Of a DNA stretch of 64,000 bases, positions 1 through 64,000 are shown piece after piece. Under the pieces are notes generated by a model. That model saw only the letters and a program-made list of their open reading frames with translations, did no database searches and had not been told where the DNA came from. A program made the translations under genes and the position numbers. Source of the DNA: Micrasema longulum (lineage: Eukaryota > Arthropoda > Insecta > Trichoptera > Brachycentridae). Positions within the stretch are counted from its first letter, which is position 1; each line of letters starts with the position of its first letter. The stretch is taken from NCBI GenBank assembly GCA_022494885.1, contig JAGVSM010004925.1, forward strand, positions 1 through 64,000, given 5' to 3'.

Positions 1-47
1 TTTTGTACAAAAAGTTAAATAAATAAATAAATATTTTATTTATTTTT

Positions 48-186
48 TACATGAAGGTAAGATGATCGATCCTACGCTTCAGGCACTAGACCAGGTACTT
101 TGAAATATTCTAGTGTACAAACACTTTTTTAAATAAATAAATTATGTCAACCCTGTCGAAAATTGAACCCGAGACCTCTTGCATGG
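48..186 (-). repeat. SINE S1 copy, inverted arm
   Basis: Reverse copy of the commonest tRNA-derived SINE here (S1). Read on the minus strand it has the B-box-like part of a tRNA head, then a body with a segment like 'tagtccctggactggtacc' and 'gaagcgtaagactgatcatc'. The head is cut and runs straight into a second S1 copy in the opposite direction at 188-368, giving a head-to-head foldback. S1 recurs at 4070, 5148, 13672, 37303, 43756, 56381 and 58827. Confidence 0.8.
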
Positions 187-187
187 T

Positions 188-368
188 TCGATTCCCGACA
201 TGGTTGACATGAAAAATTTATTTCAAAGGATGTTTTTACACCAGAATATTTCATAGTCTCTGGACTGATACCTGAAGCGTAAGACTGATCATCTTACCTT
301 TATGTACCAAAAATATATTTAGATACGCTGCGATTGGTGTACCAATGCAGTGCCCTCTGCGTCATTAG
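188..368 (+). repeat. SINE S1 copy, forward arm
   Basis: Forward S1 SINE: it starts inside the tRNA-like head at the B box (GGTTCGATTCC type, 183-193), runs through the S1 body and ends in the diagnostic tail 'accaatgcagtgccct'. The more complete heads elsewhere (4790-4843, 56381) resemble tRNA-Val in A and B box and anticodon arm. With 48-186 it forms an inverted dimer. Confidence 0.8.
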
Positions 369-439
369 ATGCGGAAAGAGAACGTTGCCGTTTGTACGTT
401 ATAAACTATCAAATTATTTCAAACTTTATATTCATAAAT

Positions 440-560
440 AGAGTCGAGAAATTCAACCGCATATGCGCTCTGCAGCTGCAAAACGTGTTGGAATGTTTAT
501 TGTATAGCACCCTTGAGGGGGATTTTCTCGAAAATGGTGCTTTATTTATTTTCCGCGTTA
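440..560 (+). mobile_element. CR1/L2-type LINE 3' end
   Basis: Contains the two hallmarks of a LINE 3' UTR repeated in this window: 'gcgctctgcagctgcaaaac' and the terminal hairpin region 'agcacccttgagg ... aatggtgct'. Other copies follow the hairpin with TATAAAT and (ATT)n, as in CR1/L2-type LINE tails. The tail is lost in this copy. No coding sequence remains. Confidence 0.65.
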
Positions 561-696
561 TTTTCGTGCGAAAGCACTACAATTAATGATATGAATCATA
601 ACACGTTTAAACATGTGAGTCGATGTCCTGTAAAAAAAAAATATCCAGAGAATAATATGTTAAAAAAGTAAGAATCTTGTAACGAAAAACTCCCTC

Positions 697-1015
697 AGAG
701 ACGTTAAAAATGTCAATGTCCAAAGTAATATTGTTCAACAAACAGAAAGACCTTCCAACAGGCATAACCATTGGCAGGTTGGTCCTGTATATTGGAATGT
801 GAAACAGTCTATGCTGACGTTGTCTAAGGTATCCGGAACGTAAAAGCTAATGCTCCGCATAATTTCAGGGTTGTCAATAATACCACTCGTTAATCGAAAG
901 AAGTGCGTTGTTAAATACATATTCCTTCTGGACTTCAAACTGCTGTAACCAAGCATACCCTGGAGGAACTTAGTGGGATAAAGCCATGGATAATATCCGC
1001 CCTCCCTCATGTAGA
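697..1015 (-). pseudogene. LINE reverse-transcriptase C-terminal fragment (Jockey/CR1-like)
   Basis: The minus strand encodes MREGGYYPWLYPTKFLQ and RRNMYLTTHFFRL, closely matching the better-preserved copy at 23294-23650, which sits downstream of an RT thumb-like region. This is the end of ORF2 of a non-LTR retrotransposon. The fragment is 5' truncated and has a frame break near its end. Clade assignment is by pattern only. Confidence 0.65.
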
Positions 1016-1019
1016 GAAA

Positions 1020-1425
1020 CCGAAGAAATTGGATGTTTTTGATGTTTATGAGTTCAACAGAAAAATATTACGAATTTGCTGGAGAGATCGCATCACTTAT
1101 TACGAGGTTTTCAACAGAATCGAAGAAGGTAGGCACCTAATCAAAACCATCTCAGAGAGGCGAGTCCGATGGATCGGCCACATTATGCGCCATGAGGGTC
1201 TCCTGCACGACATCATAGAGGGAAATGGCTGAGGGGACAAATTATAGAGGGCGCCCCCCGACGGGGATGTTTGTAGCAAGTGTGCGAAGATTGAAACTGC
1301 GCCTCATATGTCGAGCTGAAGAGAGAAAATAGAGACGAATGGAGGACGAGATGCAGGACTTTGCTGCGAACCAATCCCCAGGATTGAGACTGCGAAGAAG
1401 AGGTCAACATTGTCTTGGGTTTCCC
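1020..1425 (+). pseudogene. RTE-type LINE ORF2 C-terminal fragment
   Basis: The plus strand reads FNRKILRICWRDRITYYEVF then ERRVRWIGHIMRHEGLL, the conserved post-RT region of endonuclease-reverse transcriptase LINEs ('R-WIGHIMRH-GLL--IIEG'). The frame breaks after IIEG but recognisable sequence continues to about 1420. It abuts the opposite-strand LINE fragment at 697-1015, so two truncated elements lie back to back. Confidence 0.7.
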
Positions 1426-1882
1426 AACACCAGTTTAAAAATATATATTATCTTGTGTATATTATGTACATTCATTCGTTTTTATCGTCAGATATGACTG
1501 CTCTATGACTCACCAAATGTAAACTTATATACCTATATAATATTATGGATTTTTTTATCTTTCACATACATTGCATAAATGCGACGCAACTTGAAATAAT
1601 CAGATAAAAACGACGATAAACGGAAGATACACTCCGATATACACGTTTTTTGCATAAGTTGTAACATTAAATAATTATGTAGAAATAACATTTAGCATGG
1701 CAAGAACAGATCACTGGGGATAAGAAAAAGTGTTTCCGCGCCCTCCATTCACTGAAGACTGAAGAGTGAAGAAATTCTGTCCCGATCTATTTTTTTGTCT
1801 TCTCTGTGCTATGATTGTTTTGTTTGTTTTTATTATTATTTGTTTTCGCGTTATGTGAAATATTTAAATATGTAATATGAGT
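1426..1882. other. AT-rich stretch, nothing recognised
   Basis: No open frame, RNA or inverted termini recognised. A short stretch at 1479-1620 contains two partly complementary 'cgtttttatcgtc / gacgataaacg' segments, too short to interpret. Confidence 0.4.
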
Positions 1883-2090
1883 ATACAGGGGTTCTTTAAA
1901 CCCTGTCTCATCCGAAACCACGATGATCAGTATGGGCAAGAAGACATATTAGCATATTTTAAAAAATACTTAGAACAAAGAAAATTTAAAAAAATTACAT
2001 ATTAAACAAAACAAATGGTTGCTTACTTCTGCAGAGGAGAAGCGAGGGGAGCGCGGCCGCGCATTTTTGGCGTATCAGACTTCCCCCCCT
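1883..2090 (+). repeat. MITE family E, left half
   Basis: Begins 'tacaggggttctttaaaccc' and continues through 'cgatgatcagtatgggcaag', the terminus of a palindromic family also at 31062-31385, 41908-42082 and 60414-60744. Only one arm plus the centre ('gcttacttctgcagaggag') survives. The right side is replaced by a piece of CR1/L2 tail (2090-2116) and the RTE LINE that follows. Confidence 0.7.
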
Positions 2091-2094
2091 AATT

Positions 2095-2860
2095 ATCCAA
2101 ACATTATTATTATTAAGCTACTACTACTACCATCACGCCATTTCACCGTAGGGGTAGGCAGAGAGAATGGACCGCCACACACGTCTATCCTGGCATACAA
2201 TCCTAGCCTCTTCCACATTCATACATCTTGTCACATACATGCCCTTCGGTTCTGTCTGCTTTTGACATGACCAGACTTAAGATTTTGGTTTATCTGGTCA
2301 TGCCACGTCTTCCTTGGTCGTCCTCGTCTCACGTTGCCGTTCGTTTTAGCCATATATACTTGTTTTACCATTCTTTCGTCGTCCATTCGTTCTACGTGAC
2401 CAAACCATCTCAGGAGACCCTTTCTTAATCTTATCAATTATACTTGACTCGGATTTACACTCTCGCCCGATTTCATCATTCGTAACCCTGTCATACATTG
2501 ATTTCCCACACATTCGTCTAAGAGATCGCATTTCAACCACGTTCACTCGGCTTTCATCCTTCCTCTGCCAGTTCCATGTTTCACTTCCATACATAAGTGT
2601 TGGGACTAAAACTCCGTTGTGCACTGCCAGTTTAGCTTCGATTGACATATTTTTATTAGAAATTACTGTGCTTAGTGCTCCGTTCATTTTGTTGCCCGCA
2701 TTCACTCTTCTTTCAGCATCTTTTTCTACTCTTCCATCTCTTGAAAACATGCTTCCCAGATACACAAATTCTTCTACTTGCTCGAGACATTCGTTGTTTA
2801 CATTTATTATGCAGTCAGTAACCTCACTATCCCTTTTAATTATTGTTGGTTTTATAATTT
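2095..2860 (-). pseudogene. RTE-type LINE 3' end with ORF2 fragment
   Basis: On the minus strand: FVYLGSMFSRDGRVEKDAER, AKLAVHNGVLVPTLMYGSET, MRSLRRMCGKSMYDRVTNDE, then after a frameshift near 2430 LLRWFGHVERMDDERM and RRGRPRKTWHDQIN. This is the conserved RT thumb/C-terminal region of an insect RTE-type LINE. The element's 3' end (window left) is 'ggcgtgatgg(tag)n', a microsatellite tail. 5' truncated. Closest relative in the window: 59235-59610. Confidence 0.85.
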
Positions 2861-3215
2861 GTACATATTTTTTTTAATCTCTGAAAACAGCACACATATA
2901 TACACACGTATTATACTGTCTCTTACAAAATCCTGAATTATATCAACATCGTGTTATTGACTGAACGATTTAATGTCAATTGGCAAGAGATTCAGTAGGT
3001 ATAGGTAATCAATACGGAATAGCGAAGTTATTAATCAGTACTGATAAGTTTACACAGTTTCGATATTATTACTTTCCTGATCAGTACGATAAAATCGTAT
3101 TTATCAAATAAAAAGAAGTTACGGCAAGGAGGTTTTCTAGTAGGTTTTTAAACTTTATTTTTTAAAATTTAATATATAAATAAAAGACGAGTGATACATT
3201 AATCTACAAATTTGG
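2861..3215. other. Unique-looking AT-rich spacer
   Basis: No coding potential, RNA gene or repeat terminus recognised between the LINE and the hammerhead-like motif. Confidence 0.4.
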
Positions 3216-3218
3216 AAT

Positions 3219-3266
3219 ATCCAGTGACCGGTTTCATCAATTTCGCGACATCTTCGAGACTGATAT
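3219..3266 (-). ncRNA. Hammerhead-ribozyme-like motif (degenerate)
   Basis: Minus strand: stem I 5' strand ATCAGT (rc 3259-3264), core CTCGAAGA (CUGANGA with one inserted base, rc 3251-3258), GAAA (rc 3232-3235), palindromic stem III ACCGGT, unpaired C, then ACTGG (rc 3221-3225), which pairs with the 5' strand. Stem II is poor. This is the only locus with an exact ACCGGT palindrome followed by C and a matching stem I. Known family: small-stem-III hammerheads of Penelope-like elements. Assignment is inference. Confidence 0.4.
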
Positions 3267-3339
3267 CTTTATTAAGGAGTTCAATGTATTTAGACAAAAC
3301 AGAGGTAAATAATAAATCAATAAATATTTGGCTGATTTA

Positions 3340-3885
3340 AATAGCGCCATTTTTGTAAAAAATCACCTCAAGGGCGCTTTACAATTGTTTATCTAAACAT
3401 ATATTCTAATTAAACTTAAGTGATATATTATATTTCCAGATTGAAAATTGAGGGTATGATAGTCTAAAGAAGTGGGATTTTAATTGGGATCTGAACTGAC
3501 TGGGACTGTCGATGATTCGTAAGTTTGAAGGCAATCGGTTCCAGGCAGAGGGGCCGGCGGCGGCAAAAGCACGATCTCCAAATCTAGTGTTCGGGGAGCG
3601 CCGGATTTCGACAAGTTTTCCTCTTCCTGAATCAAATGCTGACCTAAGAGTAGATTTTCTTTGACATGTATTTTCCCTAATAAAAAGGTCCGATAGGTAT
3701 TTTGGAGCCATTTCATGAAGGGATTTGAATATTGTCCAGCACAGCTTGTATTTTATTCTCTCTGGGCTTTTTAACCAGTGCAAATCTCTAAGATGTTGTG
3801 AGATGTGAGAATATTTTTTTACTCCCGTAATAAGCCTTGCTGCTGCTGTAAGGATAGAGAATTCAAAAGAATTGATCATTATCAA
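3340..3885 (-). pseudogene. CR1/L2-type LINE: ORF2 C-terminus plus 3' hairpin tail
   Basis: A minus-strand open frame at 3406-3885 encodes RLITGVKKYSHISQHLRDLH, LCWTIFKSLHEMAPKYLSDL and FGDRAFAAAGPSAWNRLPSN. This is the diagnostic C-terminus of CR1/L2-type LINE reverse transcriptases (LHWLP-ER---K, FGDRAF--A-P--WN-LP). It is followed by the 3' hairpin AGCGCC...GGCGCT (rc 3344-3380). The terminal 159 residues are open but the RT core is missing, so it is a truncated copy. The tail is shared with 31508, 34117, 49899 and 62125. Confidence 0.85.
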
Positions 3886-4069
3886 AAAAAAAATGGGTTA
3901 ACTAATGAGTTGATATAATGCTATTTTAATGAGTTTTTAAGTATTTTATTAACAGGGAAGTATCACGTTTCTTTAAAAACAATTTTAAAGTAATAAATAA
4001 GGGTCTATAAAATACTGTCCAGTAAAAACAAGATTTTTTGCTACTTATCACCATCATCGTCATTCCCTT

Positions 4070-4843
4070 TCCTCACTAATGGTGCACAGAGCACTGCATT
4101 GGTACACCAACCGCGGTGTATCTTGATCATTTTTCTTACATGACGGTAAGATTATTCGTCTTACGCTTCAGGCACGAGTCCAGGGCTCCGATTACAATGG
4201 GAAGTTTTCAGAGTAATCTAAGACGGTCGATAAAGAAAAACCGAAATTTGTGTACGAATATGAGTATACGAGTATTTGCATGAATATTCAAAGTATTTTC
4301 GTCCGTAACCTATAATTGAACACGTTTAAAATAAAAAAAATTGTTTGCGTATTCTGTTTTTCATACATAAAACTTAATTTTACTTTGCTGATATATTTGG
4401 TTCTGGACTTGATAGTTATAAAACGAGTCTGATTTCTTTTTTCTCTCGCAATATTATTCTTAAACTTTTCTTTATATTTAAAATGTTTTTCCTTTTTTTG
4501 TTTTTTCATATTTATGTATTTATATCGTTAATATTTTTGGTTGCTTATGTGTATTAACCTACTTGTTACTATTGTTATAGTTATGCAATTTTATAATTTT
4601 TTGTTATGTTTTTATATATGTATTTTTTTTTTCATATTTATGTTCAATTTATGTTAAAGGCAATTTATGCCGTTTATGTAAAATAAATAAATAAATAAGT
4701 AATCGGGGCCCAGGGCCTCTAAAATATTCTAGTGTAAAAACACCTTTTCAAATAAATATTTCCTGTCAACCTTGTCGGGAATCGAACCCGAGACCTCTTG
4801 CATGTTAGGCAAACACGCTGACCACTACACCACGGGGCCGGCG
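4070..4843 (-). repeat. SINE S1 interrupted by a MITE
   Basis: Minus-strand S1. Its 3' end (with 'cactgcattggtacacc') lies at 4070-4182. The remainder, with a nearly complete tRNA-Val-like head (B box 'ggttcgattcccga' in reverse, A box 'ggtgtagtggtcag' in reverse), lies at 4712-4843. The two halves are separated by the MITE at 4183-4711, inserted at the 'gtccaggg' position of the SINE. Confidence 0.8.
4183..4711 (+). repeat. MITE family C copy with nested LINE tail
   Basis: Termini 'ggctccgattacaatgggaa' and, inverted at the right, 'aatcggggccc'. Family C (GGGCCCCGATTACAATGGGAAG ends) also occurs at 35377, 39755, 40000, 51006 and 59096. The right part, about 4495-4698, is foreign: an AT-rich strip ending 'ggcaatttatgccgtttatg' plus (AATA)n, the same 3' tail as the LINE at 21230-21965. 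Confidence 0.7.
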
Positions 4844-5147
4844 TGAAATAAATACCGATTTCCAAATAATTTATCTGTTTTTAGGACTTTTTAATCGATT
4901 CTATAATCTGATACCTTGAATCACGAAGCAATTAATCCTCTTTTTAACTTGACTAGCCGTTTATATCTTCAAAAAATGCATATAAGTTCCTTACGTTGAA
5001 AATTAAGCGTTCGGATTTCATAAAAAAATGAACTGAATCGCTTATCAGATAATACTATTATGAATTATGAACGTGAATTTCGTGGCACCAGTTCAAGAAG
5101 CGAATAAGTCCAAATAATATAAAAATAAAATCATTTTTTCCACACTC

Positions 5148-5376
5148 AGTGGTGCATAGGGCGCTGCATTTATAAACCAAATGCAGTGCATTTCTATCAT
5201 TAGTTACATGAAGGCAAAGTGATCTGTCTTACGCTTCAGATGTCAGTCCAGAAACAATGAAATATTTCAGTTTTAACAACCTTTAAAATCAATATTTAAC
5301 ATGTGCCCTGCCAGAAATCGAACTTAGGGCCTCAAGAATGGTAGGCGAACGTGCAAACTATACACAACGAGGCGGA
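5148..5376 (-). repeat. SINE S1, diverged full-length copy
   Basis: Reverse S1 from the 3' end 'ggtgcatagggcgctgcatt' to the tRNA-like head ('aacgaggc' at 5368). Clearly older than the other copies: the B box is altered ('gaaatcgaacttaggg'). An open frame crossing it on the plus strand is not a gene. Confidence 0.75.
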
Positions 5377-5584
5377 CTTTTTTCCACGCGATTTCTTTAT
5401 TCAGCTTTTTTACCTGAGAGCAGCTATCGAGTCGAAAACACTCGTCCAGGATTCTGGTTCTATTTCGCACACAGGACTGTATTCTTTATCCGCCTGGACA
5501 TAGAAAAATACAGTCTTCTTTTTCGGTTATTTTTCACTCCATTGCTGGATTGCTGGAAAGGCCTCTTCCAAACGTCTCCATTCC

Positions 5585-5993
5585 TAAATTTGTTGCAACA
5601 GAGGGAAAACATTTTTGAGAAGGGAATATGGAAGTTTAGGCATTTACAGGGCTTATGACCAGTTTTTGGCTTCTTTAAGTGGCCATCTTATACGCTGTGA
5701 AACATTCACCATTCTGCCTATGTTTAAACATCCACATTTCCTCAACTCTTCCATTTGTTGACTTTTGTGAAGTAAAAGAGTTGAAACCTGTATCATGTCG
5801 GTGAGATTCATCCAGCTAGACCAATTCACTTAGTACTAGGCAACGCCTGAAAACAATTTTCCAATTTTTATACTTCTTCTTTTACAAGTTTGTTGATTCA
5901 ACAATGTTTTGAGTATGTCCAAATGTTTGCAGACAGGCTGGATTTCCTCCCTAGGGAGCCTGTCAACATTTGGACATACTCAAAACATTGTTG
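5585..5993. repeat. Foldback repeat family D, with perfect internal palindrome
   Basis: One copy of the most abundant family here. It has the modules 'gcaacagagggaaaacattt', 'gtttaggcatttacagggct', 'ccactttacacactgtgtaa'-like, 'aggcaacgcctgaaaacaat' and 'tggatttcctccctaggga'. Its right end, 5899-5993, is a nearly perfect hairpin with about 40-bp arms starting CAACAATGTTTTGAGTATGT. No coding capacity. Other copies: 6573, 12545, 18005, 28385, 33880, 34570, 37795, 54705, 57125. Confidence 0.75.
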
Positions 5994-6572
5994 TCTCCAT
6001 TCCTTCTTATCACCCGCTTTTATCATCCATCTTTTACCGGCTACTGAGGCAATGTCACCGACCCATCTTTTTGTGGCTTTTGGCGAAGCCTGTGACCGCT
6101 GTGGTGGATAGGGCAATACTCGGTAGATATGCGGGTTAGGTGGGAAATAAAATACCTTTCGTGAATCAAACAGGCAGTAGCGTCTGGCCCAGAGCGGGCG
6201 GCTAAAATCAGCGTCTTTTCCCTATATTAAGGGCGGCTAAATCCAAACTCACCAATGCGTCTGGCAAACAAAACAAAATGAACTCGAATTATAAAACTAG
6301 GTTATTCCAAATGATTAGAACAATTTCAAATCTCATACCGTGCCAACGGTCAGCCCTAAGGATTCTAGGGGGGAGGGGGGGTGGCTATATCCACAAATAA
6401 AACGATGTAATATGTAAATTACGTAAACATTCATATATATTTTTTTATTGGATAATTGAAACAAATAAAAAAACTCAAGTTTAAACTAATATTTACTTTA
6501 ATTTACATAGGTATGTATTCGTACTAAAACAACGAAAAAATGTGTACTTTTTTGTCATATTCCTAAGAGTTA
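5994..6572. other. Spacer, nothing firm
   Basis: Contains two short 'cgtctggc' repeats (6181-6260) and a G-run at 6369-6383. No gene, RNA or transposon end recognised. Confidence 0.35.
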
Positions 6573-7118
6573 TAGATGGCAGGTCATAAGCCCTGTAAAT
6601 GCCTAGACTTCCATATTCCTTCCTCAAAAATGTTTTCACTCTCTGTTGCAACAAATTTAGTTCTTATAATTTGTTTGTTAATTTGGCTTTACAAGCTCAC
6701 TTCGACAAAAAGAAAGGCATTAATGTTAAAACTTGTGCAATCTATTTTGCGAATAAAATCACTTGTTCTCACGAACATAAGATTGTAACCTTTTGGATTG
6801 GCGAATTCATTGTTATATCTTATTTGTTTTTACTTTATTTTTGCAGGTGTTTTCAAATGTGATTTTGTATAAAATTTAGTAATGTTTCGACTATATAGAA
6901 TATTCGCGTCTATTCCAACCGGCTACGAAGTGTGACGTTATTAATAATTTGGCAATTATTTTCACAGATGTCTTTATTGCAATAGTGATTTGCTCCTTCC
7001 AAAAAACAATCATGTTAACAACGTACCATAAGATAAATATTTTTCTGCGTCATAAAAATAAAAAGGCGTAAAATTCATTTACCTTAGTCAAAGTAGATAC
7101 TGTACTGTAAATTAAAAT
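6573..7118 (+). repeat. Duplicated block (partner at 12755-13297)
   Basis: About 545 bp nearly identical to 12755-13297: a family D left part ('acttccatattccttcctca') followed by sequence seen only in these two places ('ccaaccggctacgaagtgtg'). Differences are a few substitutions and a small indel near 7060. The high identity suggests recent transposition or duplication. Small open frames inside both copies are not conserved genes. Confidence 0.8.
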
Positions 7119-7171
7119 ATTTTTTTTGCAAATATCTCAGTAAATTTTGGTATTATTTATGTTTTCTCTGG

Positions 7172-7306
7172 ATATTTATTGTTTACTTTTAAGACTGAAA
7201 AAGCACACATTATGATAAAACTGTAATCACTTTTTAATACTATTATAAAATACATAATTTACTGCCTTAGAACGGGGAAGCTATCCCTAGTTAGGCAGTT
7301 TAGATG
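7172..7306 (+). repeat. Dispersed repeat G
   Basis: The segment with 'cttttaagactgaaaaagca' and 'ccttagaacggggaagctat' recurs in inverse orientation at 40930-41065. No coding capacity. Confidence 0.7.
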
Positions 7307-7499
7307 AACCAACAGCAAAAATAAAATATATTTATATTTACTTTTACTCCTTAATTAATTTGTTGTATAAATAATTACTTGTAAATTGCTGTAATAAATA
7401 TGTAAAAAATAAATAAAATAAAATAAATAAACTCCTTTAATAAATTAATATTTATAAATTTGCGTTTAGTGCCCTCAAATAAATTACGATTTAAATAAT

Positions 7500-7960
7500 T
7501 CCAACAGACTTGACATGATTCCATCTCGTTCTAGCGTCACAACAACCGATTTTTATGTGCCTTATGTTTTGTGGATAGTGAACGTAGGTAATACTTAGCT
7601 ACTCACAGCTCACAGCTCACAGCTAGCATATTTCGCCAAGCCGATAAATAATATTCATATCTAAATACAACGCGTATCGTGCATATCCACACATCCGTAC
7701 AATAGTACGACGGTAACAGCCGCCCGCGATAAACGCGACGATGCGAACGATTAAAAACGATAATACTGTATTTTTTTCCACACAGAAAAAGTAAAAGTGA
7801 TAAGATTATTAAAAATTACTGTGATCTGCGTGAATTTTCTAGTGATTTAATCCGTATCATATTCGAAAGCTGTTTCAATTGGTATTTAAAATGTGTCCAG
7901 TGTATAAATAACTAGAATCAATAACATGATTATGAAAATTAGTTGAAAGAATATAATAAT
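7500..7960 (+). promoter_or_regulatory. CpG-richer unique segment, possible promoter/5' exon
   Basis: Repeat-free and locally CpG-rich (7655-7760, e.g. 'cagccgcccgcgataaacgc'), preceded by a triple 'cacagct' repeat (7607-7627). It lies upstream of the plus-strand gene starting near 24.6 kb and could be an alternative first exon. There is no direct evidence beyond composition, and no long open frame. Confidence 0.2.
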
Positions 7961-8540
7961 AATATTACATGCTTTTTTTAATGATAGTTTGCATATTCTA
8001 AAACAGCTATTTTTTTTCTATTACAAGGAGGATTTGCGTTCTTAATTTAGATTTATAGTGTTTTTTTTGTCTTAATTAATTAACAGTTGGTACAGTGCGT
8101 TCGAATGTTTTATAGGCCTATGTTGATGTGTTAGTGCCTGTCGGTGAACCAAGTGAACATTCATTTTTTGTTTGTGAAGCACGCACCTTTAAATTATCCT
8201 TATGAAAACTTTTGATTATGCACACATAAGCAAAGTTTATTAAAAATTTGAATGGACTGTATAGTCCATGAAAATCTTTATAAACACTTTGATCACCGGC
8301 CGAATACACATAGAATTTACCTGTGCCCGGCCCATTTTTGTGAAAAGTCATGCTTTGTGAAGGGTTTCTTAAAAGTGTCATAATTATGAAAATACTGGGT
8401 TAAATCAATTGAAACTTCTCAGATTGATTTGAAATAATTAAATAGGTAATTTTCTATGATAGTTTTACCAACATTAGCCTTTATGGAGAGCCACAATGCG
8501 CATTGCAATGTTCGCACATATACAGGGCCTCACTTCTTTT
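7961..8540. other. Unique AT-rich sequence
   Basis: An 87-codon minus-strand frame (8118-8381) has no recognisable domain and no repeat partner. I see no firm feature. Confidence 0.3.
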
Positions 8541-8545
8541 TTTGT

Positions 8546-8774
8546 GCTTTGTATCCCGGAGCCGTGTAAACACATGATTATAATAACCATGCGTTGTGTT
8601 TCGGTCCCGTGTTTTCACGTGGTTTACCAACAGCGAAAAAGTACTAATAAAAGTCACTAGATGTCAACAATATGCAACTTTTTTAGACAGCTAGTAAACC
8701 ACGTGAAATCACGGGACCGGGACACAACGCATGGTTTTATAATCACGTGTTTACACGGCTCCGGGATACAAAGT
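8546..8774. repeat. Inverted-repeat MITE, ~80-bp arms
   Basis: Left arm begins 'ctttgtatcccggagccgtg' and the right arm is its reverse complement ending at 8774. Arms of about 80 bp flank a loop of about 70 bp. Both arms carry 'cacgtg'-type and 'catgcgttgtg' segments with few mismatches. No coding content; a non-autonomous DNA element or foldback. Confidence 0.7.
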
Positions 8775-9061
8775 GTTAAACTGCTTTCGTTTGTCTGACA
8801 GAACGTTTTAAAATAAAATAGCATAGTGTGCCTACTAACATAAACGAAATTTGTATGTTTATTTGGTTCACTTTCACCCAATCGTCAGGACTTATATTAA
8901 CTTAGTTTAGAATCACTCGCGTCGCTATTTATACTATAAAATATTATAAGAAAAAAAACAGAGGAATGAATGAAACAAAGAGAAACAAGATAATATTAAT
9001 CATAATGGGATGTTTTTTCTTATCTTTCAATATTGTCTAAACGAAGAACACTTTTATTAAT

Positions 9062-9655
9062 ATGTATAATGTGTACAAATGTATGGTTATTTGGAAAAGG
9101 CCACAATCATTCCAAGTGACTTCCAAAATTAAAGCGCAGGTTATTGAGCTAATCCATCAATGTAAATATTTAAGATGCTGGCTGAGTGATAAATGGGACC
9201 ACTCACAAGAGATCAAAGTCAGAATAGAGATGGCGCGAGACTACCTTTCAGGATGCGTGTCCTGATTTGCAGTAGGGACTTTCATTTAGACCTCCGAATG
9301 CGCATTGTAGGATGTTACGTCTTAGCACTTTTTACGGCGTCGAAACGTGGACCCTCACCCAAGCCACTTCAAAATAGATCGAAGCCTTTACAATGTGGTG
9401 CTACAGGAGGATATTAACAATCTCCCGGGTGGACAGAGTCCGAAACGATGACATTGTTCTACGACGGATTAAAAAAGATCAAGAGGTACTGAAGACCAAA
9501 AAGCGAAGAAAACTTGGGTACTTTGGGCATGTGATGAGAGGCGAAAACTATAATATTTTACAAGTCATTCTACAGGGAAGGATTGTAGGAAGACGCAGTG
9601 CAGGTAGAAGGCGCATCTCTTGGCTAAAGAACTAGCGTGACTGGTTCCATTGCAG
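9062..9655 (+). pseudogene. RTE LINE ORF2 fragment (frameshifted)
   Basis: Successive frames give QCKYLRCWLSDKWDHSQEIK, RIEMARDYLS, then after a frameshift MRIVGCYVLALF, MWCYRRILTISRVDRVRNDD and KLGYFGHVMRGENYNILQVI. This matches the conserved C-terminal region of butterfly RTE-type LINEs (CWLTEKWDH--EIK-RIEMAR, MWCYRRIL-ISWVDRV, YLGHIMRGE). At least two frame breaks and no RT core; a dead, 5'-truncated insertion. Confidence 0.85.
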
Positions 9656-9679
9656 CGCTCGGTCCTTGTTCAGGTCATA

Positions 9680-10060
9680 ACTTTACCATGACGGTATAGT
9701 TGAAGATAAATTCTCTCGAGCGATTACGAAGATACGCTACCGACCCTCCTTGTTCAAGTTTTGTGTAGGTACAGCGATATGTAATAAGGGAAAACGTACG
9801 TCACGATACGCATATCTAGGCACTAAAGTGACATAGCTTCATTAAGACGTCATAGTTTTAGATAAATTCTCCCGACCCGTTAAGAAGATACACTACCGAT
9901 CCCCCCACCATCAAGTTTTGATGTAAGTACATCGGTTTATACCGACGGGTCAAGTACCCGTCGATACACATTAGGAGTGAAACATTTATTCCTGGAGCAA
10001 TTTTTTCCATTGATTGCGATTTATTTAAATTTTTAATCGTTTTAAATCGTTCTGAGGTTG
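9680..10060 (+). repeat. Dispersed repeat H (internal dimer)
   Basis: Two related halves about 180 bp apart, each with 'agataaattctc..cga' and 'gatacgctaccga / gatacactaccga'. The block recurs inverted at 20190-20560. No coding capacity. Probably a non-autonomous element. Confidence 0.65.
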
Positions 10061-10205
10061 GCACCTTTTTTTCTTCAAAGCCTATTAAAAATATGAGAGA
10101 GAAATAAGTAAATTTTGAAGTCAAATTGAATCCTGGCATAACTGTCAGTTTTGAAAACGCACGCCTATATTCACAGGTAATGTGGCTAGATTCTGCCCTG
10201 TTAAC

Positions 10206-10430
10206 ATATAAGAGCATCTAGGCTGCGGGGCAAACGGCACGTATGACGCTTTGGCGCCAAACTTTTACGCAACGTTTATTAGAAGCGCAGTCAGCGGACA
10301 TAACCCGTGACGTCAAAATGACGTGAAGCTTACTGATAGTCGTTTTGTATAATCGTAAAAATACATCTTAATACATATGATATTTTGAACGTTATTCCCG
10401 ACTTGTGAAAATACCCTACTGCTGCGATGA
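10206..10430 (+). repeat. Dispersed repeat I
   Basis: The block with 'aaacggcacgtatgacg', 'gtgacgtcaaaatgacgt' and 'attcccgacttgt' recurs in the same orientation at 41515-41770. Both carry a conserved TGACGTCA motif. Non-coding. Confidence 0.7.
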
Positions 10431-11200
10431 TTTCCAATCTCCATCGGAGAGAGGATAGATTAAAAGAAGAATAATAATTTCTAAGTCCTTTTCTTGATAA
10501 AAATTGATGATCGAGATACGATGCACGCACTTTTCAAATGCAGTGCCCAATGCGCAATCAAATACGGATTAGGGTTTGACGATGATGATGTTTATTTGAA
10601 TTTAAATAAAAAAATAATCAAATTTCACCCGTTAAATTGTCAATAGAAAAAAATCTATGGTCTTGTTAGGAAAAAATACGCGGGAAAAATGTGTTTTCCA
10701 AATAAAATGGCGAAAATTATGACGTTCGTGAGATGTCATGGCTCGAGCAGGTGATTCGGAAAGGTTTCGAGAGTGGATCTGTCTTAGCGGATCACAAAAT
10801 CGAGAACAATTTGATTAATTCAGAAGGTGGAATATATTAAACAATTACTGCATGTGCTTTTCTAATATTCATTATGCTTCCATAACAGCCACTAGAATTT
10901 TGGCTTACTCCTACGCGCATTACCTTGCGATCGATCAGAACCACTTCATAATACATATTATCATAATCTTATTCTTCTAGCCAGACCCGCCTTCGTTACT
11001 GTCAGATTTCTCCAAATAAACTAATGCATTTTTATATTTAGCTACAATCTACACATTATGTTTTACGGTACCGATTACACGCGCTATATATGATAGACGG
11101 GTGTATGTTTTACTAGCGAATGAAGAACGTAATAAATAAATATTCTAACATTTAGTTATGCATTGAGTTTTTAAACAGTTTCTTGGTGGAACTGCATTTT
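10431..11200. other. No recognised feature
   Basis: AT-rich; no open frame with recognisable content and no repeat partner found by eye. Confidence 0.35.
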
Positions 11201-11257
11201 AATTATAATAATAAAAATACGGTTTATAGTTTTATTGAACTGTTATTTATAATTTGA

Positions 11258-11300
11258 ACCGGTGACCGGGTTTCGTCGTGACCGACATCCTCAGACTAGT
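11258..11300 (-). ncRNA. Hammerhead-like motif, intact CUGAGGA core
   Basis: Minus strand: core CTGAGGA (rc 11288-11294, fits CUGANGA), stem II GTCG-gtca-CGAC preceded by one unpaired T (rc 11275-11287), GAAA (rc 11271-11274), near-palindromic stem III ACCCGGT, then C and ACCGGT. Stem I (CACTAGT with ACCGGTT) has mismatches. The core is the best preserved of all the loci. The unpaired base after the core departs from the textbook hammerhead. Confidence 0.5.
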
Positions 11301-11365
11301 GGGAGACTAAACAGATACTCGCATATTTAAATACTTATAATACAAACAACAAACAAAACAAACAA

Positions 11366-12095
11366 ACTATCACGCCGTTTTCCCGTAGGGGTAGGCAGAG
11401 AGGATAGATCTCGCTTCCTCTACATTCATACATCTTCTCATGCACGCACGCCGATTATTCCTACTTTTGACATGTCCATCTTCAAGTATTTGATGGACTT
11501 GATTGTGCCATGTCTTTCTCGGTCTTTCTCGTTTTCTGCATCCATCAACATTCGCATCGTAGATCCTTTTAGCCGTTCTTTCGCTGTCCATTTGCTCTAC
11601 ATGTCCAAACCAACGCAGCACCCCTTTCTTGATTCTGTCGATAGTGCATGTCTCAGCCTTACACACTTCACGGATCTCGACATTTGTTCACCTATCATAC
11701 ATAGTTTTACCACACATTCGCCTGAGGGATCGCATTTCGACAGCATTCAACCCACTTTCATCATCGTTTTTCCAATTCCATACTCCGCTCCCATACATTA
11801 TAGTTGGCACTAGAACTCCGTTGTGAACTGCTAGTTTAGCCTCCTGCGATAAACATTTGTTTGCCAAAGTAGATTTCAGTGCACCGTTCACCCTGTTCCC
11901 GGCACTCACCCTCCTTTCAATATCTTTCTCGGCCTTTCCGTCCCTAGTAAACATACTTCCCAGGTACACAAATTCTTCTACCTAATTCAGAATATCTCCG
12001 TTCACACTGATCTCACATTTAGTTATATTTTCATCCCTTTCAAAAACCATCACTTTTGATTTATCAACATTCGCTTTTCTTAAATACATCGTAGA
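11366..12095 (-). pseudogene. RTE-type LINE 3' end inside the inverted segments
   Basis: Minus strand: VYLGSMFTRDGKAEKDIER, EAKLAVHNGVLVPTIMYGSG, MRSLRRMCGKTMYDR, then in another frame VLRWFGHVEQMDSERTAKRI and RERPRKTWHNQVHQILEDGH. This is the same clade as 2095-2860. The 3' tail (window left) is 'ggcgtgatagtttg(tttg)n'. At least one frameshift near 11670. 5' truncated near 12095, where 'ctaaatgtgagatcagtgtg'-type sequence is still recognisable. Confidence 0.85.
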
Positions 12096-12194
12096 CTTAT
12101 TTTATTTTAATTTTAACTCTTTTATTCCCATTACTATATGAAATCATGATTTACAACCCCTGCTTGCACTTGTATATAACTTGTTAAGTCTCCC

Positions 12195-12236
12195 ACCAGT
12201 CGGACGATGTCGGTCACGACGAAACCCGGTCACTGG
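12195..12236 (+). ncRNA. Hammerhead-like motif, perfect stem I
   Basis: Stem I ACCAGT (12195-12200) pairs fully with ACTGGT (12232-12237). Core CGGACGA (12201-12207) differs from CUGANGA at one base. Stem II GTCG/CGAC (12209-12212/12217-12220) has loop GTCA. GAAA is at 12221-12224, followed by ACCCGGT-C. Together with 11258-11300 this reconstructs a complete hammerhead consensus. The mutated U4 makes this copy probably inactive. Confidence 0.5.
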
Positions 12237-12295
12237 TAAACACTAAAAATAAAAGTGGAATAAAACTATTTACGTATTTTTATTATTATAATTTA

Positions 12296-12544
12296 GTTAT
12301 ACATTTATTTTTGTGTTATGAATTTAGTACTTTTTACAATTATAACTGTTTTGTCGTCTTAAATTAAATTAAAGCTTTTTTTATTCTTTGATATGTTTTT
12401 TTTTCGATTAAAAAAAAAAATATGTGAAATGTATTTATTTATTAACCCTTACGGATTATTACAAAACATTTCGAGTTTTTCTAAATTTTCGGATAAAAAA
12501 GACTAGATTTCAACCCCTAGGGAGTCATTAAGATTAACAAATTA
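12296..12544. other. AT-rich spacer
   Basis: Homopolymer-rich, no feature recognised. Confidence 0.35.
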
Positions 12545-13297
12545 AAACAGGGATGGAGAACATTTAACATTCACCATTTGCCTATGTTTGAACATCCTTA
12601 TTTCTTTCATTCTTCCATCTATTATCATACTACGCAACGCCTGAAAACAATTTTCTAATTTTTATACTTCATTAACTAGTTAGTTTATTCAGCAATATTT
12701 TGAGTATGTCCAAAGGTTTGCAGACTGGCTGGATTTCCTCCCTAGGGAGTTATCGATGACAGGTCATAAGCGTTGTAAATGCCTAGACTTCCATATTCCT
12801 TCCTCAAAAATGTTTTCACTCTCTGTTGCAACAAATTTAGTTCTTATAATTTGTTTGTTAATTTGGCTTTACAAGCTCACTTCGACAAAAAGAAAGGCAT
12901 TAATGTTAAAACTTGTGCAATCTATTTTGCGAATAAAATCACTTGTTCTCACGAACATAAGATTGTAACCTTTTGGATTGGCGAATTCATTGTTATATCT
13001 TATTTGTTTTTACTTTATTTTTGCAGGTGTTTTAAAATGTGATTTTGTATAAAATTTAGTAATGTTTGGACCATATAGAATATTCGCGTCTATTCCAACC
13101 GGCTACGAAGTGTGACGTTATTAATAATTTGGCAATTATTTTCACAGATGTCTTTCATTGCAATAGTGATTTGCTCCTTCCAAAAAACAATCATGTTAAC
13201 AACGTACCATAAGATAAATATTTTTCTGCGTCATAAAAATAAAAAAATAAAGTTTATTTACCTTAGTCAAAGCAGATACTGTACTGTAAATTAAACA
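12545..13297 (+). repeat. Family D copy plus duplicated block (partner 6573-7118)
   Basis: 12545-12754 is a family D middle part ('gcaacgcctgaaaacaattt', 'ctggatttcctccctaggga'). 12755-13297 repeats 6573-7118 almost base for base. The presence of family D modules before the duplicated block here but not at 6573 shows that the two loci have different left boundaries. Confidence 0.75.
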
Positions 13298-13344
13298 AAA
13301 CATGACACTTAAGAAGAATCCAAATTAAGTTAACGAGACTACAA

Positions 13345-13670
13345 TTATAAATCTTTATATATATATACTTAATTCCTCTGTACGTGTGATGTCACTGAAC
13401 TCCTTCTAAACGGCTTAACCGATTTAAGTGCGGTATTCAGAGGAATATAGATCATTGCTCTGTGCGTGTTCGTAGATATTAAAATCTTTAATCTAATATG
13501 TAAAAAAGAAGTAAGAAGCACAAATGTTTTATTCATCGATCTACCAGGGTTGCATTCGAGGAGATGCATTTACAAAAAAATGGAATGATGTTGTTTTTGA
13601 ATGTTTACAAACAGCATTTGTTTTTTATGGATCTCAATCAGATTCTTTCCTTAAATTCCTTATTAATCAT
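13345..13670 (+). repeat. Dispersed repeat J (possible Helitron-like end)
   Basis: Starts in a TATATATA run, then 'ctctgtacgtgtgatgtcac', 'taaacggcttaaccgattta' and 'tctaccagggttgcattcga'. Recurs inverted at 15085-15475 and in part at 35960-36195. The opening 'tcttTATATATATA...taaacggctnaaccgat' resembles 5' ends of insect non-autonomous Helitrons, but I see no convincing 3' hairpin plus CTAG end. Class uncertain. Confidence 0.5.
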
Positions 13671-13671
13671 T

Positions 13672-13890
13672 TTTTAATGGTGCATAGGGCACTGCATTGG
13701 TACATCAATTGCAGTGTATCTTGATCACTTTTGTTACATGAAGGTAAGATCATCAGATCAGTAAGTACCAGTCCAGGGACTATGAAATATTCTAGTGTGA
13801 AAACACCCATTTAAATAAATATTTCACATCAACCATGTCGGGAATCGAACCCGAGACCTCTAGCATGGCAGGCTAACGCGCAAACAAAAT
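13672..13890 (-). repeat. SINE S1
   Basis: Reverse S1 from 'aatggtgcatagggcactgc' to the truncated tRNA-like head at 13890 ('caggctaacgcgcaaac'). B box intact in reverse. A deletion occurs around 'tcttacgcttcagg'. It abuts the end of repeat J. Confidence 0.8.
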
Positions 13891-14435
13891 ATAAGTATAT
13901 TAAATACAATAAAATTCTTTTGTCTCAAAATATATACATTTAAATAAAAAAAAGATTGAAAAGTTATTGAAAAAAACAATATAAATAAAATTATGAAAGT
14001 AAAATGACAGTGGGTTAAGAAAATGTAATAAATATATATTAATTTAATTTTACACGAGTACAGTTTTTATCTTATATTTTCTCTTCATCATATTATAATA
14101 AAAATTAATACGATGTAATTAAAATGCAAACCACAAGTTATATTTTCATAATATATTGTTTTAAGTTTATAAATAAATAATGGGATTTAATGTTAATAAC
14201 ACTTGTATAATGCATATTATTTACTCTGTATTAATTATAATTAAAATTAACATAAAATATTTGATAAAAAATGAACTTATTTAAAAATAAATAAATATAA
14301 GACCTTTTCTTAACTGTTTTTTTTTTTAAATACACAACCCTTAAACCCAAGAATTTTTTTTAAACCATAGCACATTCGACTAAAATGTAATATAAACGTT
14401 TTTTAAATCAACATTCTGTACATTAAACATGCGTT
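13891..14435. other. Very AT-rich stretch
   Basis: Dominated by A/T homopolymers; no gene, RNA or repeat terminus recognised. Confidence 0.4.
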
Positions 14436-14439
14436 TGAG

Positions 14440-14785
14440 TAAGTTTTTTTTTTGTAACATATTATTGTCGCTATGATTTTTTGTGATTTTGAAATTAGTC
14501 AGCCCGTGACGTCATGATTTATCGTCGTTGAGTTGTGCTGCCAATTAAATATAGAACCCCGTAGCTGTCGAAATACACTAAACGTTGAAACAAATGGCTA
14601 CCCGGAAATCGGAATTCTATCATAACACATGACACCGCTATAATTGTTTGGTCAATTCACAGAACAGGAGGAAGGAGGAAGTAGTTTATTTTTATTATTT
14701 TTTCATATATTTTCGAGATACTTCGCCGTGCATTAAATTCTCTATTTTTAACCGCGGACAAGAAATCATTTTTTATATGTAAGTA
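14440..14785 (+). repeat. MITE family B
   Basis: Shares 'gtgacgtcatga', 'aaatacactaaacgttg', 'ggctacccggaaatcgga' and 'cttcgccgtgcattaaa' with copies at 17790, 19140, 22425, 36375, 52645, 53950, 54247 and 56860. The family has ends like 'ttaatagactattaaactaa' and a recurrent TGACGTCA-type site. Non-coding. Followed at about 14785 by 'agtagctgacccgatagacg', a motif common in insect repeats. Confidence 0.65.
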
Positions 14786-15084
14786 GCTGACCCGATAGAC
14801 GTTGTCCTGCCCGAACGTTGCTTTGCTTCGGAAAAAGACTTTTTATTAATAAGTACGTACCTAGGTACTTGTTTGTGATTGAATTCCAAAACTAAAAAAA
14901 ATTTAATGTTCATATATCAAATTTAAGTAGGTACTTGTTTATGGTTGAGTTCCAAAACATAAAATAAATATTTTTTCAAATATGGCATTCTTTTTGCAAA
15001 CGTCAAATCAGCGCCAAACTCCGGTCTTCTCAACAACAGAGAGGTGTTCCTTATGTGGGAATACGATTTTTAAAAATGTATTGA

Positions 15085-15475
15085 ATTTAATATTATTTTA
15101 GTATTACCAAACCCAGTAAAAAGAAATAAATTGGTAGAAATTATAAGGAATTTAAGGAAAGAATCTGATTTAGGTGCACAAAAAACAAATGCAGTTTCGA
15201 AACATTTGAAAACAAACTTTTTTATACACAAAAAAAACAATATCTTTCCATTTTTTTTCAACGCATTCTCCTTGAACGCAACCCTGGTAGATCGATTAAT
15301 AAAATATTTATACTCATTACTTCTTTTTTACACCTTAGATTGAAGATTTAAATATCTACGAACACGCACAGCGCAAAGATCTACATTTCTCTGAAAACCG
15401 CATGTAAATCGGTTAAGCCGTTTAGAAGGGGTTCAGTGACAACACACGTACAGAGGAATTATAAATATAAAGATT
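15085..15475 (-). repeat. Dispersed repeat J, inverted copy
   Basis: Reverse complement of 13345-13670 with an extra left part ('accaaacccagtaaaaagaa'). The two copies enclose about 1.4 kb containing an S1 SINE and a family B MITE. Short open frames across it on both strands are incidental. Confidence 0.65.
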
Positions 15476-16085
15476 ACCCGTACCACTTTCCTCATTTAAA
15501 AAGTTTGACGAATGCAAAATTTCCTTAGAATGTGAAACAGGAAAATCAAGTCGGTTTTTCTAGATAGAAAATGTTCGTAAGGTAAACATTGAAGATTGTT
15601 AATTTTTAACACAGCAAATAATGACGAAAGTAATAAAATGCGAAAATGTAAACAGCGCGCAGCGACTCTTTAGCGACAATTCTAGATAATATTTATGTTT
15701 TTCTAAAGGCGAATGGAATGAAACAAACAGAATACAATTAATCACATAAATTAATTATGTTTAATATTAGTTTAACGTTTGATAAGATTGCAGTAAAAAA
15801 ATATAATATTTTCGCAATATGTTCTTTTGTAAAAATTATTTGCTTGGTTTTATTTTAAAGGGGAAACGCCGTCTCACTTTTCCTAACACACCCCTTTTCC
15901 CGTATTTTCTCCCTGGATTATTGTACTAGATAAATATTTTTTTTACACACTATCATAGACGTTTACCATTGGCGTGTCTCATTTTTTAACAATAGTTTAG
16001 TATTGGATCTAGAACTATCCAAAAACCTGTAAAAGTACCCAGTTTTATCTGCCGTCTTCGAACGTAGGGTATTTAATAAATGTTT
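15476..16085. other. No recognised feature
   Basis: Mixed AT-rich unique sequence; no coding or repeat signal found. Confidence 0.35.
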
Positions 16086-16089
16086 TTGA

Positions 16090-16615
16090 AAATCTGAAAT
16101 CTACCTCGGCAAACAAATGTTCGCCACAAGAAGAAAAACTAGCAGGTCACAATGGAGTTCTGGAACGAGCGAAACCAATTGCGAAAGCAGGTTAGTAATT
16201 TGTTGATACGTCTCTCAAATTCAGTGTGATATGCTTCATAAATAAATTGTTATTTTATTCAGCTGTACCATTCCACTCTATATTGTGACGGTGTTTTTTG
16301 TTTTTTCTAAATTTTTAATTTTTGTTTAATCAAAGGGACATCGTTCTGGATATGTAGAGCGAATGGACGGGCTTATAGAATCTACGATGCGAATGTTGAT
16401 GGACGCAGAAAATGAGGAGAACCGAGAAAGACATGGCACGATCAAATCCAACAAATACTTGAAGATGAACAAGCCAAGAGTGAGAATAATCGTTGTGCGT
16501 GCTTGAGAAGATGTATGAATGTAAAGCAAGCGAGGTATGTGTGCAAAGACACAGTGATTTGGCGTTCTATTACCTCTGCCTACCCCTACAGGGAACTGCA
16601 ATGGCAGCCGAAACG
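16090..16615 (+). pseudogene. RTE LINE fragment, internally rearranged
   Basis: 16090-16165 matches the 'cggcaaacaaatgttcgcca...caatggagttct' part of ORF2 (SLAKLAVHNGVL-type region). 16335-16615 matches the later part ('catgtagagcgaatggacg'-like, 'gcacgatcaaatccaacaaa', 'ctctgcctacccctacaggg'). The intervening ORF2 is missing and foreign sequence sits at about 16170-16330. The long minus-strand frame over it (16326-16676) is an antisense shadow. Confidence 0.75.
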
Positions 16616-16797
16616 TCGGAACAAATCCAAATTTCACGGGATCACCCAAAAAATATACGTATTGATAGACAAACACACTTTCGCATTTCTAATATAACAT
16701 TAGTATTGATATGGTTAACGATTATATTAAGATCAAATTCATTAAAACAATTTTATGTACATCTTTAATAATTTTTACAATCAAATTATCATATTAT
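16616..16797. other. Spacer
   Basis: AT-rich, nothing recognised. Confidence 0.3.
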
Positions 16798-16975
16798 GTA
16801 ACCGGTTTCGGGCTAATCGACCCACGATGAAGTTCTGTTTTTTTTTTAAATATGTTTTTATTTGTTAATGGACTATAAGTTGAAGCCAAAATTAAAAAAT
16901 ATATATTTTAATAATGTTGATGTTTTTGGTTTATATTTCTTGATAAAAATCCATAGTCAATGTATTATTTAGGTA
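16798..16975 (-). repeat. Penelope-like terminal fragment with GAAACCGGTT
   Basis: Minus strand at 16803-16840: GGGT-cgatta-GCCC stem, then GAAACCGGTTAC, the right half of a hammerhead-like motif. The 5' core is replaced by TTCATCG, so it is not a full motif. 16905-16970 (minus) matches 'actatggagttttatcaaga' next to the motif at 56228, tying it to the same family. Confidence 0.35.
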
Positions 16976-17291
16976 TGTATCTTAAAATATTTCGTCATTC
17001 ATCTATAAGTAAGTAAACTTCCCTGTCAAAAAATCAAAGTATTGTGATAACTTAAGCTGTTAAAATGTGTATTTCTCACTGTGTTGTATTTCGCAATATG
17101 TCATTTTCCCATCTTTTAAATAATAAAAGCTTAGTCCCAATTTCGGTCCAAAAAGTCCCCAAAATGAACTGTTTAGCAAACTAGTTATAAATATTTATGT
17201 TTTCTTTCCCCTGTTAAAATACTTATTTGATCTTCTTATCTCCAAAATATGTTAAGAATAGTATAGAAGCTGTAAACGTTGTAAACAATTC

Positions 17292-17334
17292 ACCAGTTTT
17301 GAAGATGCCTACTTAGGCGAAAGCGCTCGTTGGT
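17292..17334 (+). ncRNA. Hammerhead-like motif with palindromic AGCGCT stem III
   Basis: Stem I ACCAGT (17292-17297) pairs with GTTGGT (17329-17334) using two G-U pairs. Core TTGAAGA (17299-17305; C3 mutated, one extra T before it). Stem II GCC/GGC (17307-17309/17316-17318). GAAA 17319-17322. Palindromic stem III AGCGCT, then C. Flank 'ggtcaaaataataaaaaagt' is shared with 42830 and (inverted) 56228. Confidence 0.45.
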
Positions 17335-17430
17335 CAAAATAATAAAAAAGTAAAACTAAACTAAGAAGTTTCATTGATAACTTTATTTATAGTTTAATCA
17401 AAATCATATTTATTTTAATGTATCGTATTA
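17335..17430 (+). repeat. Flank of the Penelope-like family
   Basis: 'aaactaagaagtttcattga' and following sequence match, in reverse, the flank of the motif at 56228-56270, so the repeat extends about 90 bp past the hammerhead-like motif. Confidence 0.5.
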
Positions 17431-17434
17431 TCAG

Positions 17435-17560
17435 CACTATGGCGAACTGAAACTAAAAACTAAATCAGCCTGTATAACGACGCTGGCATTTGAACTCATG
17501 ATCTTGTATCAGTGAGCCCATGCCTCCACCTACTCAGCCAGAATCGAGTATCAAACAATA
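17435..17560 (-). repeat. tRNA-derived SINE head (other family)
   Basis: Minus strand reads 'ctggctgagtaggtggaggc' (A-box-like) and 'gatcatgagttcaaatgcca' (B-box-like) at tRNA spacing. Acceptor-stem pairing is absent, so it is a SINE head, not a tRNA gene. Confidence 0.45.
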
Positions 17561-17789
17561 TTACATTACAAATAATTTTCACTTGTCATGCCCAACCATT
17601 TTTTGTAAGCCAAAGAAATCCAAATTAGGAATACCAAGGCAATGAATTGATCAAAATATTATTGGGAAAATACGTATTTGATACGTGACAAGAAGTGTAT
17701 AATGTTTACAAAAATAATTAATGTGTTTTGGGATAATAAATCTTTCAATGAGGAAGTTTAGTGGTTTTGTTAATTTTTTTATTTGTTAA

Positions 17790-18000
17790 TGGACTATTAA
17801 ACTAAGCCAATTAATGTATATTTTTTAAATTGTGTGTCGTTATCATCGCTGTGATTTTTTTTTAGTTTTGTAACATTGAAATGACTCTGCTGACATTTTA
17901 AAGTAGAACTCCGTAGTTGTCAAAATACACTAAACGTAGAAAAGAATGGCTACACGAGAATCGGAAATCTATCAATACACGTAACATGATATAATTACAA
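17790..18000 (+). repeat. MITE family B, partial
   Basis: Begins 'gttaatggactattaaacta', the family end, and contains 'atacactaaacgtagaaaag' and 'ctacacgagaatcggaaat'. Truncated on the right by family D sequence. Confidence 0.65.
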
Positions 18001-18004
18001 TATT

Positions 18005-19125
18005 TGAGTTTGTAAAAATGTTTGTTGACAAAAGACTGGATTTCACCCCCTCAGGAGTCATTACGATTGACAAATTGCAACAGGGATGGAGAATACCTTA
18101 GAAAAGGTAATATGGAAGTCTAGGCATTTACAGGGCTTTAAACCTGTCATTTGCCGGTTTAAGTGGCCACTTTACACACCGTGTAACATTCACCATTTTG
18201 CCTATGTATGAACATCTATATTTCTTTAATTCTTCCATCTGTTATAGAACTACGCTATGCCTGAAAACAATTTTCTGATTTTTTTATTTCTTCTTTTACC
18301 AGTTAGTTAATTCAACAATCTTTTGAGTATGTCGAAATGTTTGCAGACTGGCTGGATTTTCTCCCTAGGGAACTCCCTAACTATCGATGACAGGTCATAA
18401 GCCTTGTAAATGCCTAGACTTCCATATTCCCTTCTCAAAAATGTTTTCCCTCTCCGTTGCAACAAATTAAGTTCTTATATTTTGTTTGTTAATTTAGCTT
18501 TACAAGCTCACTCCGACAAAAAGAAAGGCATTAGTGTTAAAACTTGTACAGTCTATTTTGCGAATAAAATAACTTGTTTTCACGGACATAAGATTGTAAT
18601 CGTTTGGATCGGCAAATTCATTGTTGATTTTAGTAAAGTTAAAGAGCTGAAACCTTTATTGTTGTGAAGAGATTCATCTGACTGAATAATTTCACATACT
18701 AGGCAACGCCTGAAAACAATTTTCCAATTTTTAAACTTCTTCTTGGACCAGTTGGTTTTATTACAATATTTGAGTTTGTCCAAATGTTTGTAGACAAAAG
18801 ACTGGATTTCACCCCCTCGGAATCATTAAGATTAACAAATTACCTAGTTGCCTAGTATGTGAAATAATTCAGTCAGATGAATTTCTTCACAACAATAAAG
18901 GTTTCAGCTCTTTAACTTCACAAAAAGAAACAAATTAAAGAATTGAGGCAATATGGATTAATAAATACAGGCAAAATGGTGAATGTTACACAGTGTGTAA
19001 AGTGGCCACATAAACCAGCATTTACAGGGCTTATGACGGGTCATAAGCCCTGTAAATGCCTAGACTTCCATATTCCCTTTTCTAATGTATTCTCCTTCCC
19101 TGTTGTAATTTGTTAATGCTAAAAT
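18005..19125. repeat. Complex family D block
   Basis: Several D modules in both orientations: 'ctggatttcaccccctcagg' (18040), 'tctaggcatttacagggctt' (18118), 'aggcaacgcctgaaaacaat' (18702), and inverted 'aatttcttcacaacaataaa' (18878). 19020-19060 is a short perfect hairpin around 'cagggcttatgacgggtcat'. Likely two or three nested or tandem inverted insertions. The 85- and 67-codon frames inside are incidental. Confidence 0.7.
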
Positions 19126-19139
19126 TGATAAATTATTGT

Positions 19140-19300
19140 TCAGTAGAACGTGTGACGTTTATTAATTAGTTCATTTTTATTGATTATTTCATATCAACAT
19201 TTTTGAGGAACTTCGACGTACAATTAAATGCTCCAATTTTTACCGCGTCCAAGAAAACTTATATTTATATCCAATTACCTGTAGCAATGAACTTCCTGAT
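19140..19300 (+). repeat. MITE family B right part
   Basis: 'gaacttcgacgtacaattaa' and 'taccgcgtccaagaaaactt' match the right half of family B (compare 22650-22720). Together with 17790-18000 it may be one copy split by the family D insertion. Confidence 0.6.
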
Positions 19301-19324
19301 TTCCGTATTTCAAATAAATAAATA

Positions 19325-19440
19325 AATCGTTGGTAAGGTATCCAAAATTAAATAATTTTATTGGATTAAATTATACTTTTTATAAATTAATATGTACAAG
19401 AGAATACAATGTGGCGCGTTTTGTCTTGCTAGGACATCAT
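19325..19440 (+). repeat. Dispersed repeat K
   Basis: 'ttggtaaggtatccaaaatt' and 'gcgcgttttgtcttgctagg' recur in similar form at 39085-39215. Short and non-coding. Confidence 0.5.
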
Positions 19441-19489
19441 TAAACTATCTTAATTTTTTTTTTCCTGTATATTGGATTTTATTTTATTT

Positions 19490-19972
19490 TATTAACATAA
19501 ACGGCAAACCTGCCTTTTACAAAAATTTACAATACTAACATATTTGGCATAATATTTTATTTTTTTCAAAAACATAAATTTCCTTATACCCAAGATTTAT
19601 AAAAAAAAATTATACAGCATATTTAGTAGAAAGTTTAAATAATTCAAGAATAAATGTAAAAAACAAAATTACATAATAAAACATTCTACAGTAATACAAC
19701 AAGAAAATCATAAGTACTGTTTCATACAGCTGGGCAAAGTGAACAAAAAACTGTATATATTATGAAATGCGTGAATAATCAAATATAATTACCATTCACC
19801 ATCTTTGAAAAAGTTCAAAAGGTTTGTTCTATAGGAACAATACCCTACACTAAATATATCAGATACGCGGGAATAACTATTGCCGAGTTCATGAAGTCTG
19901 TTTAATACGGCATTACAAGTATACACTGTCCGTGAATTGTTGCTACAAAACGGTGACACCTGTCTAGTCATT
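19490..19972 (-). pseudogene. LINE 3' end (Jockey/CR1-like), inverted partner of 21230-21965
   Basis: Minus strand encodes PFCSNNSRTVYTCNAVLNRL and SYRTNLLNFFKDGEW before a stop, then a 3' UTR and an A-rich tail (reverse of 'tattttattttattaacata'). The C-terminal pattern (R-VPPF--N-SRTVYT--AV-NRL) is that of non-LTR retrotransposon RT C-termini. Same family as the plus-strand copy at 21230-21965. Confidence 0.7.
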
Positions 19973-19974
19973 CT

Positions 19975-20115
19975 TCCATATTAAAAATAATCTGCGTGCA
20001 TCCATGAGAAGATGTATGAATAGGTATGTATGCAAAGACAGGGTGATGTGGCGTTCTATCCTCTTTGTCTACCTCTACGGGGAAACGGCATGATGGTTTA
20101 TTTGTTTGTTTGTAT
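19975..20115 (+). mobile_element. RTE LINE 3' terminus
   Basis: 'ctgcgtgcatccatgagaag', 'gtatgcaaagacagggtgat' and 'ggggaaacggcatgatggtt' followed by a (TTTG)n tail: the last about 140 bp of the RTE family, with the same tail type as 11366. Confidence 0.75.
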
Positions 20116-20189
20116 ACTCGTATGAACAATAATTGCTGTTTAATGTTAGAGGTGCATAATAGTTTATGGGGGTAATTTAACCTCAAAAT

Positions 20190-20560
20190 GATTTCAAATT
20201 TAAGAAAATCGTAATTAAAGGAAAAATTGTTCGGTGGAACAAAATTTTTGTCACTTTTAATGCGTAGATATACGTATCGAGGGGTTCTAGACCCGTCAGT
20301 ATAAACCAATGTACTTATATCAAAACTTGGGTGGTGAGGAGATCGGTAGTGTATCTTATTAGTCTGTAGGGAGACTTTTATCTTCAACTATGACATCATA
20401 CTGAAGCTATGTCATTTCAGTGCGTAGATACGTAGACCGTGACGTACGCTTCCCCTTGTTTCATATCGATGTACCTACCCAAAACTTGAAGGGGGTCGGT
20501 AGCGTTACTCTTCGTAATCATTAGAGAGAATTTATCTATACTATACCGGCAAGGTGGTAT
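20190..20560 (-). repeat. Dispersed repeat H, inverted copy
   Basis: Reverse copy of 9680-10060, including the internal dimer ('ggtcggtagcgttactcttc', 'gatcggtagtgtatcttatt') and 'gacccgtcagtataaacca'. Moderately diverged. Confidence 0.65.
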
Positions 20561-20890
20561 GACGGTTTCAGGTTTAAATATAAATAATTTAAAGAATGAA
20601 AATAATAAAGATTTTGGAGAATTTTGTATCTTTGCACGTTGACTTTTACATATTATTATACTGTTAGTGTGAAAGTGTGGGCTGTGTTGTGGGATTAGCT
20701 CGCCAAAGGAAATGCAATCTATAATCAATATGACGGAACTTAGATCACATGACATAAAGAAATTATACCAGCATTAACATAAAAACCTGCGATAGTAATT
20801 TGCTTTTGTCTGTGTTCAATTTAATTGTTTTTTATGTTATTAACGCTGCGTGAGATGCCAGGTTTTTTACTACTTGTCTTGTTTTATGTG
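20561..20890. other. Unique stretch, nothing recognised
   Basis: A 112-codon minus-strand frame begins here but mostly overlaps repeat H; no domain recognised. Confidence 0.3.
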
Positions 20891-21060
20891 CGAAATCAAT
20901 ATTTTTTATTTTATTTTATTCAGAAAACATACAGTCATACATAAAAAATATTAAAAACAAAGATTTTCTAACATAAAAAGACCAATTAAATTTTCAAAAA
21001 TTTTGCAAAAGATTTTAACATTAAATGTGACAAAAAAATAAATAAATAAAAAAACTCAAG
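20890..21060 (-). mobile_element. LINE 3' UTR with A-rich tail
   Basis: Reverse of a 3' UTR ending in (ATAAA)n: 'cagaaaacatacagtcatac' and 'aacataaaaagaccaattaa' recur at 37005-37175 in the same orientation. No coding part preserved. Confidence 0.55.
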
Positions 21061-21139
21061 TGAGAAAAGAATAATTGTTAACATTTGCGTTTTCCATGGA
21101 AGTTATCATTGGTAATTAATAAAAATAGCGAATGCACTC

Positions 21140-21205
21140 CCCGAGCCATCCAAGCACACACACATGAACGCACACACACAAACATATATACATACTTAGA
21201 ATCAG
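21140..21205. repeat. CA-rich microsatellite
   Basis: Interrupted (CA)n and (ACACAAA) run. Confidence 0.6.
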
Positions 21206-21229
21206 TCATGAATTTTTAAATTACGATTT

Positions 21230-21965
21230 TTTACTAAAAACATTAAATTTGTTAAAACTCAACGATGGAAGAATAATTATAGACCTTTTAAATTTATTCA
21301 AAATTGTAAATTCAATATGGGATTGTCCTGAACTCTCATCTCTCTCTCAACTCATCAATTCAGGTCGAACGATCTCTCATCAACTTCAGGGTGCCTGGAA
21401 GAATGACAGGTGCCACCGTTTTGTAGCAACAATTCACGGACAGTGTATACTTGTAATGCCGTATTAAACAGACTTCATGAACTCGGCGATAGTTATTCCC
21501 ACGTATCTGATATATTTAATGTAGGGTTTTGTTCCTATAGAACAAACCTTTTGAACTTTTTCAAAGATGGTGAATGGTAATTATATTTATTTATTTATGC
21601 ATTTCATAATATATACAGTTTTTTGTTCACTTTGCCCAGCTGTATGAAACAGTACATAAGTAATATAATAAGAAAATCATAAGATTTTCATAAGATTTTC
21701 TTATTATATTACTTTAAAATATGTTATTATTTAATTTGTTTTTTACATTTATTCTTGAATTGTTTAAACTTTCTATGTGTTGTATAATTTTTGGGGTAAT
21801 TTATTTTTATAAATCTTGTATAATTGTTAGGTTATTTTTTTTTATAAATCTTGAATAAAAAGAAATTTTTATTTAAAAAAAAAAAAAATGATCCTAATAT
21901 GTTAGTATTATAAATTTTTGTAAAAGGCAGATTTGCCGTTTATGTTAATAAAATAAAATAAAATT
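21230..21965 (+). pseudogene. LINE 3' end (Jockey/CR1-like)
   Basis: Coding remnant to about 21577: PFCSNNSRTVYTCNAVLNRL and SYRTNLLNFFKDGEW then stop, preceded by LNLFKIVNSIW in another frame (frameshift near 21400). 3' UTR follows, with a short inverted stretch at 21669-21712 and an ending 'ggcagatttgccgtttatgt' plus (AATAA)n. Inverted relative to 19490-19972. Confidence 0.75.
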
Positions 21966-22424
21966 ACATGCGGTACATATACATAACAAAAATGCAACGT
22001 TCAGTTAAAAATGTCTACATCAATACTGAGTCCATTATAATTTCTACAGGTACGTCTAATGAATGAATACGAGGTATAATTGTTTTTACAATATGGTATA
22101 TAAAAATGGAAATTTAATCTAGTATAGCGAAGAGGACAACGGAAACCTACATTTTGTAAAAGGTACGGCGAATAAACCATTTTATTTAGAATTTTGAAAA
22201 TAAAAATGAAATCGAAAATGAAAATGTAAGACGCCTTTTTTGTAGTGATTCTATTAATGAAAATTAATCAAAGATGCGCCGTAATCATTTTCAATGTTAC
22301 CAAAACGATATTCCAGGCTCCTTATAAATTTCTTTTACATGTTCTCGATTTGATTAATATTTATAACATTATACCGAGGAGACCATACCATGATAGGGTT
22401 ACGCGTGATGTGATGAGTAATACT
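21966..22424. other. No recognised feature
   Basis: Unique AT-rich sequence with a 71-codon frame of no recognisable content. Confidence 0.3.
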
Positions 22425-22740
22425 ATTAAATTAAGCCATTTTTTTTTTTCATATTTATAAATCGTATTACCTATCAGCGTTATGATTTTTTAAAGTTTCG
22501 TGTTTCTGAAATTACTCCGCATGTGAGTGACGTCAAAAGTTCTCTTCCACTTATTCTCGGTCAGTTCTGCCTTTCACAGTGATACTTTTCACAGCTCTCA
22601 TCATCGGTTGATTCATATGAACTAGTGACGTCGTTTTTATTATTTTTTATACATTTTCAAGAAACTGCCGCACAATTGAATGCTCTAATTTTTACCATGC
22701 GCAAGAAAACATTTTTTGTATCCAATTTCCCGTCGGGCTG
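22425..22740 (+). repeat. MITE family B, near full-length
   Basis: Left end 'attaaattaagcca', then 'tatcagcgttatgatttttt', TGACGTCA-type 'gtgacgtcaaaa', 'ttcatatgaactagtgacgt', and right end 'tccaatttcccgtcgggctg'. Good reference copy, about 315 bp. Confidence 0.7.
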
Positions 22741-22940
22741 ACGTTCCTCATTGGGCGAGAGTGCAAATCTGAGACACGCATAATTCATATGATTAAGAAA
22801 GGGTCATTGAGATTGAGATGGCTTGGTCATGTAAAACGAATGGATGACGAAAGAATGGTAAAGTACATATAATATATGGCGAGAATGAATAGTAACTGGG
22901 GGCGAGGACGTTCAAGAAAGACGTGGCATGAGGATGAGGC
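22735..22940 (+). pseudogene. RTE LINE ORF2 fragment
   Basis: Plus strand reads RECKSETRIIHMIKKGSLRL, WLGHVKRMDDERMVKY then a stop and GRSRKTWHE, the same domain as 2231-2437. Both ends truncated. Confidence 0.7.
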
Positions 22941-23189
22941 TCCTTTTATAATGTAAAGCATCACAAACATGGTACAAAATTATGTAAAAAAAAAAAATTT
23001 ACTTCTACTACTTATTCCTGTAAATGGGGGTCAGTGCCGAGCAAGTACCCTACGTCACTGTGACGGGCTATTAGGCAAGGGGCCAATTCCTTTACGTCTT
23101 CAGGTTTAACCAATGGTCCACCAAGATTGCGGCTTCTTTTGTGATGATATATAGCGCCACATTAACTTAACAATATATTAAGGTGTTTC
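22941..23189. other. Spacer with unassigned GC-richer strip
   Basis: 'gggggtcagtgccgagcaag' and 'ctacgtcactgtgacgggct' stand out in composition but match nothing else here. Possibly another LINE's 3' UTR. Confidence 0.3.
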
Positions 23190-23959
23190 AATTCAATTCA
23201 ATTCAATTATTTAAATATAACAAATACATTACAAACATACATTCAATACGTTCATATTATAAAAAAGAAAAAAATACATGAAAGAGACTCATGTCAAAGT
23301 AGTAGGAGAATCCTGCTCCAGAAAATCCCTTCGGATACATGGAACAGATCAATATCCAGAGCGACGTTGTTCAGCTTAGCGGTAGCCTTTCCAACAGGCA
23401 AAACCATCAACAGGTTGGTCCTGTGTATCGGAATATGAAATAATATATGCTGACGCTGTCTTAGGTAATTATCAGGAACATTCAAACCAATGCTCATCAT
23501 AATCTCAGGATTATCGACCATACCGCGCAACAATCGATAAAAATGTGCCGTCAAATACACATTCCTTCTAGTCTCTAAACTTATGTAGCCAAGCATATCC
23601 AGGAGAAAATCGGCCGGGTAGAGCCAAGGATAATACCCGCACTCTCTCATGTAGAGATATCTCGGAAACTTCTTTTAGATTTTCTCTATCATAAGAGAGT
23701 ACTTCAGTTCATGTGGCCCCCAAACCATCGAGCCACTCTCGAGTCTAGTTCGAACCAAGGAGTTGTAAAGAGTTCTCAGCCCGCGGGTATTTTCAAAAAC
23801 CCAGGCAGTACGCAGAACGAATCCTAACATCTTCAATGCATTACCACTGATTGTCTCTTTGTGTTCCTGAAATGCTGGGTGAATAAATCTAACGCCCAGA
23901 TCCTTAACATTTGATGTTCGTATCAGATTCTGTTCATTCATTTTGTAGCGAAAAAACAA
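23190..23959 (-). pseudogene. Jockey/CR1-like LINE 3' end with (AATTG)n tail
   Basis: Minus strand: LIRTSNVKDLGVRF, NALKMLGFVLRTAWVF and NSLVRTRLESGSMVWGPHEL (the classic LVRS-LEYGS-VW motif after the RT core), a stop at the first junction, then MRECGYYPWLYPADFLLDML, RRNVYLTAHFYRLLRGMVDN and LFHIPIHRTNLLMVLP, ending near 23290. The tail is (AATTG)n at 23190-23212. One in-frame stop separates the two open parts. 5' truncated; related to 697-1015. Confidence 0.85.
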
Positions 23960-24539
23960 TGTTTTTTGGCCCTAGCGAAAGACGTGACCAAACACTTACG
24001 AGTAGAAAAATTAAAAACCTAAGTTTGTTACGCCTTCCATCGTCTGCCCTGCAGAACCTACATGAAGAGGTTATACTTTGTATTGTTATAAAATTGTGTG
24101 CGTGTGGGAAGCTACAAAGAAGACTTTTAGATTCTTTTGTTATCACAGTTGTTCATATAATATCATAAATAAGACGAAAACACGCTTAGTATGCATTTAT
24201 GTTAGATAATTTGTCACTTCAGCAAACAAAACTTAATGGATTTTATAATTTATTTACTTCGTATTTTATTTGCTGTAAAAATTAATTGAGTTAATAAATC
24301 AAACGCTCTATAAAGAAACTTAATTGAACGCACCTCAATTAATTGATTGCTTGTGATAAATCGACCAGAAAAATGGTGATACTGTGAAATAATCGACCGA
24401 TTAAAATAGTTAAACTGATTTATTTTCGTGTAAATAAGTAATGCGATTTGTAATTGTAATTAGTTGGAGCAATTATTAATAGTGAACTCGCAAGAATTGT
24501 AAAAATGTGGAATGTAACATAACTAACCCCGATTCCGAA

Positions 24540-24614
24540 CGAAAGTATCAAGTGTTAGGCTAAGATATGTGTATGTGTGAATAATAGTGACTCACTGGCA
24601 ACCCCGGATTGCAA
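24540..24614 (+). promoter_or_regulatory. Putative 5' UTR of the plus-strand gene
   Basis: Repeat-free sequence upstream of the candidate start codon. It includes an exact AP-1-type TGACTCA at 24590-24596. No TATA box or initiator can be assigned with confidence. Confidence 0.25.
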
Positions 24615-24671
24615 ATGAAAAAGGCTTTTTATTCCATTTTCAACTGGCAACATTACTCCGTTGATAAATCG
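24615..24671 (+). CDS. Unrecognised gene, candidate coding exon 1
   Basis: ATG at 24615 opens 19 codons (MKKAFYSIFNWQHYSVDKS) ending exactly at a strong donor GTGAGT (24672). The exon ends in phase 0 and the next candidate exon starts in phase 0, so they join without a break across an intron of about 2.9 kb. The peptide is short and aromatic, with no signal-peptide look. Support is splice-signal quality, phase match and absence of repeats around it. It could be an alternative first exon, with others further upstream. Confidence 0.5.
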
Positions 24672-24885
24672 GTGAGTTTTTTATTATTTAAATAGCTCTA
24701 CCCTGCTTAAAGATTTATGGTTTTCATCAACAATAATAATAAAATGTAAAGATGTTCACTGTACATACAGTGAACTGAACAGATCTCTGAAACCCATAAA
24801 CTTCACGAACGGTTTCCATTTATGTTGGTCAATGCAACCAAGGAACCAAGTGGATTGCTGCACAGGACTGCAAACATGTTTATTA

Positions 24886-25012
24886 CCCGTATGCAGAGAC
24901 AAAACTTAAGGTGAGGAAAGTACATTCTAATCTCAAATGCGGAGAATAACCCGAAGGTGAAGACAATAGAATGTACTTTCCTCACCTTAAGTTTTGTCTC
25001 TGTATACGGGTA
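24886..25012. repeat. Hairpin MITE, 45-bp arms
   Basis: Arms beginning 'tacccgtatgcagagacaaa' and its near-perfect inverse ending 'gtctctgtatacgggta' enclose a loop of about 37 bp. Flanks 'tttat' and 'tatga' allow a TA or TAT target duplication. It lies in intron 1 of the gene. Confidence 0.7.
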
Positions 25013-25985
25013 TATGACTTATTCCAAGTTTCGCTGTGAACCAAATAAATAAACAAAAATATTAAAATAAAAAATATATTTGAACAAATAGATTTTTCAC
25101 CTATATTAAAATGTTATTTAACTCTTAAAAGACTGTGGTAAATAATCCTCTTGCGCGCGGTGATGTAACATCGTGTTATCACTAGTAAAAGACGGAATAT
25201 TCTAAAGTTCAGACATTTGAAAAAAATGAAAAACGTGGAGACATACTATTTAATAATTCCTTTTCCATAATTTATGCAAATAAACATATAATTTAGCCCT
25301 GTTATAGGAAAATAAATAAATAAATCGCAAATACGCCGCCCATGTTACGCGCGTACGTCCCCCATCATTGTCATCAACCGACTGAAGACTAAATCTATTT
25401 TAGACGACACCCGCCGCAGAACAGCGTCTCTGTCTTCCTTGTTATGACTTCTATCTTCGTGCTCTCTCTAGTGTAAGGTATCATTATAGGTGTGTTGCTG
25501 AATTAGCGGACATTTATTCTTCGCTTAGCAAGGATAAATATTTTTTGTATTAAAATTTAGCATAGTTATTCAAATTTTACTTTCCAAATCGGGTGTGAAA
25601 ATGTCCATTTGAATATTGCAAAAAATACGAATTCATAATTTAAAAAAATAAGAGAGATATATCAAGTCTAGTGTCCTATGTCGACTAGTGTGACATCACA
25701 GCCACTCAAGAGTTAATATTCTTTCAGTGCTTACAAATATATTTTCTATTCTTAGTATATCCCATTGCATTCAATTTCATTCCATTCATTTTGCAATCCA
25801 TAAATATACCCATAATAACCCATAAAGGATAGAACGAAAAACCGCTTTTATTTACACTCAAACCTCGCTTGCTCCACATCATGCACCTTCTTCTAGATCC
25901 CGTAAACTGCATACCTAAATAAATAGTTTGAGTATCGTCTATCATCTTGTTAACCTTAATTATAACTTAAGGAATGCCATCTTTG
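25013..25985. other. Intronic unique sequence
   Basis: No exon with good splice sites was found. 25724-25945 holds a 73-codon minus frame of no recognisable content. Confidence 0.3.
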
Positions 25986-25989
25986 TTTA

Positions 25990-26600
25990 GTTTTTTATCG
26001 TTTACTTTTTGTGATGTTACATTTTCACTTAATTGCCATACTTACTAGTTCTTTGCTCGATGTATTATCATTGTGTTTTTTAAAATTATTTTTATTGTTA
26101 ACTTTTTAAAATCATTCTTATGTTGTTGAAATTCAACTTGTCAATGCGTTTTGAAGCTACAAGACTTTTTGTGATGTTAGCTGTCATATTATATTTATCA
26201 TATTTTGTAAATGTTATTAACTATCAAATATCTAAATTTAGTAAATGGGGTCTTGAATTTCAACCCTCCATGCGCTCAGTAGCTGCAAGACTTGTTGTTA
26301 TCTTACTTCTATTATTATAAATTTGCTTAGTATTTCGTTTTTAAAATACCACTTAAACTTTAAACTTCACTGTTAAATGAAAAAAAAAAGGAAATAGGGG
26401 CTAGATTTCTTACTGTCCATGCGCTCTGTAGCTGCAAGACGTGCTATTATCTAGCTCCTATATTTCATAATTCGAGACGAGGAACTAGAATCTCAACTGT
26501 CCATGCGCGCTGTAGCTGCAAGACGTGCTGAGATATTTATTTATTGTACAGCGCCCTTGAGGTAATTTTCAAAAAAAGGGGGCCATTTAAATTATCGAAA
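25990..26600 (+). mobile_element. CR1/L2-type LINE 3' UTR with repeated motif
   Basis: Contains the motif 'tgcgctctgtagctgcaaga' or close variants four times (26141, 26269, 26418, 26504) and ends with the hairpin region 'cagcgcccttgagg' (26551). Colinear with 49605-49985, which confirms the repeated 3' UTR structure. No ORF2 left. Confidence 0.7.
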
Positions 26601-26714
26601 CATACATACTTCTTATAAACGGGCGGCATTATTCCGACCTACTAAATTTTTAAATATTTATTTATTTTTTTGGTTACTATCGTCGCGTGCATAAAAAACA
26701 TCAACATTGTTTAC

Positions 26715-26830
26715 TTTTCATGTCCGAAACATCGCATCACAGCACCTTTGTATTTTGCACGACACTCGATGTATACCGCACTTAGTTTTGCCACACATTC
26801 GTACGAGTAATCGCATTCTATCTGCAAAAA
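26715..26830 (-). pseudogene. Small RTE LINE remnant
   Basis: 'ttagttttgccacacattcg' matches the RRMCGKT-encoding strip of the RTE LINEs. Very short and diverged. Confidence 0.35.
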
Positions 26831-27117
26831 AAAATTGTTTGCCTATTTTTATCCTCGTTTTTCCGTTTACAAATTCAGATATTCTATAAAATGAGAATAA
26901 TTTATCTAACTTATGGGAATGCGTACTTATTAAGATTTTCTTACAACTGTCGCTTAACATTTGTTCTACTAGGGCCAGTTCCTCCAAAATAAAGTTTGAA
27001 AATTGAGTTGTCGTCAAAATGTGTAAAATAAATTGTTGTGTACTTTTTGCAAGTTGGCCATTTTGTCTGTTTTCAAAACAAATCAATTGAATGTTTTTTT
27101 TTTACAAAAATTCATGG

Positions 27118-27278
27118 TTTTCTACAAAAATTGCATAACTGAAATTGGAATGTTTTCTCATTAACTGCAAAAAACGTTGTAAATTAATATCATAGTAAAA
27201 AAATCATGTTTTTTGCGGTTCATGAGAAAACATTCCAATTTCAACTGTGCAGTTTTTGTAAAAAACCCTTTCATTGTT
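27118..27278. repeat. Inverted-repeat MITE, ~55-bp arms
   Basis: 'tgaaattggaatgttttctc' and its inverse 'gagaaaacattccaatttca' are the cores of arms that also pair 'ctacaaaaattgca' with 'tgcagtttttgtaa'. The loop is about 45 bp. It lies in intron 1. Confidence 0.65.
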
Positions 27279-27580
27279 AAACTTCAAACTTTTTGGGTCA
27301 ACCAGACCGGATGTGCTCACTCACAAAACGTCAATTTTTGTTACGTAAACCGATTTTTCGACGTTTTCTATAAGGAACCGTATTCATTTATGTATTGTAA
27401 CTACAAAAATACCTATTCTGAATGACATTGTACCTACTTTATGGTTGTCTAAATGTCGGGGGAATGTTTATATTCAAATAAAATTTTAGTGTCTGTATAA
27501 TTATAAAAATATTTATGTATTTATTTCAAATAACAAACATCCATGACTTAAATTATTAATAATATATTTTTTCTTTTCAG

Positions 27581-27636
27581 CGCAAAAACGACATGCGGGA
27601 TGGGCGCTCCCAAAATGGCGCTAGATCCGGGATAGG
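27581..27636 (+). CDS. Unrecognised gene, exon 2 (56 nt)
   Basis: Acceptor 'ttttttcttttcag' ends at 27580 and donor GGGTAAAT starts GT at 27637. Read in phase 0 it encodes RKNDMRDGRSQNGARSGI plus two bases (GG) of a Gly codon completed by exon 3. Basic and Gly/Ser-rich, continuous in character with exon 3. A 56-nt exon that starts in phase 0 and ends in phase 2, matching both neighbours, is unlikely to arise by chance. Confidence 0.6.
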
Positions 27637-28098
27637 GTAAATCTTATTATTTCACAATTAATTTAGTTATTAGCACGCGCAGTAAAATTATGCGGCCATA
27701 CAAAATAAAATATGTTATTATTTTAAATGCGTATTATTTTTATTTTTGCGTACATTTTGTTTTTCATTTTACTTCCTGGTTTTGTCGTTTATATGCTTAT
27801 TTAAATTTGTAAATGCATGTAACTTGTTTTCGGCCTAAGTTGTCATGTTTTAGTAAAAGGCCCTAATAAAGGGAAATAAATAGTACGATGTTTCGATCAA
27901 TTACTTTCGATTTGATTTATTTTTTTAGTATTATTTTACCGTCATCTATGAATTTATTCCGGTAACAGTTTAAGCGAAGAAATACACCATTATCGAGATT
28001 TTCGAATTGTACATTTTTCTTCCATAGATGTCAGTACTGTTAAATAGTCTTATCTGCGTGTTTAAAACTTGTTATGTTTTATCGACGCTCTCCACATC
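27637..28098. other. Intronic sequence upstream of the tRNA gene
   Basis: AT-rich, no repeat recognised. Confidence 0.35.
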
Positions 28099-28170
28099 GG
28101 GGATATAGCTCAGTGGTAGAGCATTCGACTGCAGATCGAGAGGTCCCCGGTTCAAACCCGGGTGTCCCCT
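28099..28170 (+). tRNA. tRNA-Cys-GCA: tRNA-Cys (GCA)
   Basis: 72 nt, intronless. Acceptor GGGGATA pairs with TGTCCCC (one G-T). D stem GCTC/GAGC, anticodon stem TTCGA/TCGAG around loop CTGCAGA (anticodon GCA), 5-nt variable loop, T stem CCCGG/CCGGG with loop TTCAAAC. The discriminator is T, the U73 identity base of tRNA-Cys. A box (TAGCTCAGTGG) and B box (GGTTCAAACC) are intact, so it should be transcribed by RNA polymerase III. It lies in intron 2 of the plus-strand gene, same strand. Confidence 0.97.
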
Positions 28171-28179
28171 CAGCGAATA

Positions 28180-28184
28180 TTTTT
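28180..28184 (+). terminator. Pol III T-run terminator of tRNA-Cys
   Basis: TTTTT ten bases after the mature 3' end, followed by more T-runs. Confidence 0.75.
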
Positions 28185-28384
28185 GTTTTATTTTATTTTG
28201 GAATAAATTATATGACAGTAATTATTATTTTAAATTTCATTTTTTACATTCTTAAGAATATAAGCTTATTAAATTGTTTAGTATAAAGAATTACGAAAAT
28301 CTTTAGCCTCTTTAAATTTTTTAATCCATTTCAACATATTTATGTTAGTAACGTTTTACGGTCGTGACTGTCAAATTGATTTTC

Positions 28385-29110
28385 TCAACAGAGATCAATA
28401 ATATTTTTGAGGAGGGAAAATGAAAGTCTAGGGATGCATATACGTGATTTAAGACGTATCATTGGCTTTTTGAAGTGATCCCTTTACACATTGTGTAACA
28501 TTCATCATTATTTTGACTATGCCTTATTAAGTTCATCGATTATAAATATTAATTACATCACATTGTCTAAATTTGTTGCAACAGAGGGAATATTGATGTC
28601 TAAATAGGCATTTACGGGGCTTTTTATCTCTTATTGACTGGTTTAAGTGGTCACTTTACACACTGTGTAACTTTCACCATTCTGCCTATGTCAACCATCC
28701 ACATTTCCTCAACTCTTCCATCTCTTGACTTTTGTGAAGTAAAAGAGCTAAAACCTTTATCATGTGGGTGAGATTCATGCGGCTGAACCAATTCACCCAC
28801 TAGGCAACGCCGAAAAACAATTGCCCAATTTTTATTCCAATTATTTTAATCAACAGTATTTTGAGTATGTCCAAATGTTTGTAGAGAGGCCGGGTTTCCT
28901 CCCTAGGAACTTATTTACATTCAAATTTGTTGCAACAGAGAGGCAAAACGTTTTGAGAAGGGAATGTAAACGCCTAGACTTCCATATGGAAGTCTAGGCG
29001 TTTACAGGGCTCATGACCTGTCCTTGGCTGGTTTAAGTGGCCACTTTACACACTGTGTAACATTCACCGGTCTACAACATTTGGACATACTCAAAAAACA
29101 TTGTTGGCAT
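28385..29110. repeat. Family D block with hairpin
   Basis: Modules 'taagtggtcactttacacac', 'aggcaacgccgaaaaacaat', 'gagtatgtccaaatgtttgt' and 'ttcctccctagg'. 28960-29010 is a short hairpin ('cgcctagacttccatatgga'). It ends near 'acatttggacatactcaaaa' (29080). It lies in intron 2. Confidence 0.7.
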
Positions 29111-29314
29111 CACATTGTGCCTAAACTGAAACGCCCATATTTCTTATATTTATTTATTTTCTGTCTAACATAAAAGAGATAATATTATTAATTATACAGT
29201 AGTATGGATGACCAAACATATAATCAGTATTTTTTTCGTTTTTTTCGTAGTATTTAATTGATGAACTTGGTAATTCATCAAAATTATATGATTAATATTG
29301 TGTTTCCGTTAGTA

Positions 29315-29395
29315 AAAGGCTTCATTGTATGGGGTAAACAGAGAGTACTTTCATGTACCCACGCCGATTATTCCGACTATCGACGTGTCCATTCT
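29315..29395 (-). pseudogene. Tiny RTE LINE remnant
   Basis: 'cgccgattattccgactat' and 'gtgtccattctatc' resemble the reverse of the NNRRACMRR-encoding strip of the RTE LINE at 11366. Diverged. Confidence 0.35.
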
Positions 29396-29445
29396 ATCTA
29401 TCTCCTTCAAAATATATATATTATAAAAAATGTTTTTTATTTCAG

Positions 29446-30183
29446 AAACAGCACCGGAGCTCTTTCCACCAAGGAAGTTAATTCAGCAGATACTGGACAA
29501 GTTTCCGGTATAACCAGAAGCTCCATTTATAATGAAACTATCAGTTCCAAATCGAAAGCCATCACTGGAAATCCTTCTGGAAGTCGCTTTCGCCGTCCGC
29601 AAAGTGCCGACATAACCAAATTAACGAACTCTTCACTATCGATCTCACAAAAAAACCAAAGTGAACCCACCAAAAACTCCGCCCCAGACAAACCGCAAAG
29701 GGCAACACCTCAAGGTACAGAAGTTAAAAAGAAAGTCAGGCCTTCGTTGACTCCTTTGATAACTTCCAAAAAAGGCAAGCCTACAGGAGTATCGCCATCA
29801 TTATCAAGCGCTGAAACAAACTCAGAAGGCTCGAATCCGCCGCAAGCCAAAAATGACGGACGCCTAATTCCAAGCATCAAAGACAAACCATCCAGGTTTT
29901 CTCTCCTATCGTTTTCTAGAAAGACGTCTGTTGATGATAAGCGCGGTGCTCCTAAACCGAAATTCATCAGATTCACGAGCGTACCCGCGGGAAATAAATC
30001 TTCAGGGTTCTCGGCGTCCAAGTCAGTGCCGAATCTTCGGGTTTTAAAAACTATAAACAACAACGATATTCTGCAAGAAGAAGACGATGGCGGATTTAAT
30101 GAAGCTAGGAATAAAGTCAACTCCGAGGCGTTAAAGACCGTCTTGGAATCTTCGAGAACAACGTCATTGAGGAATATTCGAAG
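29446..30183 (+). CDS. Unrecognised gene, large exon 3 (738 nt)
   Basis: Acceptor 'tgttttttatttcag' ends at 29445 and donor AAGGTATGA gives GT at 30184. The exon is 738 nt, starts and ends in phase 2 and is open throughout, giving residues 39-283 of the predicted protein. The sequence is Ser/Thr/Lys/Pro-rich and basic with no membrane segment: e.g. SRFRRPQSADITKL, SKKGKPTGVSPSLSS, SRFSLLSFSRKTSVDDKRGA, ASKSVPNLRVLKTINNNDIL, then an acidic QEEDDGG. This looks like a disordered, phosphorylatable scaffold or cytoskeletal-type region, which is inference. Codon third positions are less AT-biased than the flanks. Being a multiple of 3, the exon could be skipped without frame loss. I do not recognise the family. 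Confidence 0.75.
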
Positions 30184-31061
30184 GTATGAAACTGTTTCCT
30201 TTTTTTTATTGTTTAATTATAACAAAATTATAAAGGTTTAATTCGCTCTGCTTATGGATATGCAATATCGGTAACTTTTTTCATTTGTGTGTCGTGATTC
30301 GTAACTCTGCTGAATTTTATTTTATGTATTTTTGTCAACAATCCTACTCGTAGTTCCGCGTTACTTGCAGTTTACATTATATTGTACGATATTACTACTT
30401 TGCCTCCTGAGATCCTTTACAAGGTATCAGGTTCTCTAGTCCTGGATGTCCAGTACTGACATTTCGTTTATGTCTGATCTCTAATCGAAGGACCTAAAGC
30501 AGAAGTATAGAGAAGCTCTCATATATTTTTCAATGACTTGCTCTATTTAAGGAGCGTGCATCGGCGAAGAGAAAATACTTATTTTGGTGTTTTGCTACAT
30601 TAACACTTTTCATATCGTTTGCCAAATTGAAATAATCAAATAAATTTTACATTATTTTTACATAAACATTGATGAAATTTGCAGCAAACTTTATTTCTGG
30701 CCTATCAGAAGCGTTTTTATGGGTATAGGATATTAGCATATTCACAAGCAGTTCGTATTTGACCCTATTGTTGAGATTCCCTTTTGTTTGGTAGGTACTT
30801 ATTATGTTTTAAAATGACAATCAATACTATTAATAAATATTATCATTATTGTACAATGCATTTCACGATGTTTCATAGCTCACGTTTTTCAAGATAATGC
30901 TTATTTATTACAGCACATTAAACATTATATTTGCACGAAACGTATTGACTCCATGCGTCTGTCTTACTAAAATGGTTTTGTAACTTTTGCGAAAGAAAGC
31001 GCAGTGAACTACTTCTTTTACCTATCTATTATTGTTTTTTTTTATGTATCTTTACGTTGTT
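30184..31061. other. Intron 3 start, no feature recognised
   Basis: Unique AT-rich sequence. No downstream exon in phase 2 with a good acceptor and donor was found here. Confidence 0.35.
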
Positions 31062-31385
31062 GTACAGGTGTTCTTTAAACCCTATCACATCCGAAATCAC
31101 GATGATCAGTATGGGCAAGATTACATATTATAAAATATTAAAAAAAAACACATGGTTGCTTACTTCTGCAGGGGAGAAATGAAGGGAACGCGGCGCAGTA
31201 TCAGACTCCCCACTCCCCCCCCCCCACGTTTCTCATTCAGAAGTAAACAACTATTAGTTTTTTTTTAATATATGTTTTAAAATTTTTATTCGTTCTACAA
31301 AAATATTTTGATGTGTCAATAGGTCTTCTTGCTCATACTGATCATCACGGTTTCGGATGTGAAAGGATTTAATGAACACCCTGTA
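31062..31385. repeat. MITE family E, full-length palindrome
   Basis: Left terminus 'tacaggtgttctttaaaccc' and right terminus (reverse) 'tacagggtgttcattaaatc'. Arms of about 150 bp include 'cgatgatcagtatgggcaag' and an inner 'gttgcttacttctgca'-type segment. About 324 bp, no coding. Confidence 0.8.
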
Positions 31386-31507
31386 TTTCAATCGGAGACT
31401 CAGCATTTTACTAAATTAAAACACAATTCTCTAAAAATAAAGTCTGCTGAGAAGAGTGGAGATTTCTAAGTTTGCTTCTTCCATCAAATGTCAGTAATAA
31501 TAATTAT

Positions 31508-31802
31508 GGATAACTTATATAGCGCCATTTTCGTAATAATAATACCCCAAGGGCGCTTTACAAAGTGATTATATAAAAAAATAAAATTAATTTTAACTTT
31601 TTAATTTAAGAAAAATAATGTACTTTGTCACCACATGCTAAGAATTTATTCAAATGCTTTAGAGAACAAGGGGGTTTTAAGTTTCTTCCGAAACATCACT
31701 TCACTCTCACAGTTTCGGACTTCTGCTGGGAGAGCATTCCATGCCGTAGGGCCTGCGACCGCAAATGGACGTTCATCGAATTTAGTGCGCTGTTTGCGTA
31801 GA
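31508..31802 (-). pseudogene. CR1/L2-type LINE C-terminus and 3' tail (second subfamily)
   Basis: Minus strand 31646-31802 reads RKQRTKFDERPFAVAGPTAW then NALPAEVRNCESEVMFRKKL and ends FSKAFE-stop, the canonical end of CR1/L2 RTs (RPFAVAGPTAWNALP). It is followed by the hairpin 'gcgcc...ggcgct' (rc 31523-31556) and an (ATT)n tail. It differs in sequence from the copy at 3406-3885, hence a second subfamily sharing the tail. Confidence 0.8.
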
Positions 31803-31809
31803 GGTATAA

Positions 31810-32685
31810 TAACTTATAATACTCAATACCTACAATAATAACGTATAATACTTACAATTTGTATTAATTTGCCGTCTGTCTACGGATTTTTCGACTCAGT
31901 ATTTGTGTAGTATTTAAAATACTGGGAAAATATCGAGTTAACACAAAAATACATTCTTTACACATTGCGTCATAAAAATATTTCAGTAACAGATCGAGTT
32001 TCAAAACGACAAATAATGTACCTACTTATTTACGTTTTTCTATAAATGTTTTTTAAGTCCAAGATTTCTTTTATTTGTAGTCTAGAAAATACGCCGTACA
32101 AAGATAAAATAATTTATAAATAAAAAATAGTACTCCCCTTGGATATGTTTTGTTCGAATCGGACTATTTTCCTAGGTGTGGTGATGACTAAGCATTCATA
32201 TTTTCAACCCCTCCCGTTTATCCATTTCTGTGATTAATATCATGGACAAATAGTATTATGTAACTCACCCTTTTTATCGTCAGCTGCGCCATTGTTTTGA
32301 TACAATACCCAAAGATACACGCTTCGTGTTTTCTCAATAATAAATTACACCTCGATCATATACATATGTTTAATTTATGTATATGATTTTTTTTTGTTAC
32401 CAGTATGAAAGAATAATATAATTCTTTTTATCTCATCTGATATTTTTAATGTCTTTTTTTATTAAATTATAGCACCAAATAATTATTTTCTAACGTACGG
32501 TTTTAGGGAAGATTCAGTCATATAAAAAGTACCTACACATTAAAAACTTTTGTTATTCTGGAATAACTCTTAGCTTATATATATTTTTTTTTACAATTAT
32601 TTTTTAACGTTGTATTTGGAAAAAAAACTGGTCTAAGAAAATAAAATAAGACTGAAATATTGACAAGTCTAGTGACTCAATTCAC
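31810..32685. other. No recognised feature
   Basis: AT-rich with short palindromes such as 'atatacatatgtttaa'. Nothing coding. Confidence 0.3.
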
Positions 32686-32689
32686 TTTT

Positions 32690-33250
32690 TGCATTTACCG
32701 CCGTTTGACATGAGCGTTGCCGGCGCCATCTTTGTTTGATTTTAACGTATGTCGGTAAAGCAGCATACTTTAATGGTAACACAATGTTTATGTTTTCGTA
32801 TTTCGTCCGCCTCCCGCGCCTGTCTGCGCAACTGACAGTCATTGTAAGTTTTGAACGCGGTGTGTCGTCTTAAATGTTGCTAATAGATTTTTAAAACAAT
32901 TCAGTTTCGTTAATTAAAGGTAAAATAAATAAACTACTGTGATCTGTCCGAGCATCGCGGCATTCGAACGGTGTGCGTAAGGAAAGCGTCTTCGCCGTGC
33001 ATTTTGTTTGTCGATAAAGAATTATTACTTTCTTGTTTTGTAATGCTACGTCGCGTCGATTGAAAGTATAATTATTGAGTGCAATTTAAATAAAGTTATA
33101 TTCGTGGTTTTATTTCAGATAGTGAGTGCATTAACTGTGATGTTTTTCTAAGTGTCTGTGTTTTATTAGTGTGTCATTAAGCATATTAACAGGTGTTCGT
33201 CCGTCATTTCTTGCGAGAGCTTCATTGGCTGGCTTGGTGAAATTGAAATG
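32690..33250 (+). promoter_or_regulatory. Repeat-free CpG-richer segment, possible alternative promoter/5' exon
   Basis: Marked local rise in GC and CpG (e.g. 'gcgttgccggcgccatcttt', 'cctcccgcgcctgtctgcgc', 'cgagcatcgcggcattcgaa') with a consensus donor GTAAGT at 32846 and an acceptor 'ttttatttcag' at 33109-33119. It lies downstream of exon 3, so it could be an internal promoter of the same gene with non-coding first exons, or the start of another gene. No coding frame is convincing. Confidence 0.3.
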
Positions 33251-33875
33251 CACACAGTATTCATACGCTTTTAGTTTTATTTTTTATCTAGTTCGTATGA
33301 TATTAGGTCTTTTATTATTGGAAAAATACAACCGGTTTTTAACACAGCCGTAGAAAACATCGCCCGCCTTGTTTTTTAAACAACAACTTTGTTGATTTTC
33401 TTGTCACACCTTACTCAATTAGTTAGGTATTACGATTGGATTGACCTTTATATTTTCTTTCTATGATATTTAAAATGAAGAATATTACATACAGTCTTGT
33501 TCTACCTACATAATAAACTGTTTTTTTGTTGTTCGGGTTGTAAGTTGTAACGCGGAGTGGAGCGTTCTTATAAATGGAAAAAACAAATAATTCATTCTTA
33601 TTCCCGGTTTTCGGAAGATCAAAATTTTTATATAAAAAAATATTATCTGTAAGAAATTTAATATATTTCAACTTTTCATACGCTTGTTAATATTTGATTG
33701 AAATTTCAAGTTATCTTAAAATATTAATTCCACAAATCGCTTGTTAACTTTCACAACCTCGTATTTAAAAAAAGTGCGATTTTACGAAAAACTTCATGAC
33801 TCGCTCTAAACAAAAATAAATAAAAATCTGTTAATGTAGAATAGAAGTTCTATTAAAGATGCATCTAGGTAATTC
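33251..33875. other. No recognised feature
   Basis: Unique AT-rich; frames of 60-82 codons lack recognisable content. Confidence 0.3.
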
Positions 33876-33879
33876 AATA

Positions 33880-34110
33880 ATTTTATTTATTTAATTTCTT
33901 AAACAATATTTTGAGTTTGTCCAAATTATTGTGGACAAGGACTGGATTCATCTCCCGGGGGAGCTGTTAACATTAACATATTACAACAGAGATGAAGAAC
34001 ATTTTATAGAAGGTAATAGAGAAGTCTGGATATCTACAGGGCTTATGACCTGTCATTGGCTAGTTTAAGTGGCCACGGCCACTTTACACACCGTGTAACT
34101 TTAACCATTC
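33880..34110 (+). repeat. Family D copy (variant)
   Basis: 'aacaatattttgagtttgtc', 'tacagggcttatgacctgtc', 'aagtggccacggccacttta' (a local duplication making a small palindrome) and 'accattctgcctat'. Abuts the LINE tail at 34117. Confidence 0.7.
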
Positions 34111-34116
34111 TGCCTA

Positions 34117-34200
34117 TTATTTATAGCACCATTTTCGTCATATCACCTCGAGGGCGCTGTACAGTAAACATCTCAACTTCTAGCTACAGAGCGCATAATC
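34117..34200 (-). mobile_element. CR1/L2-type LINE 3' end
   Basis: Reverse of the hairpin tail ('tatagcaccattttcgtca ... cgagggcgctgta') and of the 'agctacagagcgca' motif. No ORF. Confidence 0.65.
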
Positions 34201-34569
34201 AGTTGGCTCTTAATAAAAGATAGAAAATTCGATTTGATTACATTGAGAAGTCTATCGTCAGCCTCATTGTATATTATAATCGGTGACAACCCTGATTTCA
34301 ATAATATATTTTTAAGAAAATAATTTAATTCGTTTATTGTTGTATTGATTGTCAATATTTTATTTCTAATGAATAAAACTCGCATCCTTGGAATTAGTTG
34401 GATGAATGAATGATTCATCTTATATATTATTCAAAGCATTGTTATAAACAATGCCTATTGCCCACTCATATAAATAATACATTTTATATTATACTTATTG
34501 CAAACTGTCTCGGAATGTCCAAAGGCAGTGAGTGAGTGAGTGCGTCACAACCGCCTTTCAATATGGAAG

Positions 34570-34815
34570 ATAATATCTTCTGTATTTAAATTTATAGCAA
34601 CAGCTAGAAAAAAATATTTTTGAGAAAGGAATACAGTCTAGGCATTTACTGGGTTAATGACATGTCATTGGATGATTTAAGTGACCGCTTTCCACACTGT
34701 GTGACATTCACCATTCTCCCTGTTTGTACATCAACATTTTCTCAACTCTTCCACGTTTTGACTTTTACGAAGTAAAAAAACCGAAACCTTTATTGATGTG
34801 GGTGAGATCCATATT
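34570..34815 (+). repeat. Family D copy, diverged
   Basis: 'tttgagaaaggaatacagtc', 'aggcatttactgggttaatg', 'tccacactgtgtgacattca' and 'cgaaacctttattgatgtgg' follow family D order with more substitutions than other copies. Confidence 0.65.
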
Positions 34816-35260
34816 TATTTATTTTTATTTATAAATTTATTGCAAAAAAATAATATACATCATTAATAACAGGGAATCTTTATAAAACCAATTAATGTAA
34901 AATGAAAACGGAGTGTTCTCTGTTTATGATAGTCTCCATCTAACATGGCACAGCCTGCTCTAAGATGGAGATTTTCTATCTTTAGAGCGTAATTAGTCTT
35001 ATACTAATATAACAACAACATTAAAAAAAACATTAAAAAAAACTAAAACTACTTAATTATAAATGCCTAGCTAATCAAATGTAAGAAATTAAGAATCATT
35101 ATTATACAAATATAGAATATATATTTATGTGCCAAGAATACATGTTACTTAAACATAAATAATATAGTATAATATATAATAAAACAAATATAAAGCAATG
35201 AAATACATAAAAATATAAATAAATATGTGTACCAATTATATAAAGTACTACGTTTATGGA
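34816..35260. other. AT-rich stretch
   Basis: Mainly A/T-rich. 34925-34985 contains an inverted 'ctccatctaacatggca ... taagatggaga' hairpin. Otherwise nothing. Confidence 0.35.
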
Positions 35261-35262
35261 CC

Positions 35263-35377
35263 CAGGGGTGCTATTCTGAACCACTCTCGCGGCACAAGAA
35301 AACAGTTTTTCTCGTGTATTTTGTATGTAAATACTCGAGATAATACGACCGCGAGAGCGTTTGGAATACAAGCCCAG
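35263..35377. repeat. MITE with CAGGGG/CTGGGC-type termini
   Basis: Left 'caggggtgctattctgaacc' and reverse-complement right 'ctgggcttgtattccaaacg' are matching termini, both followed inward by 'ctctcgcgg'. About 115 bp. CAGGG-type ends suggest a hAT derivative, which is inference. The window's last 23 bases (63978-64000) start another copy. Confidence 0.6.
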
Positions 35378-35629
35378 GGCCCCGATTACAATGGGACGTT
35401 AACATTTATCTTCAATTTTATTTAAAAAGTAAAATTAAGTTTTTTGTATGAAAAGCAAAATATGCATCCATTTTTTTCTTCTAAACGTGTTCAATTGGGT
35501 TACCGACGAAGGTACTTTAAATTTTCATGCAAATAAATTTTTAAAAACTCATTTTCGTATACAAATACAGGTTTTTCTGTAAAGAGAGTCGAAGATAACT
35601 CTATTAACTTTCCATTGCAATCGGGGCCC
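35377..35629. repeat. MITE family C, full-length
   Basis: 'gggccccgattacaatggga' at the left and inverted 'ccattgcaatcggggccc' at the right. Internal 'gacgaaggtactttaaattt' is shared with 39755 and 59620. About 253 bp, adjacent to and perhaps inserted at the edge of the preceding MITE. Confidence 0.75.
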
Positions 35630-35959
35630 AGGACCTCAGAATAGGAAGTTAACCATTGACATATTAATACACATAGGCATGCCCTGAGCCGTCAAAAATG
35701 ATGGCACTCATGCTCAGTCACTCTCAACGCGTATTTAGTCGTTCTTCGACCAGCCAGGTGTGACGTTTAGAATCGAAAACAAAATAACGAAACCTTTCGG
35801 ATAATCATTTAAAAAGGATTGTGTAGCTTTCTATTTTTAAATATTTGTTTATGAGTGATTTAACAAAGCTTAAAACAATTAATATTCGAATATAAATATT
35901 ATTTTTTGTACACGCCAAACTACGCATGGCGACGCTATAGCGGATCTTCCTTTCAGGGA

Positions 35960-36195
35960 TGCACTGATAGGAATACGTTTTTAAAATATATTAAATGTGA
36001 GTTAATATTATTTTTGAATTTTCCAAAATCCAGTGAAAAGAAATAAATACGTAGATATCATAAGGAATTTAAGGAAAGAATTAGATTGGGATCGAATTTT
36101 TTATCGTTGAGGTTAAATATAAACTTTTTTATTTACCAAAAATTAGTATCTCTTTGGTAGCGTATGCATGATCGTTTAATGCAGCCCTGGTGTAA
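35960..36195 (-). repeat. Dispersed repeat J, third copy
   Basis: 'aaaatccagtgaaaagaaat', 'ataaggaatttaaggaaaga' and 'gcagccctggt' match 15085-15300. Shorter and diverged. Confidence 0.55.
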
Positions 36196-36374
36196 ATAAA
36201 TAAACTATAGGTGCATTTTCATTTCAGTACTTTTAAAAATATTTTACTCTGTAGGGCGCGGCGCGTCTATGTTTTAATTCCAATGAAGTTAACAGCAGTG
36301 TCTTCGAATAAAGTAAAATCGAAGTTTCTTTACGAAAATGTGTATATTTTTATGAAAATTTGAAGTACCACTGT

Positions 36375-36745
36375 CGGTAACCAGGAAGTTCAGTGCAACG
36401 GGAAATTGTTTATAAAAATGTTTTCTTATACTCTCTAAAAATTAGAGCTTATAATTGTAAAGTGAAGTTCCCGAAAATAGATGAAAGAACAAATAAAAGT
36501 GATTTTAATAAAAAATTAACTACTTCGAACTACGTCACAAGTTCATCCGAATCAATTTAATGATGAGCGTTGTAATAGATTTCCGGTCTCCGGGAACCCA
36601 ACTTATTAATCAGCAGAACTCGCCGATTAGAACGTGTGACGTCACAGGCGTAGTAATTTCAAAATAACCGTACTTTAAATATCACAGCGCTGATAATACG
36701 ATACATAAAAATATTTTGGTTTAGTTTAATAGTCTATTAACTTTT
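36375..36745 (-). repeat. MITE family B, inverted orientation
   Basis: Runs from 'gcaacgggaaattgtttata' to 'ggtttagtttaatagtctat', the reverse of 22425-22740, with the TGACGTCA site intact ('gtgtgacgtcacagg', 36641). Confidence 0.75.
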
Positions 36746-37004
36746 CCCTCACTAAGCATCCAAAAATTACACATGATCCGAACGGGGGGACCAAACAACC
36801 CCAGCGCCTACTTGTATATGGCATCAGGAGAATAAAACGTTGTAAGTGTTTGACCGTGCAATAATTTATTCATGTTTGCGCGTTCACATATTTTACTTAT
36901 TCGTGTATTTTATTTTTTTTTTTTACTTAAAGTGAAATTGACCAAATCGGTCTTTGGGGGATTCGAATCCCTCTCTTTGGTCCGGCTAGATTAACATTTT
37001 ATGT

Positions 37005-37175
37005 ATTTTTTTTATTTTTTTATTTTATTTAGAAAACATACAGTCATACAAAATAAGTACTAAGAACAACATTTTTTTAACATAAAAAGACCAATTAAGT
37101 TTTCATAAATTAAAAAGATATAAACATTAAATGTGCCAAAAAATAAAATAAAAACACATAAAAAAGGTATAAAAA
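37005..37175 (-). mobile_element. LINE 3' UTR fragment
   Basis: Same strip as 20890-21060 ('gaaaacatacagtcatacaa', 'aacataaaaagaccaattaa') with a T-rich 3' tail at the left. Just before it (36940-36985) a 'gggggattcgaatccctc' B-box-like strip hints at an old SINE head. Confidence 0.5.
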
Positions 37176-37302
37176 ACTACTGAACTTTCTCATTAAACAT
37201 GTTTTAAAAACAATTTCATGTGAATATAAAAATTTTATGAACGGAAAATTCGATTTTATTTTGCAGACGACTGACGATTACTCTGTTAGCTTCCTATTGT
37301 AT

Positions 37303-37500
37303 ACGGGCCTCGGGAATGTGAAATATTGCAGTGTGAAAGCATCCTTGTACCGTATTTTGCGGACGATAAGATACATCGGACCACAAGACGCACCCTAATT
37401 TTTGGTTGAATTTTCAAAACAAATAAGTGCGTCTTATGGCCCGAAAAATACGGTAATAAATATGTCGGTCGAGCGTGTCGGGAACCGAACCCGGCGGACG
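37303..37500 (-). repeat. SINE S1 fragment carrying a TA-flanked MITE
   Basis: Diverged reverse S1 ('gcctcgggaatgtgaaatat', 'gtgtcgggaaccgaacccgg') split by the MITE at 37350-37453. Confidence 0.6.
37350..37453. repeat. 104-bp MITE, TA target duplication
   Basis: Termini 'ccgtattttgcggacgataa' and inverse '...cgaaaaatacgg', inner 'agacgcacc / gtgcgtctt', flanked by TA on both sides (37348-37349, 37454-37455). The 'CCGTATTTT-CGGAC-ATAAGACGCACC' signature is that of a widespread animal MITE. TA duplication points to a Tc1/mariner-like mechanism, which is inference. Confidence 0.8.
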
Positions 37501-37794
37501 TAAAATAATAAATTATCAGTGCCTGCTTATTACAATACTTGATTGAATTCGACGATTGAGTTTACATTTGAATTCAGCAAATAAATTTACATCAATCGAC
37601 TCGGCACTGTCTGCTTGAATCTGAAATACCCAGACAACAATCTGCTTGCTTGTTTTGATTCGTTTTTTGTATGAACTGAACCGCATTCCCTCAATGATGG
37701 TCACCGAGAAGAGTATCGTAATTGTACATTTCTCTTTCGGAGATAATTTTTCTTCAGCAATTTAGTGTCTTCTGTCATTCGTAACGTAATAATT

Positions 37795-38260
37795 TATTAA
37801 CATATTACAACAGAGATGAAGAACATTTAAAGAAGGTAGTATAAATATCTAGGCATCTACAGGGCTTATGACCTGTCGTTGGCTGGTTTGAGTGGCCACT
37901 TTACACACTGTGTAATATTCACCATTCTGACTATATTTGAACATCTATATTACTTAAATTCTTTCATCTGTTGATGTTTGTGAAGGTTAAGAGCTGAAAC
38001 CTTTATTTATGCGAGTGAGATTCATATAATTGAATTATTTCACCTACATACTAGGCAACGCCTGACATTTTTATTTTTTCAATTTCTATACTTCTCCATG
38101 GACCAGGTGGATTTATCAATCGATTTATCATATCGATTTACCTTCTTTAAAAATGTTCTTCATCTCTGTTGTAATATGCTAATGTTAACAGCTCCCCAGG
38201 GAGTTGAATCCAGTCCTTGTCTACAAAAGTTTGGACAAACTCAAAATATTGTTGATAAAT
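37795..38260. repeat. Family D copy with long inverted ends
   Basis: Left 'acatattacaacagagatga' is matched in reverse at the right by 'tcatctctgttgtaatatgc' (38160), with the middle 'aagtgg..ctttacacactg' and 'aggcaacgcctgac'. It ends 'gacaaactcaaaatattgtt'. A complete palindromic copy of about 465 bp. Confidence 0.75.
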
Positions 38261-38344
38261 AAAGTAAAGCATAAAGTTTTAAATAGCATATTATAAAAAA
38301 ATGGCAAAAATTTAAGAAGTTCTTGAGTTTAAGTGTTTTAACAA

Positions 38345-38395
38345 TTCACCGGCCCTGAAGATGCATATTAAGGCGAAAGCGCTTTATTGGTTAGT
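38345..38395 (+). ncRNA. Hammerhead-like motif, intact CUGAAGA core
   Basis: Core CTGAAGA at 38355-38361, GAAA at 38375-38378, palindromic AGCGCT and T17, then TATTGG. Stem II (GC/GC) and stem I are decayed. Downstream 'catgaactatgggg' matches the family flank at 56150. Degenerate relative of 17292. Confidence 0.35.
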
Positions 38396-39080
38396 AATAA
38401 AAAAATAACAAGGCATTTAATCGATATTTTTATAAAAATCATGAACTATGGGGTTTTTACAAGAAACGTCAATGTTAACATAATATTTTTCCCAAATATA
38501 GTTACTTTGCAGCCTGATGACCATGAGGCTATTGTAAAATATTTTCCTTTCAATACACTTTCACGATTACATATTTTCGGAATGTGTCATGGCTAAAATA
38601 TTTGTAGCTATTCTTCAGCTTGCGGTTTTACACAAGTCCAAATAAAATCCACGAGAACTTAGCTCCGTAATCAGTATGAAAAAAACAATAGCTCATTGTA
38701 ATTCTTACCAGTCAGCAGTCAGTGTATCATCGGAATGACCTTCATGCATTCATGTTTTGGTTTTTGATACGGCGTTTGTTTTTTAGGTTATGTATTTAAC
38801 TGTAATATTTTTTTCAATTTTTTATATTGTTTTATGAATATTAAAATTAAACAAAAATACTGCATTTCGATCATACTCAGGAAGCCAGAACCAACTCCGA
38901 TAATTCTCTCTCTGGTTTATATTCTCTGGATTGGTTTGCATCTCCTCTGCCACTCCGATCTGTCTTGTGCGCTTCTCTTTAGGTCTTCACAATATATGAC
39001 CTGCAGCTCATCTCGATCTTTTAGTCCTATTCAAAATCCTTAATTCACTCTTCAATGCGCCAGAACTAATTGACGTATAA
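38396..39080. other. Mostly unique sequence
   Basis: Penelope-like flank to about 38500. 38870-39060 is pyrimidine-rich and slightly GC-richer without recognisable protein. Confidence 0.3.
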
Positions 39081-39084
39081 AACA

Positions 39085-39215
39085 TATTAAATTTGGTAAT
39101 GTATCCAAAATAAAACACGTTTATCGGATTTTAATTATACTTTATTTCTTTTAATATACAAGAGGGTATATTGTCCTAACCTAAATGTCCTAACAAGACA
39201 AAACGCGTCACAATT
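39085..39215 (+). repeat. Dispersed repeat K, second copy
   Basis: 'aatgtatccaaaataaaaca', 'ggattttaattatactttat' and 'acaagacaaaacgcgtcaca' pair with 19325-19440. 39355-39405 further shares 'actcgcgtcactatttatat' with 8905-8955. Confidence 0.5.
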
Positions 39216-39414
39216 TTGGGAAGGAATCTCATTTTGGTCGAGGTAGGAAAAGTTGAGAAATTTATAAAGGAGATAAGTATGTCTATGGCTACCAATTATA
39301 ATCGCCTGCGATTTTTCGGATTGATCAGTAAGCCGTTATCTCTTGATACCATTGAACTCGTTATTACTCGCGTCACTATTTATATTATGAAATATTAGAA
39401 TAAAAATTACTGAC

Positions 39415-39590
39415 TGAGATGAATGCTCATGTTCGATTTCTGAGATGCTAGATAAAACTTGTAAAACATGCGCTGTAAATCGTAATTGATTCTGGCACTA
39501 TGGTTGCATCGTCTGCGTAGCACTGGATGTTGATGACCTTTTCTCCCTTAGTACTAGATTTACCACTTCCTCTGTTGAAAGCGTTTTTAT
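39415..39590 (-). pseudogene. LINE RT catalytic-motif remnant (YADD)
   Basis: Minus strand reads KGEKVINIQCYADDATIVPE, the YxDD palm motif of a non-LTR RT with the usual upstream 'I--I-YADD' context. Only about 50 codons survive. The one RT active-site motif seen in the window. Confidence 0.65.
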
Positions 39591-39754
39591 TTATTTATAT
39601 TGTTTGTGAAAGAAAAGTTTTTTGATTTTTTATTGTTGTGGTATATTTAGTTCTAAAGATGTTTAGTATGCTTGGTTTCTTTGTCATTCTGAATATGCGC
39701 TTTATAAATTTGTAAAATATTATTTAAGTACCGAATTGTGTTGTAGTAACTCCA

Positions 39755-39998
39755 GGGTACGTATTCTGATGGGAAGTTAAAATTTATCTTCAATTTTATC
39801 TACTAAGTAAAATAAAGTTTTCAGTATGAAAAATAGAATATGTTTACATTTTTTTTTCTAAACATGTTCAATTAGCGGTTACTAACGAAGATACTTTGAA
39901 TTTTCATACAAATATACACATTTTAGTACATAAATATCGATATTAGTTTTACTGTCTCAGTATATAACGATGAAGATAGCCGTTCATAATCGCGGCCC
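39755..39998. repeat. MITE family C copy
   Basis: 'attctgatgggaagttaaaa' through 'gttactaacgaagatacttt' to 'cgttcataatcgcggccc'. Tandem with the next copy. Confidence 0.7.
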
Positions 39999-39999
39999 T

Positions 40000-40225
40000 G
40001 GGCCCCGCTCTTTCGATCGTCTATAGAGAAAAATTGATAATTGTGTACGGAAATGAGTATATTTGCATGAACATTTAAAGTATCTTCATCAGTAACCTAT
40101 AATTATACACATTTAAAAGAAAAAAATGTTTGCATATTCTGCTTTTCCGAAAACTTCATTTTACTTAAAAGATAAAATAGATAAAATTGAAGATAAATGT
40201 TAACTTCCCATTGTAATCGGGGCCC
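40000..40225. repeat. MITE family C copy, inverted neighbour
   Basis: Starts 'gggccccgctc' and ends 'ttgtaatcggggccc' (40211-40225), the reverse orientation of the preceding copy, joined at 'ggccctgggcccc'. Confidence 0.75.
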
Positions 40226-40550
40226 TAGAAATGTTATTAATTTGTATCATGCTTTGTATTATATGATTTATAAATAAAAATGAATAAAAAACTAACTCCA
40301 AACCTTTATCACGAATTATAAGTATGTGGGTAACCTACCTAAAATGATTTTCCCTCTTTGTATGACACGACACTGACGCCTGTTCCTACTGACGTGGGTA
40401 CATACCCACATAGGTAAACACAATGTCTACATACATTTTCTAATGAATCGCAGCGTTCGACAAGCTGAATCCGCAAATAAATAATAAAGTGAACGTCTGC
40501 AGTCTGCACATAGGTACTGAGCATTGAGCATAGCGTAATTACAACATGTG
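40226..40550. other. Spacer
   Basis: No feature beyond a short palindrome 'tgggtacatacccac' (40394-40408). Confidence 0.35.
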
Positions 40551-40559
40551 TTATGAATA

Positions 40560-40790
40560 ATTACTCATTGCCCGTATTTATTTCTCCGTTTCAGTCTTGC
40601 TCTTTCGTCGCTTGGCGCCTGGCGTCACTCTTCCAGTCTTCTTCCCTTGCTCCGTCAGCGTCATGCAATCGCCGCTGCGCTGCGCGACAATATTGGTCCA
40701 TATGCCATTTTCCAAACAATGCATTATTGATTTAGAAACTGCGTTATTTTATTATATTTTACACATGGCGCAACGCCATTTGCAGAATTA
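40560..40790 (+). other. GC-richer unique block, possible exon or regulatory segment
   Basis: 'tttctccgtttcag' looks like an acceptor (to 40593), followed by 'cgcttggcgcctggcgtcac' and 'caatcgccgctgcgctgcgc'. Read in the phase left by exon 3 it stays open about 45 codons, but there is no clear donor and the peptide has no recognisable feature. Could equally be a promoter. Confidence 0.25.
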
Positions 40791-40929
40791 AATACAAAAA
40801 TAACAATGCTAAACTGATAAAGTTCAATCCGCATTCAATGCGACCGCAAGGTTTATTACAGAAGTAATACAACATTCGCAAATCTCAGCGATTTTCACTG
40901 GTTGATTTGCTTTTTAAAAAAAACAAAAT

Positions 40930-41065
40930 ACATTACTTAATTTAAACTGCCTAGCTAGGGAATAGCTTCCCCGTTCTAAGGCATTAAATTATGTATTTTA
41001 TAATAACATTAAAAAGTACAGTTTTATTATTATGTGTGCTTTTTCAGTCTTAAAAGTAAATAATA
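40930..41065 (-). repeat. Dispersed repeat G, inverted copy
   Basis: Reverse of 7172-7306: 'gcttccccgttctaaggcat' and 'tgtgctttttcagtcttaaa'. Confidence 0.7.
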
Positions 41066-41094
41066 AATATACAGTGTTTTATTTTAAATGATTT

Positions 41095-41172
41095 TGATAT
41101 GTGTGTATGGATATGTATGTGTGCATGTACGGGTATAGATATAGATATGGATAAAGATTTGGATATAGATAT
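41095..41172. repeat. Hexanucleotide microsatellite (GATATA/GGATAT)n
   Basis: Imperfect run of 'gatatgtatgtg' then 'agatatagatatggataaag'. Confidence 0.7.
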
Positions 41173-41510
41173 GCTTGTCCATATGGGCGACTCTATAAGC
41201 CGGTGGCATATTATTACACTGATGTATCGACTGTTATTGTCTCGTTTTAGAATGTTGTATGTGATATTGTTTTGATGTTCTCGTATTGTGTCCATGTTTA
41301 CTACAATTTTGTTTAAGTCTTAATTTTTTGTCTACAATTACATCATTGGCTAATTTACGCGTCCTTCAATAGGGTCCTTTCACTTTTTATATTATTAAAT
41401 TAACTAAACAAATACGATGGTAAGGGTACTAATATTTTTTCGTGCAACGTCGGATAAATTTTCTACAAAGGTTTAAAATATGCACATTTTGAATTACCCA
41501 AAAACGAGAC
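41173..41510. other. Unique stretch
   Basis: Only a strip at 41440-41478 ('cgtcggataaattttctaca') with a reverse match at 63105-63150. Confidence 0.35.
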
Positions 41511-41514
41511 GTTA

Positions 41515-41770
41515 TGCGCCCTGTGGGACAAACGGCACGTATGACGTTTTGGTGCCAAACTTGTACGCGATGTTTATTAGAAGCCTAGTCGGCGGTCGTA
41601 ATGCGTGACGTCAAAATGACGTTATGCCAACTGAGAGCCGTTTTGTATGAGTCCATTTTTAAACCAGAAAATTATAAATACATTGATAGTTATATCATTA
41701 GAATCATAAAAATCCGCTCTAAATATGTATTATATTTTTATCGCTATTCCCGACTTGTAAAATTACCATA
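41515..41770 (+). repeat. Dispersed repeat I, second copy
   Basis: Matches 10206-10430: 'aaacggcacgtatgacgttt', 'gtgacgtcaaaatgacgtta', 'attcccgacttgtaaaa'. Confidence 0.7.
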
Positions 41771-41907
41771 GGGTCCGAACTGTCAGTGGGGTCGCAGTGA
41801 GTCACATCTTGCTGGAGGGTGGATTCTATAAAATGCTGCGAACGCCCATTTGCATTCCACCCGTAACACTACTAACTAGTCTGATACACCGTCAACCGCT
41901 CGGCCGT

Positions 41908-42082
41908 GCCCCCCTCGCTTCTTCCCTGGAGAAGTAAGCAATTATTTGTTTTTTTTAAATATTTTATTTAAAAAAAAATTCTTCTTTCTAAATATTTTTT
42001 TAATATGCTTATATATTATGTCTTCTTGCTTATACGGATCATCGTGGTTTCGGATGTGACAGGGTTTAAAGAAGACCCTGTA
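41908..42082. repeat. MITE family E, right arm
   Basis: From 'tcgcttcttccctggagaag' (centre) to 'gggtttaaagaagaccctgt', including 'ggatcatcgtggtttcggat'. The left arm is missing. Confidence 0.7.
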
Positions 42083-42087
42083 TATAT

Positions 42088-42170
42088 GTTTTACCATTGT
42101 TTTGTTGTCCATTCGTTCCACATGACCAAATCATCTCAGTGGTGGCCATTTCTTAATCTCGTCAATTATC
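42088..42170 (-). pseudogene. RTE LINE remnant
   Basis: 'ttttaccattgttttgttgt' and 'catgaccaaatcatctcagt' are the reverse of the WFGHVERMDDERMVK-encoding strip. Confidence 0.55.
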
Positions 42171-42670
42171 TAGTCTTAATTATCAAATGGCGTGATTGTT
42201 GTAGGCAATTATCAATCAAAGTGCTTTCTAAAAAAATAAGCGGTAATATTATACTAAGCTAATGAGACAGCAGCTTTTAGCCATGCAACTATTCGGATAT
42301 AGGTCGTTACAATCCCAATCTGACAAAGCGGTTGACTTGCAGTTTGAAGTCGCGATATCTGCTTGCTGTGTGTTAATGTAATGTCTACACGAGCACTTTT
42401 CTCAACCGTAATATAAATATTGGTTCTGATGTATGTGTTCTGCATGACAAGAACCACAACTTGCACTTAATTCAATGCCTACACATTTCAAGAGTCCGGC
42501 AGAAACTCATTATCCCTCTCTTTTCTCTATCGTACTCTGTACTGCGTCTTATTTTTTATTTTATTTTTTTACTATTTTTTTAAAATAAAAAAATATTAAA
42601 AAAAAATTGAATTGAAAACATATTATACATATTTCATTCAAATTATTTATTTACGATTCTTGATGGAATT
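42171..42670. other. No recognised feature
   Basis: Unique sequence followed by A/T-rich homopolymers. Confidence 0.3.
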
Positions 42671-42676
42671 CCATTG

Positions 42677-42905
42677 TAATGATGTAATAACTTATATTTA
42701 CATATAAGTTATTAATTAAAAAAATACTTGGTAAACTTTCACTTATTTATTTTGACCAATTAGCGCTTTCACCCTCTAATGGTCTAACAGTCTGAAGATG
42801 CCCATTAGAGGGTGAAAGCGCTAATTGGTCAAAATAAATAAGTGGAAGTGTACCAAGTATTTTTTAAATTAATAACTTATATGTAAATATAAGTTATTAC
42901 ATCAT
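42677..42905. repeat. Large palindrome of a hammerhead-bearing repeat
   Basis: Arms of about 105 bp: 42677-42781 and 42800-42905 are reverse complements ('taataacttatatttacata', 'ttattttgaccaattagcgc' and inverses). The arms pair almost perfectly, so the structure is young or corrected. The hammerhead-like motif is listed separately. Confidence 0.8.
42784..42830 (+). ncRNA. Hammerhead-like motif in the palindrome
   Basis: Core CTGAAGA (42792-42798), unpaired T, stem II GCCC/GGGT (42800-42803/42810-42813), GAAA 42814-42817, palindromic AGCGCT, A17, then ATTGGT, which pairs with CAGT (42788-42791) for four pairs. Core, GAAA and stem II are all intact, making it one of the two best copies. Confidence 0.5.
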
Positions 42906-43690
42906 ATTATACATAATTTTATATAATATTCCCAAGGAGTTTTTATAAAAATGCATTTAGGGACATGCAGATAACAATATTTATTTAAAGACGTTTTTAT
43001 ATTTTAAACTATAACATTATTTACAAAAGCAGAATAAAAATTATGAAACACTACAAATTAAAAGGGTATGAAAAATATTTAAAAATAACAAAATAAACAT
43101 AAAACTAGGTATAGAAATAAATTCAAAATGATGTATACATTATACAATCTGGGAAAGGAAAATTAAAAAATATAAAAAGTTTAAAAATTACATGTATGTA
43201 CGAGAGTGCAAATGTAAAAAAGTAACAAGAATATAAAAGTTTTCTTTTTAATTAACAAAATATGCCCACCCAATACAGGTTAAAAAATATCAAAAACGTA
43301 TTAAAATTGCATATACATAATACAAGCTAAAAAAGTATAAAAAAAACACAAATAATATTTCAATAGTATTAAAAATTACATATACAAGCAAAAACGGTAA
43401 AATATTAAAAGTTATATGTTCAAGATGCGTACTTCTAAGTACTTCTGGAAAAAATAATTATTCAATTCGCACGTCCTGTCTCTATATTTTGAAATTGGTA
43501 CTTTAAATTTTTGTGGCAATCTATTAAATTCCTTGAAACCTATGTATTGTAAAGATCTAGTACCAAACTTCGTAGACTTCACAGTTCACACAATCACACG
43601 AGTTCTTAGTATTTACTCAAATAAAAAAAAATTCAAACCATTTCCTAAACGTCGTAAATAACTTGTGTTGAAAAATAAGAATCGAGTTAT
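42906..43690. other. A-rich low-complexity stretch
   Basis: Very AT-rich with a recurring 'aaaattacat / atataca' texture (43120-43420) suggesting degenerate tandem repetition. No gene. 43480-43610 may be an old LINE remnant but is not recognisable. Confidence 0.35.
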
Positions 43691-43691
43691 G

Positions 43692-43752
43692 GTAGCGGGA
43701 TTTAAAGCTCGGAACTGTGAGTCCACAATACTACCACGGGACCACAACCCGC
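43692..43752 (-). repeat. tRNA-derived SINE head (S2-related)
   Basis: 'gaactgtgagtccacaatac' and 'taccacgggaccacaaccc' match the head at 60015-60094. Confidence 0.5.
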
Positions 43753-43755
43753 AGT

Positions 43756-43905
43756 CTTACGCTTCAGGGAGCAGTCCAGGGACTAAGAAATATTCTAGTG
43801 TAAAAACACCCTTTTAAATAATATTTCATATGAACCATATCGGGAATCGACCCCGAGACCTCTTGCATGGTAGGCAAATACACTGACCATTACAGCACGA
43901 GGCCG
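43756..43905 (-). repeat. SINE S1, 3'-truncated
   Basis: Reverse S1 from 'cttacgcttcagggagcagt' to the complete head 'attacagcacgaggccg'. Confidence 0.8.
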
Positions 43906-43929
43906 ACAAAATTGATTGAGCTACAGGGT

Positions 43930-44050
43930 TGATTTTAGGGCACCGTTCACCCTGCTTTTAATATTTCCATCCTTTAGAAAATCTTCAAATTCACAATGAT
44001 CTCACATTTCGTCATACTTTCGTGTCTCTCAAAAACTATCATATTTGATT
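43930..44050 (-). pseudogene. RTE LINE remnant
   Basis: 'ttttagggcaccgttcaccc' and 'atgatctcacatttcgtcat' align with 11876-12070. Confidence 0.6.
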
Positions 44051-45312
44051 TATTTTCGTTTTACCGTTTTTATTTGCAAATTCTGTTTTACCGTTTTCTT
44101 GAGTTTCTTATTTATGCTTTACCTTTACGCGATGTAATCAAATTATTTAAAACATACACACATATAATTACGAATAGTCCAGAAGGAGCGTAGAATCATA
44201 TTTGAATACATCGGACTGTGTCCAATAATTCCCCCACTTAGAACACCTTACTTGAAGTCACCGAGTAATATTGCCAGATCGCGAAAAATATAACCATAAC
44301 ACAAATGTAAGGTAAAAAAAAAATGTTAATTTTTCTAAAATTTTATTGTGCACGCGGAAACATTGATTGACACAACAGAGTAAATAAGTAAAGGGTAATT
44401 TAATAAAAGTAATTGAATTAATGAACTTTGAACTTAAAATATAAAACAAAATTTTATTTCATATAAAACGGATATTTTTATACCATGTAAAATAATATTT
44501 TATGTTTTAAAGATAATGTCGGCCAAATGTCTACCACAGCGTTGTTTAATCCGAGGTTCAATTTTAATTATTTCTCTTATTATATGAGCCAAGTAGGGTA
44601 AACATTTTTACTACCCTGGCAACACTAACGAAATTTCCATTTTGTTTCTTCGACAATCTGACAGATGGAAAAATAATTCAATTTTTAAGTATTGCATTTG
44701 TTACATACACATTTATTTGCTAATTACACATGAAATGTGATTTCATCCTGATTCTTTAAGATCGTAGCAGTATTTCTACACTTTAAAAGGACACAACACG
44801 GCATAGTTGAATTCAGATCAGGAGTTGCGTACTGAGCGACGTCTACAAAGAAACTAATGGGTCAAAACGTAAACCTACTTATTTATGAGTAGTTGAGTCA
44901 ACTTCTGTTTGATGTGCGTATGCGGTTTCTGAAATATTCTTAATTCTATGCATACGCACTTAAAACAACGCCGAGCGGCTCACACATATATATTTTTACT
45001 GACAAAAATCTGGTTTTCAAAGACCTTGTGGTTTGTAGGCGGCGAACTGGTCAAGTATCGGGATATTGTTGTGGCGATAAAAGCGAGAGTTGGGCGTTGG
45101 ACGCACGCCGCGCCTATCACTGGCTTACACCTGTTTATCACATTAATTTTATAAGTCTAAATTACATTTTGTTTTAAACGGAGTAACCCGCTAAGCTTAT
45201 GTGAGGCTTGTCAGCAGGTAGGAAAGAGAGGATGTGGAAGGAGTTTTGAAAAATACACAATACCCAGACTCGGAACAATCTTTCTTGGTTTTGTTTTCTT
45301 GCAACTGGCAGA
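44051..45312. other. No recognised feature
   Basis: Unique AT-rich sequence. 44914-44961 has a small 'gtgcgtatgc...gcatacgcac' palindrome. A 68-codon plus frame at 44948-45154 lacks any known feature. Confidence 0.3.
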
Positions 45313-45595
45313 AAAAAAACCCGCGACGCCGCACAGTGTTTTGAGCCATACAAGCTACAAGATAAAAAGTCACTTTTGAATTCTTAAACGATGACGTCAT
45401 GGGGGCATTACCAGATAGTTAGTGTGACGATTGTAAGCCTAACTGGGGTGATTAATGCTTAGGGTGATTCATACCAGAATATGAAAGTCGGATAATTGGT
45501 TTTTGAAAGCCTAATTACATTTATTTGCATTTTGGCGTCCGACGTGTAAAGGTTGTTTATCAAGTTTAAAGTTTTTTATTTCGATTTAAAAAAAA

Positions 45596-47249
45596 ATGGA
45601 AGCTATTTTGGAAGGTATGTTGTATGGTTTTTTTTCTAATATTTTAATGTATTTCATTCAGGTATTTAAAAAAACAATAATTTAACTTATGTATTTTTCA
45701 GTAGTTAAAAAAATATCAATTTCTAACTTCTCGAGAATTTATCTCGGAGAGTATATCAAAGTAGCAAAATATTATTTTTATTTTTCAATAGACCAATTTA
45801 TTGTTAATTCATTACAGTTTCGATATTTTACCGCACGAAGTTGCATCTATCTTATTTTGTTATTTTACAGGTACCAGATACGAGATTTCCAGGCAAGAAT
45901 TGTACGTGATGTGGAAGAGTTTGACGAAGAAAGAAAGGCTTCAAGGAGTGATAAATAATATTGTTAGTAAATTTGAAGTCGGTGAACTCGGTACAAGTGG
46001 TGAAAAACTGTTAAAAAATCAAATTGAGCTTATTTGTTTAAATATAAGCAGAAAATGGACCGAATCTGGCTGTAAACTAGATAGATTTGTTAATAAAAAA
46101 TTTGAATGGCTCGGCGGTAGTGAAAATATTTTGATATGTGAAAACTTTCGACAAAGTCCTTCAGTAGACATGAATGAACCATCTACGTCTACTGGAAGGC
46201 CCGCAAAGGATTTCGGGGCATGCAGTGATCAGTGCAAAAGGACAAAAGTGCGTGATTTAGTGAGTACGAAGACATCTGAAGAACTTTCGTTTGCCACGCA
46301 GGTATCTATTCGAGCATCAGGAAAACGCACAGTTGCCGATCTCCTAAAGAAAATTTAGAAAGCTACTCCCAATGAAGTAGCAAAAATACGTAGGGAACGT
46401 AAACAAGTAAACAAACAGCGGGCATTGACAATTGAGGAAGCGCTAAGTTTATACGTTGACTGTAAATTATCTTCGCATTCCTACAAAGTTATGCGTAAAA
46501 ATGCCATAAAAACCGACCACAAAATATATCCGGCATTTTATAGTTTAAGAAAAACAAAAAAAGCATGTTGCCTGAGCGAGGAATTTGTCAAAATAACGGA
46601 AACTAGTGCAGAAATCCAGCTACAAGTGATTTTAAATCATACGGTGGAACGATTGCTAAATGTAGAATCAGAAGTCTAAAAAGAAAGAGTTCCTTCAGGT
46701 TCTGTACTGACTCTTATATGCAAGTGGGGTGGAGATGGAAGCTCGGGACATAGTAATTATAAACAGAAATTTTACACAGAGCATGCAATAGATGAATTTT
46801 TATTTATTATGTCATTCGTTCCAATACAACTAAGGCTTAATGATGACCCTAATATAGTAATTTGGCAAAATTTGAGCCCTTCCTCAACCTCTTATTGTCG
46901 TCCTATTAAATTTATTTTCGCCAAAGAAACTGATATTCTTACTAAGTCTGAAATCGAAAAACTTCAAGATGCAATTGAAAAACTTGAAAATTTTAATGTT
47001 AATATTGGAGGTGTAGTATTGTCCATAAAATTTAAAATGCTTTTAATAATGGTAGATGGTAAAATTTGCAACGTTTTGGCTGAAAATAAGTCAACCATGT
47101 CCTGTTATATTTGTGGCGCCAAACCCAGTGAAATGAACTCTATTAGTATTAATAGAGTTTCTCGACAAGAATTTTATTCTTTTGGCTTATCTACATTACA
47201 TGCTCTTTTTATATTTCTCAAAATACATCTCTTTGAAAATCACTTATAA
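45596..47249 (+). pseudogene. Transib transposase, spliced, two nonsense codons, C-terminus lost
   Basis: Exon 1 at 45596-45614 (MEAILE + 1 nt), intron 45615-45870 (GTATGT...TTTTACAG), exon 2 from 45871, continuing in frame as GTRYEISRQELYVMWKSL and SKFEVGELGTSGEKLLKNQI. The frame is kept to 47249, broken only by TAG at 46356 and TAA at 46677. Hallmarks: CKWGGDGSSGHSNYKQKF (46725-46775, first catalytic Asp region), IVIWQNLSPSSTSYCRPIKF, MLLIMVDGKICNVL (second catalytic Asp) and SCYICGAKPSEMN (zinc-binding CxxC). These are the Transib/RAG1-core motifs. The normal C-terminal third with the catalytic Glu is missing after GLSTLHALF; a trace may remain near 47765-47890 (TDLSVNRIKVIISIIYD). Role: cut-and-paste DDE transposase. 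Confidence 0.88.
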
Positions 47250-47274
47250 CAAATGTTTTATTTAAAAACCTTTA

Positions 47275-47630
47275 AGTTTTATCATCATCGTACCATATCC
47301 GCTCCCTATGTGGAGCATATGGATTCCATAATCTGCCTCCGGCCAAGCGATCGACCTCCCGTACATCCTCCCAAGTTAAGTCTACGTACCGCAACTCTGA
47401 CGCAAACTGCCCCCAAATTGTCAACAATGGACGACCAGGACGCCAAGAGCCTGATGCTTTGTAACACAGGCAAGCATGGTTAAGGCTCTCGGAAGGCATA
47501 AGTAGTACATGGCCTTGCCAGCCAAAACGCCTTGGATGACAGTAGATACCAAGGGTTGCTGTGTCCGTTGCCTCACTTCTGTGTTCCTTACAATGTCAAA
47601 CTTTTAAGTTTATTTAAACCCTTTCAGTTG
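47275..47630 (-). pseudogene. LINE 3' fragment inserted in the Transib element
   Basis: Minus strand reads ACLCYKASGSWRPGRPLLTI and VDLTWEDVREVDRLAGGRLW, a GRP-containing C-terminal region followed by a (GATGAT)n-type tail at 47280-47290. It recurs at 51428-51840 in the same orientation. Probably the distal end of an endonuclease-RT LINE; the RT proper is not present. Confidence 0.55.
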
Positions 47631-48030
47631 TCATGTTTAACATAATAAAATCAGCTGTAAAATGGTTATTCTGACAAAACAAGTGAAGGCAGATTAGTTC
47701 TCTCGGGTGAAATCTTTATTTTATGCCTAAGTATCTAATATAATTTTCAATGATTTATTTTATAGGTTGACCGATTTATCAGTCAATAGAATTAAAGTAA
47801 TAATTTCAATTATTTATGATCCTTAAATACATTATTGGATGCAGATATCAATTTCCAGAAAATTTATTTCGTTTATGAAATAACAAAATGTGACATATTT
47901 TTTATAAAACGAATTATTATTACATATTTAATAAAAAAAACCTCTTTTTAGGATTAAATGAATCGCATACATGAGTTAAAAGTACATTCAGAATTTTTAG
48001 TTTCTAGCTTGTATGAAACGAAACACTGTG

Positions 48031-48325
48031 CGCCGCCAGTCTCACAGTTCTTACCCGAAAAGATACGGCCAGGTAAAGTCTCACTAACTACGTCATGGAG
48101 CCTGGCAACATTAAATTTTTAAAGCTATACAAGCTTCTTTATCAAGGTATACTTAACTATATTGCTTTGAAACTGGTCGGTAGGAAAAAAAAGTTGTTAG
48201 AAACAAAGCTGTTTTTATTTATTTTACAGTATATTTAATTTTGCCAGGCTCCATGACGTAAATAGTGAGACTTTACCTGACCGTATCTCTTCGGGTATGA
48301 ACTGAGAGACTGGCGGCGACGCGGG
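48031..48325. repeat. Palindromic foldback interrupted by Transib
   Basis: 48031-48118 and 48237-48325 are about 88-bp inverted arms ('gatacggccaggtaaagtct' / 'agactttacctgaccgtatc') around a loop of about 118 bp. The left arm's outer end lies beyond the transposon at 45313-45331 ('aacccgcgacgccg'), matching 'cggcgacgcgggtt' of the right arm. The palindrome therefore predates the Transib insertion. Confidence 0.8.
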
Positions 48326-48350
48326 TTGGTTTGGGACATCCAGCCTAAGT

Positions 48351-48528
48351 GGCCTTTGTGGTGTAGTGGTCAAGACGCTTGACTCACGCACGGAAGGTTC
48401 CGGGTTCGATTCCCGGTGAGAACACAAAAATTAAAATGTGATTTTTCTCAAGCCTGGGTGTTCTGTGCTGTAATTCACCACTGTGATTGGGCCTCCTGGC
48501 CTGTTGTGGTGCAAAAAAAAAAAAAAAA
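48351..48528 (+). repeat. SINE S2, full-length with poly(A)
   Basis: tRNA-like head ('gtggtgtagtggtcaagacg' A box, 'ccgggttcgattcccggtga' B box; Glu-like anticodon arm), body 'caccactgtgattgggcctc', then A16. Other copies are at 59842 and 60126 in reverse. Fairly young by its long A tail. Confidence 0.85.
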
Positions 48529-49600
48529 TTAAAAAAATAAAAATAAAATCGGATTTTTACTAAAATTTCTTAAAAATCCAAATAACTTTTGAACGACTGA
48601 ATATCGCGGAACATACATGGGGGTTAAACCGATAGGCATCGAGGTCATCCATCGCTCTGCCACCGATGATCCACCCTCCCAGTTACAGGCTGTATATGTA
48701 TACCAATTTTGATAAAATTAATACAGTTTTTTACAAACATGCCGGCATACGTATTGAAAATATTGTTTATTACAATGAACTTAAAATGATTATTAATTAA
48801 TCAAATATGGCTACATCGAGCTGCGATATGTAAACATGCATGCAATTTTGACATTATGAATGGTTAACTTCTACATATATATAATAACATAATGTTGTAT
48901 GCAGATCGCAGATGTGTTACTACGTGCTATGAATGTCAGTTGGCAATATACTCAATAGTATTTGCCGGAAACCAGTTGAAATGTCTCGTTATAAATAATG
49001 TCAGCAATGCCACGCACACGTGGTCGCCAGTCAGTGGTAGAAATTCGTCACAGACCTCCTGGCCTCTATATGCTATACACTACTCGTAGATAAAAAAAAA
49101 AGAAAATATACCTTTTTTTAACATTTTTTATTTTTTTTAAGGTTTATGATATACTGTTCAGTAAAAAAAAATTTACTACTTATTAGTAGCATACAAAATA
49201 TTTTTAATTTGTAGAATTACCGCAAAAACGGTCATTGCATTGGCCACGCCCCTAATACGTCACGATTCATGTTCATTTTCAACATTGTTCATTTCCATTC
49301 AAATTTTTATAGAACATCGTCACGAATCTTGATGTCACAACTATCAATGCCAAACATGTCGCGTTTTTCTAGCGACATATTTTTTCATGTTTATTTAATT
49401 TTTTTTTTTACTTTTTTTATTAATTTTTCACGCCCACAAGGCTTTTACATACATGGAAGTTATATAAAAAAAAGTATATAAACAGCATAAAATTTAAAAA
49501 ATACCATATAAAGCAATAAAAGACAGAACAGCGTTTAGAAGTAAAGTTGGTATAAAAAAAAGAAGATGAGAATATAAACAACATGAGTTTAAGAAAATAC
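48529..49600. other. No recognised feature
   Basis: Unique AT-rich with a modestly GC-richer strip at 48890-49080. No gene supported. Confidence 0.3.
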
Positions 49601-49604
49601 AATA

Positions 49605-49985
49605 TAATGCGCTCAGTAGCTGCGAGACTTGTTGTTATCTAAATTCTTTTTTTATAAATCTGCTTTTTATTTCGTTTTTAAAATATCACTTAAATTCTAA
49701 ACTTCATTGTCAAATAAAAAAAAAAAAAAAAAAAATGTAAATAGGGGCTAGATTCCTTATTGTCCATGCGCTCTGTAGCTGCAAGACGTTCTGTTATCTA
49801 GCTCACATATATCATAATTGTAATATATCGTAATTGGAGACGAGGAACTAGAATCCCAACCGTCCATGCGCTCTGTAGCTGCAAGACGTGTTGGGATATT
49901 TATTTATTATACAGCGCCCTTGAGGTGATTTTCACAAAAATGGCGCTATATAAATTATCCAAACATTATTATTATTATTAATGAA
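49605..49985 (+). mobile_element. CR1/L2-type LINE 3' UTR and tail
   Basis: Three copies of the 'tgcgctctgtagctgcaaga' motif (49609, 49768, 49867), poly(A) strip, hairpin AGCGCC/GGCGCT (49913-49947), 'tatataaattatcc' and (ATT)n. Best-preserved copy of this tail; colinear with 26260-26600. Confidence 0.8.
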
Positions 49986-50425
49986 ATCAAAGATAGAAAC
50001 AGTGTTAAGAAGAATAGTTGGTATAAAAATAAAAGATGAGTGTATAAAAAACATAAATTAAAAAAAAAAAAACAATATAAAGAAATAAAATATAGAACTG
50101 TGTTTAGAAGTATAGTTAGTTTAAAAAAAAATAATAATAATAAGCTGTAGAAGCTAGATATTAAAAAAAAAGAGAAAAGTTATAAATGAAAACATTTCTC
50201 CACAATATTCATATTGATTTTGAAAAAACAATTAATTTATCTAAATCCATTTCATATATTTTCATCGGTATTCGTAGTAATGTGATATTTCCCCATAAGG
50301 AATTTAAGAGTGTATGTGTCGCGAGCAGTTTTATGAATAGGAACACAACTTTTCTGTCACTCTCTCGCAGATGTCTCCTCGATACCGTGCGAAAGGCAAC
50401 TGCACGTCGCACTGATTATGCCTAA
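49986..50425. other. AT-rich then unassigned
   Basis: Low-complexity A-rich sequence to about 50180. 50310-50420 is unique with a 'cactctctcgcagatgtctc' strip; nothing identified. Confidence 0.3.
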
Positions 50426-50429
50426 TAAA

Positions 50430-50560
50430 TCATCCCCAACTCTGAGGCCAAGAGCCCTGTGTTGAGTTGGGACTAAAACTCCGTTGCGCACTGCCAGTCT
50501 AGTTTCGATTGATACATTTTTATTAGCAATTACGGTGCTAAGTACGGTGCTAGTCCGCAT
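50430..50560 (-). pseudogene. SINE S3 tail and RTE LINE remnant
   Basis: 50432-50465 ('gaggccaagagccctgtgtt') matches the S3 tail at 58757. 50466-50555 is the reverse of the STVIANKNVSIETRLAVRNG-encoding RTE strip. Confidence 0.6.
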
Positions 50561-51005
50561 TTGTAATTTTTGTCACATGTAATATTGACTTAATTTATGA
50601 AAAAACATATCTTTTTTACCTATGTTTTAAAATTAAATACGGATGACTATATTTTTTTCTAATAAAACAACACTTCCATGCTTTTCTTGTATACATTTTG
50701 TTAAATGTTCGTCTGCAAATATAAACTTTTCATCGCGGAAAGGAAATAAAATTTAATTTCTCTTTGCTGTTTGATTATTCCGTTCGTGTTTGGATTCAAT
50801 AACATCTCATCGAACATGAGTAATTTGCGTGATATTTGTGATTGGAAGAAATTCGCCGCAGCCATCTTGATTCCCGATTCATCCGTTGGCTTATTTATGG
50901 ACAATGACAAATTTACAATTCTATTATTGATGTAAGCAGCAAACAGCCACCAGTGGACCGATCATGAATATATCTACCGTTGGTGGTAACATATTACCGA
51001 CACTG
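50561..51005. other. No recognised feature
   Basis: Unique; a 69-codon minus frame has no recognisable content. Confidence 0.3.
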
Positions 51006-51427
51006 AAGATAAATCTGGGCCCCATTACAATGAGAAGTCAACTGGCTTTTACTGTCTATTAAAAAAACATCGAATTTTGTACGAAAATTGTAAATTTGTA
51101 TAAAAAATGTATGTACCCTCGTTAGTAACGTGTTACTGAAGATGTTAACTGTCTATAAAATAGCATAGAATTTTCCAAACAAAAACGTCTATATATCGTC
51201 CCACCTCAACACAGGACTTTTAGTCTTAAAGAGTTGGGACTTATGTCTCAAATAATGTACAATAAACTTATGTATGTAAATAAATAAATAAATACATTTG
51301 TACGAAAAATTTATGAATCTTCGTCAGCAACCTGTTACTGAAAATGTTAAGTGTCTATAAAATAACATCGAATTTTCTACACGAAAATATGTATGTTTAT
51401 ATACTTTTTAATAAAATATATTATCTT

Positions 51428-51840
51428 CGTCATCATCATCATAATTCCATGTCCGCTCCCTAGTTGGTGCATATGGTGTCCTCAAGGAGCCTTTATGCAT
51501 CTCTATCGGCTGCCGATTTCCGTGCGTCCTACCAAGTCAGGTTCGCGTCCCGTTGTTATGACAAACTTCCGACGAACAATCAGTAGCGGACGTCCAGGAC
51601 GTCGAGAACCTTATGCCGTGTAAAGCAGGCAAGCGTGGTTAAGGCTCTCAGGAGGCATCCGCAGTATATGGCCCAGCCAACTGTATCGCCTCCGCTTGAT
51701 GACAATTGTCACCGGAGTTTGCTGCGTTCGTTCTCTTATTACTTCATTCCCCACAAAGTCAAACCACTGCATACCCAAAATTCTTCTGGAAACCTGTTCT
51801 CAAAACTCGGTATTTTGCTGTTTTGTGCCCCAGTGGCAAG
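51428..51840 (-). pseudogene. LINE 3' fragment
   Basis: Same family and orientation as 47275-47630 ('atgtccgctccctagttggt', 'ggacgtccaggacgtcgaga', 'ggcaagcgtggttaaggctc'), slightly longer, with a (CAT)n strip at its left (3') end. Confidence 0.6.
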
Positions 51841-51948
51841 ATGTTATATACTGCCTATAAAATAATATAGAATCTTCTATCCGAAAATGTGCATATTTGT
51901 ATAAAAAAAAGTATGTACATTCTCTCGTCAGCCGTCAGTAACCTGTTA

Positions 51949-52191
51949 AGCTAGGGTTTCCTAGGACAGCGGTGCCCGTAGTTTAACGGCCGTAGTGAAC
52001 GGTGATGCAGTGGACAGCCGTCGTAACGGTGACTAGAGTGTGGTTTCCTAGGAAAACGGTATTATCAACACCATTTAACACCGTTTTCCTAGGAAACCAC
52101 TCTCTAATCACCTTTACGACGGCTGTCCACTGCATCACCGTTCACTACGGCCGTTAAAATACGGGCACCGCTGTCCTAGGAAACCCTAGCT
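51949..52191. repeat. 243-bp foldback element, TTA target duplication
   Basis: Near-perfect palindrome: arms of about 115 bp beginning 'agctagggtttcctaggaca' and ending with the inverse. TTA flanks both sides (51946-51948, 52192-52194). Removing the element restores 'cctgttactgaag', which matches the sister unit at 51331. A 3-bp TTA duplication suggests a PIF/Harbinger-like mechanism, which is inference. Confidence 0.85.
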
Positions 52192-52644
52192 TTACTGAAG
52201 ATGTTGAAAAAAATTATAAGAATATAATAATATCACTCTGTCAGATTTAAAATTTACACTCAAAATGCATTATGTAACTTAGTAGACATTATAATAATAA
52301 ATATGTACATCTCCCTCCCCCTCATTATCCTCTCTTTAAGCATTCTTGTCCTAATCCCGCCCAATTTGCAGTAACTTAAATATTTACGAGTACATGAAAA
52401 TATCATTTTTATATGTATAAACTTATATGTATTTATTTGATATGTTATATATTTTCTTTACTAACTTTGTATACTCTGTGGAAATTTGTAATTAGTTCTG
52501 AGTTTATACACTATATCTGTTTGTTTACTATAAATATGTAAGTAGAACTGTTGATTTCCCAAACATATTTTTTTTTTTTTACAGAAATGTCGCCTTTACA
52601 GACAATTAAAGATAATTCTATTAACTTCCCATTATAAGGGAATT

Positions 52645-53235
52645 TCAGCCCTACGGAAAATTGGATACAAAAATGTTTTCTTAAGCGCGGTAAAAATTAG
52701 AGCATTCAATTATAGGGCAAAGTCTCTTGAAAATGTACGAAAATAATATTTAAAAATATTTTAATAAAATCGAACTACGTTGAACGACGTCACTAGTTAA
52801 TATTTTATTTAATTTAATTTGTTTCGAATACAAACAGATGTACAGGTAAAATTAATATTTAAAAAAAATAAAACCACATAAAATGTATACATAGTAGGGC
52901 CTGCCATCCAATTATATGTATTCACTAAATAATACTGTAATAAAGCGACGACGGCTTAAAGTTTAAACTATATAAATAATAAATATACTATACATTAAAA
53001 TAAGATAAATATGGACAAAACAAGGATATAGTGGAAAAGAAATTGATAAGGAGTGGTGAAGGATTATTGAAGGAAAGTAAGAGTGGAAAATATGAATCCA
53101 CCAATGATAAGAGAGTTGTGGAAGATTTCCGGTTTACTTACTGTCAACGGACCAATCGGCAGAACTGACCGAGAAGAAGCGGAAGAGAACTTGTGACGTC
53201 TTACGCGTAGTAATTTCAGCAATACAAAACTGAAC
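52645..53235 (-). repeat. MITE family B copy, interrupted
   Basis: 52650-52805 ('ggaaaattggatacaaaaat', 'gaactacgttgaacgacgtc') and 53095-53235 ('aagatttccggtttacttac', 'aacttgtgacgtcttacgcg') are the two parts of a reverse family B copy, separated by about 290 bp of A-rich foreign sequence. Confidence 0.65.
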
Positions 53236-53589
53236 CTCCTTTCTGGTCTAGGGCCCGCCAGATAAACGCTCGAGCCAGTAAACCATGAGACCGACTAATC
53301 TCTATTCGATTGCCTTTAGTAAAATTTTGTGTATCAAAATAATGCTTGGGGGTAGAATCTAATTAAATTAAACAATAAGTATCCACCCATCCCAATTTTA
53401 CAAGGGCGGTTAGATTGGCACGGTACATGTGAAACGGGACATTATGAACCATTTTACACATATCATCTAAATCCACACGATACGATACAATTACGGTGGA
53501 TTCATATTCATTATTTTCTTATTTATTTATTTATGTAACGTCTCTCAAGTGAGAATTCTGACAAAAGAAATCAAGTGGAGATTATTCGG
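53236..53589. other. Unique spacer
   Basis: Nothing recognised. Confidence 0.3.
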
Positions 53590-53628
53590 CGTCGTGGTGT
53601 ACTGGTTAGTGCATCTGCCTCCCATTAA
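53590..53628 (+). repeat. SINE head fragment
   Basis: 'cggcgtcgtggtgtactggt' followed by 'tagtgcatctgcctccca', a tRNA 5' half with an A box. The 3' half is absent. Confidence 0.45.
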
Positions 53629-53945
53629 ATGTATAAAATATGTATTTTTTTTAATGTGCGATAAAAATTCATACACTCTTATGTTATTTCATCGTGCCGT
53701 GTGGATTTTTACTATCATATGAAATGGACCATCCGAGATAGGATCACTCATTGATGATTTATTCAATCAAGTGTGTAACGTCACCTCTAAAAACTTCACT
53801 GGACGCTTTCGCTATTGTCACCAATATACAATGTAATGAGTACCTATTATAATATTGGCCTATTTGCAATTTAGGCATATGTTATCGTAACGAATCATAC
53901 CCAAATTTCACAAAAATGACCTTTTTACTATCAATGAGCAAGTGC
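53629..53945. other. Unique spacer
   Basis: Nothing recognised. Confidence 0.3.
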
Positions 53946-53949
53946 AGGG

Positions 53950-54600
53950 TTATTTTTTTATTTATTTGTTAATAGATTATTAAATTAAGCTAAAAACTTT
54001 TATGTATCGTATTATTAGCGCTATGATTTTTTAAAGTTTTAAAATTTTGAAATTTCTCCGCGTGTGACGTCACAAGTTCTCTTCGGTGAGTTCTGCTGTT
54101 TGGCGAATCGGCTTCCCGTAAACCGGAAATCTATAACAGCACTCAATCATTGGTTGATTCGGAAGAACTACTGACGTCGTTCAAAGTTCGTTTTTATTAA
54201 AATATATTTTATTATTTTTTCATACATTTTCAAGAAACTTCGCGGTTTCTATAAAAAAAAAAAAACATTTTAATAAAAACGAAATATTTTTCATGGCGTC
54301 ACTGGTTCAAATGAATCAACCTATGATATGAGAGTTATGAAAAATTTCCGGTTTGCTTGCCGTGGATGGACCAATGAGAAGAACTAATCGAGAATATCCG
54401 GAAAAAACCTCTGACGTCATACGCGGAGTTATTTCAGAAATACAAAACTTTAAAATACCGTAGCGCTGATAATACGATTTATAAAAATTGAAAAAAAAAA
54501 TTGCCTTAGTTTAATTTAATAGTCTTATTACAAACAATAAAAAACTAAAAACCACTGAACTTTCTTATTAAACCAGTTTTATGTATCCAATTTCCCATAG
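53950..54600. repeat. Two MITE family B copies joined tail to tail
   Basis: 53950-54245 is forward (left end 'aatagattattaaattaagc', TGACGTCA at 54069) and 54247-54600 is reverse (ending 'agtttaatttaatagtctta'). The pair forms a palindrome of about 650 bp. The junction is at 'cttcgcggtttc' / A-run near 54240-54270. Confidence 0.75.
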
Positions 54601-54704
54601 CACTAAACTTACTAATTGTCTTTTTTGGTTTAAGTTACAATATATGTTTAAAATGGACTCTATCCGTAAATTCATTTAAACGAAATAAATAATCCACTTC
54701 TTTT

Positions 54705-55390
54705 CTGCGTGCGACCGGCTGGATTTCCTCCCTAGGGAGTTATTCGTATTTAAATTTATTTTAACAGAGAGGGAAAACATTTTTGAGAAGGGAATATAGA
54801 AGTATAGTCATTTACAGGGCTTATGATCTGTCATTGGCTGGTTTAAGTGCCAACTTTACATACTGTGTAACATTTACCATTTTGCCCATGTTTGAACATT
54901 TACATTTCCCCAACTCTAGAGATGACAGGTCATAAGCCCTGTAAATGCCTAGACTTCCATATTTCCTTCTCAAAAATGTTTTCCCTCTCTGTTAAAATAA
55001 ATTTAAATATAAATAACTCCCATAGGGAGGAAATCCAGCCAGTCTGCAAGCATTTGGACATACTCAAACATTGTTGAATAACTACCTGGTAAAAGAAGAA
55101 GTATACAAATTGGAAAATTGTTTTCAGGCGTTGCCTAGTAGGTGATTTGGTTCAGCCGGATGAATCTCACCCGCGTGATAAAGGTTTCAGCTCTTTTACA
55201 TCACAAAAGTCAACAGATGGAAGAGTTGGGGAAATGTGGATGTTCAAACATGGGCAGAATGGTGAATGTTACTCAGTGTGTAAAGTGGCCGCTTAAACCA
55301 GCCAATGACAGGTCATAAGCCCTGTAAATGCCTAGACTTCCATATTCCCTTCTCAAAAATGTTTTTCCTCTGTTGAAATAAATTTAAAAT
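54705..55390. repeat. Family D, large palindromic block
   Basis: 54720-55080 folds around 'gatgacaggtcataagccct'. 55080-55390 continues with the full reverse series: 'attgttttcaggcgttgcct', 'gataaaggtttcagctcttt', 'acaggtcataagccctgtaa', 'gacttccatattcccttctc'. This is the most complete D block and shows the order of modules. Confidence 0.75.
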
Positions 55391-55435
55391 GAAAATAATT
55401 GATTAAAAATAAAAATATTAATTTATTGTTAATTT

Positions 55436-55830
55436 ACCGATCCGGATAGCAGACATCGGGTCGGCCTAAATTCAAAGTGGCCGAAAGAGAATATGTTGTC
55501 GGTGATAGCAAATAGCGATATATACAATCGTACAATGGTCCACTCCACCGCCACCGGGCCGCGAGAACAGTGAGATACCCAGTTCTCGGTTCGTGCCACT
55601 CTGGGAGAGAGTGGAACCGGATTGGTCGTGATCGTGAAGCGTCCGGTGCCCACTGGGTCGGAAACCTGATTAATCTTGAGACGGTTGGTTATGGTTGCCC
55701 ACTAGAGCCGATTCAGACGATTACAGAGGAGAAAGGCAAAACTGGAACGAGACTAAATATTTTGTGTGTCGATCAGATGAACGAAAAGGCGCAAATCCCG
55801 TTACGTCGTTTTATTTGTTCATTCACTTAA
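55436..55830. other. GC-rich unassigned block
   Basis: About 400 bp with much higher GC than its surroundings ('ccaccgccaccgggccgcga', 'agtggaaccggattggtcgt'). An 86-codon plus frame at 55570-55830 has no recognisable domain. No partner elsewhere in the window. Could be a transposon 5' region or captured DNA. Confidence 0.4.
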
Positions 55831-56080
55831 AGACAGTTTATTACACATTATTTGAGACATGTCCCACCTCCATGGGACTAAAAGTCCCGTGTAGAGATTA
55901 GAGTTGTAAAAATAGCGTAATCTACCGAATCGCTCAGTAGTATACCGGTAGTCTACCGTTTCCTACCGTAGTTTTTGTAGTTTATTTTTTAGGTAAAAAA
56001 TATTAAATATTTTGATAAAATAAATACTTTTTTACTATGATTTAATTATTCTTCTTTTATTTTGAGCCCCTTGCCGTATT
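55831..56080. other. Spacer
   Basis: 'gtctaccgtttcctaccgta' at 55950 is a short local repeat; otherwise nothing. Confidence 0.3.
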
Positions 56081-56084
56081 TAAA

Positions 56085-56290
56085 GTAGTTTATCAATGAA
56101 TAATTTCATAATATTGATGTTTTTTGTTGATATTTCTTGATAAAACTCCATAGTTAATGATTGTGATAAAATTCTAAATAAACTTATCAATGAAACTTCT
56201 TGGTTTAGTTTTACTTTTTAATATTTTGACCAACGAGCGCTTTCGCCTAAGTAGGCATCTTCAACCAGTCTTAAAGCTTTATTAGCCCTG
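56085..56290 (-). mobile_element. Penelope-like terminal segment with hammerhead-like motif
   Basis: Minus strand from the motif (rc 56228-56270): core TTGAAGA (rc 56258-56264; C3 to T), stem II GCC/GGC, GAAA (rc 56241-56244), palindromic AGCGCT-C, GTTGGTC, then 'aaaatattaaaaagtaaaac', 'gaagtttcattgataagttt', 'actatggagttttatcaaga'. The same flank follows the motif at 17292 and fragments occur at 16905 and 38440, defining one repeat family. Confidence 0.5.
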
Positions 56291-56380
56291 AACTTGGCAG
56301 AAAAAAAAAGTTTTTTTTACGCATTTGATAGTTTTCAGAATCCCAAACAAAATGTTTTAATCAAAATTTATTATGAATTC

Positions 56381-56608
56381 TTCGGCTCGTGGTGTAATGT
56401 TCAGCGCGTTTGCCTGCAATGCAAAAGGTCTCGGGTTCGATTCCCGACATGGTTGATATGAAATATTTATTTAAAAGGGTGTTCTCACACTAGAATATTT
56501 CATAGTACCTGGACTGGTACCTGAAGCGTAAGACTGATCATCTTACATCCATGTAACAAAAATGATCAAGATACTCTGCGACTGGTGTATCAACGCCGTG
56601 CCCTAGGA
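56381..56608 (+). repeat. SINE S1, full-length forward
   Basis: Complete from head 'ggctcgtggtgtaatgttca' (A box) and 'ctcgggttcgattcccgaca' (B box) to the end 'gtgccct'. The clearest S1 copy. Confidence 0.88.
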
Positions 56609-56855
56609 AATAATGAATTAAGGAATGTTTTTTCAAAACTCAAAATTCGCTTGAAACATAATTTTTCAGGAGAGGGGTTTTTGAGATTCGCGTCAAATCG
56701 CGTGAAAATTTTTTGTTCCAAAAAATTACACCTTACAACTAAGTCTGAAGGTAATCTAATTTATATTTCATATACAGTTCATCATTTTCTTTTATATTTC
56801 CCAATTTTTATAAAAATGTACCACTTTAAAACGTCATAGGTTCTGGTCATCAGCT
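56609..56855. other. Unique spacer
   Basis: An 84-codon frame spans it without recognisable content. Confidence 0.3.
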
Positions 56856-56859
56856 GTTT

Positions 56860-57095
56860 TAAATAGCCGATCATATTTGTGCCGAGTTAGATTTTGGTTT
56901 CCGGGAAGCTACGTTTAGCGTGTTTTCATACGTACTGGGTTGTATTTTTAAAGGTCAGCTCAACGCACTGACGACAACTTGTGACTTCACGGGTGGTTAA
57001 TTTCTCATTTTAAAAACTTTAGCAAATCCTAGCTTTGATAATACGACACATAAAAAAATATTTTAACTGGCTAAATTTGATAGTCTATAAACAAA
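56860..57095 (-). repeat. MITE family B, diverged
   Basis: 'ggtttccgggaagctacgtt', 'cttgtgacttcacgggtggt' and 'taaatttgatagtctataaa' follow reverse family B. The TGACGTCA site is mutated. Confidence 0.6.
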
Positions 57096-57124
57096 TATGT
57101 AAAATTTATTTCCGTGTTTTTTTC

Positions 57125-57215
57125 ATTCACTGATCATAAGCTCTGTAAATGCCTAGACTTTATATTCTTTCTCAAAATTGTTTCCCCTTCCTGTTGCAAC
57201 AAATTTAGACAATGT
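57125..57215 (+). repeat. Family D fragment
   Basis: 'gctctgtaaatgcctagact' to 'cctgttgcaacaaatttaga': one terminal module only. Confidence 0.65.
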
Positions 57216-58195
57216 AGTCGTCTTGTCAATATTTTTAACGTTAATTAGGTACAATTTTATTTTTACAATTTTATTAAACCGAATTTTACAGCGATTGAAA
57301 GATGCCATCGATTATTAGAGGCACCCCAAATTAAGATAATTAATCTAATGCGTTCTGAGGAACAGAATTTCACAGAACATTAAGATATATTTGTTGGAGA
57401 ATAGTCAGTACATCAAATAAACTATTAAATATTTTAAAGATGCATAAATAAATAAAAAAAATGGTCGTATTCTGGCCGAACGGCCTCTTCATTAGCGGAG
57501 TGTTAATTCTCTAACCCGGAGGGATCTCTTAGTGATTAATTACTCAATACATTGGATAATACTACTGATACTCTTATTAGGGTTAGGGGTCAATATGCGA
57601 ACATTCCAATGGCCATTTCGTGGGAAATGTATAATAGAAGAATTTAGTATCACTTTAAAACGATATTAATATTATATTGGGTACTAAGGAGACAGTAGGC
57701 TAGCGATCACGCGTGAGTTAGGTATTTTATACGATGCACAAAAACAAGTTTTTCTTTAAAAAATCCTCAAGCGACCCAGCGTCCGTCTGGCTCTGATGTT
57801 TATCTCTGACTAAGTTTTTAAAGACTAAGTTTGCGTTCGATAGGAAATAATCATTTACTCGGTTCACTCGATAGAAATTTATATGAAAATCGCGCACGGA
57901 AAAATCAATAAAAAACATACAGGTTTTTAATACCTTCATGAACCTACGCATCGCATTCTAAATAAAATTTTGAGCAGATAACAGTTTCTTATAGCATCTA
58001 CATAAAAAAGTAATTACCAAGCAATGATAATAACAATCGCGGTTCAATATTGAAAATAGTTTAGCGTATTAATAAATAATTGAAGTGAAAAGAAGAATTT
58101 CTTATTAATTTAATAATTTTAGGGCCTTCATCATAAACTTGGCATAAAGTTACGCCTAGGTATAGTGGTAACATAAGGATGGGAAAACCATCCTT
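57216..58195. other. No recognised feature
   Basis: Unique AT-rich sequence; 57727-57951 has a 74-codon minus frame without recognisable content. Confidence 0.3.
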
Positions 58196-58197
58196 AT

Positions 58198-58500
58198 TCC
58201 ACTACTATAATATTTTTTATTTTATTTTATTTGACACTTTATATACATATACAATAAATATACATATAAGGAGTGGGCATATTGCCTTAAGGCAATTTCT
58301 TCCTACCTACCCAAACCGTTCGAGAAAATTATAAATACATGGACATATTGAATCTTACAATTTTATACAAAAATTAAAAGCAAAGATTAACAAAAAAAAA
58401 TATATATAAATATAAAATAAAAAAATAACACTATAAGTACTATGAAGAGTATACTATAATACACTAGGGTAACTTTAAAACCAGGTTTATAAGGCCCTTA
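58198..58500 (-). mobile_element. LINE 3' UTR with A-rich tail
   Basis: Reverse of 'ttgccttaaggcaatatgcc' and an (ATAAA)n tail at the left end, a pattern of Jockey/RTE 3' UTRs. No coding part. Confidence 0.5.
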
Positions 58501-58579
58501 TTCTACTAAGTAAAAATCAGACTCGATTAATAGTGATTTAAAGTATGTTGATGGTACTTACATAGATTATTATTACTAG

Positions 58580-58800
58580 ACAGGCGCTGTGGCACTGTTT
58601 GTTAGACGGCTGACTGTGAAACTGGCGTCGCGGGTTCAGTTCCCACCTGCTGACAAACCTCTAAATAGAGGCTTAGCTAGTTATTCCTTTAAAAATATTC
58701 ATACAATGATATAATATATGTATATTACAAAAAAATAATAACGTGTCCCTAACTCCACGAGGCCAAGAGCCCTCTGCTGAGTTGAGATACAATATAATGG
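58580..58800 (+). repeat. SINE S3 (tRNA-derived)
   Basis: Head 'gcgctgtggcactgtttgtt' (A-box-like) and 'cgcgggttcagttcccacct' (B box), body with A/T-rich middle, end 'aactccacgaggccaagagc' shared with 50432. Not a tRNA gene: the acceptor ends do not pair. Confidence 0.65.
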
Positions 58801-58826
58801 AAAGTGGAAGCATACATATTATTCAT

Positions 58827-59093
58827 CATCATAATTCCCTTTCCGTACCTTATGGTGCATAGGGCACTGCATGGTACACCAATCGGAGTGAACTTTGATC
58901 ATGATTGTAACATGAATGTAAGATGAGCAGTCTTACGCTTCAGGTACTAGTCCAGGGACTATGAAATATCTTGGTCTAAAAACACCGTTTTGAACTAATA
59001 TTTCATGTCAACCATGTCAGGAATCGAACCCGAGACCTCTTGCAAAAACAAACGCACTGACTACTATATTATAGTATACTACGAGGCCGAAAA
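58827..59093 (-). repeat. SINE S1 with damaged head
   Basis: Full-length reverse S1 with a (CAT)n-like tail at its 3' end (58827-58840) and a short internal insertion 'atattatagtatac' in the head at 59068. Confidence 0.8.
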
Positions 59094-59234
59094 CTATTTT
59101 ATAGACAGCCGAATATAACCATGTTTACATTTTTTTTTGCACCACAACAATGGAAAGTGAACATTTACGGGTATCTTCGATTTTATCTACAAAGTAAAAT
59201 AAAGTTTTCTGTAAGAAAAGCATACATTTTTTTT

Positions 59235-59610
59235 TAAACTACTACTACCATCACGCCATTTCCCCACACACGTCTATCCTAGCATACAATCCTAGCCTCT
59301 TCCACATTCATACATCTTGTCATACACGCCCTTCGGTTCTGTCTGCTTTTGACATGACCAGACTTAAGATTTTAGTTTATCTGATCATGCCACGTCTTCC
59401 TTGGTCGTCCTCATATCACATTGCCGTTCATTTTCGCCATACATACTTGTTTTATTATTCTTTCGTCGTCCATTCGTTCTACGTGACCAAACCATCTCAG
59501 AGACCCTTTCTTAATCTTATCAATTACACTTGACTCAGATTTACACTCTCGCCTGATTTCATCATTCGTAACCCTGTCATACATTGGTTTCCCACACATT
59601 CGTCTAACAA
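59235..59610 (-). pseudogene. RTE LINE 3' end nested in the MITE
   Basis: Minus strand: RRMCGKPMYDRVTNDEIRRE, SSVIDKIKKGSLRWFGHVER, MDDERIIKQVCMAKMNGN. (TAG)n tail at 59240. Nearly the same as 2095-2560 but shorter; the frame is intact over about 79 codons, so it may be relatively recent. Confidence 0.8.
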
Positions 59611-59841
59611 TTATAGGCTGCCGACGAAGATTCTTTAAATGTTCATGCAAATATACTCATTTTCGTACACAATTTTTTTTTTTATAGACAGTCAAAGATA
59701 ACTCTGTTTTTTTTTTTTTTTTTTTTAAGAAATATTTGCGTTCTTATGATTTACCCAAATATTTAATTTTGAGGGCCATTTTCAACGAGTTGTAAATAAC
59801 TCACTATTAGAAAATGGAATCAAGTTTTTTTTTTCATTTCA

Positions 59842-60014
59842 TTTTTTTTGGCACCACAATAGGCCAGGAGGCCCAATTACAGTGGTGAAACATTACAGAA
59901 CAACCAGGCTTGAGAAAAATCACATTTTTTTAATTTTTGTGTTCTCACCGGGAATCGAACCCGGAACCTTCCGTGCGTGAGTCAAGCGTCTTGGCCACTA
60001 TACCACGGAGGCCG
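59842..60014 (-). repeat. SINE S2, reverse
   Basis: T-run tail, 'ggcaccacaataggccagga', B box 'accgggaatcgaacccggaa', A box region 'ttggccactataccac', end 'ggaggccgcc'. Compare 48351. Confidence 0.85.
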
Positions 60015-60094
60015 CCGAAGTTGGGGTAGAGTGGGATTCGAACCACGGACCTTTGGTCCGTGAGTCCGAGACACTAGCCACGGGACCACAACCC
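60015..60094 (-). repeat. SINE head related to S2
   Basis: 'gtgggattcgaaccacggac' (B box reversed) and 'gagacactagccacgggacc' (A-box side). Only the tRNA-like head is present. Confidence 0.6.
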
Positions 60095-60125
60095 GATCAT
60101 GTTAACTTCCCATTGCGATTGGGGC

Positions 60126-60275
60126 CCAGGAGGCGCAATTACGGAGGTGAATTACAACACAGAATACCGACGCTTGATGAAAATCACTTTAAATTTTTGT
60201 GTTCTCATCTGGAATCAAACCCGGAACCTTCCGTGCGTAAGTCAAGCGTTTTGACCACTATACCACGGATGCCGC
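60126..60275 (-). repeat. SINE S2, second reverse copy
   Basis: 'caggaggcgcaattacggag' to 'gaccactataccacggatgc', more diverged than 59842-60014; the B box has changed to 'tggaatcaaacccgg'. Confidence 0.75.
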
Positions 60276-60413
60276 CAAGAATACATTTTTTTTACAAAAA
60301 CCTTATTTTAATCAACGTCTGGACCACTATAATTTTAGCATTGCATATTTTTTGCACGATTGATAATATGAAAATAAATGCAATGCCTCGCAGCAGTCTC
60401 CTATATAGGTGTA

Positions 60414-60744
60414 TACAGGATGTTCTTTAAATCAATATGGGCAAGAAGACATATTAGCACATTTATAAAAATATTTAGAACAAAGAAAATTTTTAAAAAT
60501 AAAATATTAAAAAAACCCAAATGGTTGCTTACTTCTGCAGGGAAGAAATGAGTGGAGCGCGGCGCAGTATCAAACTCCCTCCTCTTCGTTTCTCATGCAG
60601 AAGTAAGCAGTCATTTGCTTTTTTTGATATTTTATTTTTTTAAATTTTATTCGTTCTAAAAAAATATTTTAATGTGCCAATATGTCTTCTTGCTCATGCT
60701 GATCATCGTGGTTTCGGATGTGACAGGGTTTAGAACACCCTGTA
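60414..60744. repeat. MITE family E, full-length
   Basis: Left 'tacaggatgttctttaaatc' with a deletion of the 'ccgaaaccacgatgatcag' strip; right 'gatcatcgtggtttcggatg' to 'agaacaccctgta'. Centre 'ttgcttacttctgcagggaa' / 'tctcatgcagaagtaagcag' palindromic. Confidence 0.75.
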
Positions 60745-60935
60745 TATATTTGCAAAAATAGCCAACGCATTTCTGAATGAATACTGCTGAAGATGGATTG
60801 GTTTCCTCTTGATGTTTGTTTTGAGTAAAGTGGATCCATTTTCTCTCACCCAAGTTTTCCCGGAATTTATTGTTATGTATGGTTTTAGCGTGTTATTTTC
60901 GGCTACGTTATTAATGATATGTAATAACACTAAAA

Positions 60936-61729
60936 TATGTCAATGCCACGCACAAAACGGTTAATTGCTACTGACTGCAACGTACTTAAAAAAATATGAG
61001 TTGGAATTTCAATATCTTGCATTGATTTTCTTTTTTTATAAATTTATATCGTCGGGATCGAAGAACAACGACGAATGTGCGAAAAATGCGACATTGACTT
61101 TCTTTTATATTTGATAATGAAAAAGTTATATAAAGGCTTTGCAAACACACAAAATGGTTAATCGCTACTGACTGCAATGTGCTAAAAAATATATGAGTTG
61201 GATTTTCAATATCTTGAAATGATTTTCTTTTCTGATATATTTCTATCGTCGGGATCGTAGAACAACGACGGATGTGCGAAAAATGCGACCTTGACTTTAT
61301 TTTATACTTGATATTAAAAAAGTGATATAAAGGCTTTGCAAACGCACAAAACGGTTAATCGCTACTGACTGCAATGTGCTAAAATAAATATGAGTTGGAT
61401 TTTCAACATCTTGAAATAATTTTCTTTTTTTATAAATTTATATCGTCGGGATCGTAGAACAACGACGGATGTGCGAAAAATGCGACCTTGACTTTATTTT
61501 ATACTTGATATTAAAAAAGTGATATAAAGGCTTTGCAAACGCACAAAACGGTTAATCGCTACTGACTGCAATGTGCTAAAATAAATATGAGTTGGATTTT
61601 CAACATCTTGAAATAATTTTCTTTTTTTATAAATTTATATCGTCGGGATCGTAGAACAACGACGGATGTGCGAAAAATGCGATATTGACTTTATTTTATA
61701 TTTGATATAGAAAAAGTTATATAAAGTCT
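60936..61729. repeat. 197-bp tandem repeat, four copies
   Basis: 'ggttaatcgctactgactgc' recurs at 60959, 61156, 61353 and 61550, exactly 197 bp apart. Each unit contains 'atcgtcgggatcgtagaaca' plus 'acgacggatgtgcgaaaaat', which can fold (cgtcg/cgacg). Copies 3 and 4 are nearly identical; copies 1 and 2 differ more. Ends at a T-run after 'ataaagtc'. The unit is about nucleosome-repeat length. No coding. Confidence 0.92.
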
Positions 61730-62120
61730 TTTTTTTTCCAGGTTTGAAAAATAAATAAATATATAACGTATATTTATTTATCATATGATGTATAATTTCT
61801 CTTCAATGAAATGAACAAACGAAATAAAAAGTGCAGTCAGGAATACCACATTTAAGAAAGAAGCGAAAAGTTTTATTTATAATTATGTTTTGTGTAGCAC
61901 TGATTAAAAGCACCGTTTATTTTTTATTTTTTTATTTATGTATATTAAAAATATTAATCATTGAAAATAAAATAAACAGATTACGGCAATACGTCACTCC
62001 CCATTATGTACACAAGATTTTTTTTTCTTTTACGTAATGGGAAACGTTAATGTAAATATATATGTATTAAATTTATATGATATATCACTTTAATTTAGTT
62101 AGAATGTAAGTTTAGGTATA
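61730..62120. other. AT-rich spacer
   Basis: A 68-codon frame of no recognisable content; nothing else. Confidence 0.3.
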
Positions 62121-62124
62121 CAAT

Positions 62125-62200
62125 TGTAAAGCGCCCTTGAGGTGATTTTTTAAAAAAAAAACCACTATATAAATCAGCCAAATATTATTATTATTAGGTT
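62125..62200 (+). mobile_element. CR1/L2-type LINE 3' tail
   Basis: 'tgtaaagcgcccttgaggtg', then 'actatataaatcagcc' and (ATT)n. Only the last 75 bp of the element. Confidence 0.75.
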
Positions 62201-62655
62201 CCGGCGTAGTTGCGTAGAAGTCTGAATGCCAAACAACCCTTCAAAAGTTCAGCGATGTTATTATGCCCTTAGGATAACAGAATAAAGACCTTCTCCCTAT
62301 AATATACATGCATATTATGTTTATTACATACAGGGTAGATAAAGGGCTTAAACTGCTTGATAAGATTATTTCATCTAGTTTTAAGTACTAAAGAAAACTT
62401 AGTTAATTCGTGTTTCGTTTGTTTTGTAATGTAAGTAATATTGTATCAAAATACACGAATAAAAAACAACATAAGCGCGAAAAGTAGAAGCGTATCACCT
62501 GAAATATAAAAAACAAAAAAATAAAATTATGCACTAGAAACTTTTTTTATGGGATATGTTCTATACAGCACCGTGTAAAACCCGTGTAAAAAAGTTTACT
62601 TACTAGAGATATAATAAAAATCATTTCGGGATTTTTAAAAAATTAATTTGTTTGC
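62201..62655. other. No recognised feature
   Basis: Unique AT-rich sequence. Confidence 0.3.
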
Positions 62656-62659
62656 CTTG

Positions 62660-63000
62660 GCAAATAATAAATGTTTGTCGCAAGGGGCAAAATTAGCAGT
62701 TCACAATGGAGTCCTAGTGCCGTTTCTGATGTATGTGAGTGGCTGAATTCTGTCGAAACGCGATCTCTCAGGCGATCGCGTGGTAAAAATACGCGCGATA
62801 GATGCACAAATGTCAAGATCCCTTCATTATGTAAGGCTGAAATAAGCGTTATCGACCAAGTTAAGAAAAGAGCTCTGCGTTGCTTTGGACATGTAGAGCG
62901 AAAGGATGTTAAAAAAAAATACGATGCGAATGTTGACGGATGCAGAAGTAGAGAAAGACCCAAAAAAGACATGGCATGACCAAATCCAACAAATACTTAA
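62660..63000 (+). pseudogene. RTE LINE ORF2 fragment
   Basis: Plus strand: NSVETRSLRRSRGKNTRDRC, CKAEISVIDQVKKRALRCFG, HVERKDVKKKYDANVDGCRS and RERPKKD, preceded by 'ggcaaaattagcagttcaca'. Same domain as 11366 with small deletions. The minus-strand frame over the same interval is a shadow. Confidence 0.8.
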
Positions 63001-63977
63001 AAAAGTAGGTCTACAAAAAATATTTACTTACTTTTTTGTTACGAAATAAAGTATAAGTATATTTTTTTATTACTTAAGGTAATTCAAAATACGTATATTT
63101 AATACCTCGTTGAAAATTTATCTGACGCCGCACGAAAAAAAAAATAATAACGTTACTATTGTAATTTTCCGCTTATTAAAAAATAATAAAATAAAAAAAG
63201 TGAAATGACCCCATTCTTTGCACCATATTATTATATTATTATTTATTTTAATTTATTCTTAATTTAATTTGATTGATAAGTTTTGATATACCTACTTGGT
63301 TTTCTGTATACAAAATTGCATTGGGCAATTGAAATGTGTTAGTCCTTGATATACGAAATTATATTACAGAGGAGTATAATTTCATACTTCTATATAATTT
63401 TTAATTCATATTCAAGTATTATATTATCATGTGCACTCGCTTTGCTATTTATATGTGTCTACTTAGACCAGGAAATCGCAAATTATAGCGTGATTATTTT
63501 GTAAATAAAAATATACGTGTAGGCATGTATTTAAATTGCGTAAATTAAGCTACATTTAGTTTCAAAATTATCAGTGGGCTTATTAAACAAGATTTGAGTT
63601 ACATATATATAAAACGAACTCCTTAAAAAGATTTTAGATTAATAAGCTGCATTAACGACGTCTACGACACGGTACAAATCCCGAGTACATTATCATCATC
63701 AGCACTGCATTAATATAATATTAGTATAGCAGTGTACTGCAACAGTCTCAAAACTCATTGTACAATTAGTTACCTGATGCAATTTAAGATATGTTTTTTT
63801 CTTATTTTTTAAATTTAATTAGTATGTATAAAAAAATTACACATGAAATTTTTTTCATGTCCCGATTTGCTAGATAAACTCGTGTTAAGCCGGGACTAAA
63901 CACCAAGCAATATACACATATAGGTACATTTACGAGTATGTAACATTTTACTAATTTACAGAGATGTTAAAATGTCT
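63001..63977. other. No recognised feature
   Basis: AT-rich unique sequence apart from a short reverse match at 63105-63150 to 41440-41478. Confidence 0.3.
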
Positions 63978-64000
63978 GGGCTGGTATTCAAAACGCTCTC
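63978..64000. repeat. Start of a CTGGGC-type MITE, cut by the window end
   Basis: 'gctggtattcaaaacgctct' matches the terminus of the MITE at 35263-35377. Confidence 0.45.

What the first reader, a model, noticed from the sequence alone, without database searches (positions are those of the whole stretch)
45332..48030. Transib (RAG1-like) element with RSS-like ends and exact target duplication
Seen: CACAGTG termini in inverted orientation, CGCCG duplication on both sides, an A-rich nonamer-like block exactly 23 nt from each heptamer, and inside it a transposase with KWGGDGSSGHSNYKQKF, MVDGK and CYICGAKPSEMN motifs. Known: Transib is the transposon superfamily related to the V(D)J recombinase RAG1 and its ends. 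Inference: this is a defined family copy in a probable lepidopteran, with ends good enough to be mobilised in trans.
Basis: partly seen in the sequence, partly recalled or inferred. Interest (0 to 1): 0.82.

Follow-up and report, generated by a model that had tools for sequence, protein, structure and literature searches.

The report
Recently active Transib family, window copy shortened
This is a shortened, self-disabled copy of a "jumping gene" of the kind that gave rise to the antibody-making RAG1 enzyme; the same genome carries about 95 copies, including at least two with an unbroken enzyme gene, so the family has jumped recently, but it belongs to a known kind.

Summary
Window 45332-48030 is a 2,699-bp Transib element: CACAGTG ends, an A-run 23 nt inside each heptamer, an exact CGCCG duplication, and a transposase piece whose full-length relative matches HzTransib (6pqn, E 4e-123) with all three DDE residues aligned. 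About 1.49 kb was lost at a 3-bp GCT microhomology, removing the catalytic Glu and the HxxxxH, and two in-frame stops precede the loss. The genome holds about 95 copies, 18 of them the 4.18-kb parent form. Of 12 parent-form coding regions read whole, 2 are open and differ by 1 base in 2,079. On a tree of 45 copies the two forms are split by one change, so the short form arose once and spread with enzyme made elsewhere. Of 47 right flanks 45 are CGNCG, already reported as Transib's preferred site. Coding differences look neutral, whereas the 3' end is nearly invariant (1 of 92 copies substituted); the 5' end is only suggestively conserved. Verdict: a genuine, recently mobile family of a known superfamily, not a new kind. 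Host not identified; movement today not shown.

The parts
45332..48030 (+). Transib element, 2,699-bp internal-deletion form
   Evidence: 39 other places at 97-100% identity in the same genome (40 candidates scored); ends as stated
45327..45331 (+). target-site duplication, left copy CGCCG
48031..48035 (+). target-site duplication, right copy CGCCG
45332..45370 (+). 5' end: heptamer CACAGTG (45332-45338), 23-nt spacer (45339-45361), A-rich nonamer-like block (45362-45370)
   Evidence: family-wide counts (93 places)
47992..48030 (-). 3' end: heptamer (48024-48030), 23-nt spacer (48001-48023), nonamer-like block (47992-48000)
   Evidence: family-wide counts
45596..45614 (+). predicted exon 1 (MEAILE plus first base of the next codon)
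   Evidence: inferred from ATG, GT/AG signs and frame; no transcript seen
45615..45870 (+). predicted intron (GT...AG)
   Evidence: inferred from sequence
45871..47249 (+). transposase exon 2 remnant; stops TAG 46356-46358 and TAA 46677-46679; carries Asp codon 46734-46736, Asp codon 47055-47057 and CxxC 47103-47114; lacks Glu and HxxxxH
47202..47204 (+). GCT microhomology at the internal deletion; about 1.49 kb of the parent form is missing here
47280..47597 (-). insertion inside the element, present in the parent form too, flanked by 14-nt near-duplicates at 47266-47279 and 47598-47611; looks like a LINE 3' piece (recalled resemblance; no Pfam hit)
   Evidence: (D9)
48036..48318 (.). host foldback repeat into whose left arm the element inserted; its right arm (48233-48318) keeps the uninterrupted target
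   Evidence: (I1)

Best explanation
The feature is one insertion of a Transib cut-and-paste DNA transposon family. Its parent form is about 4.18 kb and encodes one protein, a RAG1-core-like DDE transposase split by one predicted intron. The transposase should bind the RSS-like ends (heptamer, 23-nt spacer, A-rich block), cut at the heptamer and insert the element at CGNCG with a 5-bp staggered cut (mechanism inferred from HzTransib and RAG; not shown here). The window copy belongs to a shortened form made once by an internal deletion at a 3-bp microhomology. That form cannot make active enzyme and spread by using transposase from parent-form copies, of which at least two still have open frames.
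For: Shown: ends, A-blocks, duplication. For the parent-form protein, HzTransib match E 4e-123 over residues 187-646; the other 9 hits are RAG1 or RAG1L chains at 1.9e-8 to 3.1e-4. HzTransib D126, D225, E436 (positions from passages of PMC6941560) fall on D289, D396, E604 of the parent-form protein, with one constant offset of 17 between chain index and published number, counted by hand on the printed alignment. A parent-form-only 40-mer: 17 exact places plus 1 with three mismatches; two interior 40-mers: 96 and 95 places. Two open copies, 1 substitution apart in 2,079 nt. Parent and deletion forms are separated by a single change on a tree of 45 copies; the branch between them has SH-aLRT 100. 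TSD exact in 37 of 41, right flank CGNCG in 45 of 47 (L006, with a damaged 3' end, left out). Joined left flank aligns without a gap to the opposite arm of the foldback, an empty-site equivalent. Four stop codons are each shared by two or three insertions, so broken copies moved too or exchanged sequence.
Against: No transcript, protein or excision event was seen; activity today is inferred. Most parent-form frames are broken: 10 of the 12 read whole and all 3 read in part; some breaks are only A-run length differences that could be sequencing error. Coding differences show no purifying selection: 71 nonsynonymous, 30 synonymous, 8 stop (65/28/7%) against a neutral expectation of 71/24/5% (transitions weighted 2). 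In 4 of 41 copies the two flanking 5-mers differ at the middle base, unexpected for simple insertion and pointing to exchange between copies or misassembly.
Confidence: 0.93

Rival explanations
1. The family is Transib but already silent: the burst is over, the open copies are accidental survivors and the enzyme is no longer made.
For: 10 of 12 whole parent-form frames are broken; coding polymorphism looks neutral; no expression data here.
Against: Two open copies differ by 1 base in 2,079; seven deletion-form copies are 99.6-99.9% identical to the window copy; 90 identical 3' ends.
Confidence: 0.25
2. The copies multiplied by segmental duplication or were inflated by assembly rather than by transposition.
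For: C1018 holds two copies of a related 3' end 628 bp apart with the same 15 nt after each; 4 of 41 TSD pairs disagree.
Against: Copies of the family have different flanks and their own 5-bp duplications: 37 of 41 exact.
Confidence: 0.03
3. The element is a RAG-like (RAGL/ProtoRAG) transposon carrying RAG1L and RAG2L rather than Transib.
For: RAG1 similarity and CAC ends are common to both.
Against: In the parent form L009 no second frame of 100 aa or more could be RAG2L: besides the transposase only 116 and 111 aa, both overlapping the internal insertion; the best structure match by far is HzTransib, with ProtoRAG-type RAG1L (6b40) at 5.6e-5.
Confidence: 0.01
4. The deletion form is moved mainly by a different, related Transib family in the same genome with a near-identical 3' end.
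For: Eight of the nine listed 3' matches with three mismatches lie on contigs without this family's interior; in the three loci read (four of the eight places) only the last 38-44 nt match the parent form.
Against: The deletion form shares its whole 2.7 kb with the parent form, which has open copies. The related loci were only compared by blastn with the parent form, in part; whether a transposase gene lies near them was not tested.
Confidence: 0.1

Closest known systems
HzTransib of Helicoverpa zea (PDB 6pqn and five more entries)
   Same: Homologous over the catalytic core, DDE residues aligned, 5-bp GC-rich TSD, one gene
   Different: Here a longer element (4.18 kb against 3,518 bp) and longer predicted protein (about 698 against 489 aa); TSD of the H. 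zea insertion is GCTCG, here CGNCG (passages of PMC1852546). PMC8289069 (passage) says HzTransib ends have little or no nonamer similarity, while both ends here carry an A-run in 23-RSS register
Transib1 of Drosophila melanogaster
   Same: Recently mobile Transib with 5-bp TSD and internal-deletion copies alongside full ones (passages of PMC12974806)
   Different: There deletions of about 200, 1,500 and 1,800 bp in a documented new invasion; here one deletion form dominates and the time of arrival is unknown
KP element of the Drosophila P family
   Same: One internal-deletion form outnumbers full copies (11 of 16 P insertions in one strain; passages of PMC10299278); its use of enzyme from full copies is recalled
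   Different: Different superfamily and target; repression by the truncated protein is known for KP (recalled) but untested here
Vertebrate RAG1 and 23-RSS
   Same: Heptamer CACAGTG, 23-nt spacing and A-run position (RSS consensus recalled); core catalytic residues
   Different: Two 23-type ends instead of a 12/23 pair; no RAG2-like frame in L009; structure matches to RAG1 cover only the core

Membership tests
Transib superfamily | Transposase homologous to known Transib transposases with the DDE triad | tested here: met
   Parent form L009: 6pqn E 4e-123, D289/D396/E604. Window copy alone: only the two Asp remain
Transib superfamily | CAC-beginning terminal inverted repeats resembling RSS | tested here: met
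   CACAGTG at both ends, A-run 23 nt inside
Transib superfamily | 5-bp GC-rich target duplication; CGNCG preference reported for a moth Transib (PMC4735498) | tested here: met
   37 of 41 exact; 45 of 47 right flanks CGNCG
Transib superfamily | Single gene, no RAG2-like partner | tested here: met
   In L009 no other frame of 100 aa or more that does not overlap the inserted piece
Transib superfamily | Nick-hairpin cleavage and transposition by the protein | not testable with these tools
   needs a bench assay
RAGL / ProtoRAG transposons | Convergent RAG1L and RAG2L genes | tested here: not met
   no RAG2L-sized frame in L009
12/23 RSS pair (V(D)J-type asymmetry) | One 12-type and one 23-type end | tested here: not met
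   both ends 23-type
CACTA superfamily | CACTA-type ends (recalled) with 2-4 bp target duplication (table in PMC9033116) | tested here: not met
   CACAGTG ends, 5-bp duplications, RAG1-like transposase

The most novel reading that the evidence does not exclude
A Transib still moving in this species, kept going by very few intact enzyme genes while mostly dead copies multiply, with 23-RSS-like signals at both ends whose A-rich block is truly needed; it would be a living natural stand-in for a symmetric ancestor of the RAG/RSS system, and an exception to the statement that autonomous Transibs exist in one or a few copies per genome (passage of PMC4411706).
Probability: 0.3. Interest if true: 0.55.

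Novelty: new member of a known kind. Interest (0 to 1): 0.36.

Why it matters
Transib is the transposon superfamily from which the RAG1 core and its signals are thought to descend. A family with open transposase genes, about 185 sequenced ends (92 and 93), a variant heptamer that still moved and a very regular target gives natural data on which end and target bases matter. It also shows a deletion form outnumbering its source about four to one (18 parent-form places of about 95).

Tried and rejected
Search for an intact second copy of the host foldback to show a true empty site: none among the 40 scored of 1,428 first-look candidates; only the middle part recurs. The opposite arm served instead.

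Viral contigs with a relative (possible carriers between hosts): 1 stretch matched a pattern, none confirmed.

Purifying selection on the transposase among parent-form copies: not seen.

Purifying selection on the ends: my first pooled test (p 1e-5) compared private changes at the ends with all changes inside, which is unfair. Recounted by distinct changes: 3' end 1 in 92 copies against 17 in 191 inside, p 0.009; 5' end 5 in 93 against 17 in 191, p 0.35; copies with private changes 2 of 185 against 8 of 191, p 0.11. Counted as copies that differ from the commonest letters, the 5' end is not depleted at all: 23 of 93 (15 with the window's G at position 14, 3 with T at 4, 4 with G at 27, 1 other). 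In the alignment of 48 loci the 5' 40-mer has 3 changes against a mean of 9.4, lowest 2.4% of stretches. So the 3' end is conserved, the 5' end only suggestively. Interior control 40-mers were chosen for lack of shared variation, which works against finding depletion. The 17 interior changes and 5 at the 5' end were counted by hand from the lists.

Host identification: one exon-like frame at 29258-30241 gave a single unnamed relative. Not resolved.

Kapitonov and Jurka 2005 is not held; its content is cited only through other papers' passages.

Full report
What is there. The window segment 45332-48030 begins with CACAGTG and ends with CACTGTG, is flanked by CGCCG on both sides, and has ATAAAAAGT and CTAAAAATT (read inward) exactly 23 nt inside the two heptamers, with the AAAAA run at positions 33-37 from each end, as in the consensus 23-RSS nonamer ACAAAAACC (nonamer recalled). 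The two ends form a 45-nt, 80% complementary inverted repeat including the duplication.

A family. Pattern scans give fuller counts. The 39-nt 3' end: 103 places with up to 3 mismatches, of which 90 exact, 1 with one mismatch, none with two; of the nine listed with three mismatches one (C1764) is a family copy with a 2-nt loss at the end, and the contigs of the other eight do not appear in the interior lists below; three places were not listed. The 5' 40-mer: 93 places, 15 exact, 70 with one, 7 with two, 1 with three mismatches. Two interior 40-mers: 96 places (86/9/1 with 0/1/2 mismatches) and 95 places (82/9/3/1 with 0-3). So the family has about 95 copies; these scans miss copies with more than three mismatches or with gaps, and some copies run off contig ends.

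Two forms. Of 48 loci read (L001-L048; L001-L008 by overall similarity, the rest by an exact 3' end), 12 have an extra stretch of about 1.48 kb between element positions 1871 and 1873, 33 have the short structure (5 of them with a further 90-bp insertion, L017 with a 0.5-kb one, L028 and L047 about 68 bp shorter), 1 (L035) has another, larger deletion, and 2 (L019, L033) are too short to tell. A 40-mer found in the longer form occurs at 18 places, 17 exact and 1 with three mismatches. The nine complete longer copies are 4,178-4,188 bp. The junction in the short form joins ...ACATGCT and GCTCTTTTTA... of the long form at a shared GCT. On a tree built from shared columns the two forms are separated by one change, and the branch between them has SH-aLRT 100 (quick method; 45 of 48 rows, L019, L033 and L035 left out before building). 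The short form therefore most likely arose once and multiplied. That roughly 77 copies are short is a subtraction (about 95 minus 18).

The transposase. In L009 a frame of 718 codons is open; from the predicted splice site it gives 692 residues (P0001). It matches HzTransib (6pqn and five more entries) at E 4e-123 and nine RAG1 or RAG1L chains weakly, and Pfam RAG1 above its cut-off (38.5 against 25 bits). The window fragment alone scores 24.8 against that cut-off of 25. Published HzTransib catalytic residues D126, D225, E436 (passages of PMC6941560) align with D289, D396, E604; a CxxC at 412 and HxxxxH at 578 are present; their zinc role is taken from RAG1 knowledge (recalled). The window copy keeps both Asp and the CxxC, but the Glu and His pair lie in the deleted part, and TAG and TAA stops interrupt its frame. 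In a search of 5.8 billion proteins (7,988 candidates scored, 159 hits, best 120 listed) no listed relative exceeds 60% identity, the best-scoring being 52% over 97% of the query; named ones come from moths (Spodoptera litura 50% over 86%, S. exigua, Leguminivora), beetles, a hoverfly and Hydra. A scan of viral contigs confirmed no relative.

Open copies. Parent-form exon 2 was read whole in 12 of 18 copies: L009 and L057 are open and differ by one substitution in 2,079 nt; the other 10 are broken. Three more were read in part and are broken; three were not read. Some breaks are only length differences in A-runs, where sequencing error or slippage cannot be excluded. Among the 12 parent-form rows (9 whole, 3 partial) differences from L009 are 71 nonsynonymous, 30 synonymous and 8 stop (65, 28 and 7 percent), close to the neutral expectation of 71, 24 and 5 percent. 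Four stop changes are shared by two or three insertions, so broken parent-form copies were also mobile or exchanged sequence.

Targets. In 41 copies with both flanks, 37 have identical 5-mers; 39 of 41 left flanks and 45 of 47 right flanks are CGNCG, the two exceptions (L037, L041) being CAGCG and CGCTG. L006, whose 3' end is damaged, was left out. The neighbouring bases lean to R before and Y after (33 of 37 and 32 of 37). CGNCG occurs about 1.6-1.8 times per kb in local DNA (all). CGNCG was reported for Transib insertions from Trichoplusia ni into a baculovirus (passage of PMC4735498; table of PMC5704228), so this is a known preference. The four disagreements (L015, L016, L030, L040) differ only at the free middle base. 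New mutations should not single out that base; exchange between insertions or chimeric assembly would. This is inference.

The site in the window. The element sits in one arm of a foldback repeat (arms 48031-48116 and 48233-48318, 92% complementary). The left flank joined to the right flank at CGCCG aligns without a gap over 100 columns to the reverse complement of the other arm. That is an empty-site equivalent inside the same repeat. No other complete copy of this foldback was among the 40 scored of 1,428 candidates.

Ends under constraint. By distinct changes the 3' end has 1 among 92 copies against 17 among 191 in the two interior controls (p 0.009); the 5' end has 5 among 93 (p 0.35). In the 48-locus alignment, whose loci after L008 were chosen by their 3' end but not their 5' end, the first 42 columns have no private change and 3 shared ones; so little variation is found in 2.4% of 40-nt stretches. 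Conservation of about 40 nt fits an end made of heptamer, 23-nt spacer and nonamer-like block, but is suggestive rather than proof. Three copies carry CACTGTG as 5' heptamer; the two read, L023 and L032, have exact duplications, so that variant end was probably mobile.

How it works, by steps. Shown: structure, family, deletion, targets, presence of open transposase frames. Inferred from HzTransib and RAG: binding of the ends, nick-hairpin cleavage, strand transfer with a 5-bp stagger. Inferred from the tree and the lost residues: movement of the short form by enzyme from parent-form copies. Not shown: expression or movement today.

Age. Seven short copies are 99.6-99.9% identical to the window copy and the two open copies nearly identical. 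With a moth mutation rate near 3e-9 per site per generation (recalled) one difference in 2,079 nt corresponds to the order of 10^5 generations or less; this is rough.

Compared with what is known. It meets each Transib feature that could be tested. Kapitonov and Koonin wrote that autonomous Transibs are typically present in one or a few copies (passage of PMC4411706); here 18 parent-form copies exist, at least 2 with open frames, so by open copies it may be no exception. HzTransib ends are said to have little or no nonamer similarity (passage of PMC8289069), whereas symmetric Transib ends with nonamer-like blocks and 20-22 bp spacers, and a few with 12/23 asymmetry, are described elsewhere (legend in PMC8355894). 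Recent Transib1 insertions with internal-deletion copies are documented in Drosophila (passages of PMC12974806). No paper was read whole; each was seen as passages found by term.

Noticed in passing
L015, L016, L030, L040 (flanks): The two flanking 5-mers are both CGNCG but differ at the middle base only (4 of 41 copies); suggests exchange between insertions or chimeric assembly.
   Followed up: partly
L023, L032, L037, L040, L041, element position about 2104-2108: A nested palindromic insertion of about 90 bp (GCTGGTATTCCAAAC...) with a short duplication marks a subset of copies; L023 and L032 also have heptamer CACTGTG.
   Followed up: partly
L017, element position about 1070-1083: An insertion of about 0.53 kb with a 14-bp duplication and an A/T-rich tail, probably a retroelement piece.
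   Followed up: no
L049, L050, L051: Other sequences sharing only the last 38-44 nt of the 3' end (flanks CAGCC, TGGTG and CGGCG); likely sister Transib families or derivatives; C1018 (L049) holds two such ends 628 bp apart with the same following 15 nt.
   Followed up: partly
L022, L031, L029, L043, L011: Stops and small indels are shared in patterns that conflict with the tree, pointing to gene conversion between copies or assembly mixing.
   Followed up: no
L006 3' end: A copy with a 2-nt loss just at the 3' heptamer (AACTGTG) beside CGACG; may be a trace of failed excision.
   Followed up: no
window 48117-48227: The middle of the host foldback is a separate repeat: 65 further matching pieces elsewhere in the genome, 67-100% identical.
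   Followed up: no
window 2346-2873 (-): A 175-aa frame that reads like the end of a LINE reverse transcriptase protein (recalled resemblance; Pfam gave only a sub-threshold DUF3921 hit).
   Followed up: no
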